Below, piece after piece: positions 1 to 35,463 of a stretch of 35,463 nucleotides of DNA (the first letter of the stretch is position 1; every line of letters begins with the position of its first letter). The position numbers and the translations under genes are program-made. This stretch comes from Oscillospiraceae bacterium (GTDB lineage Bacteria > Bacillota > Clostridia > Monoglobales > Monoglobaceae): positions 1 through 35,463 of the forward strand of contig SVKC01000018.1 of the NCBI GenBank assembly GCA_015068655.1. The letters are read 5' to 3'. The notes under the pieces were generated by a model that saw nothing but the letters and a program-made list of their open reading frames with translations, made no database searches and was not told the DNA's origin.

Positions 1-551
1 CCAGAGGTTCAAAGCTGTTATTTACCTTGGTTGTATGGACAATGATGATGCCCTCGCAGATAAGAATGGTACCAAACTATATATCATATCTGCACTTTCC
101 CTTTGCGGCAGACAACGGCTGGGGAGTGAGCCTTCTTGATACATACTGGCCGATGTGGCTTGGAGCAGGGGCGGATACTTTTGCGGTACTTCTCTTCAAA
201 AACGCATTTGATGCCCTTTCAAATTCATATGTAGAGGCGGCAAAGATAGATGGTTGCTCAAACTACGGAGTATTTTTCAGAATAATGCTGCCTCTTGCAA
301 TGCCCGTAATTATATATGAATCAATAGGTGTACTTTCTGCAGCTTGGTCAGACTTCTTTACACCCCTTCTTGTACTTGACAAGAATGCAGTTGTACCGCT
401 GAAGATTTATAGACTTCAAAGCGATACCAGCATACAGATGAACACCTACTTTATGGCACTTGTATTTGCATCAATACCGCCCTTTATAATATTTGCGGTA
501 TTCCAGAAGCGAATCCTTGGGGGAATCAATATTGGCGGTGTTAAAGGTTAA
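1..551 (+). CDS. Carbohydrate ABC transporter permease (MalG-like), 5' truncated
   Basis: This is the C-terminal part of an inner-membrane permease of a sugar ABC importer; the reading frame is open back to the window edge, so the start lies outside. The key mark is the EAA loop that docks on the ATPase: YVEAAKIDGCSNYGVFFRI followed by MLPLAMPVI, at 228-306. Hydrophobic membrane segments lie on both sides (FTLVVWTMMMP near the start, FMALVFASIPPFIIFAVF near the end). The C-terminus GGINIGGVKG resembles the usual GxxxGAVKG ending of MalG-type permeases. The substrate cannot be read from this fragment; the binding protein and the partner permease would be upstream. The gene converges on gatB with a repeat element between them. 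Confidence 0.9.
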   Translation, partial: RGSKLLFTLVVWTMMMPSQIRMVPNYISYLHFPFAADNGWGVSLLDTYWPMWLGAGADTFAVLLFKNAFDALSNSYVEAAKIDGCSNYGVFFRIMLPLAMPVIIYESIGVLSAAWSDFFTPLLVLDKNAVVPLKIYRLQSDTSIQMNTYFMALVFASIPPFIIFAVFQKRILGGINIGGVKG

Positions 552-588
552 CACTATTTACAAAGAGTCTAAAAACTTATAAACAACG

Positions 589-722
589 GGGCTGTATCAA
601 AATGAAGTTTTCGGGACGGGATGGAACCCGTCCCCTACATATATTGTGCACTTGTTTTTTCGTGATACAATTTGTAGGGTTCGGTTTCAACGCCGAATCG
701 TTTTTTCATTTTGATACAGCCC
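589..722 (+). repeat. BIME/MITE-like repeat, copy A
   Basis: A 134-bp element bounded by a perfect 18-bp terminal inverted repeat (gggctgtatcaaaatgaa at 589-606 and its complement at 705-722). Inside are two hairpins: an 8-bp stem at 613-620/627-634, and a second at about 677-699 (GGTTCGG/CCGAATC type) followed by a T-run. Read outward from the centre, each hairpin has the head TGTAGGG, so they are inverted copies of one REP-like unit. It fills the gap between the convergent permease and gatB genes and probably ends transcription of the permease. Confidence 0.85.
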
Positions 723-752
723 TATTTTCCTATAAGCCATAAAGTGTCCGTT

Positions 753-2195
753 TTATTGCTTGTTTATTTCGTCAATGAGTATTTTCCTGAGAACCTGAGG
801 GTCACAGTTGCCCTTCAGCTCCTTCATACATCTTCCGAACAGTGACATAAGAGCTTTTTCCTTGCCGCCCTTGAAGTCACTTACTGCCTTGGGGTCAGCC
901 GCAACAGCTGCTTTTGCCGTTGCTTCAATGAGCCCTGTGTCGTTTGACATTACAAGACCGTTTTCTTCTGCGTACTTTGCAGGTTCGATTGTTTCATCAT
1001 CAAACATAGCCGCAAGAATCTTCTTGCCGTTTGCTCTTCCGACCTTGCCTTCGGATACAAGGAGGATTATTTCACCCAGAGCCTTGCCGTCAATGTTCAG
1101 CATATCATAGGTCATTTTTCTTGCATTCAGAATACTCATAACCTCAGAAATCATCCAGTTTGCGGCATCTTTTGCGTTCTTACAAACAGAAACCGCACCT
1201 TCAAAGCATTCACAAAGAGCAATACTCTTTGAAAGCTGGTCGGCATCGTATTCGCTGAGACCGAATTCTTCTGCGTATCTTGCACGCTTAACCTCGGGAA
1301 ATTCGGGAAGAGTTTCCTTTATTGCGTTGAACCATTCGTCGTCAATAACAACAGGCATAACGTTGGGGTCGGGGAAATAACGATAATCACCGGCTGTTTC
1401 CTTTGTTCTCATTGCATAACTCTTGCCCTTGATGTCATCCCAGCGTCTTGTTTCCTGAACAAGAACCTCTGTGCCGTTTTCAATTGCGTCGATATGTCTT
1501 GCAACCTCATACTCAATAGCTCTCTTGATTGCTTCAATGGAGTTCATATTCTTCATTTCGGTACGAACGCCCAGAATATCTGTGCCTTCGGGACGAACAG
1601 AAAGGTTCACGTCGCAACGCATTGTGCCGTGTGCCATTTCACATTCAGCAACCTTTGCATAACGGAGAAGGTTCTTCAGTCTTTCAAGATAAGCCTCAAC
1701 CTCTTCTGCACTTGAAAGGTCGGGCTGGCTTACGATTTCAATAAGAGGAACACTTGTACGGTTGAAGTCAACATGAGTTGTATCCTCACGAATATCGTGA
1801 ACAAGCTTTCCTGCATCCTCTTCCATATGAATCTGCTTTATGCGTACTGATTTTCTTCCATTTGAGGTTTCAATTTCCACAGTGCCGTTCACTGCAACAG
1901 GAGCAAACCACTGTGTTGTCTGATAAGCCGCAGGAAGGTCAGGGTAGTAATAGCTCTTTTTGTCAAAGGTTGTTGTGCGGTTGATGTCACAGTTGAGCAT
2001 CAAACCTGCCTTCATACCGAAATCAACAACTCTTTTGTTCACTACCGGAAGCATACCGGGCATACCGCAGCAAGCGGGGCAAACGTGTTCATTTGGGTCG
2101 GCACCGTAAGAATGAGCCGAACAGGAGCAGAAAATCTTTGAATTGGTCGCAAGCTCAACGTGAACCTCAAGACCAATGACTGTTTCGTATTTCAT
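753..2195 (-). CDS. gatB: Asp/Glu-tRNA(Asn/Gln) amidotransferase subunit B
   Basis: GatB is the tRNA-binding kinase/transamidase subunit of GatCAB: it phosphorylates the side chain of mischarged Asp-tRNA(Asn) or Glu-tRNA(Gln) and amidates it with ammonia. The 480 residues are full family length. The N-terminus YETVIGLEVHVEL is the GatB signature, followed by the Cys-rich zinc-type segment CSCSAHSYGADPNEHVCPAC. KSYYYPDLPAAYQ and the EEDAGKL segment also match the family. The C-terminal 150 residues form the YqeY-like helical tail that contacts tRNA. It is the last gene of aspS-gatC-gatA-gatB, starting 2 nt after the gatA stop, so it is probably translationally coupled. This subunit looks intact, in contrast to GatA. 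Confidence 0.97.
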   Translation of the reverse strand: MKYETVIGLEVHVELATNSKIFCSCSAHSYGADPNEHVCPACCGMPGMLPVVNKRVVDFGMKAGLMLNCDINRTTTFDKKSYYYPDLPAAYQTTQWFAPVAVNGTVEIETSNGRKSVRIKQIHMEEDAGKLVHDIREDTTHVDFNRTSVPLIEIVSQPDLSSAEEVEAYLERLKNLLRYAKVAECEMAHGTMRCDVNLSVRPEGTDILGVRTEMKNMNSIEAIKRAIEYEVARHIDAIENGTEVLVQETRRWDDIKGKSYAMRTKETAGDYRYFPDPNVMPVVIDDEWFNAIKETLPEFPEVKRARYAEEFGLSEYDADQLSKSIALCECFEGAVSVCKNAKDAANWMISEVMSILNARKMTYDMLNIDGKALGEIILLVSEGKVGRANGKKILAAMFDDETIEPAKYAEENGLVMSNDTGLIEATAKAAVAADPKAVSDFKGGKEKALMSLFGRCMKELKGNCDPQVLRKILIDEINKQ

Positions 2196-2197
2196 AA

Positions 2198-3391
2198 TTA
2201 TTTCTCCTCCTTTTCAATCAAATCCAAAAGTGCATTTTCGCTGAAGGCTCTGCCCACAAGCTGAACTCCTTCTGCAACAACAGCAGGAAGTCCTGTGATT
2301 GATGCAGGAGCTGTGTAGAAATTCTCATGGTATGAGATATATTTGTCTTCCTTTACATCGGAAGGAGTATATGCCATTTTTGAGCAAGCGGGCAAAAGAA
2401 CCGCATCATATTCTTCAAATATCTTCGAAAAGGCGTCTGCAATAACTCTGCGTGTGCGGAGAGCCTTGTCATAAACCTTCATATAATTATCGGTTGAGAG
2501 TGTTTCCGAGCCAAACAGAATGGCAGTCTTGAGAAGGTCGCCAAAGGCTTCTGTGCGGCTGTTTGTGTAAAGAGTGTCAAGGTTGTTGAAGTTCTCTGTG
2601 CGATAACCGTACTTCACGCCGTCATAACGGGAAACATTGTTGCATAGCTCTGCACTCATAAGAATGTTCCAGGCAACACGTGATGCGGCAATTACGCCGT
2701 CTTCAATTTCACAAACCTCAATTCCATTTTCCGAAAGCTTTGCACGAAAGGCATTCATCTTGTCGATAACAGCTTCATCCAAGCCATCTGTCATTTCTTT
2801 GAAAAAAGCAACCTTTTTGATTTCCGCTCTGTCGGCATCCTTTTTCAGCTTTTTGCAAAGGTCATCCGAAAGGCTTGTTCCGTCCTTGTCGTCGTGACCT
2901 GAAATAACATCCAGAATTTCACGGCAATCCTTTGCGTTGGCTGCAAGAACACTTACGGTCTCACCCGAGCAGGCAACGGGAATTGTTCCGTAACGTGAAA
3001 CAGTTCCGTATGTGGGCTTTATGCTCACAAGACCGCTTTGAGCTGCACCACGGCGCACAGAGCCGTTGACATCAAGGCATACAGCAGCAATGGCTTCACC
3101 ATTTTTGATACTTTCAGCCGGTGCATACACAAGCTTTCCGTCCCTTTCGTTTTCTCCATCAAAGGCAGTTTCGCCCACAAGGTCAATTGCAAACTCGCCC
3201 ACGCTTGCTTTTCCGCAAAGACCATAGCCTGCGGCATAAAGACGAGTGAGAGCCTCTGCATCAAAAAGGCTCATATAGCCCTCCAGCATTTTCGAGCCGG
3301 CTGTGGTGGGCATATCCTTTGTCAAAAGCATATCATCAGCAACAACAAGCTTTCCTGATGCAGCTTCGTTTTTTGCGTTATATATTTTCAT
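2198..3391 (-). CDS. gatA: GatA-like amidotransferase subunit with degenerate amidase site
   Basis: By position and partial similarity this is GatA, the glutaminase subunit that normally hydrolyses Gln and feeds ammonia to GatB. I place the start at the ATG at 3391, 7 nt after GGAGGTG, giving 397 residues; typical GatA has about 485. Recognisable segments are TTAGSKMLEGY, SIKPTYGTVSRYGTIP and ISGHDDKDGTS. By eye, the catalytic Lys of the usual KDN motif aligns with Ala18 (VVADD). The Gly-Ser-rich GGSSGGS segment that supplies the cis-Ser is replaced by APAESIKNGEA (about residues 90-100) and shortened. Only the nucleophile motif DTGGSIR has a counterpart, DVNGSVR, with Ser111. Its place between intact gatC and gatB suggests a working complex, but glutaminase activity looks doubtful. 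It could be a scaffold subunit or a pseudoenzyme. Confidence 0.85.
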   Translation of the reverse strand: MKIYNAKNEAASGKLVVADDMLLTKDMPTTAGSKMLEGYMSLFDAEALTRLYAAGYGLCGKASVGEFAIDLVGETAFDGENERDGKLVYAPAESIKNGEAIAAVCLDVNGSVRRGAAQSGLVSIKPTYGTVSRYGTIPVACSGETVSVLAANAKDCREILDVISGHDDKDGTSLSDDLCKKLKKDADRAEIKKVAFFKEMTDGLDEAVIDKMNAFRAKLSENGIEVCEIEDGVIAASRVAWNILMSAELCNNVSRYDGVKYGYRTENFNNLDTLYTNSRTEAFGDLLKTAILFGSETLSTDNYMKVYDKALRTRRVIADAFSKIFEEYDAVLLPACSKMAYTPSDVKEDKYISYHENFYTAPASITGLPAVVAEGVQLVGRAFSENALLDLIEKEEK

Positions 3392-3410
3392 ATGAGACAC
3401 CTCCACTTCA

Positions 3411-3692
3411 CTATTCCATTACACGGGGAACGCACCAGTAGCCTTCATCAGTTTCGGGAGCACCCTGTTGGAGAGCTTCTCTGGTGAAAGGCTGGTTCAC
3501 CGTGTCTTCACGTACAACCGTCATAATCGGCATAACGTGTACCATTCGTTCAACGTTTTCGGTGTCAATTCTGTTGATAATTTCAAGCTCAGCATCTCTT
3601 TTGGCAAAGAAGGCTGTAACTTCATCCTTCTGCTCGTCTGTCAGGCTGAGCTGATTGAGCATTTCAAGCTTTCTGAGAGTTTCTCTGTCCAT
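3411..3692 (-). CDS. gatC: Asp/Glu-tRNA amidotransferase subunit C
   Basis: GatC is the small belt-like subunit that wraps around the GatA-GatB interface and stabilises the complex. The 93 residues match the family in length. The two N-terminal helices (RETLRKLEMLNQLSLTDEQK), the central DTENVERMVHVMPIMTVVREDTV stretch (split here at VERM) and the C-terminal GYWCVPRVME match the usual D.e.vep..hv.....lReD...F.VPrvie pattern. I chose the ATG at 3692 over an upstream TTG because AAGGAG lies about 10 nt before the ATG and would overlap the TTG. It lies 36 nt downstream of aspS and about 20 nt upstream of gatA, in one operon. Confidence 0.93.
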   Translation of the reverse strand: MDRETLRKLEMLNQLSLTDEQKDEVTAFFAKRDAELEIINRIDTENVERMVHVMPIMTVVREDTVNQPFTREALQQGAPETDEGYWCVPRVME

Positions 3693-3728
3693 AAAAATCA
3701 AACTCCTTCTTTCATTTTTGGAAAATTA

Positions 3729-5504
3729 TCAGTCTCTTACCTTTATATGAACCTCACGGAGCTGCTGTTCCGTAACCTCTCCGGGAGCACCCATCATAAG
3801 GTCCTGAGCATTTCCGTTGAGTGGGAATGCAATAACGTCACGTATAGTTTCTTCGCCGGCAATAAGCATTATCATTCTGTCAACACCGGGAGCCATACCT
3901 GCATGAGGAGGAGCACCGTATGCAAATGCAGTATAAAGAGCACCGAATTTTGCTTTCAGGTCTTCCTCGCCGTAGCCTGCAATCTCAAAGGCTTTTCTCA
4001 TAATTTCAGGGTTGTGGTTTCGAACTGCACCTGAGGACAGCTCAACGCCGTTGCAGACAATATCGTACTGGTATGCAAAAATCTCAAGAGGATCCTTGTT
4101 GAGCAGTGCATCCATACCGCCCTGAGGCATTGAGAACGGGTTGTGCGTAAAGTCAATCTTGTTTGTTTCGGGGTTAAGCTCATACATCGGGAAGTCAACA
4201 ATGAAGCAGAACTCGAAGGAATCGTCCTTGATTAAGCCCAGTTCATTTCCTATCCATGTTCTCATTTCACCAGAGAGACGGTCAATAACAGCTGCACTGT
4301 CGCTGATGAAGAACAAGGATTCACCTTCCTTTATTCCAACAAGCTCTGTGAGCTCTGCCTTCTGTTCTTCCGAAAGGAACTTGGCAATGGGACCTTTGTA
4401 CTCGCCGTCTTCGAGAGTAATATAACCAATACCGAACTTCATACCTATGCTTCTTGAATATGCATCAATAGCCTTTTCAAAAGCCTTCTTGCCGTCACCG
4501 TCGCCGTCCTTCTTCACAAGATAGTTCGCAACAATACCGCGTACCAGCTTGTTCTTGAAGGGAACAGTTCTGCCGTTTATGTTGAGGAATTCGTGCTTTG
4601 CGAAAAATTCGGTCAAGTCCTGAATAATCAGGGGGTTGCGAAGGTCGGGCTTGTCGGAGCCGTATTTCATCATAGCGTCCGCAAAGGTAATGCGGCGGAA
4701 AGGCGGCTTTGAAACCTTCTTGTCCGAGAACTTTGTGAAGGTGTTGTAGATTACTGTTTCAGCAACCTCAAAAACATCTTCCTGAGTTGCAAAGGACATT
4801 TCAAAGTCAAGCTGATAGAATTCACCCGGGGATCTGTCCTGACGTGCATCCTCGTCACGGAAGCAGGGTGCAATCTGGAAATAACGGTCAAAGCCTGAAG
4901 CCATAAGCAGCTGCTTGAACTGCTGAGGAGCCTGGGGAAGAGCATAAAACTTTCCCTTGTGCTTTCGGCTCGGAACAAGATAGTCACGTGCACCTTCGGG
5001 AGATGAAGCTGTCAGAATAGGCGTCTGGATTTCCATAAAGCCCAAATCCTCCATCTGGCTGCGGAGATAGCTGAGTATCTTCGAGCGGAGAACAATGTTA
5101 TCGTGAATTTTTCTGTTTCGAAGGTCAAGGTATCTGTACTTGAGACGCACTTCCTCACGTGTGAGAGTTGATGCATCAATTTCAAAGGGGAGACCCAACT
5201 GACAAGGACCCAGCACCTCAATCTTTTCTGCACGAACCTCAACAAGACCTGTTGCGAGCTTGTGGTTCACGGTTTCTGCATCTCTTTCAGTAACTGTTCC
5301 TTCAACAAGAACAACAGTTTCCTTTGACATTCCTGCAAGAAGGCTGTCGTCGGAAAATACAATCTGTGTCACTCCGTAATGGTCACGAAGGTCAACAAAA
5401 AGTACACCGCCGTGGTCACGGATTGTTTCAATCCAGCCCGTAAGCACTACGTTTTTACCGATATGCTCGGTATTCAGTTCATTACAAGTATGTGTTCTCA
5501 GCAT
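3729..5504 (-). CDS. aspS: Aspartyl-tRNA synthetase, probably non-discriminating
   Basis: A bacterial-type class II AspRS of 591 residues, the normal length with an inserted GAD domain. It has an N-terminal OB-fold anticodon-binding domain (about 1-105), class II motif 2 (FRDEDARQDRSPGEFYQLD), and motif 3 (GVDRMIMLIAGEETIRDVIAFP, split at the second Ile-Ala). The residue after RD in the OB fold is His31 followed by Gly-Gly. In Pseudomonas-type non-discriminating AspRS this position is also His, whereas E. coli has Leu. A non-discriminating enzyme would charge tRNA(Asp) and tRNA(Asn) with Asp, and the downstream gatCAB would convert the second product to Asn-tRNA. Its leader carries a T-box with an Asn codon, which fits that role. 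Dual specificity is inference. Confidence 0.97.
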   Translation of the reverse strand: MLRTHTCNELNTEHIGKNVVLTGWIETIRDHGGVLFVDLRDHYGVTQIVFSDDSLLAGMSKETVVLVEGTVTERDAETVNHKLATGLVEVRAEKIEVLGPCQLGLPFEIDASTLTREEVRLKYRYLDLRNRKIHDNIVLRSKILSYLRSQMEDLGFMEIQTPILTASSPEGARDYLVPSRKHKGKFYALPQAPQQFKQLLMASGFDRYFQIAPCFRDEDARQDRSPGEFYQLDFEMSFATQEDVFEVAETVIYNTFTKFSDKKVSKPPFRRITFADAMMKYGSDKPDLRNPLIIQDLTEFFAKHEFLNINGRTVPFKNKLVRGIVANYLVKKDGDGDGKKAFEKAIDAYSRSIGMKFGIGYITLEDGEYKGPIAKFLSEEQKAELTELVGIKEGESLFFISDSAAVIDRLSGEMRTWIGNELGLIKDDSFEFCFIVDFPMYELNPETNKIDFTHNPFSMPQGGMDALLNKDPLEIFAYQYDIVCNGVELSSGAVRNHNPEIMRKAFEIAGYGEEDLKAKFGALYTAFAYGAPPHAGMAPGVDRMIMLIAGEETIRDVIAFPLNGNAQDLMMGAPGEVTEQQLREVHIKVRD

Positions 5505-5564
5505 AATTCAAACCTCCAAAAAAATTTACTTATTAATATATTATCCTTAAAATGAAAAAATAAA

Positions 5565-5809
5565 AACCTTTCATCCCAAAGTATGGGACGAAAGGTTGTC
5601 TTCCGCGGTACCACCCAAATTGACCGTAAAAACGGTCCCCTTGAACATCTTTTCGCGATGAACGTGCGGTTCTAATCACCCAAAGGGCTTTCTTCCGCAA
5701 GCTCCGAAGTGTTTTTCACACAAAACCCGTTGCCGTGTTTCCAGCATCCACAGCTCTCTCAAAACGAGCCCTTTGTGCTACTCTCTTCATCATAGCCGTC
5801 ATTTATTTT
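5565..5809 (-). promoter_or_regulatory. T-box riboswitch leader, Asn (AAC) specifier
   Basis: The minus-strand leader of aspS has all T-box parts. The conserved antiterminator bulge GGGTGGTACCGCGG is at 5603-5616. A terminator follows, with arms at 5565-5578 and 5584-5597 and a U-rich tail to about 5551. The stem I AGAGAG...GCTGG segment is at about 5741-5760. The specifier loop reads GAAA-AAC-A-CTTCGGAGC, aligning with the Bacillus glyQS pattern GAAA-GGC-A-UUCUUGAGC. The specifier is therefore AAC at 5711-5713, an Asn codon rather than the Asp codon expected for aspS. Uncharged tRNA(Asn) would relieve termination and turn on aspS-gatCAB. Homologous Asn-responsive leaders on transamidation operons are known in Clostridium. 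Confidence 0.93.
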
Positions 5810-5815
5810 CAAGTT

Positions 5816-5844
5816 ATTATACCACAATCGTTTTTTTCTGTCAA
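5816..5844 (-). promoter_or_regulatory. Sigma-A promoter of aspS-gatCAB
   Basis: On the minus strand TTGACA (5839-5844) and TATAAT (5816-5821) are exact consensus boxes with a 17-nt spacer. Transcription would start near 5809, just before the T-box stem I. The perfect promoter fits an operon controlled by premature termination rather than initiation. Confidence 0.9.
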
Positions 5845-5915
5845 GAAAAATTTTTGTCAACAGGCGGTTATACACTCTTTTTGCCAAAATCTTGACGCAA
5901 GGTTTTTTTACACAA

Positions 5916-6149
5916 TCAAAAGTCGTGACAGCTTCCGCAATCTATATTACATCTTCCGAAAAGCGAAACAATTTCGTCAATCATTTCAAAATCTGTGAGT
6001 TCATCCTGACAAAGAATTTCTCTCACAGCATCGAGAATCAAGGTTGCCCTTGAATCTGCAACTGCATTCTCGTCAATTTCAAAATCTGTCAGCTGATTGC
6101 ATATGGCATCAGCAACATAACCTTTGATAAGTTCAGTTTTTATCTTCAT
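5916..6149 (-). CDS. 77-residue conserved protein with C-terminal CX3CX2CH motif (copy 1)
   Basis: I do not recognise a named family. The protein is 77 residues, acidic and mostly helical by composition, with no signal peptide or membrane segment. It ends in GRCNIDCGSCHDF: Cys67, Cys71, Cys74 and His75 form CX3CX2CH, a plausible Fe-S or metal ligand set; Cys17 is also shared with its paralogue. A near-identical paralogue lies at 21365-21601 (66 of 77 residues identical by eye, including all the Cys). Both are transcribed divergently from a small XRE regulator. AGGAGGC (plus-strand gcctcct, 6154-6160) supports the ATG at 6149. A promoter with TTGACT (6235-6240) and TAAAAT (6212-6217) has its -10 overlapping a long palindrome. 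The motif resembles radical-SAM or heme-c patterns, but the protein is far too short for a radical SAM enzyme and is not exported, so neither is claimed. Confidence 0.8.
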   Translation of the reverse strand: MKIKTELIKGYVADAICNQLTDFEIDENAVADSRATLILDAVREILCQDELTDFEMIDEIVSLFGRCNIDCGSCHDF

Positions 6150-6178
6150 TTTTGCCTCCTTTTGTTTCCAAACTATAA

Positions 6179-6216
6179 AAAATATATTTGCACTTATATA
6201 AGTGCAAATATATTTT
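6179..6216. promoter_or_regulatory. 38-bp perfect palindrome, likely XRE operator
   Basis: The sequence is perfectly self-complementary over 38 bp, with the centre between 6197 and 6198 (core ttgcacttatataagtgcaa). It lies between the divergent Cys-motif gene and the XRE gene. It overlaps the -10 box of the former (6212-6217) and lies upstream of a TATAAT (6227-6232) for the latter. This is the arrangement expected of an autoregulated repressor site controlling both genes. Confidence 0.75.
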
Positions 6217-6240
6217 AAATTAAATTTATAATAAAGTCAA
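6212..6240 (-). promoter_or_regulatory. Promoter of Cys-motif gene copy 1
   Basis: Minus-strand TTGACT at 6235-6240 and TAAAAT at 6212-6217 are separated by 17 nt. The -10 box overlaps the right arm of the 38-bp palindrome, so a bound regulator would block it. Confidence 0.65.
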
Positions 6241-6277
6241 TAGGTTTGTTCTAATTTGAGTGCAAAGGATTGATTGT

Positions 6278-6511
6278 ATGAATAAGATAATAGAGAAAGA
6301 AATAGGTAATAATATCAGAAAAATCAGAGAATCTGCAGGAATGACACAAGAGGCTCTTTCGGCAAAGTTGCAGCTAAATGGCTGCGACATAACAAGAAGT
6401 GCTCTTGCAAAGATAGAAGTCGGACAAAGACATTTATATCCTGATGAAATTGTTTTGATAAAAGAAATCTTGTGTACGGATTTTGATTCAATTTTTTATG
6501 GAGTAAAATAA
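6278..6511 (+). CDS. Small XRE-family HTH regulator
   Basis: A 77-residue DNA-binding protein consisting of one lambda-repressor-like helix-turn-helix: IGNNIRKIRESAGMTQEALS is helices 1-2, and CDITRSALAKIEVGQRHLY is the recognition-helix region with the typical AKIEVG turn. I chose the ATG at 6278 (AAAGGA 8 nt upstream) over an in-frame TTG at 6260. It is divergent from the Cys-motif gene and presumably binds the palindrome between them. The stop codon is 1 nt before the ATG of a broken transposase gene, so that remnant is on its transcript. The HTH call is firm; the target assignment is inference. Confidence 0.88.
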   Translation: MNKIIEKEIGNNIRKIRESAGMTQEALSAKLQLNGCDITRSALAKIEVGQRHLYPDEIVLIKEILCTDFDSIFYGVK

Positions 6512-6512
6512 T

Positions 6513-6680
6513 ATGGCTTTACCAAAACGAAAACCAACGAGGTTACAGGGGTATGATTACAGCACACCAGGGGCATATTTTATTACGATATGTACACACA
6601 ACAGAAAATGTGTATTGTCAAGCATTGTAGGGGAGGGTTTCCACACCCTCCCGCAAAACATATTGACAGAAATATGTAGG
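6513..6680 (+). pseudogene. RAYT (REP-associated Y1 transposase) remnant
   Basis: The first 50 or so codons match the N-terminus of REP-associated tyrosine transposases: RKPTRLQGYDYSTPGAYFIT followed by ICTHNRKCVLSSIVG. The homology stops near 6680, where the frame runs into the antisense of ylbJ and ends at 6758. The HUH motif (usually PNHxH) and the catalytic Tyr are missing, so it cannot be active. The segment encoding IVGEGFHTLP is a REP-like hairpin (6626-6653). It starts 1 nt after the XRE stop codon. Confidence 0.8.
6626..6653 (+). repeat. REP-like hairpin inside the RAYT remnant
   Basis: Head TGTAGG, then the stem GGGAGGGT (6631-6638), loop TTCCAC (6639-6644) and stem ACCCTCCC (6645-6652). 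The same head and the same TTCCAC loop occur in the second hairpin of the 135-bp repeat copies (for example 22707-22733). This links the repeat family to this transposase type. Confidence 0.7.
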
Positions 6681-7751
6681 TTAAAGACGGGGCTTTCTGC
6701 GCAGAAAAGACACCATAACCGAAAGAAACAGCAAAACCGCAACGGCAAGAATTATTGATACAAGGGATGACAAGGCTGCTCCAAAGGGTGATGTGAAAAT
6801 TTCTGTTACAAAGGTGTCTGTGTGGAAGGTTTCGGTTGTGACGGGAAAGGCTTTCAACAAGAGATATGTCAACCCGGAGGAAATCAATCCCTGACAAAGC
6901 TTTCCGAGAATGTAGGGCTTCAAAGACAGTCCGTGGGGGGCTGTTATTGCAGATACCTGAAACATAACAGATACGCCTGAAAGAGCAAGAAAAAAGGAAA
7001 TCAAGGGCAGTGTCAGCCTTGATTCAAGCTCCGCAAGAACCTTCAGACCGCCCACAATTTCCACCAGAGGATAAAGAAACGGGTTTCGGGGAAGGGTGCT
7101 TGTGAAAACGGCAAAGAAAATTACAAAACCGCATACCTTCAAAATTGAAAAAACAGAGCTGTCTATTATGCTGCCCAGAGAAAACAGGGCGGCTTTTTTG
7201 TTTGTATCGGCAGAGGGAGGAAGGGTACGGTTGTTTTCGGAAGTACCCTTATAAAATCTGAAAAGAATCCCCGTAAGCACTGCGGCGATTATGTGGGATA
7301 TGTAGAGGTATCTGCCGAGAAGGGGACTTTCGAGATAACTGCAGCCCACAACCCCGATTACAAAAAGAGAGCCTGAATTGTTGCAGAAGGCAAGCATTCT
7401 TTCGGCTTCGGTTTTTGTGCAATGTCCTGACGAATAAAGACTTGCGGCAGTTGCTGCACCTACGGGGTAGCCGCTGAGAATTCCCATAAAAAAGGTTATG
7501 GCACCTGAACCCGGAAGGTTGAAGAGAGGACGCATAATCGGCGACAAAAAGTGACTGCAAAGAGATGAAAAGCCCAGAGCAGACAAAAGCCCGCTGCACA
7601 CAAAAAAGGGGAAAAGAACGGGTATAACTGTCTGTGCGCAGAGAGAAAGAGACTCTCTTGCGGCGGCAAGACAGGGTTCGGGGGAAACAACAAGAAAGGA
7701 TACGAGATAGAGGACAAATCCCGAAAAGAGTATTTTTAAAAATCTTTGCAT
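6681..7751 (-). CDS. ylbJ: Sporulation integral membrane protein YlbJ
   Basis: A polytopic membrane protein of about 356 residues with two nucleoside-recognition (Gate) type repeats. In Bacillus, YlbJ is made in the mother cell and is needed for a proper spore cortex. Family-typical stretches are CAQTVIPVLFPFFVCSGLLS, MRPLFNLPGSGAI, FMGILSGYPVGAATAASLY, and EAERMLAFCNNSGSLFVIG. The start is uncertain: the frame is open to an ATG at 7787, but AAAAGGA lies just before a TTG at 7757 and the ATG at 7751, so I use 7751. The 3' end meets the RAYT remnant. It is divergent from yqfC, another mother-cell sporulation gene. Confidence 0.88.
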   Translation of the reverse strand: MQRFLKILFSGFVLYLVSFLVVSPEPCLAAARESLSLCAQTVIPVLFPFFVCSGLLSALGFSSLCSHFLSPIMRPLFNLPGSGAITFFMGILSGYPVGAATAASLYSSGHCTKTEAERMLAFCNNSGSLFVIGVVGCSYLESPLLGRYLYISHIIAAVLTGILFRFYKGTSENNRTLPPSADTNKKAALFSLGSIIDSSVFSILKVCGFVIFFAVFTSTLPRNPFLYPLVEIVGGLKVLAELESRLTLPLISFFLALSGVSVMFQVSAITAPHGLSLKPYILGKLCQGLISSGLTYLLLKAFPVTTETFHTDTFVTEIFTSPFGAALSSLVSIILAVAVLLFLSVMVSFLRRKPRL

Positions 7752-7833
7752 AATCAAAAAAATCCTTTTTGTTTTATATCTATTCATTAAAAATGGCTTT
7801 TAGGCATAAAATTGAAGAGGCAGGTGATTTTGA

Positions 7834-8133
7834 TTGAGGAAAAAAGAAAAAACGGAAAAAGTAACCCTGCGTGAAAAGGCTGCAGACAAATTCGGTGCAT
7901 CAAAGGAAATTCTTCTGGATATACCGAAGCTTGTGTTTATCGGAAGCCGTGAGGTTACGGTAGAAAACTACAAGAGCATTTCGGAGTATACACCAACACA
8001 CATTGTTCTTGAAGCAAAGCCCGGACAGCTGCGGTTTTCAGGCACTGACCTTGAAATAAGGAGTATAAGCCGTGATATGCTTTTTATTACGGGAAAAATC
8101 GAAAAGACGGAATTTGGAAATGAGGTGCAATAA
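7834..8133 (+). CDS. yqfC: Sporulation protein YqfC
   Basis: A 99-residue protein of the YqfC/YabP-like family that in Bacillus is sigma-E dependent and acts with YqfD in the mother cell. The segment LDIPKLVFIGSREVTVENYK, followed by SISEYTPTHIVLEAKPGQLRF (split at EY), is the family core. The start is a TTG, supported by AGGTGA (7822-7827) 6 nt upstream. The stop overlaps the yqfD start by one base (TAATG), indicating coupling. CATAAAAT at 7805-7812 resembles a sigma-E -10 element, but I see no convincing -35. Confidence 0.88.
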   Translation: MRKKEKTEKVTLREKAADKFGASKEILLDIPKLVFIGSREVTVENYKSISEYTPTHIVLEAKPGQLRFSGTDLEIRSISRDMLFITGKIEKTEFGNEVQ

Positions 8134-9350
8134 TGTCTCCTGAACGCTTGGCAGGAAGTGTACGAGGTTATGTGGAAATCTGTGCGGACGGGTATTTTTG
8201 TGAGAGATTTCTGAACATCTGTATACATCGGGAGATTTTTCTCTGGGATGTCCGCAGACTTGGAGAAAACCGCATTTGTGCTTGTATCGGTATAGAAGAT
8301 TTCAAGCGGTTGCGCAGTGTAGCTACGAAAACAAAAACAAGGGTGAGAATAACAAAACGTGTTGGATTGCCTTTTTTTCTGCACCGTTACCGAAAACGCA
8401 AGGCGTTGATTGCCGGTTGTGCGTTGTTTTTTTTGATATTGTGGTATCTTTCCACCCATATTGTGGGGATTGATATTACGGGCAATGAGCGCATAACTCC
8501 GGCGAAAATCCTTCGGGAGCTGAAAGGTGCGGGCTTGTCCTATGGTGTATCGGTGAAAAAGGTTGACAGAAGCCATGTGCGAAACCGTCTTATGACAGAA
8601 CTGGATGACCTTGCATGGGTGGGAATAAACATAAAGGGTTCCCGTGCTTATATTGAGGTGAAGGAACGTCTTGATACCTTCATTGAGCCTGACAGAACTG
8701 TACCTTGTGATATTGTGGCGGAGAGGAGCGGAACGGTGAAGCTTCTTGAAGTGAAAAACGGACAGACTATGGTGAAGACGGGACAGTATGTTGAGGAAGG
8801 CGACCTTCTGGTGAGTGGTGTTGTTGACAGCGACAAAGTGGGCATAAGGTATGTTCATTCTTACGGCGAAATCTATGCAGAAACAATTTTTGAAAAATCA
8901 GGGGAATATACTCTTGAATATATTGAAAAAATATATACGGGAAAGGAAAAAAATCGGTACAAAGCTTCGGTTATGGGGAAAAGCTTCAACTTATTCCTGA
9001 GAGACAATCAGCCCTTTGAGTATTCGGATTGCAAGGAGACCCAAAGGGAATACAGACTTCCTTTTGATGCAATTCCGTCTCTTTTTGTGGAGGAGCGAAA
9101 ATTTTTGGAATATGTTCCCCAAAAAAAGAAAAGAAGTCTTGAAGAAACAGTAAAGCTTGGGGAGAAGGAGCTTATGGCAGAGCTTGACAAGGAAGTCCCT
9201 GACGATGCAGAGATAACAGATAAAAAAACCTTGTTTTCACAAAAGGGAAAAAACAAGGTGGAGATTACGGTGAAATATGTATGCAATCAAGATATTGCAG
9301 GACAAAGAACAATTGACAAAACCGAGAATTTGGAGTATGATGTAGAGTAG
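8133..9350 (+). CDS. yqfD: Sporulation protein YqfD
   Basis: YqfD is a mother-cell membrane protein needed for efficient sporulation (also known as SpoIV-type YqfD). The 405 residues contain one clear membrane helix at about 90-107 (ALIAGCALFFLILWYLSTHI), followed by the extracytoplasmic IVGIDITGNERITPAKILRE domain, resembling the small POTRA-like fold seen in FtsQ-type proteins. Family-typical DLAWVGINIKGSRAYIEVKE follows. Adjacent to yqfC and upstream of phoH, as in most Firmicutes. The ATG overlaps the yqfC stop. Confidence 0.92.
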   Translation: MSPERLAGSVRGYVEICADGYFCERFLNICIHREIFLWDVRRLGENRICACIGIEDFKRLRSVATKTKTRVRITKRVGLPFFLHRYRKRKALIAGCALFFLILWYLSTHIVGIDITGNERITPAKILRELKGAGLSYGVSVKKVDRSHVRNRLMTELDDLAWVGINIKGSRAYIEVKERLDTFIEPDRTVPCDIVAERSGTVKLLEVKNGQTMVKTGQYVEEGDLLVSGVVDSDKVGIRYVHSYGEIYAETIFEKSGEYTLEYIEKIYTGKEKNRYKASVMGKSFNLFLRDNQPFEYSDCKETQREYRLPFDAIPSLFVEERKFLEYVPQKKKRSLEETVKLGEKELMAELDKEVPDDAEITDKKTLFSQKGKNKVEITVKYVCNQDIAGQRTIDKTENLEYDVE

Positions 9351-9397
9351 AGAAATAATATTGAAAAAACGAAAGAAACCAAGGAAGGACACCTTTT

Positions 9398-10414
9398 ATG
9401 GAACGGCATATTGAAGTTGAAAGAATGGAAATCCTGATAAACCTTTTCGGGAATTTTGATGAAAATATAAGGCTTATTGAAAAGACCTATGACGTTGCGG
9501 TAATCAACCGCGGCTCAGAGATTAAGGTCGGCGGTGAGCCTGACAATGTGGACAAGGCCACAAGAGTTATCAACAACCTTCTTGCTATGGCACACAGCGG
9601 TACTGCTATTGGCGAACAGGAGGTTCGTTATGTTATGTCCCAGATTGACGAAGGAAACGAGGAGGAGCTTGGCACTTTGGGTCAGGACTGTGTTTGTATT
9701 ACCTCAAGAGGAACACCAATACGTGCAAAAACTCTCGGTCAGAAGAAATACATCTCTGCTATTGAGAAGAATCCTATTGTTTTCGGAATCGGTCCTGCGG
9801 GTACGGGAAAGACTTATCTTGCTGTGGCAATGGCGGTGAAGGCTTTCAAGAGCAAGGAGGTCAACAAGATTATTCTGACACGTCCCGCTGTTGAAGCAGG
9901 GGAGTCTCTGGGCTTTCTTCCCGGAGATATGCAGGACAAGGTTGACCCTTATTTGCGACCGCTTTATGACGCCCTTGGGGATATGCTGGGCGGCGAGGCT
10001 TTCCACAAGAATATTGAGCGTGGACTTATTGAGGTTGCACCTCTTGCTTATATGAGAGGAAGAACCCTTGATGATGCGTTCATTATCCTTGACGAAGCCC
10101 AGAACACCACTCCCGAACAGATGAAAATGTTCCTTACAAGAATGGGTTTCTCGTCAAAAATTGTTGTTACCGGTGATGTGACCCAGATTGACCTTCCCAG
10201 AGACAAAAAATCAGGGCTTCGGGATGCGGAGATTGTTCTCAAAAATGTTGAGGGCATTGAGTTTATGTATCTCAGCGAGGCGGATGTTGTGAGACATCCT
10301 CTTGTACAGAAGATTGTCAAGGCTTATGAACGGAAAACCATTGAACGTGAGCGGATTCAAAAAAATAATATGAGTAAAGCGAGACACGGAAATGAAGGTA
10401 GCTATCAGAAATAA
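9398..10414 (+). CDS. phoH: PhoH-family ATPase
   Basis: A cytoplasmic P-loop ATPase of the PhoH/YbeZ family, linked to RNA metabolism and commonly encoded beside YbeY. An N-terminal KH-like segment (about 1-65) precedes the ATPase domain. Walker A is GPAGTGKT (residues 132-139), Walker B is FIILDEAQN, and the family motif ARPAVEAGESLGFLPGDM appears as TRPAVEAGESLGFLPGDM. GDVTQIDLPR is the sensor-like segment. AAGGAAGGA lies upstream of the ATG. Its last 23 nt overlap ybeY. The physiological substrate is not established for this family. Confidence 0.95.
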   Translation: MERHIEVERMEILINLFGNFDENIRLIEKTYDVAVINRGSEIKVGGEPDNVDKATRVINNLLAMAHSGTAIGEQEVRYVMSQIDEGNEEELGTLGQDCVCITSRGTPIRAKTLGQKKYISAIEKNPIVFGIGPAGTGKTYLAVAMAVKAFKSKEVNKIILTRPAVEAGESLGFLPGDMQDKVDPYLRPLYDALGDMLGGEAFHKNIERGLIEVAPLAYMRGRTLDDAFIILDEAQNTTPEQMKMFLTRMGFSSKIVVTGDVTQIDLPRDKKSGLRDAEIVLKNVEGIEFMYLSEADVVRHPLVQKIVKAYERKTIERERIQKNNMSKARHGNEGSYQK

Positions 10415-10883
10415 TCAGAAAAAATTCAAGGTGACAAAGGAGCTTCGTGACCTTTGCAGAGCGGCGGTGGGTGCGGCTCTTGAATATATGGATTTTGAGT
10501 TCGGCAAAAAGGCGGAAATCAGCCTTATGTTCACCAATGATGAGGAAATCCGTGAGCTCAACCGTGAACACCGGAATATTGACAGGGCTACGGATGTCTT
10601 GTCCTTCCCTCTTCTTGAATATGATGAGGAAGGCAATATTTTGGAGGAATGCAAGGAGTTTACACCCAATGGTGAATTGTTTCTGGGAGATATTGTTATA
10701 TCTCTTGAAAGGGCAGCGGCTCAGGCGGAGGAATACGGTCATTCCTTTGAACGTGAGGTGGGTTTTCTCACAGTTCACTCTATGCTGCATCTTTTCGGTT
10801 ATGACCATATGACTCCTGAAGACGAGGAGGAGATGTTCGGCTATCAGGAGGATATTTTGAAAGAAATGGGGCTTTTGAGATGA
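10392..10883 (+). CDS. ybeY: Endoribonuclease YbeY (rRNA maturation)
   Basis: A single-strand-specific zinc endoribonuclease that acts in 16S rRNA 3'-end processing and ribosome quality control. The metal site HSMLHLFGYDH (HX3HX5H) is intact near residues 129-139. The RATDVLSFPL and GELFLGDIVIS motifs are typical. At 163 residues it is normal length. It overlaps phoH upstream by 23 nt and dgkA downstream by 4 nt (ATGA), so the three are translationally linked. In many Firmicutes a yqfF (pgpH) gene sits between phoH and ybeY; it is absent here. Confidence 0.96.
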   Translation: MKVAIRNNQKKFKVTKELRDLCRAAVGAALEYMDFEFGKKAEISLMFTNDEEIRELNREHRNIDRATDVLSFPLLEYDEEGNILEECKEFTPNGELFLGDIVISLERAAAQAEEYGHSFEREVGFLTVHSMLHLFGYDHMTPEDEEEMFGYQEDILKEMGLLR

Positions 10884-11332
10884 AAAAGCTTTGCAGAAGC
10901 TTTGGGTTTGCCTTCTGCGGACTTGTGAGTGCCGTAAAAAATGAACGGAACTTCAGAACACATCTTGTTGCTATGGCAACGGTTATATATTTTTCGGCGG
11001 TTTACGGTATCGAAAAGTGGGAGGCGGTGTGTCTTTCGGCAATGATTGCTCTTGTGCTTGCTGCCGAGCTTTTCAATACAGCCATTGAGGCGGTGGTGGA
11101 TATTGCATCACCTGAAAAAAATCCTCTTGCAAGGATTGCAAAGGATTCCGCCGCAGGAGCGGTGCTTGTTTTTGCTATTGCATCTGTTGCTGTTGCGGTT
11201 TTTGTGTTTTCTGAGTCTCAGGGGTGGAAAAGGGTTTTTGAATATATCAAGGAAAATTACGGTTATGTTACAGCCTTTGCGGCGCTTGGCACGGGCTTTA
11301 TATTTTTCAGAACAAAGGAGAAAAAACAATGA
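10880..11332 (+). CDS. dgkA: Diacylglycerol/undecaprenol kinase
   Basis: A small membrane kinase of the DgkA family; in Gram-positive bacteria the enzyme mainly phosphorylates undecaprenol, returning lipid carrier to cell-wall synthesis. The conserved NERNFRTHLVA and the active-site stretch AAELFNTAIEAVVD (Glu and Asn ligands for Mg-ATP) are present, as is AKDSAAGAVL. Three or four membrane helices are visible; with 150 residues it is slightly longer than the usual 125, through a C-terminal hydrophobic extension (YVTAFAALGTGFIFF). It overlaps ybeY by 4 nt and era by 4 nt. Confidence 0.93.
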   Translation: MKKLCRSFGFAFCGLVSAVKNERNFRTHLVAMATVIYFSAVYGIEKWEAVCLSAMIALVLAAELFNTAIEAVVDIASPEKNPLARIAKDSAAGAVLVFAIASVAVAVFVFSESQGWKRVFEYIKENYGYVTAFAALGTGFIFFRTKEKKQ

Positions 11333-12213
11333 AATCCGGATTTGTTGCAATTACAGGGAGACCGAATGCAGGAAAGTCTACCCTTATGAATAAGATTATC
11401 GGTGAGAAGGTGGCGATTGTTTCAAACAAGCCCCAGACCACAAGAACAAAAATTCTCGGCGTTCACACACAGGATGACTGTCAGGTTGTGCTTATTGACA
11501 CGCCCGGAATTCACAAGCCCCACAACAAGCTGGGCGAAAAAATGGAAAAGTATATTTATACAGCAACACAGGACATTGATGTGCTGCTGTATGTTGTGGA
11601 TTGCAACCTTCACGAAAATGAGTATGAGAAGGAAAAACGTGCCCTTGAAGGCTTGAAGAAAGGCAATACGCCTGTTGTTCTGGTTGTGAACAAGATTGAC
11701 ACTGTCCCGAAGCTGAACCTTCTTCCTGTACTGGACAGGCTCAAGGAGCTTTATGACTTTCACGGGATTGTTCCCGTTTCGGCACAGAAGGGCGCAAATG
11801 TGGATTTGCTTATTGATGAAATCAAAAAGCTTCTCCCTGAAGGCCCTCAGTTCTTCCCCGGTGATGTCATAACAGACCAGCCAGAGAGGCAGATTGTTGC
11901 GGAGTTTATTCGTGAAAAGACTTTGAGACTGCTCAATCAGGAAATTCCTCACGGTGTTGCGGTTGAAATCGAAAGAATGAAGAAGCGTGACAATGGGACT
12001 TATGAGATACTGGCGGCAATTTATTGCGAGCGACAGAGCCACAAGGCAATTATAATCGGGAAAAAAGGCGAAAAGCTCAAGGAAATTGGCAGCCGTGCAA
12101 GACAGGATATTGAACGGTTTCTTTCCTCAAAGGTTTATCTGGAGCTTTGGGTGAAGGTCAAGGAGGACTGGCGCAACAAGGAAGCATTTATGAATACCAT
12201 TGGGTTTGAGTAA
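11329..12213 (+). CDS. era: GTPase Era
   Basis: An essential ribosome-assembly GTPase that binds the 3' end of 16S rRNA. G1 is GRPNAGKST (residues 10-18), G2 lies in PQTTRTKI, G3 is DTPGIHKPHNKLG, and G4 is NKID. The C-terminal KH domain includes IIIGKKGEKLKEIGSRARQD and VYLELWVKVKEDWR. The 294-residue length is standard. The ATG overlaps the dgkA end (ATGA), so the phoH-ybeY-dgkA-era run is one tightly coupled unit focused on ribosome maturation and envelope lipid recycling. Confidence 0.97.
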   Translation: MKSGFVAITGRPNAGKSTLMNKIIGEKVAIVSNKPQTTRTKILGVHTQDDCQVVLIDTPGIHKPHNKLGEKMEKYIYTATQDIDVLLYVVDCNLHENEYEKEKRALEGLKKGNTPVVLVVNKIDTVPKLNLLPVLDRLKELYDFHGIVPVSAQKGANVDLLIDEIKKLLPEGPQFFPGDVITDQPERQIVAEFIREKTLRLLNQEIPHGVAVEIERMKKRDNGTYEILAAIYCERQSHKAIIIGKKGEKLKEIGSRARQDIERFLSSKVYLELWVKVKEDWRNKEAFMNTIGFE

Positions 12214-12288
12214 AGAACGGAATGGTTAAATGTTACAGTATTATACGGCAGGCTTTTTCTCAAAATATATATAACGGAGGAAAAGCTT

Positions 12289-12456
12289 ATGGGAAAATTA
12301 TCGGATTTAGCATGGAAAGTATTTGAAAAAACCGGCGGCGTAAAGGAATACTTGAAATACAGAACGGTTTCGGAAATGACACAGGATAGCGAGGTTGGTG
12401 GTGAGCTTGGGGCTTTTGAAGACCGCAGGAATAGTAACAAAAACCACAAAATTTAG
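12289..12456 (+). CDS. yqzL: YqzL-like small protein
   Basis: A 55-residue reading frame with GGAGG 8 nt before its ATG. The N-terminus LSDLAWKVFEKTGGVKEYL resembles YqzL, the short protein of unknown role usually found between era and recO in Firmicutes. The remaining 30 residues are polar and poorly conserved. Its last 62 nt lie over the 5' end of recO in another frame, which suggests recO translation depends on passage of ribosomes through yqzL. Function unknown. Confidence 0.72.
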   Translation: MGKLSDLAWKVFEKTGGVKEYLKYRTVSEMTQDSEVGGELGAFEDRRNSNKNHKI

Positions 12457-13165
12457 CGAAACAAGCCTTATTGTTACCATAATCACAAAGGATTTCGGAA
12501 AAATTTCGGCAATCGCTAACAATGCCAGAAGCCCCAGGTCACAATTGCGGATGGGGCTTCAGCTTTTTGCGTACAGTGAAATTGTTGTTTTTGAGGGGAA
12601 GAGCCGTACGGGGTTGTATAAGATTAACGAGATTTCGCTGCTTGAAAGCTTTTCTTCTATAAGAACCTCCCTCGAAAAGCTGGCATATGCCTCTTATTTT
12701 GCGGAGGTAGCAAATGAAGCTGTTGCGGAAAACTCTCCCGATGATGAAATTATGAGACTTCTTCTCAATACCCTTTTTGCTCTGGACCGTGACCTTTGTC
12801 CAATGTCGAAAACAAAGACGGTTTTTGAATGGCGTGTTGCGGCGGCGGCAGGTTATGAGCCTGATGCCACAGCCTGTGTGACCTGCGGAAAAACGGACGG
12901 CGAAATGCTTTTGTCTTTTTCTGAGGGTGAAGTGTTTTGCGAACAGTGCGGAGCTTCCGTGGGAGGTTGTTTTCGTATTTCAGAGGGGATGCGGAAAATT
13001 ATAAGATACATCTGCGAAGCGGAAAGCAAGAAAATTTTCTCCTTTGATGCAGGTGAGAGTACCCTTGATTATCTGGGTGAGCTTGGAGAGAGGTACATAC
13101 AGACGCAGTTTGACAAAAAGTTCCCGACCCTTGATTATTTGAAAAAGGTTTTGAAACCATTTTAG
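12395..13165 (+). CDS. recO: DNA repair protein RecO
   Basis: RecO works with RecR and RecF in loading RecA onto SSB-coated DNA. The N-terminal OB fold begins LLKTAGIVTKTTKFSETSLI and continues with ITKDFGKISAIANNARSPRS. The four-Cys zinc motif CVTCGKTDG...CEQCGAS is present in the middle. With about 250 residues it is full length. The exact start is unclear: TTG 12395, GTG 12398, GTG 12401 and TTG 12407 are all possible; GCGAGG at 12389-12394 best fits GTG 12401. All of them lie inside yqzL. Confidence 0.92.
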   Translation: MVVSLGLLKTAGIVTKTTKFSETSLIVTIITKDFGKISAIANNARSPRSQLRMGLQLFAYSEIVVFEGKSRTGLYKINEISLLESFSSIRTSLEKLAYASYFAEVANEAVAENSPDDEIMRLLLNTLFALDRDLCPMSKTKTVFEWRVAAAAGYEPDATACVTCGKTDGEMLLSFSEGEVFCEQCGASVGGCFRISEGMRKIIRYICEAESKKIFSFDAGESTLDYLGELGERYIQTQFDKKFPTLDYLKKVLKPF

Positions 13166-13217
13166 GGAGCGGTATCATCGACGACTTGGTTGAATTATTG
13201 AACATTGAGGGATTGTT

Positions 13218-13886
13218 ATGAAAGAAAGAATAATTGAGTTTTTAAAACAAAATGGAATAACAGAGGTGGGCTTTTGTACTCTTGATAAAGAGAAAAACCC
13301 CTTTGGCTTGGGCTATGCAATTTCTTATGCTGTGCCCCTTTCGAAGGCTGTTGTTGACGGCATAACGGACGAGCCTACCCATACATATTTTCACCATTAT
13401 CGGACGGTGAACACCTTTATTGACAATACTTCGTTGAAGCTTGGACTTATGCTGGCGTCGGAGGGCTATGATTATGCGGCAATTCCTGCATCCCAGTCGG
13501 TAAACGGCTTGCAGGCGGTTTTTTCACACAAGTACGCGGCAGCTCTTTCGGGGCTTGGAACAGTCGGCAAAAGCGGTTTGTTTCTGTCCGAAAAGTTTGG
13601 TCCGAGAGTGAGACTTGGGACAATACTGACAGACTATCCTTTTGAGGTAACAAATGCAGTGCCAAAGTCAATCTGCGGTGACTGCCGTCTTTGTGTTGAT
13701 GCCTGCCCTGCCATGGCAATCCGTGGTACGGAGTGGAAGCCGGGGGATGAGCGTGATGTGATAATTGATGCAAAGGCTTGCAGTGATTATATGAAAAAAG
13801 CATTTCAACATATTGGCAGAGGTGCGGTGTGCGGGATTTGTATGAAGGTATGTCCGTTAGGCAAAAAAACAAAGCAAAACAGGTAA
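13218..13886 (+). CDS. QueG-like 4Fe-4S double-cluster protein
   Basis: A 222-residue protein related to the C-terminal part of epoxyqueuosine reductase. Two ferredoxin-type clusters are predicted: CGDCRLCVDACP, and a second set from CSDY and CGICMKVCP near the C-terminus. The upstream segment SGLGTVGKSGLFLSEKFGPR, followed by VRLGTILTD, is the conserved GxxGxxGlL..p..Gs...lg.ilTd pattern. QueG itself is about 380 residues with a cobalamin-binding N-terminal domain, much of which is shorter here, so this is more likely one of the QueG-like reductases of unknown substrate common in Clostridia. It follows recO by about 50 nt and may share its transcript. Confidence 0.82.
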   Translation: MKERIIEFLKQNGITEVGFCTLDKEKNPFGLGYAISYAVPLSKAVVDGITDEPTHTYFHHYRTVNTFIDNTSLKLGLMLASEGYDYAAIPASQSVNGLQAVFSHKYAAALSGLGTVGKSGLFLSEKFGPRVRLGTILTDYPFEVTNAVPKSICGDCRLCVDACPAMAIRGTEWKPGDERDVIIDAKACSDYMKKAFQHIGRGAVCGICMKVCPLGKKTKQNR

Positions 13887-13912
13887 AAGCCGTATAATAT
13901 GTCGGTTTTGTG

Positions 13913-13941
13913 TTGACTAATCCCGAAAAAAATGGTAAAAT
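13913..13941 (+). promoter_or_regulatory. Promoter of alaS
   Basis: TTGACT (13913-13918) and TAAAAT (13936-13941) with a 17-nt spacer. The leader to the alaS ATG is only about 48 nt and holds no T-box, unlike aspS in this window. Confidence 0.75.
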
Positions 13942-13995
13942 AATAAGATATTTAATTAGTTGAAAATAAAATTTATATAGAGAGGCTGTAAAATT

Positions 13996-16614
13996 ATGAA
14001 AAATATGGGTTTGAATGAAATCAGAGAAAAATATCTTTCATTCTTTGAATCAAAGGACTGTCTCAGACTGGACAGCTTTTCCCTTGTTCCTAAGAATGAT
14101 GCGAGCTTGCTTCTTATCAACTCGGGTATGGCACCTATGAAGAAATGGTTTACGGGCGCAGAGGTTCCTCCCAGAAAGAGAGTAACCACTTGCCAGAAGT
14201 GTATCAGAACTCCTGATATTGAAAGCGTTGGAAAAACCGCACGTCACGGCACATTCTTCGAAATGCTGGGCAACTTCTCCTTTGGTGATTACTTCAAGCA
14301 TGAGGCAATCAACTGGGCTTGGGAATTTCTTACAAAGGTTATGGAAATTCCTGAGGAGGTTCTTTGGATTACTGTTTACGAAGAAGATGATGAAGCAAGA
14401 GATATTTGGGTGAACGAAGTTGGCGTGAATCCTGAAAGAGTTGTGAAGCTCGGCAAGGATGAAAACTTCTGGGAACACGGAACAGGTCCTTGCGGTCCAT
14501 GCTCCGAAATTCACGTAGACAGAGGCGTTGAGTTCAGCTGCGGAAAGCCTGATTGCAAGCTTGGCTGTGACTGTGACCGCTTTATGGAAGTGTGGAATCT
14601 TGTGTTTACACAATTTGACAAGGACGAAGACGGCAACTACAATCGCCTGGCGAACCCCAACATTGATACGGGTATGGGTCTTGAGAGACTTGCCTGCATT
14701 ATGCAGGGCGTGAATAATCTCTTTGAGGTTGACACTGTTCAGAACACAATGAAGCATATTTCACGCATTGCAGGCGTTGAATACAAGAAAAATGAAAAGA
14801 CGGACGTATCTCTCCGTGTTATTACTGACCACATCAGAAGTACTGTTATGATGGTTTCCGATGGTGTTATTCCTTCAAACGAAGGCAGAGGTTATGTCCT
14901 CAGACGTCTTCTCAGACGTGCGGCACGTCACGGAAGACTTCTTGGAATTGAAGGTGAATTCCTCTATAACGTTGCGGATACGGTTATTGATTCATCAATG
15001 CAGGGTTATCCCGAGCTTGACGAAAAGAGAGATTATATCAAGAAGGTTGTCAGAATTGAAGAAGAAAAGTTCTCAAAGACAATTGAGGGCGGTCTTGCAA
15101 TCCTGAACACATATATTGAAGAAACAAAGGCAGATGGCAAAGACACACTCAGCGGCGAAAATGCCTTCAAGCTCAACGACACTTATGGCTTCCCCATTGA
15201 TTTGACAATTGAAATCTGTGAGGAACAGGGCTTGGCAGTTGACAGGGAAGGCTTTGACAAGCAGCTCAAAATTCAAAAGGAAACCGCAAGAGCAAACCGC
15301 AAGGACGGCTCGAGCTGGGACGACGATTCTGCTGTCAACATCAAGGCTGATGCAACAGAGTTTGTGGGCTATGACAGCCTGACGGCTGAAAGCGAAATTC
15401 TCGGTATTGTTGCAGAAGGCGAAGAGGTTGATGCAATCGGTGCAGGTGAAGAAGGAATCATTGTTGTGAAAAAGTCACCCTTCTATGCTGAAATGGGCGG
15501 ACAGGCAGGCGACATTGGTTCAATCGAAGCGGCAAACGGCAAGGCGAAGGTTGTTGATACAAAGAAGAATGGCGACGGAATTTACTTCCATATTGTGAAG
15601 GTTGAAGAAGGCTCAATTTCAAAGGGCGATGGGGCAACTCTCACGGTTTGCAAGAAGAACAGAATGGCAATTTGCCGCAACCACTCAACCACTCACCTTC
15701 TCCACAAGGCACTCAAGGAAACTCTGGGTACACACGTTGCTCAGGCGGGTTCAGAAGTTACGGCAAAGCGTCTCAGATTTGACTTTTCACATTTTGAAGC
15801 AATGACAACTGATGAAATTAAGAAGGTTGAAAAGCTTGTTAATGATGCGATTATGGAAGCTATGGACATCAATGTTCAGGAGCTGAATATTGAAGATGCG
15901 AAAAAGCTTGGTGCAACAGCACAGTTTGGAGAAAAGTACGGCGAAACTGTAAGAGTTGTTTCAATGGGTGATTATTCTGTTGAATTCTGCGGCGGTACAC
16001 ATCTTTCAAATACTGCACAGGCCGGTCTTTTCAAGATTGTTTCAGAAAACGGCGTTGCGGCAGGTGTAAGAAGAATTGAAGCCGTAACAGGTCTCGGTGT
16101 TCTCGAACAGTTGAATGAGGCAAAGGCTACAATTGCAAATGTGGCTGAAACAATCAAAGCAAGCGTACACGAGATTGAAACAAAGGCGGGAAGCCTTGTT
16201 GAAGAAAACAAAAATCTGAAAAAAGAGCTTGAAAGCATAAAGAGCAAAATGGCAAACAGTGGTCTTGACGAGCTTTTGGCGAACGCAGAAGAAGTGAAGG
16301 GCATTAAGGTTATTGCACAACGCCTGGGTGACGGACTTGATATGAACGCACTTCGCAACGCAGGTGACAACCTGAAGCAGAAGGCGGAATGTGCTGTTAT
16401 TGTTCTTGCATCAGCGGCTGACGGAAAGGTTAACATTGTTGCAATGGCAACTCCTGATGCTGTAAAGAATGGTGCACATGCGGGAAATATTATCCGCGAG
16501 GTTGCAAAAACCTGCGGCGGTGGCGGCGGCGGTAAGCCCGACAGTGCACAGGCCGGCGGCAAGGATGCATCAAAGATTGCGGACGCTCTTGCGATTGTTA
16601 AGAATTTGATATAA
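13996..16614 (+). CDS. alaS: Alanyl-tRNA synthetase
   Basis: A full-length 872-residue class II enzyme that charges tRNA(Ala) with Ala and edits mischarged Ser and Gly. The catalytic core begins EIREKYLSFFESKDCLRLDS and includes RHGTFFEMLGNFSFGDYFK. The editing-domain metal site has NHSTTHLLH and CGGTHLSNT. The C-terminal C-Ala domain ends with the Gly-rich CGGGGGGKPDSAQAGG stretch typical of bacterial AlaRS. A good promoter precedes it, and the HIT gene follows within 20 nt. Confidence 0.98.
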   Translation: MKNMGLNEIREKYLSFFESKDCLRLDSFSLVPKNDASLLLINSGMAPMKKWFTGAEVPPRKRVTTCQKCIRTPDIESVGKTARHGTFFEMLGNFSFGDYFKHEAINWAWEFLTKVMEIPEEVLWITVYEEDDEARDIWVNEVGVNPERVVKLGKDENFWEHGTGPCGPCSEIHVDRGVEFSCGKPDCKLGCDCDRFMEVWNLVFTQFDKDEDGNYNRLANPNIDTGMGLERLACIMQGVNNLFEVDTVQNTMKHISRIAGVEYKKNEKTDVSLRVITDHIRSTVMMVSDGVIPSNEGRGYVLRRLLRRAARHGRLLGIEGEFLYNVADTVIDSSMQGYPELDEKRDYIKKVVRIEEEKFSKTIEGGLAILNTYIEETKADGKDTLSGENAFKLNDTYGFPIDLTIEICEEQGLAVDREGFDKQLKIQKETARANRKDGSSWDDDSAVNIKADATEFVGYDSLTAESEILGIVAEGEEVDAIGAGEEGIIVVKKSPFYAEMGGQAGDIGSIEAANGKAKVVDTKKNGDGIYFHIVKVEEGSISKGDGATLTVCKKNRMAICRNHSTTHLLHKALKETLGTHVAQAGSEVTAKRLRFDFSHFEAMTTDEIKKVEKLVNDAIMEAMDINVQELNIEDAKKLGATAQFGEKYGETVRVVSMGDYSVEFCGGTHLSNTAQAGLFKIVSENGVAAGVRRIEAVTGLGVLEQLNEAKATIANVAETIKASVHEIETKAGSLVEENKNLKKELESIKSKMANSGLDELLANAEEVKGIKVIAQRLGDGLDMNALRNAGDNLKQKAECAVIVLASAADGKVNIVAMATPDAVKNGAHAGNIIREVAKTCGGGGGGKPDSAQAGGKDASKIADALAIVKNLI

Positions 16615-16631
16615 CTATGGAGGACAAAAAA

Positions 16632-16976
16632 ATGGCAGATTGTCTTTTTTGTAAAATAGTCGGAGGAGAAATTCCTTCAACAAAGGTTTTTGAAGATGAT
16701 TATGTTTATGCCTTTCGTGATATTGAGCCACAAGCTCCTGAACATATAATTATTGTTCCGAAAAAGCATATGGCATCAGCCAACGAGATAACGGCTGATA
16801 ATTCAGCAGTTATCGGAAAGATTTTTGAGGCTGCGGCAAAAATTGCCAAAGAGCTGGGATTTGCCGAAAAGGGTTACAGAATAGTGAACAACTGCGGTGA
16901 AGACGGCGGTCAGACCGTTGGACATATTCATTTTCATTTGCTTGGCGGCAGAAGCTTGCAGTGGCCTCCGGGCTAA
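16632..16976 (+). CDS. HIT-family nucleotide hydrolase
   Basis: A 114-residue histidine-triad protein (HinT group) that hydrolyses purine nucleoside phosphoramidates and similar adenylates. CLFCKIVGGEIPS at the N-terminus and the triad GHIHFHLLGGR near the C-terminus are diagnostic; the active-site His is the last of the triad. I place the start at the ATG at 16632, 8 nt after GGAGG, not at the in-frame ATG at 16617, which has no ribosome site. It lies directly after alaS, where removal of aminoacyl-adenylate side products would make sense, but that link is inference. Confidence 0.94.
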   Translation: MADCLFCKIVGGEIPSTKVFEDDYVYAFRDIEPQAPEHIIIVPKKHMASANEITADNSAVIGKIFEAAAKIAKELGFAEKGYRIVNNCGEDGGQTVGHIHFHLLGGRSLQWPPG

Positions 16977-17044
16977 GGGAGTGCAAGGCTTTGCGGGGCG
17001 ATAGCTATAATGGACAGAAAAAAAGTTAGAAAGGTGTGAAGCCT

Positions 17045-18406
17045 ATGAAAAAAGATATAGACAAGTATATACAGGACGTGCTTGAACAGCACAAGAGCTT
17101 CAACAATATTCCAAGTCATTACTATACGGAATATAACGTAAAGCGCGGTCTCCGCAACCCTGACGGAACGGGTGTTCTTGCGGGGCTTACGGCAATCGGT
17201 GAGGTTCACGGTTACGTTATTGACGAAGGAAACAAGGCGCCCATTGAAGGTACGCTCAGATACCGCGGTATTTCCATTGAGGACATTGTTGAAAACTGTC
17301 AGTGGGAAGGCAGATTCGGATATGAAGAGGTTGTTTTTCTTCTTCTTTTCGGTTATCTTCCAAAGAAGGAGGAACTGGAAAGCTTTACCGCAAGCCTTGC
17401 GAAAAGAAGAACCCTTCCTCCCGGCTTTGCGGAGGATATGATTCTCAAGGCTCCCAGCAAAAACATTATGAACAAGCTGGCAAGGTCGGTTCTGGCTCTT
17501 TATTCTTATGATGATGAAGACCCTGATGACATCAGCACCGAGGCGCTTTTCAGACAGAGCTTGGAGCTTATTTCCAGATTCCCGACTTTGGTTGCATATG
17601 CTTATGCGGCAAAACGTCACTATTATGACGGAAAGAGCCTTGTGCTACATAATCCGAAGCCGGAGCTTTCCATTGCGGAAAACTTCCTTTATATGATAAG
17701 ACCCAATCACAAATATACCGAACTGGAAGCAAAGGTTCTTGACCTTGCTCTTATGCTTCACGCGGAGCACGGCGGCGGTAACAACTCGGCGTTTTCAATC
17801 CGTGTTCTGTCCTCAAGTAACACAGATACATATTCCGCAGTAGCAGCGGCAATCGGTTCCCTGAAGGGACCGAAACACGGCGGCGCAAACCAGAAAACCC
17901 TTGCGCAAATGGCGGAAATAAAGAAAAATCTCAAGGATTGGACAAACGAAGAACAGGTTTATGACTATCTGTGCAAAATTGTGCGCAAGGAAGCAGGAGA
18001 CGGAAGCGGACTTATTTATGGTATAGGTCACGCAATTTATACCCTTTCCGACCCGCGTGCGGTTCTGCTCAAGGGTTGTGCAAAAGAGCTTGCAAAAGAA
18101 ATCGGTCCGGAGGCGCAGGAAGAATTTGAGCTTTATGCATCAATTGAAAGGCTTGCTCCCAGAGTGTTTGCGGATGTGAAAAATCTTCATGCTCCAATGC
18201 CTGCCAATGTTGACCTTTATTCTGGTTTTATTTATCAAATGCTGAACATTCCCGAAGAACTTTATACGCCTATTTTTGCTATGGCAAGAATAGTGGGTTG
18301 GTGTGCTCACCGTATTGAAGAGGTTCTCACAGGCGGAAAGATTATACGTCCTGCTTACAAGAGTATTGTAGAGAGAAAAGAATATACGCCCATTGATGAA
18401 AGATAA
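17045..18406 (+). CDS. gltA: Citrate/2-methylcitrate synthase
   Basis: Condenses acetyl-CoA with oxaloacetate, the entry to the oxidative TCA branch that anaerobes use for 2-oxoglutarate and glutamate. The 453 residues include LRYRGISIEDIVE, the first catalytic His region LHAEHGGGNNSAF, GPKHGGANQ, YGIGHAIYTLSDPRA and the Asp-bearing MPANVDLYSGFIYQ. The usual GHRVY has Ala in place of Arg (GHAIY), a variant I believe is common in clostridial homologues. AAAGGTG supports the ATG at 17045 over a GTG at 17036. Strict citrate specificity cannot be told from 2-methylcitrate synthase by sequence alone. A repeat element closes the transcript. Confidence 0.93.
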   Translation: MKKDIDKYIQDVLEQHKSFNNIPSHYYTEYNVKRGLRNPDGTGVLAGLTAIGEVHGYVIDEGNKAPIEGTLRYRGISIEDIVENCQWEGRFGYEEVVFLLLFGYLPKKEELESFTASLAKRRTLPPGFAEDMILKAPSKNIMNKLARSVLALYSYDDEDPDDISTEALFRQSLELISRFPTLVAYAYAAKRHYYDGKSLVLHNPKPELSIAENFLYMIRPNHKYTELEAKVLDLALMLHAEHGGGNNSAFSIRVLSSSNTDTYSAVAAAIGSLKGPKHGGANQKTLAQMAEIKKNLKDWTNEEQVYDYLCKIVRKEAGDGSGLIYGIGHAIYTLSDPRAVLLKGCAKELAKEIGPEAQEEFELYASIERLAPRVFADVKNLHAPMPANVDLYSGFIYQMLNIPEELYTPIFAMARIVGWCAHRIEEVLTGGKIIRPAYKSIVERKEYTPIDER

Positions 18407-18419
18407 AAAAGAAAAGAGT

Positions 18420-18537
18420 ATGTAGTAAAAAATTTTTTCGGGACGGGATGGAACCCGTCCCCTACATATATTGTGCAATCGTTTTTGTGATTCAATTTGT
18501 AGGGTTCGGTTTCCACGCCGAACCGCTTTTTTTGTAT
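18420..18537 (+). repeat. BIME/MITE-like repeat, copy B
   Basis: Same two-hairpin core as copy A (GGGACGGG stem at 18440-18447, second hairpin at about 18500-18524 followed by seven T). The terminal repeats are eroded: the left end reads tgtagtaaaa and the right end is cut at the stop codon of the minus-strand GHL10 gene (18541-18539). It lies between convergent gltA and GHL10 genes and should work as the gltA terminator. Confidence 0.82.
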
Positions 18538-18538
18538 G

Positions 18539-20314
18539 TTATTTGATTATTTCCCTGACCTTGTTCAAAAAGACTGCCGTTTCTGCACGGGTCGCAAAGC
18601 CTTGGGGACGAAGCTCACCGGTTTCGTAGCCCGAGAGAAGTCCTGTGCTGACAATTGCTTTTACGGCAGTTTCTGCATATTCGGAAACTTCGTTTCCGTC
18701 GGTGAATTTTGCTGTCAAACTCATATTTTCATTGTCTGTTATGAAACCTTCCTTTTTCAAAACTCTGTATACCAGTGTTGCCATTTCTTCACGTGTAACC
18801 TTTCCTTCCGGGTCAAAGTAAATGCCGTCACGACCGTTTGTTATTCCCAAAGCCTTTGCAATACCTATTTCGTCGTAGTAGTATTTGTCGGGCGAAACAT
18901 CCGAAAAATTGTCGGTGACAACAGCCTTTCCGTTCAGGAGCCGAACCAGCATAAGAGTGAAGTCTGCACGGCTTACGGGAGCAGAGCCGCCGAAGGTGCC
19001 GTTTCCCATACCCTTGATTATACCCTTTTCGGTAAGGGCGAGAATTGCGTCCTTTGCCCAGAGAAAGTCCTTGAGGTCGGTGAATTGTGGTGCTTTTCCT
19101 GAATTTGCTGTCAGTACAAAGTCTTCTGTGGCAGAGCCTTCGGGAACACAGCCCAGACGATAATGGGCATAACCGATGCACCCATTCAGGTTTCGGAGAT
19201 AAGCGGTCTGGTTGGTGAGCTCGTCAATACCCTTTTGACCATACCAGGCGGAATCGGGGTTTGTTTCTTCTGCGGACTTGTATACAGCCTGACCAATGCA
19301 AAGGCGGACATTTGTGTCCTTCACAGTATTCGACCACCAATCCGAAACAATCCTGAAATCTGCGGCATCAAAGCCGTTGTACCAATATATCTGGGGAATA
19401 ATCCAATCCATAAGATTTTCTTTCACCCAAAGCCTTGTGTCGGCAAAGTATTCATAATATGCTTCTGCACCTGATGTGTCGCTGCCGTCGGGATGAGAGC
19501 TTTTGTTTGCCCAGATTCCGCAGGGACTTACGGAGAAAATGAGGTTTTCGTCTTCTGCTTTTATTGCATTATGAAGCTCACGTACAAGAGATGTGGTGTT
19601 GTGACGGCGCCAGTCGCCTATGTCGGAAAATTGGGTACCATATTTTGCAAAGGTATCAGCATCAGGAAAATTTGTGTCAGGATAAAAGTAGTCGTCAATA
19701 TGTATGCCGTCAATGTCGTAATTTTGAATAATTTCCTGAACACCCCTTACGGTCAGCTCAATGGATTCAGGCTCTCCGGGGTTGAGATAAAGCCTTCCGT
19801 CCGTGTGTTTCACTGTCAGGTGGGCATATTTTTTTGCAATGGAATTTTCGGAAAGCCCGGTTTCGTCTGCGGCGGAAAGGGTAAGGCGATATGGGTTAAG
19901 CCATGCGTGAACGGAAATACCCCTTTTGTGAGCTTCCTCTGTGAAATATTCAAGAGGGTCAAAGTTATCCGCGGGGGCTGTGCCTTGAACTCCTGTCAAA
20001 TATTTCGACCAAGGGAAAATATCGGATTTGTAGAAGGCATCTCCTGAGGGTCTGACCTGAAGGAAGACAGTATTGTAGTCCAGTTCTTCAATGCGGTCAA
20101 GAAGCTTGTCTGCATTACGGCGCAGTAGTCCTGCAGAGGTTGTGGGCTTTTGAGGATAGTCCAGCCCGAAAACCGTTGCCGCCCATACAGCACGAAGCTC
20201 TTCGGGGTGCTCTGCAAGAGCCGGCACCGCCTTTGGAGGCGTAAGGATGTTCATTGATGCGAAAAGTCCCACAAGAAGAAGGATTGCATAAAGGGTTTTT
20301 GATATGTATTTCAT
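18539..20314 (-). CDS. Secreted GHL10-family glycoside hydrolase with three SLH domains
   Basis: A 591-residue surface protein. A signal peptide (KTLYAILLLVGLFASMNIL) is followed by a GHL10/DUF187 TIM-barrel domain at about 38-370: ELRAVWAATVFGLDYPQKP, VFLQVRPSGDAFYKSDIFPW, SVHAWLNPYRLT and DGIHIDDYFYPD are family signatures. From about 411 to the end are three S-layer homology modules (each with FTD..., then a Rad-type segment such as VSRADFTLML, VTREEMATLV, ATRAETAVFL) that bind pyruvylated wall polymers. Related enzymes are thought to act on cell-wall or host glycans; the substrate is unknown. AAAGGCGGG lies upstream of the ATG. Confidence 0.92.
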   Translation of the reverse strand: MKYISKTLYAILLLVGLFASMNILTPPKAVPALAEHPEELRAVWAATVFGLDYPQKPTTSAGLLRRNADKLLDRIEELDYNTVFLQVRPSGDAFYKSDIFPWSKYLTGVQGTAPADNFDPLEYFTEEAHKRGISVHAWLNPYRLTLSAADETGLSENSIAKKYAHLTVKHTDGRLYLNPGEPESIELTVRGVQEIIQNYDIDGIHIDDYFYPDTNFPDADTFAKYGTQFSDIGDWRRHNTTSLVRELHNAIKAEDENLIFSVSPCGIWANKSSHPDGSDTSGAEAYYEYFADTRLWVKENLMDWIIPQIYWYNGFDAADFRIVSDWWSNTVKDTNVRLCIGQAVYKSAEETNPDSAWYGQKGIDELTNQTAYLRNLNGCIGYAHYRLGCVPEGSATEDFVLTANSGKAPQFTDLKDFLWAKDAILALTEKGIIKGMGNGTFGGSAPVSRADFTLMLVRLLNGKAVVTDNFSDVSPDKYYYDEIGIAKALGITNGRDGIYFDPEGKVTREEMATLVYRVLKKEGFITDNENMSLTAKFTDGNEVSEYAETAVKAIVSTGLLSGYETGELRPQGFATRAETAVFLNKVREIIK

Positions 20315-20334
20315 ATAATCCCGCCTTTCGTTTA

Positions 20335-20363
20335 TTCACACAAAGAGTGTTTTTTCATAATAT
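20335..20363 (+). promoter_or_regulatory. Possible promoter of the SOD-like gene
   Basis: TTCACA (20335-20340) and TAATAT (20358-20363) are spaced by 17 nt upstream of the AAAGGAG ribosome site. The boxes are imperfect, so this is tentative. Confidence 0.4.
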
Positions 20364-20400
20364 ATATTGTTATTCTCCAACAGAAAGGAGCAAAAAGCTT

Positions 20401-20883
20401 ATGCTTGAAGTTTATGATGCGATAGCAAATATTTATGGAAGTGACCTTGCCCCTGAGGTTCATGGAACTGTGAAGTTTTTGGGTATTGCTGACGGAAGCT
20501 GGATTGAGGCTGAAATCTTTGGACTTCCTGATTTTTCGGAAGGTGTCAACGGATCTCCGCAAATTGGTCCCTTTGGCTTTCACATTCACGAAAAAGATAC
20601 CTGCGGAAGTGTGCATACAGACAATCCCTTTACGGCAGCGGGCGGACATTGGAACCCGGAGGAAGAACCTCACGGCAATCATGCAGGAGACTTTCCTGTT
20701 TTGTTTTCCAACGGCGGTACGGCAAAAATGCTGTTTTTCACAAACCGTTTTTTTCCGTCAGATGTAATCGGTCGTTCGGTGGTTATTCATCAGTCGCCTG
20801 ACGATTATGTAACTCAGCCCTCCGGAAGCGGAGGAAAACGCATTGCCTGCGGAAGTATTGTTGCCGCAGGAGAGGGACAATAG
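20401..20883 (+). CDS. Cu/Zn superoxide dismutase-like protein, no signal peptide
   Basis: A 160-residue member of the Cu/Zn-SOD family, which dismutates superoxide. By eye the full ligand set is present: His61 and His63 (FGFHIHEKDTC), bridging His83 (GGHW), His91, His94 and Asp97 (PHGNHAGDFP), and copper His130 (VVIHQSPDDY). The structural Cys pair (Cys68, Cys150) and the active-site Arg147 (GGKRIACG) are also there. Unusually, the protein starts MLEVYDAIANIYG with no signal or lipoprotein peptide; most bacterial SodC are exported. AAAGGAG about 11 nt upstream supports the ATG. A monocistronic gene, divergent from the GHL10 gene. Activity in an anaerobe is unproven. Confidence 0.88.
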   Translation: MLEVYDAIANIYGSDLAPEVHGTVKFLGIADGSWIEAEIFGLPDFSEGVNGSPQIGPFGFHIHEKDTCGSVHTDNPFTAAGGHWNPEEEPHGNHAGDFPVLFSNGGTAKMLFFTNRFFPSDVIGRSVVIHQSPDDYVTQPSGSGGKRIACGSIVAAGEGQ

Positions 20884-20967
20884 TTCATATTTGTATTTTA
20901 GCTTACATTGATTGCGGGGTCAAGAGGATTTTGTCGGATTATACCGCAGTTTTTTTGATTAACAAAG

Positions 20968-21033
20968 GGGACTGCTGCATTAAACAAAACGAATGTATAA
21001 TTATTCGTTTAAAATGCTTAACGCAACAGTCCC
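20968..21033. repeat. 66-bp imperfect palindrome (second repeat family)
   Basis: Arms gggactgctgcattaa (20968-20983) and ttaacgcaacagtccc (21018-21033) pair at 14 of 16 positions, with a further inner pair acgaat/attcgt. Read on the minus strand it begins ggGACTGTTGCGTTAAGCAT, and nearly the same string (ggctgttgcgttgagcat) occurs at 23541-23558. It lies just past the stop codon of the minus-strand XRE gene and may also end its transcript. Confidence 0.65.
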
Positions 21034-21040
21034 GTTGTCT

Positions 21041-21262
21041 TTACTTAAATTGAATAGGGTTGTCTGTAAGACCCAGAATATAATCTGTTGAAACATTATA
21101 GAACTTTGAAAGGGTTATGAGATGATGTATAGGCAGTTCGTTTATGCCATTTTCATAACGTGAGTATACTTGTTGTGTGGTTTCAAGAATTTCTGCCAAA
21201 TCCTTTTGTTTCAAATCTTTGTCTTCGCGAAGGTCACGAAGTCGTTCTGAATATAATTTCAT
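21041..21262 (-). CDS. Small XRE-family HTH regulator (second module)
   Basis: A 73-residue single-HTH protein: LRDLREDKDLKQKDLAEILE is followed by the recognition segment TTQQVYSRYENGINELPIHH and LITLSKFYNVSTDYILGLTD, a standard phage-repressor-like fold. I set the start at the ATG at 21262, where TGGTGA lies 6 nt upstream, instead of an ATG at 21292. It is divergent from the second copy of the Cys-motif gene and probably represses it through the inverted repeat inside that gene's promoter. It is not closely similar to the XRE at 6278-6511, so the regulators diverged or were swapped while the Cys-motif partners stayed alike. Confidence 0.88.
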   Translation of the reverse strand: MKLYSERLRDLREDKDLKQKDLAEILETTQQVYSRYENGINELPIHHLITLSKFYNVSTDYILGLTDNPIQFK

Positions 21263-21305
21263 TTTTATCACCAAAAGAATCTTAGCATACACCTGAAATG
21301 ATGTG

Positions 21306-21334
21306 TTGACTTTACACTACAAGTAGTGTATAAT
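21306..21334 (+). promoter_or_regulatory. Promoter of Cys-motif gene copy 2 with nested operator
   Basis: TTGACT (21306-21311) and TATAAT (21329-21334) are 17 nt apart. Between them, an inverted repeat tacactac/gtagtgta (21313-21320 and 21323-21330, 2-nt centre) fills the spacer and touches the -10 box. This is a classic repressor site layout. Confidence 0.82.
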
Positions 21335-21364
21335 AAAATTAAGATTTTTATACGGAGGAATAAG

Positions 21365-21601
21365 ATGAACATAAAAACTGAATTAATAAAGAGTTATATT
21401 GCGGAAGTAATATGCAGTCAGCTGACGGACTTTGAGATTGATGAAAACAAGGTTGCGGATTCAAAGGCGACATTAATTCTTGATGCTGTGAGAGAAATTC
21501 TTCGTCAGGATGAGCTGACGGATTTTGAAATGATTGAAGAAATTGTTTCGCTTTTCGGAAGATGCAACATAGATTGCGGAGCTTGTCACGATTTTGGATA
21601 A
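21365..21601 (+). CDS. 78-residue conserved protein with C-terminal CX3CX2CH motif (copy 2)
   Basis: Paralogue of the protein at 5916-6149, differing at about 11 of 77 positions by my count and one residue longer. It ends GRCNIDCGACHDFG, so Cys67, Cys71, Cys74 and His75 are kept, as is Cys17. No signal peptide or membrane helix is visible; the body is rich in Asp, Glu, Ile and Leu and should be helical (LTDFEIDENKVADSKATLIL). CGGAGGA is about 6 nt before the ATG at 21365. No family name comes to mind. Conservation of the tail and repeated pairing with XRE genes suggest a metal- or redox-responsive small protein or a regulator partner; this is inference. Confidence 0.8.
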   Translation: MNIKTELIKSYIAEVICSQLTDFEIDENKVADSKATLILDAVREILRQDELTDFEMIEEIVSLFGRCNIDCGACHDFG

Positions 21602-21618
21602 GGATTGTCTGCAGTATC

Positions 21619-21647
21619 TTGACTTTTTCTGTGCCCTTTGATACAAT
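21619..21647 (+). promoter_or_regulatory. Promoter of the 2-hydroxyacid dehydrogenase gene
   Basis: TTGACT (21619-21624) and TACAAT (21642-21647) with a 17-nt spacer. A 9-bp inverted repeat cctttgata/tatcaaagg (21635-21643 and 21659-21667) covers the -10 box and start region, a candidate operator. Confidence 0.75.
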
Positions 21648-21680
21648 TAAGTCAAATTTATCAAAGGACGGAGAGAAACA

Positions 21681-22625
21681 ATGAAAATCGCAATTCTTGA
21701 CAGAGCAACTCTCGGAAGAGATATAGACCTTTCGCCCCTTTGTGCTCTTGGCGAAACATATGAATACCAAAGCACTGCACCGGAGGAAATGACAGACCAC
21801 ATCAAGGATGCGGATGTTATTGTTGTGAACAAAATAAGGTGCAATGCCGAAACTCTTGACCATTCAAAAAACCTGAAGCTCATTTGTGTTGCGGCAACGG
21901 GCTATGACAATGTCGACCTTGAATATTGCAAGTCGAGAGGTATCGGGCTTTGCAATGTTCCGGGCTACTCAACAGACAGTGTTGCACAGGTTTCGGTTGC
22001 TATGGCAATGTCTCTCGCTACACGGCTTTTTGAATATCAGCAGTTTGTGACTTCCTCGGAATATACAAAGGCGGGGCTTGCGAACCGTCTTGAACCCGTA
22101 TTTCACGAAATGAGCGCCCTGAAATGGGGTGTTGTTGGCGGCGGAGGAATAGGCACAAAGGTAGCTGAAATTGCAAGGGCTATTGGCTGTGAGGTTGTGG
22201 TTTGCCGACGCAAGAAGGAGGGAGACTTTCCCCTTGCGGATATTGATACACTTTGCCGTGAATGTGATATTATTTCCCTTCATGTGCCACTTTCCGACGA
22301 AACCGGAAATATGTTGAGCCGTGAACGTATTGCGGCAATGAAACACGGGGCAATTGTTGTGAATACGGCGAGAGGTGCTGTTTGTGACGAAAAGGCTTTG
22401 GCTGATGCTGCAAGGGAAGGGAAAATTTTTCTTGGCTGTGATGTTTATTCCGTTGAGCCGTTTGGGGAGGAGCATCCGTTTACAGAGATTATGAATCTTC
22501 CGAATGTTCTTCTCACACCGCATATGGCTTGGGGTGCGTATGAGTCACGTATGCGCTGTATACGAATAATTTCCGAAAATATAGTCTGCTATTTTGACGG
22601 CAATGCACAGAACAGAATAGTATAG
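21681..22625 (+). CDS. D-isomer-specific 2-hydroxyacid dehydrogenase
   Basis: A 314-residue NAD(P)-dependent oxidoreductase that interconverts a 2-keto acid and a D-2-hydroxy acid. The dinucleotide fold is WGVVGGGGIGTKVAEIARAI (GxGxxG) at about 152-171. Catalytic residues lie in VVNTARGAVCDEKAL (Arg), VYSVEPFGEEHP (Glu) and LLTPHMAWGAYESR (His). The N-terminal substrate domain includes LICVAATGYDNVDLEYCKSR. It is closest in feel to glycerate or hydroxypyruvate reductase-like members, but the substrate cannot be fixed. It has its own promoter with a possible operator. The TAG stop abuts repeat copy C. Confidence 0.92.
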   Translation: MKIAILDRATLGRDIDLSPLCALGETYEYQSTAPEEMTDHIKDADVIVVNKIRCNAETLDHSKNLKLICVAATGYDNVDLEYCKSRGIGLCNVPGYSTDSVAQVSVAMAMSLATRLFEYQQFVTSSEYTKAGLANRLEPVFHEMSALKWGVVGGGGIGTKVAEIARAIGCEVVVCRRKKEGDFPLADIDTLCRECDIISLHVPLSDETGNMLSRERIAAMKHGAIVVNTARGAVCDEKALADAAREGKIFLGCDVYSVEPFGEEHPFTEIMNLPNVLLTPHMAWGAYESRMRCIRIISENIVCYFDGNAQNRIV

Positions 22626-22759
22626 GGGATGTTGCAAAATGAAATTTTCGGGACGGGATGGAACCCGTCCCCTACGTATATTGTGCATTTTTTTTGTGAC
22701 ACAACTTGTAGGGTTCGGTTTCCACACCGAACCTCTTTTTTTCATTTTGCTACATCCCC
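22625..22759 (+). repeat. BIME/MITE-like repeat, copy C
   Basis: Terminal repeats ggggatgttgcaaaatgaa (22625-22643) and ttcattttgctacatcccc (22741-22759) pair at 18 of 19 positions. The core has the GACGGG hairpin and the GGTTCGGT-TTCCAC-ACCGAACC hairpin, followed by a T-run. It lies between convergent dehydrogenase and S26-like peptidase genes and starts at the last base of the former's stop codon. Confidence 0.87.
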
Positions 22760-22771
22760 GTTGGGTTTCTG

Positions 22772-23206
22772 CTATTTTATTTTCAGTAGTCTTTTGATTT
22801 TTCCTTTTACCCTGAAAAGGAAAAATTTAAACGCTCTTATGGGATATGTGCGTCTTGCCCGTTTGGCAAAGGCAATATCCTCGGCACTTCCGCACTCCAT
22901 ATACTCGCCGTTGCGGTATGCCGCTGCCATAACTCCAACAATATCCTTGTCGGTTATGTCCTTTTCAAGGTCGGGACGGTTGTCGCCGTTGATAATGTAA
23001 CCGTTCTTTGTTACCTTGACAATTCTGTGCATTGTATAGTGATTTTTCCGTTTGTAAACGGGAATATCATATTTCTTCAATGGAAATTCAGCTTTCTTCA
23101 CAATAACAGTATCTCTGCCCTGAACAAGCATTGGCTCCATACTGTTTCCTATGGTCTTGGCTGTATAAATTCCCTTTTCGTCAAGAATTTTTTCTATATC
23201 GACCAC
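22772..23206 (-). CDS. S24/S26-like peptidase with Ser-His dyad
   Basis: A 144-residue protein resembling signal peptidase I or LexA-type peptidases. The nucleophile motif is GNSMEPMLVQGRDTVIVKK (Ser22). HYTMHRIVKV follows with His60 where the archaeal/SipW-type enzymes have the general base. Then comes INGDNRPDLEKDITDKDIVG, equivalent to box E. There is no N-terminal membrane anchor; the C-terminus is very basic (FFLFRVKGKIKRLLKIK) and could bind the membrane. It is the last gene of the SLH/kinase/PqqD operon, 29 nt after the PqqD gene. It may process a peptide or surface substrate of that operon; this is inference. The start is a GTG with GGTGA upstream. Confidence 0.85.
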   Translation of the reverse strand: MVDIEKILDEKGIYTAKTIGNSMEPMLVQGRDTVIVKKAEFPLKKYDIPVYKRKNHYTMHRIVKVTKNGYIINGDNRPDLEKDITDKDIVGVMAAAYRNGEYMECGSAEDIAFAKRARRTYPIRAFKFFLFRVKGKIKRLLKIK

Positions 23207-23235
23207 AAAATCACCGTCCTTTGGGGGATACTTTC

Positions 23236-23502
23236 TTATTCTTCAACAAGGTTGGCTTCACTGACCTTTTTCACAAAAGCCGCAACATCAGCCTTTGCAC
23301 GGTCTTCATCCACATCGTATTCGCCCAGAAGTGCCGCAACCATATCTGCCTCGGTTACGTCATTTTCCATTGTCTTCCACAAAAATGCTCCGCTTTCGTT
23401 CAAATTTATAACACCGTTGAAGTTGAGAGCTCCGTCTCCTACCGGAACCACCACATAATATCCTGCTACGTTTCTCAGCATAAAATCTTTTTTTATTTTC
23501 AT
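23236..23502 (-). CDS. PqqD-like (RRE fold) protein
   Basis: An 88-residue PqqD-family protein; these proteins form the winged-helix RiPP recognition element that binds leader peptides and presents them to modifying enzymes. Typical features are VAGYYVVVPVGDGALNFNGV, the NLNESGAFLWKTME segment (usual LN.tga.iW...dG), and the helical C-terminus DRAKADVAAFVKKVSEANLV. GGAGG lies 9 nt before the ATG. It lies between an HprK-like kinase gene and an S26-like peptidase gene, with a palindromic repeat between it and the kinase. No radical SAM, B2 or cyclase partner is in the window. Whether it still binds a peptide is unknown. Confidence 0.9.
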   Translation of the reverse strand: MKIKKDFMLRNVAGYYVVVPVGDGALNFNGVINLNESGAFLWKTMENDVTEADMVAALLGEYDVDEDRAKADVAAFVKKVSEANLVEE

Positions 23503-23537
23503 TCCGATTTCCTCCGTTTTTTTTCTAAATACACTTT

Positions 23538-23630
23538 GGGGGCTGTTGCGTTGAGCATTTTAAATGAATAAATATTCAAAATTATAGGGGCGATTGACGA
23601 ATCGCCCCCGGGTCATTCTTGAATGCCCCC
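23538..23630. repeat. Composite REP-like repeat inside the operon
   Basis: The left part, gggctgttgcgttgagcat (23540-23558) and on to about 23577, matches the minus-strand reading of the palindrome at 20968-21033. The right part has a perfect 9-bp hairpin ggggcgatt/aatcgcccc (23587-23595 and 23600-23608) and a second imperfect one, gggtcattc/gaatgcccc (23610-23618 and 23621-23629). It separates the kinase and PqqD genes and reaches the kinase stop codon (23630-23632). Confidence 0.7.
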
Positions 23631-24373
23631 TACTTATTCATCCCGTTGTATGCAACTATTGCGGCTTCGTTCTCCATATTGCAATGAAGGGTATGTACCT
23701 TCACCTTTGTAAGAACGTTTTCCAAAAGCTCAAGAAGCTTTGTCATATTCTGTACGTCCTTGGGACGTATAGTCTGGTCCAGAATTCTTTGTATTGCATC
23801 CTTTGGAGACATAGGCTCAATCCAATTTGTCTCACAACGCTCCACAAAGCAGATACCTTGAAGGGGAACACCCACATTTTCGTTTCTGTCGGTTTTTCCG
23901 CTCCAGGGAGTTCCAAAAGCAAAAATCTCACCGTCAATCACACGGATGACGGGCTTGTCATCGTTGAGAATAAAGGTTTTGTCCTCCCCAAAGGTTTTTT
24001 GCCATACAGAGGTATGTGTGGACTTTCCTGTTCCGCTGGGTGCTGAAAAAAGGTAAGCCTTGTTTTCGTAAACTACTGCCGATGCATGAAGCATAAATCC
24101 GTCAAAATTCAGAAGTTGTTCGCTGAATTCTGCTCCTGTCCACATATATTCGTGTTCCAGAAGCGAAAGCTGAGGAATTGTTGCTCCGTGTCTTGTCAAG
24201 GTTTCGTCATCAATGCCAAGTACGATTTGAGGATAACCTTCAAAATCCGCACGGTATTTTTGTGCCTGAGTTTCAATAACTCCACCTTTTCGGAGAATCA
24301 TTCCCACATTTACGCCTGCAATAATGTATTTTTCTTTGGATATTTCATAGAAAGTCTTGTTTTCCTGATTCAT
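23630..24373 (-). CDS. HprK-like kinase (PEPCK fold)
   Basis: A 247-residue P-loop protein of the HPr kinase/phosphorylase superfamily. LHASAVVYENKAYLFSAPSG followed by TGKSTHTSVW gives the HprK-like His (96) and Walker A (SAPSGTGKST, residues 110-119). FILNDDKPVI matches the downstream Asp-Asp motif, and GTPWSGKTDRN follows. True HprK has an extra N-terminal domain and works on HPr Ser46; this one has a different, shorter N-terminus. Relatives next to lasso-peptide genes (PadeK type) phosphorylate precursor peptides. The ATG at 24373 comes 1 nt after the SLH gene's stop, so translation is coupled; an upstream frame to 24487 overlaps that gene and is not needed. The substrate is unknown. Confidence 0.85.
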   Translation of the reverse strand: MNQENKTFYEISKEKYIIAGVNVGMILRKGGVIETQAQKYRADFEGYPQIVLGIDDETLTRHGATIPQLSLLEHEYMWTGAEFSEQLLNFDGFMLHASAVVYENKAYLFSAPSGTGKSTHTSVWQKTFGEDKTFILNDDKPVIRVIDGEIFAFGTPWSGKTDRNENVGVPLQGICFVERCETNWIEPMSPKDAIQRILDQTIRPKDVQNMTKLLELLENVLTKVKVHTLHCNMENEAAIVAYNGMNK

Positions 24374-24374
24374 A

Positions 24375-25355
24375 TTACTGTTCCGCTTCAACCTTTTCTG
24401 TTGACTGGTCGGGAGTTCCCAAATTTGCCATTGTTGAGAAGGTACTGTTCTTGCAGATATAAACCTTGTGAACTTTTTCAGCCTCATAAGAATCTTCTTT
24501 TCTTCTTATATCGCCTTCAACTCTCACGTTGGGTCTGATAATCTTTACGTGCTGATAACGTCCGTCAAGGGCAATACGTTTTCCTGCACGAACAACAAGC
24601 TCAGAATCAATTTTGCTGTTTGCAAAGCTCAGCTCTGTGTCGCCAACACCGTCACCGATAACAACCATTTTTTCGGTTTCAACGCCGTCAAGCTTCAGGT
24701 TTCCTACTCTTATCATAACATTTCCGTCAGTGGGAATTGTTGTTGCATTTTCATCGTCGATATAATACTTTATCAATCTGTCCATAACAACTGCGAATTC
24801 AGCTCTGGTAATATTTGCATTGGGGTTGAGCATACCGCCGTTTCCGCCTACATAACCAAGAGAAACAATTGCTGCAACATCATTTGCCGCCCACTGGGCA
24901 ATGTCAGCAACATCTGTGAACTGATTGAGGATTGATGTATCAACCTTTGTGTTTATTGCAAGACCGAATACTCTCGAAAGAACAACAAAAGCTTCCTGTC
25001 TTGAAATAGGACTTTCGGGGTTGAGCATTCCGCCGCTGCCGTTGAAAGCTCCCATAGCCACAGCCTTTGACATTGAGCCGTAGAACCAGTCGTTTGGAGT
25101 AACATCCGTGAATTCAGAAATGTCTGCATCTCCTGTTGCACCGCAGGCACGAACCATTATTGTTGCCATCTGGGCTCTTGTGAGGTTGTCGGATGGGAGA
25201 ATTTTTCCGCCGCTGCCGCTGAGAAGACCGTTTTCAACTGCGTTGAGAAGGGCAGTTGTTGACCAGTCATCGGGCATATCCGAGAAATCTGCTGCAAAAG
25301 CAGATATGGACATTGACATAATACATACCAAAAGTAAAGCAATAATTTTTTTCAT
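24375..25355 (-). CDS. Secreted SLH-domain surface protein
   Basis: A 326-residue exported protein. The signal peptide is MKKIIALLLVCIMSMSISAF followed by A-A-DFS. Three SLH modules follow over about 25-210: FSDMPDDWSTTALLNAVENG / LTRAQMATIMVRA; FTDVTPNDWFYGSMSKAVAM / ISRQEAFVVLSRVFG; FTDVADIAQWAANDVAAIVS / ITRAEFAVVMDRLIK. The last third (about 225-326) is a beta-rich region with VGDTELSFANSKIDSELVVR that I do not recognise. I use the ATG at 25355 with AAAGGAA upstream; the in-frame extension to 25406 would block the signal peptide. It heads the operon with the kinase, PqqD-like and peptidase genes, and may be its substrate or an anchor; this is inference. Confidence 0.88.
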   Translation of the reverse strand: MKKIIALLLVCIMSMSISAFAADFSDMPDDWSTTALLNAVENGLLSGSGGKILPSDNLTRAQMATIMVRACGATGDADISEFTDVTPNDWFYGSMSKAVAMGAFNGSGGMLNPESPISRQEAFVVLSRVFGLAINTKVDTSILNQFTDVADIAQWAANDVAAIVSLGYVGGNGGMLNPNANITRAEFAVVMDRLIKYYIDDENATTIPTDGNVMIRVGNLKLDGVETEKMVVIGDGVGDTELSFANSKIDSELVVRAGKRIALDGRYQHVKIIRPNVRVEGDIRRKEDSYEAEKVHKVYICKNSTFSTMANLGTPDQSTEKVEAEQ

Positions 25356-25423
25356 TTTTCTTTTTCCTTTCGAAAAATATATTTGTTCGGGCAGGTTTTC
25401 TGCCAAATAACATACTTATAATT

Positions 25424-25452
25424 ATTATACAATAAACTAAAACTATTTTCAA
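25424..25452 (-). promoter_or_regulatory. Promoter of the SLH-kinase-PqqD-peptidase operon
   Basis: Minus-strand TTGAAA (25447-25452) and TATAAT (25424-25429) with a 17-nt spacer. The leader holds a small hairpin (GGCAG AAAA CCTGCC, about 25391-25404) between promoter and ribosome site. Confidence 0.8.
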
Positions 25453-25596
25453 TGACATTTTAAAAAATTATTTCAACTTTGACAAAATAAACAAAAAATC
25501 CTTTTATTCCCCGTCGGAATGGATGTTTTGATAGTGTATCAAATCGGTTGTTTTGGTGAATACTAAAGATACAAAACATTATGGAGGTGAAAAGAT

Positions 25597-25752
25597 ATGA
25601 CAAACAACGGTGTAAGCTGCAATGTATGCGAATGTATGTATCACAAAGAGGAAAACAAGTGCAGTCTTGACAAAATTCAGGTAAGCCACGAAAAAACAAG
25701 TGCAGATGCAATTGCAATTCCCCACTTCTGCAAGAGCTACGAAAAGAAATAA
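25597..25752 (+). CDS. DUF1540-type Cys-rich small protein
   Basis: A 51-residue protein with GGAGGTG 7 nt before its ATG. The pattern CNVCECMYHKEENKCSLDKI, then VSH and a later HFC, matches the DUF1540 module (C..C.Y....C.a..I.v), thought to bind metal and common in Clostridia and Bacilli, often in spore-formers. A short inverted repeat tttgata-gtg-tatcaaa lies upstream at 25527-25543. No membrane or export signal is seen. It converges on rseP with repeat copy D between. Function unknown. Confidence 0.8.
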   Translation: MTNNGVSCNVCECMYHKEENKCSLDKIQVSHEKTSADAIAIPHFCKSYEKK

Positions 25753-25770
25753 CTTTTGATAAATTATTTT

Positions 25771-25908
25771 GCGGGCTGTAGTAAAATGAAAAAAGCGGTT
25801 CGGCATGGAAACCGAACCTTACAAATTGTATCACAAAAAACGAGTGTACAATATATGTAGGGGACGGGTTCCATCCCGTCCCGAAAATTTCATTTTGCTG
25901 CAGCCCGC
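25771..25908 (-). repeat. BIME/MITE-like repeat, copy D (inverted orientation)
   Basis: Terminal repeats gcgggctgtagtaaaatgaa (25771-25790) and ttcattttgctgcagcccgc (25889-25908) pair at 18 of 20 positions. The two hairpins are present in the order opposite to copies A-C: GGTTCGG at 25797-25818, GACGGG at 25862-25881. It fills the space between the convergent DUF1540 gene and rseP. Confidence 0.87.
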
Positions 25909-25922
25909 AATTTCTGTAAATT

Positions 25923-26969
25923 TTAGCCCCCCGTAATAAGCCTCATTATATCATTCCAAGTCGCAAACAGCATTAGCCCCACAAGGAGAATCATACCGAT
26001 TGCGTGAACGATTCCTTCTTTTTCAGGTGGGATGGGTTTCCTTCGGATTGCTTCAACAATCACAAAGAAAATTCTTCCGCCGTCAAGAGCAGGAATGGGA
26101 AGAAGGTTCATCAGCCCAATATTTACTGAGATAAACGAGCCAAGGAACAGAAGGTTGAGAAGTCCGTTGATGCCACCGGACTTTGCACTTTCGGACATCA
26201 TTCCAACAACACCCACGGGTCCTGAAATTTCGTTCATTCCAACCTGACCCCGCAGCATCATTCCCAGGGAAACATATACCAGCTTGCCCATCCAAAGAGT
26301 CTGGAAAAAGGCTTCCTTCACCACATTGAACACATTTGCTTTTTCGGTTTTTACGGTTATTCCCACAAGGTATGCAGGAGTGCCGTCGGCGTATTTTGCT
26401 TCATATGGCTTGAATTTTTTTGTAACTTTTTCGCCAGCTCTTTCGAAGGTTATTTCACATTCTCCGCCTGATATGTCCTGCATTGCAAAATCAATGTCTT
26501 TTTTTATGTTGATTTTCTGTCCGTTCAGCTTCACGATTCTGTCGCCCGGCTCAAGAAATTCCGAAACAGACGAGTCTTCAACGGTGGTTTCCACAACTGC
26601 CGTGGGCACACCTGTTCCGCCGTAATAAACGCCTACATAAGCCGTGCAGATAAGAAATCCAAGAACAATGTTCATTGCTGCACCTGCAGCAAGGATTATT
26701 GCTCTGGCGTATTTGGGCTTTCTTGAAAAAGAGCCCTCGTCGTCGCTGTCCGAGTCCTCGCCCTCCATACTGCAAAAGCCGCCCATAGGGATTGCCCTGA
26801 TGGAATATTTTGTTTCGCCCTTTCCCCAGGAAAAAAGCTTTGGTCCCATACCGATTGCAAACTCGTGAACCTTCACCTTGAAAATTCTCGCAGTAATGAA
26901 ATGTCCGAATTCATGAACAAAAATAATCAGCGAGAAGAACAATATTGCAAAAATAATTGTCCAGAACAT
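25923..26969 (-). CDS. rseP: Site-2 metalloprotease RseP/RasP
   Basis: A membrane zinc protease that cleaves substrates within the bilayer, such as anti-sigma factors and leftover signal peptides. The zinc site HEFGH is at residues 19-23 in the first helix; the second motif, NLLPIPALDGGRIFF, is near the C-terminus. A PDZ domain lies at about 110-190 (GDRIVKLNGQKINIKKDI). About 348 residues with four membrane helices, standard for Gram-positive members. AAAGGAG is 7 nt before the ATG at 26969. Last gene of the pyrH-frr-uppS-cdsA-dxr-rseP run. Confidence 0.96.
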   Translation of the reverse strand: MFWTIIFAILFFSLIIFVHEFGHFITARIFKVKVHEFAIGMGPKLFSWGKGETKYSIRAIPMGGFCSMEGEDSDSDDEGSFSRKPKYARAIILAAGAAMNIVLGFLICTAYVGVYYGGTGVPTAVVETTVEDSSVSEFLEPGDRIVKLNGQKINIKKDIDFAMQDISGGECEITFERAGEKVTKKFKPYEAKYADGTPAYLVGITVKTEKANVFNVVKEAFFQTLWMGKLVYVSLGMMLRGQVGMNEISGPVGVVGMMSESAKSGGINGLLNLLFLGSFISVNIGLMNLLPIPALDGGRIFFVIVEAIRRKPIPPEKEGIVHAIGMILLVGLMLFATWNDIMRLITGG

Positions 26970-26986
26970 CAAAAATCTCCTTTACT

Positions 26987-28129
26987 TCAAATCCGATATT
27001 CCTCTCTTACGGATTTATCTGTCATTATTATATCCTCTATTGTGGGATTTAATTTATTCTTGTAGCTATCCATAACCTTTTCAACAAAATCAGCAATATC
27101 CAGAAAACCGATTTTGTCATGAAGAAAAGCACTGACAGCCACTTCATTTGCGGCATTGAGCACAGTTGGCATTGTTCCGCCCATTCGTCCTGCCTTTTTG
27201 GCGAGAGCAAGACACCTGAAGGTTTCCTCGTCAGGTTCGAAAAATGTCATTTTCCCGATTTGAGAAAATGAAACGGAGCTGTCAGGGGATGGAAGTCTTT
27301 CAGGATATGTGAAGGCATACTGAATGGGATGCTTCATTGAAGGCAGGCTGAGCTGCGCAATAACACTTTTGTCAACAAATTCAACCATTGAATGAATAAT
27401 ACTTTCACGGTGAACCACAACCTCAATATCCTCAATATCCACATCAAAAAGCCATTTTGCTTCGATTATTTCAAGACCCTTGTTCATGAGGGTAGCACTG
27501 TCTATGGTAATTTTTGCACCCATTGACCAGTTGGGATGCTTCAGTGCCTGTTCTTTTCTTATCTCTGTAAGCTCGTCACGGGTTTTTCCGAAAAAGGGTC
27601 CTCCTGATGCTGTCAGGAGAATTTTTCTAACCTCTTTTTCAGCACCGCCGTGCATTGACTGAAAAATTGCTGAATGCTCGCTGTCCACGGGAAGAAGACG
27701 TACTCCATACTTTTCTACCGCATCTGTGAACAGCGCACCTGCGGTTACAAGAGTTTCCTTGTTGGCAAGAGCAATATCCTTTCCGGATTCAATTGCCTTC
27801 ATTGTGGGAACAAGTCCCGCAAAGCCCACAATGGAAGAGAGAACCATATCAACTCCGCCAAGTGTGGAAGCTGTGCACAAGCCTTCCTCGCCGCACAGAA
27901 CTTTTATGTCGGTATCTGCAAGGCGGTTTTTCAAATCACTGTATTTGTTTTCGTCTGCAACAACCGCGTACTTTGTGTTGTATTTTCTCGCCTGTTGTTC
28001 AAGAAGCTCAGTATTTGAGTTTCCTGAAATAGCAAGAACAGAAATATCTTTTGTGCCCTTGAGGTCATCGACCACTTGAAGAGCTTGTGTTCCGATTGAC
28101 CCTGTTGAGCCTAATATTGTTATATTCAT
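26987..28129 (-). CDS. dxr: 1-deoxy-D-xylulose 5-phosphate reductoisomerase
   Basis: Second enzyme of the MEP isoprenoid pathway, making 2-C-methyl-D-erythritol 4-phosphate with NADPH. NITILGSTGSIGTQAL is the NADPH fold; LLPVDSEHSAIFQ holds metal ligands; LTASGGPF and KHPNWSMGAKITIDSATLMN are active-site loops. I use the ATG at 28129 (GAGG 5 nt upstream), giving 380 residues, the usual length; an in-frame ATG at 28156 would add nine unconserved residues. It feeds isoprenoid precursors to UppS, encoded two genes upstream. Confidence 0.97.
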   Translation of the reverse strand: MNITILGSTGSIGTQALQVVDDLKGTKDISVLAISGNSNTELLEQQARKYNTKYAVVADENKYSDLKNRLADTDIKVLCGEEGLCTASTLGGVDMVLSSIVGFAGLVPTMKAIESGKDIALANKETLVTAGALFTDAVEKYGVRLLPVDSEHSAIFQSMHGGAEKEVRKILLTASGGPFFGKTRDELTEIRKEQALKHPNWSMGAKITIDSATLMNKGLEIIEAKWLFDVDIEDIEVVVHRESIIHSMVEFVDKSVIAQLSLPSMKHPIQYAFTYPERLPSPDSSVSFSQIGKMTFFEPDEETFRCLALAKKAGRMGGTMPTVLNAANEVAVSAFLHDKIGFLDIADFVEKVMDSYKNKLNPTIEDIIMTDKSVREEYRI

Positions 28130-28162
28130 AAAAACCTCAAACCTTTCCTGATTCAAGTTAAT

Positions 28163-28969
28163 TTATTTCACAAAAATTCCAACAGCTGAAAGGAAGATGA
28201 AAACCACCGGGGTAATCATAATCACACTGTCAAGCCTGTCCAGAATACCGCCGTGACCGGGGAAAAGCTTTCCGTAATCCTTTATGCCGTAAGTTCGCTT
28301 TATAATTGATGCCGAAAGGTCGCCCACCTGAGAAACGATTGACATAAGAAGTCCGAGTATTCCAAGGCTCACATAATTCACATCAAGCTCCCAGACTTTT
28401 TCAAGAAGAAGTCCGTAAAGGAGACAAGCCGCCATACAGCCGAGTATTCCGCCGAGAGAGCCTTCTATTGTCTTTTTGGGGCTGATTTCGGGGCAGAGCT
28501 TGTGTTTTCCCAGAAACACACCTGCGAAATACGCACAGGTGTCGGTGAGAAATGCGCCTACGAAGGGAAGCCATATAAGAATCCATCCGCTCTCAAGCTC
28601 ACGTATACGAAGAAGCCCCGTGAGAAATACGGGAATATAAATCACCGCAAAAACAACCATTGAAGCATCTGTTACAGAAACCTTTTTGTGCTGAATCAGC
28701 ATTGCTGAAAAAAGAAGAAACATAAACAAAAAGCCGAGGGTCAGCCACAGCTCCTTTGGGATATAGCCCAGAAGAGGAACAACTGCCGCCGCAAGGTAGC
28801 CCACTCCGCAAAGAAAGGGCTTGTCAGAAAGTCCCGTTGCTTTGAAAAACTCGTACAGTCCCACTGCTGAAATTACAATGACAGCCGCTGCAATAACAGG
28901 GCTGTCAGCAAGTAAAACCAAAACAAGCAGGGGAACGAGAACCAATGCCGTAATAATTCTTGTTTTCAT
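28163..28969 (-). CDS. cdsA: Phosphatidate cytidylyltransferase
   Basis: An integral membrane enzyme that makes CDP-diacylglycerol from phosphatidic acid and CTP for phospholipid synthesis. The CDS signature is intact near the C-terminus: ASIIKRTYGIKDYGKLFPGH followed by GGILDRLDS. Roughly eight hydrophobic segments and 268 residues fit the family. It lies between uppS and dxr, the conserved order in Firmicutes. Confidence 0.96.
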   Translation of the reverse strand: MKTRIITALVLVPLLVLVLLADSPVIAAAVIVISAVGLYEFFKATGLSDKPFLCGVGYLAAAVVPLLGYIPKELWLTLGFLFMFLLFSAMLIQHKKVSVTDASMVVFAVIYIPVFLTGLLRIRELESGWILIWLPFVGAFLTDTCAYFAGVFLGKHKLCPEISPKKTIEGSLGGILGCMAACLLYGLLLEKVWELDVNYVSLGILGLLMSIVSQVGDLSASIIKRTYGIKDYGKLFPGHGGILDRLDSVIMITPVVFIFLSAVGIFVK

Positions 28970-28995
28970 TATTCTCTCTCCACTTCAATACGCCG

Positions 28996-29733
28996 CTAAA
29001 TCTTTCCGAAACGGCGATTTCTTTTCTGGTAGTCAATAATTGCCTGAGTCATATCCTTTTCGGAAAAATCAGGCCAGTTGATGTTGCTGAACCAAAATTC
29101 AGCATAAGCCGCTTGCCACAAAAGGAAATTGGACAAACGGTATTCACCGCTGGGTCTTATAATCAAATCAACCTCAGGGACATCCTTGGTGTACATAAGT
29201 CCCGAAAGAAGCTCCTCGGTAATATCCTCAGGCTTTCGTTTTCCCTCTGCAATATCTGCGGCAACAGCCTTTGCGGCTGTTGTTATCTCGTCTCTGCCGC
29301 CGTAGTTCAACGCAACATTGAGAACAAGTCCCGTATTGGATGAGGTATATTCTTCAGCGTGGTCGATTGCCTTGTTTATCTTGTCCGAAAGGGCAGAACG
29401 GTCGCCGATAACTCTGAGAATTACGTTTGTGCCGCCAAACTGCTCCTCAACCTGCTGGAGATAGTTGTAAAGCAAATCCATAAGGGCGTCAACCTCGCTT
29501 TGAGGTCTGTTCCAGTTTTCTGTGGAAAAGGCATAAGCCGTAACGCATTTCACGCCTATGCTGTTGCAGAAAACAACAATCTTTTTGAGGGTTTCCGCAC
29601 CGGCTCTGTGTCCCGCACTTCTGGGAAGTCCGCGTTTTTTTGCCCATCTGCCGTTTCCGTCCATAATTATTCCGATATGCTGTGGAACATTTCCGGGGTC
29701 AATGGTTTCAACAACCTTCTTTTTAAAAAACAT
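28996..29733 (-). CDS. uppS: Isoprenyl (undecaprenyl diphosphate) transferase
   Basis: A cis-prenyltransferase making the C55 lipid carrier for peptidoglycan and wall polymers. HIGIIMDGNGRWAKKRGLPR is the signature P-loop with the catalytic Asp; AYAFSTENWNRP and LIIRPSGEYRLSNFLLWQAA are the other conserved regions. Where many relatives have RTSGE, this one reads RPSGE. 245 residues, full length. It works directly downstream of the MEP pathway enzyme Dxr encoded in the same run. Confidence 0.96.
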   Translation of the reverse strand: MFFKKKVVETIDPGNVPQHIGIIMDGNGRWAKKRGLPRSAGHRAGAETLKKIVVFCNSIGVKCVTAYAFSTENWNRPQSEVDALMDLLYNYLQQVEEQFGGTNVILRVIGDRSALSDKINKAIDHAEEYTSSNTGLVLNVALNYGGRDEITTAAKAVAADIAEGKRKPEDITEELLSGLMYTKDVPEVDLIIRPSGEYRLSNFLLWQAAYAEFWFSNINWPDFSEKDMTQAIIDYQKRNRRFGKI

Positions 29734-29739
29734 AAAAGC

Positions 29740-30282
29740 TTATACCTCTAAAATTTCTTTTTCTTTGTCTTTCACAATTGTGTCAACAGAAGCCACAAAT
29801 TTGTCTGTGAGCTTCTGAATCTTTGTTTCAAGATCCTTCAAATCGTCCTCGGTGATTTCTCCGTCTTTTTTCTGTTTTTTGAAGGCTTCAAGTGAATCAC
29901 GGCGTACGTTGCGGAGCGCAACCTTGCATTCCTCACCGCGCTTTGAAATACCCTTCACAAGCTCTTTTCTTCTTTCCTCTGTGAGAGGGGGGAAGTTGAG
30001 GCGGATTGTTTTTCCGTCGTTGTTGGGGTTGATACCAACATCCGACTTGAGAATTGCCTTTTCAATTTCACCGAGAATTGAAGCATCCCAGGGCTGAATG
30101 GTAATTGTTTTGGGCTCGGGAACAGCAATTGTACCCACCTGCTGAATAGGTGTGGGAACACCGTAGTATTCAACCGTTACCTTGTCAAGTATTGCAGGGT
30201 TTGCACGTCCTGCTCTGATTGCTCCCAGGTCAGACTGGAGAACAGCAATAGCTTTTTCCATTTTGCTTTCTGCGTTTTTCAT
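29740..30282 (-). CDS. frr: Ribosome recycling factor
   Basis: With EF-G it splits post-termination ribosomes. 180 residues, near the standard 185. Conserved stretches: IRAGRANPAILDKVTVEYYG, PTPIQQVGTIAVPEPKTITI, LNFPPLTEERRKELVK and the C-terminal TDKFVASVDTIVKDKEKEIL. AAAGGAAAGAG lies upstream of the ATG. Six nt from the uppS start and 41 nt after pyrH. Confidence 0.97.
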   Translation of the reverse strand: MKNAESKMEKAIAVLQSDLGAIRAGRANPAILDKVTVEYYGVPTPIQQVGTIAVPEPKTITIQPWDASILGEIEKAILKSDVGINPNNDGKTIRLNFPPLTEERRKELVKGISKRGEECKVALRNVRRDSLEAFKKQKKDGEITEDDLKDLETKIQKLTDKFVASVDTIVKDKEKEILEV

Positions 30283-30323
30283 AAAATCTCTTTCCTTTCA
30301 AAATAATTTATATCAGTTTCCTG

Positions 30324-31028
30324 TTATTTTACGATAGTGCCGATTTCCTCGCCCATAACTGCTCTCTTGATGTTTTCGGGGTCGTTGAGACCGAAGACCA
30401 GAATGGGAATATTGTTGTCCATACAAAGAGATGTTGCTGTGGAGTCCATAACACCAAGGCCGCGGTTCAAAACATCAATATAATTGAGACTGTCAAACTT
30501 CACTGCATTGGGGTTGATATTTGGGTCGCTGTCATAAACCGCATCAACCTTCTTTGCAAGGAGAATAATTTCAGCATCAATTTCTGCCGCACGGAGGGCT
30601 GCTGTTGTGTCAGTTGAGAAGAAGGGGTTGCCTGTTCCGCAGGCAAAAATAACAACTCTGCCTTTTTCAAGATGACGCATTGCCTTGAGCCTTATGTAAG
30701 GTTCAGCAATCTGTCTCATTTCGATGGCTGTCTGGACACGTGCTGCAACACCCTGTTGTTCAAGAGCATCCAAAAGTGCAAGGGAGTTGATGACGGTTGC
30801 AAGCATTCCCATATGGTCTGCACGGCTTCTGTCCATACCTTCGCCTGTTCGTCCTCTCCAGAAATTGCCGCCGCCTACGACGATTGCAATTTCACAGCCC
30901 ATTTCCGAACATTCCTTGATTTTTTCGGCAATGCGTGTAACAGTAGCATTGTCAAGTCCGAAACCCTTTTCTCCTGCAAGAGCTTCTCCGCTGATTTTCA
31001 GCATAACTCTTTTGTATTTTATTGCCAT
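30324..31028 (-). CDS. pyrH: UMP kinase
   Basis: Phosphorylates UMP to UDP in pyrimidine synthesis; hexameric amino-acid-kinase fold. Signatures are [75 protein letters not shown] and [12 protein letters not shown]. 234 residues, typical length. First gene of the conserved run down to rseP, with GGAGGT 9 nt before the ATG. Weak promoter-like boxes lie at 31064-31094, with a spacer that is too long to be sure. Confidence 0.97.
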
Positions 31029-31109
31029 AATTTTACCTCCAGAAAAATTATTTTTTCAACTATGTTATACACTCAACATCAAATGCTTTTTCAAAAACAT
31101 CAAAGTGTA

Positions 31110-31613
31110 TTATTCTGAAATGTCAATAACCGTAATGTCATCCTCAGGCTCAACCGCATTTCCGCCCTGAGGGGTTGTAACGGTTTCGGGGGTGAACTCC
31201 ACTTCAGGCTCCTGAGGTTCCGATGGCTTCTCCTCGGGCTTGTTTTCAGGGGCTTTGCTCTGTTCTGACTCTGACGGACTCTTTGTGCTCTCGTTAGAAT
31301 TTTCTTCTGATGTCTTTTCTTCGGTTTTTTCTTCCTTCTTTTCTTCTTTTTCTGCTGTTTCCTTTTTCTTTGAAGACTGAGCCTTCTTTTCAGCTTTCTC
31401 AAGGTCTTCTTCAAGGCTTTCAATCTGTGCCTTCAGTTCTTTGTTTTCCTTCTCAATATCGCTGTCACCGATAGTTGGGAAAGGCAGAGGGTTGACAATA
31501 AGGCTGAATGCTGTCACGAAGGATACGCAAAACAAAGCCACCGTACCAACAGCAATTCCTATTCCTGTCCATACTCTTTTTCCCTTGTCTGTCATTCTTG
31601 CTCTTCTGCTCAC
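31110..31613 (-). CDS. Single-pass membrane protein with acidic, low-complexity tail
   Basis: No family recognised. The 167-residue protein has a short basic N-terminus (SRRARMTDKGKR), one membrane helix (GIGIAVGTVALFCVSFVTAF), then a coiled-coil heptad stretch (about 55-80, IEKENKELKAQIESLEEDLE) and a long Lys/Glu- then Pro/Glu-rich tail to the end. The topology suggests an external or periplasm-like tail, perhaps a spacer along the wall. The start is a GTG supported by AAAGGAGG 7 nt upstream. It has its own promoter and follows a terminator. Such tails evolve quickly, so distant homology may be missed. Confidence 0.75.
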   Translation of the reverse strand: MSRRARMTDKGKRVWTGIGIAVGTVALFCVSFVTAFSLIVNPLPFPTIGDSDIEKENKELKAQIESLEEDLEKAEKKAQSSKKKETAEKEEKKEEKTEEKTSEENSNESTKSPSESEQSKAPENKPEEKPSEPQEPEVEFTPETVTTPQGGNAVEPEDDITVIDISE

Positions 31614-31652
31614 GGAAAAGCCTCCTTTTTCTGTAAATACTCATACAAGGAA

Positions 31653-31681
31653 AGTATATCATAACTTTGATAACTATTCAA
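31653..31681 (-). promoter_or_regulatory. Promoter of the acidic-tail membrane protein gene
   Basis: Minus-strand TTGAAT (31676-31681) and TATACT (31653-31658), 17-nt spacer, located between the upstream terminator and the GTG start. Confidence 0.7.
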
Positions 31682-31715
31682 GACCAAAAAACAAAATTAA
31701 CACAAAAATATTAAT

Positions 31716-31751
31716 CAAAAAAAGAAGCGGCTGCAAAATGAGCAACCGCTT
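31716..31751 (-). terminator. Rho-independent terminator
   Basis: On the minus strand the arms aagcggttgc (31751-31742) and gcagccgctt (31734-31725) form a 10-bp stem with one mismatch, followed by a T-rich run (31724-31716). It ends the transcript of the membrane protein gene at 31789-32244. Confidence 0.85.
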
Positions 31752-31788
31752 TGAAGTTTTTGTGTCAGGCTTTTGAAAAAGCACAAAT

Positions 31789-32244
31789 TTATCTGTTTTT
31801 TTCAATTCTTGCAATTTTGATAGCCGTAAAGATGAAAGCCCCAAGAAGGTAGAGTGCAATTGCAAGAGAAGGTCCCCAGGACATCCACCATCTTGTGTCA
31901 CCGAAAGCGCCGAGAGCATATCTGATTCTCGCAAAATATGTGAGATACAGAGAAAATACTGCCGCAACTGCCGTAAAGATGCCGTAGTTGAAGGCTCTGG
32001 ATTTGTTCTTGATAATCTTCATACCGCCGAGAACAAAGAGCACAACGGCTATTACTCCGAAAAATATTGCAGGAATAAGCATTTTTTCGGGGTGTATCAT
32101 TATGGTATTCTCCATATATCTGAGAAGAATAAGAGCAAGGACACCCCATGCGAGGTTAATCATAAACCAGTTGGTAACCTTGTCTACCTTCATTCTTTTT
32201 TCAAGTTTCTTCTGTCTTTTTGTCTGATCAATTTTTGCTGCCAT
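31789..32244 (-). CDS. Four-helix membrane protein of unknown function
   Basis: A 151-residue protein with a basic N-terminus (DQTKRQKKLEKRMK) and four hydrophobic segments: NLAWGVLALILLRYM, MLIPAIFFGVIAVVLFVLGG, NYGIFTAVAAVFSLYLTYFA and SLAIALYLLGAFIFTAIKIA. I recognise no domain. It lies 41 nt downstream of rsmE on the same strand and is closed by a clear terminator, so it is probably the last gene of the DUF1385-prmC-rsmE transcript. Confidence 0.8.
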   Translation of the reverse strand: MAAKIDQTKRQKKLEKRMKVDKVTNWFMINLAWGVLALILLRYMENTIMIHPEKMLIPAIFFGVIAVVLFVLGGMKIIKNKSRAFNYGIFTAVAAVFSLYLTYFARIRYALGAFGDTRWWMSWGPSLAIALYLLGAFIFTAIKIARIEKNR

Positions 32245-32285
32245 AACAAGCTCGCCTTTCTGTCCGTGTATCGGAACTTCATAAA

Positions 32286-33032
32286 TTAAATTTCGTTTCT
32301 GTCAAACATTATTATGGGAATCAACGCTCCCGATACGGTTTCTGTACGCAGGATTCTGCGACCCAGACCGATTGCTGTGATTTCGTTTTCCAGTGCGAAA
32401 GCCGCTTCCTCATCCGAAAAGCCGCCCTCGGGTCCCACCAAAATGCCAAAGGAGGTGGCATCCGGCTTGTCCGAAAGTACCTTTTTGAGACCGGTTTTTC
32501 CTTCGTGACCCAAAAGCTCATAAGGCATAAGGGAAAGGTCAAGCTCCTTCATCATTTCGATTGCTTTTTCAAAGGAAACAGGCTCCAAAACCTTTGGAAT
32601 GAGACCTCTTCCGCATTGCTTCACGGCTTCTACCGAAACCTTGTTCCAACGCTTTGCTTTTTCTTCGCCTGCGGATTTGTTTGCAATTTTCGTTACGCAT
32701 CGTTCCATTATTACGGGAACAATTTCAAAAACTCCAAGCTCAACTGATTTTTGGATTATTGTCTCCATTTTTCCTGACTTCGGAAGACCCTGAAAGAGGG
32801 TTATCTTCACCTGAGGCTCCGAAAGAGATTGGGTTTCCTCCAAAATCCTTGCTTGACAAAGATTTTTTTTGATGGAAACAAGCTCCGCAATATATTCAGT
32901 TCCCGAACCGTCAAAAATCAGAATTCGGTCACCACAGTTCATTCGGAGTACCTTTTCAATATGCTTGCTGTCCTCAAAAATTTCTGCAACACCGCCTGAA
33001 ATATTCTGAGGTTCAGTGAAAAATCTACGCAT
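32286..33032 (-). CDS. rsmE: 16S rRNA m3U1498 methyltransferase RsmE
   Basis: A SPOUT-class enzyme that methylates U1498 of 16S rRNA using S-adenosylmethionine. The N-terminal PUA-like domain begins MRRFFTEPQN and includes LRMNCGDRILIFDGSG. The knot region has FGILVGPEGGFSDEEAAFAL and GLGRRILRTETV. About 248 residues, standard. The ATG at 33032 has AAGGG 9 nt upstream; the frame extends 2 codons to a TTG. Confidence 0.95.
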   Translation of the reverse strand: MRRFFTEPQNISGGVAEIFEDSKHIEKVLRMNCGDRILIFDGSGTEYIAELVSIKKNLCQARILEETQSLSEPQVKITLFQGLPKSGKMETIIQKSVELGVFEIVPVIMERCVTKIANKSAGEEKAKRWNKVSVEAVKQCGRGLIPKVLEPVSFEKAIEMMKELDLSLMPYELLGHEGKTGLKKVLSDKPDATSFGILVGPEGGFSDEEAAFALENEITAIGLGRRILRTETVSGALIPIIMFDRNEI

Positions 33033-33127
33033 AATCAATTTCCCTTCTGCGTAAAAGTTAGCTACCTTGCCATTTTATCATATAAAAATAAAAATTTCAA
33101 GCCCTATTTTCAGAAACGGAAAAAGTC

Positions 33128-33970
33128 TTATCCAAGAAAGCCCAGAACAACACGCTCAATGCCGCTTAAATCGCGGATAAGCCTTATGTCACGGAAATGT
33201 TCTTCCATTATGGCGGCAACATCCGTTGCCTGACCGATTCCCACCTCAAAGGCGAGAAGTCCTCCCTTCGCAAGAGGAACATCATGGGCAATTCTTCGAT
33301 AAAAATCAAGTCCGTCACAACCGCCAATCAGGGCAGAAAGAGGCTCAAAGTCCTTTACCTTTTTGTCTAGTTCCGAAATATCCTTGTCCGGAATGTAGGG
33401 GGGATTTGAAACAATTACATCGGGAAGCTTTTCACATTCGGGAAGCTTTTTCATTATGTCAAGCTTTTCGAATCGGCATTGGCTTTCTGTGCCGAGACGT
33501 GATGAATTTCTTTTCGCAACAGCGAGAGCCTCTTCCGATATGTCTACGGACAAAACCTCTGCCTGTGGCAGAAAATGAGCAAGGCTCACGGCTATACAGC
33601 CTGAGCCTGTTCCAACCTCAAATATATTGAGCTTCTCCCGTTCCTTGCAAAGGTCAACAACACTTTCTACCAGAATTTCTGTATCGGCTCTGGGGATGAG
33701 GGTTGCAGAGCTTACCTCAAACCACAGGGACATAAATTCACAACCGCCTGCAATATACTGTACAGGCTCACCTGAAAGAAGTCTTTCAAAAGCCGATGAA
33801 AAAATACGCTGTTGCTCGCAGTCAAGGTGCTTATCTCCAAAAATCAGCTCCGATTTTGAAAAACCAAGGACATACGAAAGAATATAATCAACGTCCGCAA
33901 GGGGACTGTCGTTGCCGGTTTTTTTCAGCTTTTCCGAGGCTTGTTTTCTGAGCTCTTTGAGACTTACCAT
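33128..33970 (-). CDS. prmC: Release factor glutamine methyltransferase
   Basis: Methylates the GGQ glutamine of peptide release factors RF1 and RF2. FEVGTGSGCIAVSLA is the SAM-binding motif I and VIVSNPPYIPD contains the catalytic NPPY that grips the Gln. The N-terminal helical domain (about 1-75) with SLKELRKQASEKL is present. 280 residues, typical. The start overlaps the DUF1385 gene stop by 7 nt. In many Firmicutes prfA follows; here rsmE follows instead. Confidence 0.95.
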   Translation of the reverse strand: MVSLKELRKQASEKLKKTGNDSPLADVDYILSYVLGFSKSELIFGDKHLDCEQQRIFSSAFERLLSGEPVQYIAGGCEFMSLWFEVSSATLIPRADTEILVESVVDLCKEREKLNIFEVGTGSGCIAVSLAHFLPQAEVLSVDISEEALAVAKRNSSRLGTESQCRFEKLDIMKKLPECEKLPDVIVSNPPYIPDKDISELDKKVKDFEPLSALIGGCDGLDFYRRIAHDVPLAKGGLLAFEVGIGQATDVAAIMEEHFRDIRLIRDLSGIERVVLGFLG

Positions 33971-34938
33971 TTGTCTTCACCGGCATTTTCGGGCATAACA
34001 GCTTTCAAAGAGGTAATGGCAACCTCAATCTGGCTGTCGTCAGGTTCTTTTGTTGTAATGTATTGGAACCATTTTCCCGGTGCGCTGATTATTGCCGTAA
34101 ACCAGTTGTCATGTCGTCCTGCGAACTTTATGATTTCATAGGATATGCCGGCTACAACAGGAAGCAGAGCAAGACGGAGCGCAAGGCGGATAAGCATATT
34201 CTCGTTGGGAATAAAGAAAAACACGATAATGCTGATTACCATAACAATAAGAAGAAAGCTTGTACCGCATCTGGGGTGAAGTCTGGAATGCTTTCTTACG
34301 TTTTCCACTGTGAGCTCCTCACCGCTTTCGTAGCAGTGAATTGATTTGTGTTCCGCACCGTGGTACATAAACACTCTTTTGATGTCCTTCATCTGAGAAA
34401 CGAGGGCTATGTAGATAAGAAAAATTCCGATTCGCACAGCACCCTCTGTTGCAGTAAGTATAAGCTTGTTTTCAATATAATTTTTCAGGAAATCACCGAT
34501 AATCGCAGGGAGCATAATGAACAGTCCCACACTGAAAATCAGAGAAATCACAACCGAGAAATAAATAACTATGCTTGTTGCTTTTTCCGAGCCAAGCTTT
34601 TTGTTGAGCCATTTTTCAAACTTGCCCGGTTCTTCCTCAACCTGATTTCCTTCATCGTCGACATCAAAGAATTTCGCGGAGTACATAAGAGATTGCACAC
34701 CCGTAATCATTGAATCAAAAAAGTTGACACAGCCACGGATAATGGGAATTTTGAAAAACCAGTTTTTTCTCACCTTTCCCAAAGGCTTTTCCTCAACAAC
34801 TATTTCACCGTCAGGCTTGCGCACGGCGGTAGCGAGCTTTTGAGGACCTTTCATCATAACCCCTTCAATAACGGCTTGACCGCCAATAGAGGTTCTGTGT
34901 TTTTTGTCTTTGCATTTTGTTTTACATTCTTTTGACAT
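33964..34938 (-). CDS. DUF1385 (YqhQ-like) membrane protein
   Basis: A 324-residue membrane protein of the DUF1385 family. The signature SIGGQAVIEGVMMKGPQKLA opens it, followed by WFFKIPIIRGCVNFFDSMIT and YHGAEHKSIHCYESGEELTV with VRKHSRLHPRCGTSFLLIV (His- and Cys-rich, possibly metal-binding). At least four membrane helices. The family's function is not established; it is regularly encoded beside prmC and prfA, as here. GAAGGTG upstream of the ATG. The leader contains a small hairpin GGAGA/TCTCC (34958-34973). Confidence 0.92.
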   Translation of the reverse strand: MSKECKTKCKDKKHRTSIGGQAVIEGVMMKGPQKLATAVRKPDGEIVVEEKPLGKVRKNWFFKIPIIRGCVNFFDSMITGVQSLMYSAKFFDVDDEGNQVEEEPGKFEKWLNKKLGSEKATSIVIYFSVVISLIFSVGLFIMLPAIIGDFLKNYIENKLILTATEGAVRIGIFLIYIALVSQMKDIKRVFMYHGAEHKSIHCYESGEELTVENVRKHSRLHPRCGTSFLLIVMVISIIVFFFIPNENMLIRLALRLALLPVVAGISYEIIKFAGRHDNWFTAIISAPGKWFQYITTKEPDDSQIEVAITSLKAVMPENAGEDKW

Positions 34939-34980
34939 AAGCTACACCTTCTTTTCCGGAGAGCAAATTCTCCTTTTTGA

Positions 34981-35009
34981 AGTATAACATATTTTTTGTA
35001 AATATACAA
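34981..35009 (-). promoter_or_regulatory. Promoter of DUF1385-prmC-rsmE operon
   Basis: Minus-strand TTGTAT (35004-35009) and TATACT (34981-34986), 17-nt spacer, about 43 nt before the DUF1385 ATG. No promoter is needed for prmC, which overlaps the first gene. Confidence 0.65.
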
Positions 35010-35079
35010 CAGAAATTTTTTAAAAGTTTTTTTCTGTTAGATAAAATTAACTGCATAAATTTGTTTTTTAAAGTAAAAC

Positions 35080-35213
35080 TTGACAAACTACACCTAAAGG
35101 GGTATATCTTGCCAGGCTTTCACGAGTGTTAAATTGTAATTTTAAAAAATAACTTATCAAACTTGACAAATTAAGCTTAATATGATAATATAAATGTGCA
35201 AATATGATAAGTT
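35080..35213 (+). promoter_or_regulatory. Tandem promoters and inverted repeat before the XRE gene
   Basis: Two candidate promoters: TTGACA (35080-35085) with TATATC (35103-35108), and TTGACA (35163-35168) with TAATAT (35186-35191), each with 17-nt spacing. The two -35 regions lie in a direct repeat (aacttgacaaa). A 9-bp inverted repeat aacttatca (35151-35159) / tgataagtt (35205-35213) brackets the second promoter and may be the operator of the downstream regulator. Confidence 0.6.
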
Positions 35214-35231
35214 GAGAAATTAGGTGATTTT

Positions 35232-35463
35232 ATGAAAATAACTGGAAACGAAAGCGAACAGGTTATTTTGAAGGAACTTGGTATGCGAATAAAGCAGTAT
35301 CGCATATCGCTGAATATTACACAAATGGACCTTGCGCACAAATGCGGAACATCCATTAGCACGGTGGTTCGAATGGAAAACGGAGTAGATTCAAAACTTT
35401 CGAATTATTTGAAAGTTTTGAATGCATTAAATCTAATGCAAAATATTGATTTACTAATTCCGG
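35232..35463 (+). CDS. XRE/HipB-like HTH regulator, 3' truncated
   Basis: The frame is open to the window edge, so only about 77 residues are visible. LGMRIKQYRISLNITQMDLA is the first half of the HTH; CGTSISTVVRMENGVDSKLS follows, with the recognition helix and the RMENG turn; NYLKVLNALNLMQNIDLLIP completes a HipB-like domain. The opening MKITGNESEQVILKELG is typical of antitoxin-type XRE proteins encoded just before HipA-like kinases; the partner would lie beyond the window. AGGTGA is 4-5 nt before the ATG. The HTH is certain; a toxin-antitoxin role is inference. Confidence 0.85.
   Translation, partial: MKITGNESEQVILKELGMRIKQYRISLNITQMDLAHKCGTSISTVVRMENGVDSKLSNYLKVLNALNLMQNIDLLIP

Follow-up and report, generated by a model that had tools for sequence, protein, structure and literature searches.

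The four-gene operon at positions 22772-25355 of the window, by which we mean the whole 35,463-nucleotide stretch of Oscillospiraceae bacterium DNA analyzed here, very probably constitutes the K-B-S core (kinase, RRE and leader peptidase) of a trans-acting RiPP system of the Linear Polyphosphorylated Peptide (LPP) type. Since the core genes A, D and N are not in the window operon, the locus is designated an LPP-type, trans-acting variant with scattered core genes. This assignment is directly supported by the gene content, the conserved gene order, the protein fold, the catalytic and recognition residues, the association of peptide and kinase across genomes and the pairing of the peptides with secreted proteins. 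One cassette appears to serve in trans many precursors that are dispersed in the genome and individually paired with secreted proteins, and this is what is new relative to the known LPP systems.

Organization and conservation of the operon

The earlier note on this DNA had described four minus-strand genes encoding, in this order, an SLH protein, an HprK-like kinase, a PqqD/RRE protein and an S26-like peptidase, and all four were found at their positions (Table 1), with the kinase ATG 1 nt past the SLH stop codon as reported. Its proposal of one shared promoter held with one caveat: a near-consensus promoter precedes the SLH gene, but the 127 nt gap between the kinase and PqqD genes contains a terminator-like hairpin. 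Judged from its sequence this hairpin is a possible attenuator that may leave the PqqD and peptidase genes less strongly expressed. The corresponding gap is short or absent in congeners. The core palindrome of the flanking repeat occurs in four copies in the window, with none expected.

Table 1. Features of the operon and its flanks (positions in the window)
Feature	Position	Strand	Details
SLH-domain exported protein	24375..25355	-	326 aa; Pfam SLH 4.2e-33
HprK-like peptide kinase (LppK-type)	23630..24373	-	247 aa; HprK/PEPCK fold, invariant residues
PqqD-family discrete RRE (LppB-type)	23236..23502	-	88 aa; Pfam PqqD 8e-18
Archaeal-type signal-peptidase-like leader peptidase (LppS-type)	22772..23206	-	144 aa; GTG start; NCBIfam sigpep_I_arch 7e-8
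Sigma-70-type promoter TTGAAA-17-TATAAT	25424..25452	-	11/12 consensus; ~70 nt before SLH start codon
Terminator-like hairpin between kinase and PqqD	23586..23609	-	10 pairs, 6 G-C
Palindromic intergenic repeat, left copy, dispersed type, flanks operon	22626..22759		inverted repeats I1/I2, 88% complementary
Palindromic intergenic repeat, right (inverted) copy	25773..25910		same repeat as left copy

In agreement with the earlier note, the peptide profile detected no precursor-like ORF in the window, and genes for an ABC exporter and an NTP transferase (NTase) are absent from the operon. A 91-aa ORF at 21326-21601 was rejected as a precursor, as no YxxP leader was recognized by eye.

The neighborhood survey that had been suggested revealed the same four-gene order in five of the eight other genomes of the genus (G023, G024, G025, G028 and G029), in two other genera of the family (G031, with an additional ABC gene, and G035) and in G290 from another family, where it is embedded in a longer cluster (peptide-SLH-K-B-S-ABC-NTase). 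Given this recurrence across relatives, the order reflects more than chance. The clusters of G244 and G124 follow the order peptide-K-B-S-ABC-NTase and lack the SLH gene, and elsewhere its position is occupied by a gene for either a small, unassigned protein or a stalk protein with Cu_amine_oxidN1. Precursor peptides are linked to the cassette in L003, L004, L007, G244, G290, G124 and others. Because both a linked precursor and a maturase occur in G290, G244 and G124, the system falls in a known, though very recent, RiPP class, an outcome that the earlier note had named as one speaking against its reading.

The four encoded proteins

The SLH protein, the presumed surface partner, consists of a signal peptide, three SLH repeats and a C-terminal region of about 110 aa; in the other three proteins no export signal is apparent. 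Pfam yields no match for the kinase. Its predicted structure adopts the HprK/PEP-carboxykinase fold (pLDDT 89.9), and its catalytic His-Lys-Asp-Asp set (H96, K117, D138 and D139) is invariant, as is N137 of the N137-D138-D139 stretch. Weak profile matches of the kinase and PqqD to the SynChlorMet cassette (ScmC/ScmD, TIGR04249/TIGR04248) and to HprK-related kinase A systems (HprK_rel_A, TIGR04352) are far below the curated cut-offs, and unlike these systems the window operon has no radical SAM gene.

PqqD matches the LppB chain (PDB 9x8z_B) in profile searches, and its residues N35 and D72 align with N33 and D70 of this chain. The former is Asn in 46/46 relatives, the latter Asp in 30/46. The genome encodes another PqqD-like protein (C22, L002), whose neighbors are a transporter and a cysteine-synthase-like gene and include no kinase. 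For the peptidase, sigpep_I_arch was the top NCBIfam family, below the family cut-off, and the structure model matches signal peptidase/LexA folds. Residues S22, H60, D75 and E81 are invariant among 25 relatives and include a Ser-His-Asp set (S22, H60, D75) as in the LPP peptidase, with either D75 or E81 as the probable catalytic acid corresponding to LppS D93. No transmembrane helix was recognized when its sequence was read by eye.

Dispersed candidate precursor peptides and their co-occurrence with the kinase

A profile (A4) seeded only from kinase-adjacent peptides of other families (L003, L004 and L007) identified a family of short peptides with a YxxP...DVITxS leader and a variable core. 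Their leader consensus reads YxxPxxEIxxFxxEDVITxS, Tyr dominates at its first residue, and a Ser is located exactly 19 residues past this Tyr in 106/117 peptides, with Thr in two. The family has no Pfam or NCBIfam matches. The peptide profile gave no match in the PDB either, so that sequence comparison did not retrieve even the LppA leader. The peptides are scattered in the genomes, with up to 20 in one genome. In the window's own genome a single match was obtained (G000:C7:8588-8776, E=3.4e-4), which begins MKKFYETPAVEFTGFNAEDVITTSD..., is unlinked to the operon and lies near a contig end of a MAG that is 82% complete.

Among the 292 genomes of the class survey, 37 of the 38 with peptides carry the kinase (background 81/292, p=4.5e-23) and 35/38 a kinase of the full-length type (44/292, p=2e-33), Fisher values that ignore phylogeny and overstate independence. 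The match in the lone kinase-less genome among the 38 contains stop codons. The NTase is present in 34/38 (p=1e-13, with the same disregard of phylogeny). In genus g4, all of the kinase-positive species (5/5) and none of the kinase-negative ones (0/7) have peptides. Across the class, peptides go with the full-length kinase type rather than the type of about 300 aa, for which peptides were detected in only 2/37 genomes (p=0.19). No peptide was detected in 9/44 genomes with the full-length kinase, some of which are explained by divergent peptides, nor in G025 and G035. Conversely, G027, G033 and G036, all incomplete MAGs, have peptides and no detected kinase. As an out-of-sample check, three kinase-positive genomes scored as peptide-negative in the survey (G220, G238 and G182) revealed divergent DDITxS peptides 15-22 nt after the stop codon of genes encoding the C-terminal domain described below. 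Judged from these sequences, the earlier suggestion of a minimal phosphopeptide maturation system with a possibly unlinked peptide as substrate is well supported, with the C7 peptide as candidate and peptides that track the kinase across the class.

Secreted proteins encoded upstream of the peptides

For most peptides (107/117), a gene on the same strand ends no more than 150 nt upstream (median 18) and usually encodes a Sec-exported protein. In G007 there are 14 such pairs. By a crude rule, signal peptides were present in 80/95 complete genes directly upstream of peptides vs 112/365 neighbors (p=1.5e-21). A C-terminal domain is shared by 46/110 upstream proteins and none of 546 neighbors, and the 18 genomes with this domain are all kinase-positive (p=2e-11, Fisher, phylogeny ignored). 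Ten of the secreted upstream proteins were compared with Pfam, mostly without a match and otherwise with Big_2 and Flg_new-type repeats as the result.

Comparison with LPP systems and proposed mechanism

As presented in the main text of the original description, the LPP family was published for Bacilli in May 2026, with the core genes A-K-B-S-D-N (lppAKBSDN of Paenibacillus alginolyticus) and a kinase, a discrete RRE, an archaeal-type signal peptidase, an MsbA-like ABC protein and an NTP transferase as parts (PMC13381572). The same text gives YxxPxVLxHQxIxFETxxS as leader consensus, with a Tyr-to-Ser distance of 18, reports that LppK acts on Ser and not Thr, and describes the biological role as unknown and the final product as not identified (PMC13381572). 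The words Clostridia, SLH, surface and orphan are absent from this main text, although its supplement may list Clostridia members (PMC13381572). Our literature search, largely confined to sources other than subscription papers and preprints, found no clostridial, multi-precursor or secreted-protein version.

The window shares with LPP the K-B-S order of an HprK-like kinase, a discrete RRE and an archaeal-type signal peptidase as well as the conserved Asn/Asp recognition pair of the RRE; the full A-K-B-S-D-N order is present in its relatives, and the precursors likewise combine an N-terminal YxxP leader, a Ser that is conserved close to the cleavage site, and a variable C-terminus. In contrast to the Bacilli systems, the host belongs to the Clostridia, the leader differs in consensus and in its Tyr-to-Ser distance of 19, the window cassette lacks A, D and N and has an added SLH protein, and the clostridial precursors are unlinked and numerous, each behind a secreted-protein gene, with many of these proteins sharing the C-terminal domain.

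By homology to the published LPP enzymes, PqqD/RRE would bind a short peptide from another locus, here the C7 candidate, by its YxxP leader, and the kinase would phosphorylate the conserved core Ser of DVIT-x-S. The RRE would then present the leader to the signal-peptidase-like enzyme for RRE-dependent cleavage, presumably after the Thr of DVIT. An S26-like cutter of exported proteins, as had been assumed, would by this analogy be a leader peptidase instead. An NTP transferase may decorate the phosphate, with G000:C1:31505-32236, an unlinked gene in a glycosyltransferase locus, as candidate partner, and a putative ABC exporter encoded outside the operon would export the product. Outside the cell, the peptide may meet the directly upstream-encoded Sec-secreted protein and the SLH protein in the surface layer.

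Alternative explanations

Phosphorylation of the SLH protein by the kinase and its processing by the S26-like enzyme after export, which would make the operon a maturation system for its own first gene product, is very improbable. The translational coupling of the SLH and kinase genes and their adjacency throughout the genus, G031, G035 and G290 are consistent with it. However, the SLH gene is replaced or absent beside other cassettes, its product has no YxxP leader and no residue tied to the kinase, the export signal resides on this protein and on none of the three putative enzymes, and the peptides account for PqqD and co-occur genome-wide with the kinase. The idea of the SLH protein as substrate was rejected as unsupported. 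A somewhat less remote, though still improbable, role of the kinase-PqqD pair is the control of exopolysaccharide export with merely correlated peptides. In other Oscillospirales (L005-L014), genes for an ABC transporter and a Wzz-like protein adjoin related pairs, Wzz-like genes are located upstream in L046, and the NTase of the window's genome lies among glycosyltransferase-like genes. Yet the L005-L014 loci lack the S26 peptidase, the peptides follow the full-length kinase type, and in many genomes they directly adjoin the kinases. A polysaccharide link as a downstream role is compatible with the LPP-type explanation.

Least credible of all, and already largely refuted, is a paeninodin-like lasso system with its cyclase and B2 protease encoded elsewhere; the earlier note had mentioned the PadeK-type kinases of some lasso-peptide clusters as a parallel. 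Such systems (PadeK/ThcoK kinase, PsmN NTase) also combine an HprK-like kinase acting on the precursor with a discrete PqqD/RRE and a [Y/W]xxP leader, their clusters contain the NTase and ABC partners seen in the window's relatives, and the top NCBIfam matches of PqqD are lasso PqqD families, below cut-off. In contrast, protease B2 (PF13471), noted before as missing at the locus, had no match in the window's assembly (G000) or in any of the 38 peptide-bearing genomes, and its position is held by the signal-peptidase-like enzyme. The leader motif has Tyr instead of Trp, the RRE carries Asn/Asp instead of Gly/Gln, and the clostridial peptides have no conserved C-terminal Ser. Neither the operon nor the genes listed next to the cassettes of relatives showed an Asn-synthetase-like macrolactam cyclase. 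Lasso membership was rejected on the missing B2 and the leader and RRE residues, and LPP is the relevant family instead.

Possible implications for the clostridial cell surface

We tentatively consider, as a possibility somewhat short of even, that the clostridial LPP peptides are dedicated partners of secreted surface proteins and not stand-alone natural products. Each peptide, once phosphorylated by a central cassette that serves many dispersed precursors, would join the conserved C-terminal domain of the upstream-encoded exported protein, perhaps with a phosphate/sugar link to polysaccharide or the SLH protein. If true, this would represent a cell-surface assembly system built out of a RiPP pathway. 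The clostridial arrangement adds what the Bacilli clusters do not offer, a regular, sequence-recognizable protein partner for each peptide, and with genomes that harbor up to 20 peptides per single cassette the question of the purpose of phosphorylated linear RiPPs becomes testable. RiPP mining limited to enzyme-adjacent precursors misses most precursors of the clostridial LPP-type system.

Operon layout and flanking regions

The assembly to which the window belongs (G000; 1.78 Mb, 82% complete) contains it as contig C32, and by kinase the nearest public records were those of Ruminiclostridium, Ruminococcus and Clostridia MAGs. The four-gene operon was present as the earlier note had described it, with all genes in place on the minus strand and 1 nt between the SLH stop and the kinase ATG. 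The promoter 5' of the SLH gene agrees with the consensus at 11 of 12 bases, the kinase and PqqD genes are separated by 127 nt that include a terminator-like hairpin, and inverted copies of one intergenic repeat lie on both sides of the operon.

Genes of the SLH-kinase-PqqD-peptidase operon (window positions)
Gene	Position	Strand
SLH protein	24375-25355	-
Kinase	23630-24373	-
PqqD	23236-23502	-
Peptidase	22772-23206	-

Exact copies of the 22-nt palindromic core of a longer intergenic repeat (GGGACGGGATGGAACCCGTCCC) occur at 613-634, 18440-18461, 22650-22671 and 25861-25882, and two of these four, in inverted orientation, border the operon. Other window features were a small Cys-rich ORF (MTNNGVSCNVCECMYHKEENKCSLDKIQ..., 25616-25770, plus strand) with a DUF1540-type look by eye and, outside the operon, a second exported protein of 591 aa with SLH-like similarity (18539-20314, minus strand), whose N-terminal part appeared glycoside-hydrolase-like by eye.

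Identity of the kinase, PqqD and peptidase

The kinase matched no family in the Pfam search and gave weak ScmC and HprK-related matches against NCBIfam, while its AlphaFold2 model (pLDDT 89.9) matched HprK/P and PEP carboxykinases, the outcome to be expected of a member of the HprK superfamily. Residues H96, K117, D138 and D139, invariant among 11 sequences, fit the His-Lys-Asp-Asp set that lasso-tailoring kinases were found to require (PMC9266682). PqqD can clearly be assigned as an RRE, the PqqD-type peptide-holding protein (Pfam 8e-18). Sequence comparison put the peptidase closest to archaeal-type signal peptidase I, and its fold came closest to those of signal peptidases and LexA-like peptidases; S22, H60, D75 and E81 were invariant in 25 sequences, its C-terminal helix is basic, and no transmembrane helix was recognised on reading the sequence. 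The genome's second PqqD-family protein (contig C22, 2231-2401; stretch L002) has a transporter and a cysteine-synthase-like gene as neighbours and neither kinase nor peptidase beside it, a different use of the fold.

Candidate precursor peptides and their association with the kinase

In three stretches of DNA fetched by kinase alone (L003, L004 and L007), ORFs of 31-57 aa sharing the start MKxYxxPEIEIxxFxxEDVIT lie directly 5' of the kinase or of its neighbour gene. A profile built from these peptides, four in all, detected one peptide in the window's genome (contig C7, 8588-8776, MKKFYETPAVEFTGFNAEDVITTSDINTYSMTTEKEAEFNQRVADGDFAGVNASVSYGSYTW, E=3.4e-4) and many in relatives. Within genus g4 it found peptides in five kinase-bearing species and nothing but chance-level matches inside long ORFs in the seven kinase-negative ones; a broader profile, which counted 15, 11 and 7 peptides in genomes G007, G013 and G010, respectively, likewise gave 0/7. 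In four stretches of genus g1 (L090, L091, L092 and L099) a membrane protein of ~145 aa lies 3' of the peptide gene, and some add a stalk-like protein of ~147 aa, giving a three- or four-gene arrangement that recurs around the precursor.

In an even sample of 292 genomes across the class, all but the window's own 85% complete or better, the peptide was present in 38, the kinase in 81 and both in 37 (Fisher p=4.5e-23, relatedness ignored), and the g4 contrast agrees in direction with this class-wide association. In the lone peptide genome without kinase (G275) the match carries two stop codons. The peptide genomes span over a dozen families. It is the full-length kinase type (44/292 genomes, 35/38 peptide genomes) that goes with the peptide, not the ~300-aa type (2/38). 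The NTP transferase (NTase) family PF14907 was found in 34 of the 38 peptide genomes and the lasso protease PF13471 in none.

Pairing with secreted proteins

Of 117 distinct peptides, 107 follow the end of a same-strand gene by no more than 150 nt (median 18 nt); the proteins encoded by these upstream genes have a median length of 551 aa. By a simple rule, signal peptides were called in 80 of the 95 upstream genes complete in their fetched stretch versus 112/365 other genes of the same stretches (p=1.5e-21), and several of the 15 signal-negative proteins look exported but escape the rule. The last ~95 residues form a recurrent domain (YGFYF...GFYADL..I....YYAxPYVxxxG) in 46/110 upstream proteins versus 0/546 neighbours. 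Searched alone against the 292 genomes, this domain gave 79 matches in 18 genomes, all kinase-bearing (p=2e-11); 49 of these matches directly precede a detected peptide. The seeds were peptide-linked proteins, so that their pairing is by construction, which does not apply to the domain's confinement to genomes with the kinase. Downstream of unpaired domains we found divergent peptides, such as MKKFIDPEIDIRDLSPVKSVMDDITFSGDFTGTDNEQTVTDPAANDEATW in G182 and its relatives in G220 and G238; all three genomes carry the kinase and had earlier been scored peptide-negative. Further typical peptides followed unpaired domains in G064 and G239, and the downstream check of the remaining ones gave no peptide.

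Gene order in relatives

The SLH-kinase-PqqD-peptidase order recurs in five genomes of the window's genus (G023, G024, G025, G028 and G029), in G035 and in G031, where an ABC transporter follows. In other species of the window's family kinase, PqqD, peptidase, NTase and ABC transporter are grouped, with a Cu_amine_oxidN1 stalk protein adjoining the kinase. G244 and G124 have the order secreted protein, short peptide, kinase, PqqD, peptidase, ABC transporter and NTase, and G290 places an SLH protein between peptide and kinase.

Two apparent fusions were observed. A 515-aa ORF directly 3' of kinase and PqqD in G141 (L232, 1143-2690) seems to join an S26-like leader peptidase to an NTase, a natural fusion coupling the two functions, and a 412-aa ORF (L015, 5233-6471) matching both PqqD and HprK-like kinase has genes for an ABC transporter and an S26-like protein next to it. 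Stretches L005-L014 (Oscillospirales; about 4200-10300 in each) hold a conserved ~570-aa membrane-type protein, HprK-like kinase, PqqD, ABC transporter (missing from L006, unlike the rest) and Wzz-like protein, without S26 peptidase or nearby DVITxS peptide.

Comparison with known systems and proposed mechanism

The Linear Polyphosphorylated Peptide (LPP) RiPP family has the core genes lppA-K-B-S-D-N; LppK adds one to several phosphates to core Ser3, LppB uses N33 and D70 in binding the YxxP leader, and LppS (S29, H68, D93) cuts after T-1 with the leader presented by LppB (PMC13381572, Nat Commun, 20 May 2026). The window's PqqD has N35 and D72 at the positions of LppB N33 and D70, in place of the Gly and Gln of the paeninodin RRE. 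A Ser stands 18 residues after the leader Tyr in LPP and 19 after it in 106/117 clostridial peptides. Thr almost never stands at this Ser position in the 117 peptides, a bias that agrees with LppK being specific for Ser. The description that suits the window best is accordingly an LPP-type core of a trans-acting variant; precursor, ABC transporter and NTase were sought within its cluster and none was found, whereas linked relatives do have them in the cluster. This kind of system has been known since 2026, and no description of its dispersed, multi-precursor, secreted-protein-paired form was found in the literature searched. Of the earlier reading as a minimal phosphopeptide or surface-protein maturation system, the phosphopeptide half was largely right.

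Beyond the genes, their order, the residues, the genome-level association and the pairing, which were established here, a route can be proposed. By homology, PqqD would capture the peptide leader, the kinase would phosphorylate the peptide Ser, and the peptidase would remove the leader with RRE assistance. An unlinked NTase, for which a candidate lies among glycosyltransferase-like genes on contig C1, may decorate the product, a putative ABC transporter would export it, and peptide, secreted partner and SLH protein may meet at the surface. Because Bacilli often carry their LPP clusters within capsule loci (PMC13381572) and a related kinase-PqqD pair of other Oscillospirales stands with Wzz-like genes, a tie of the system to surface polysaccharide is plausible.
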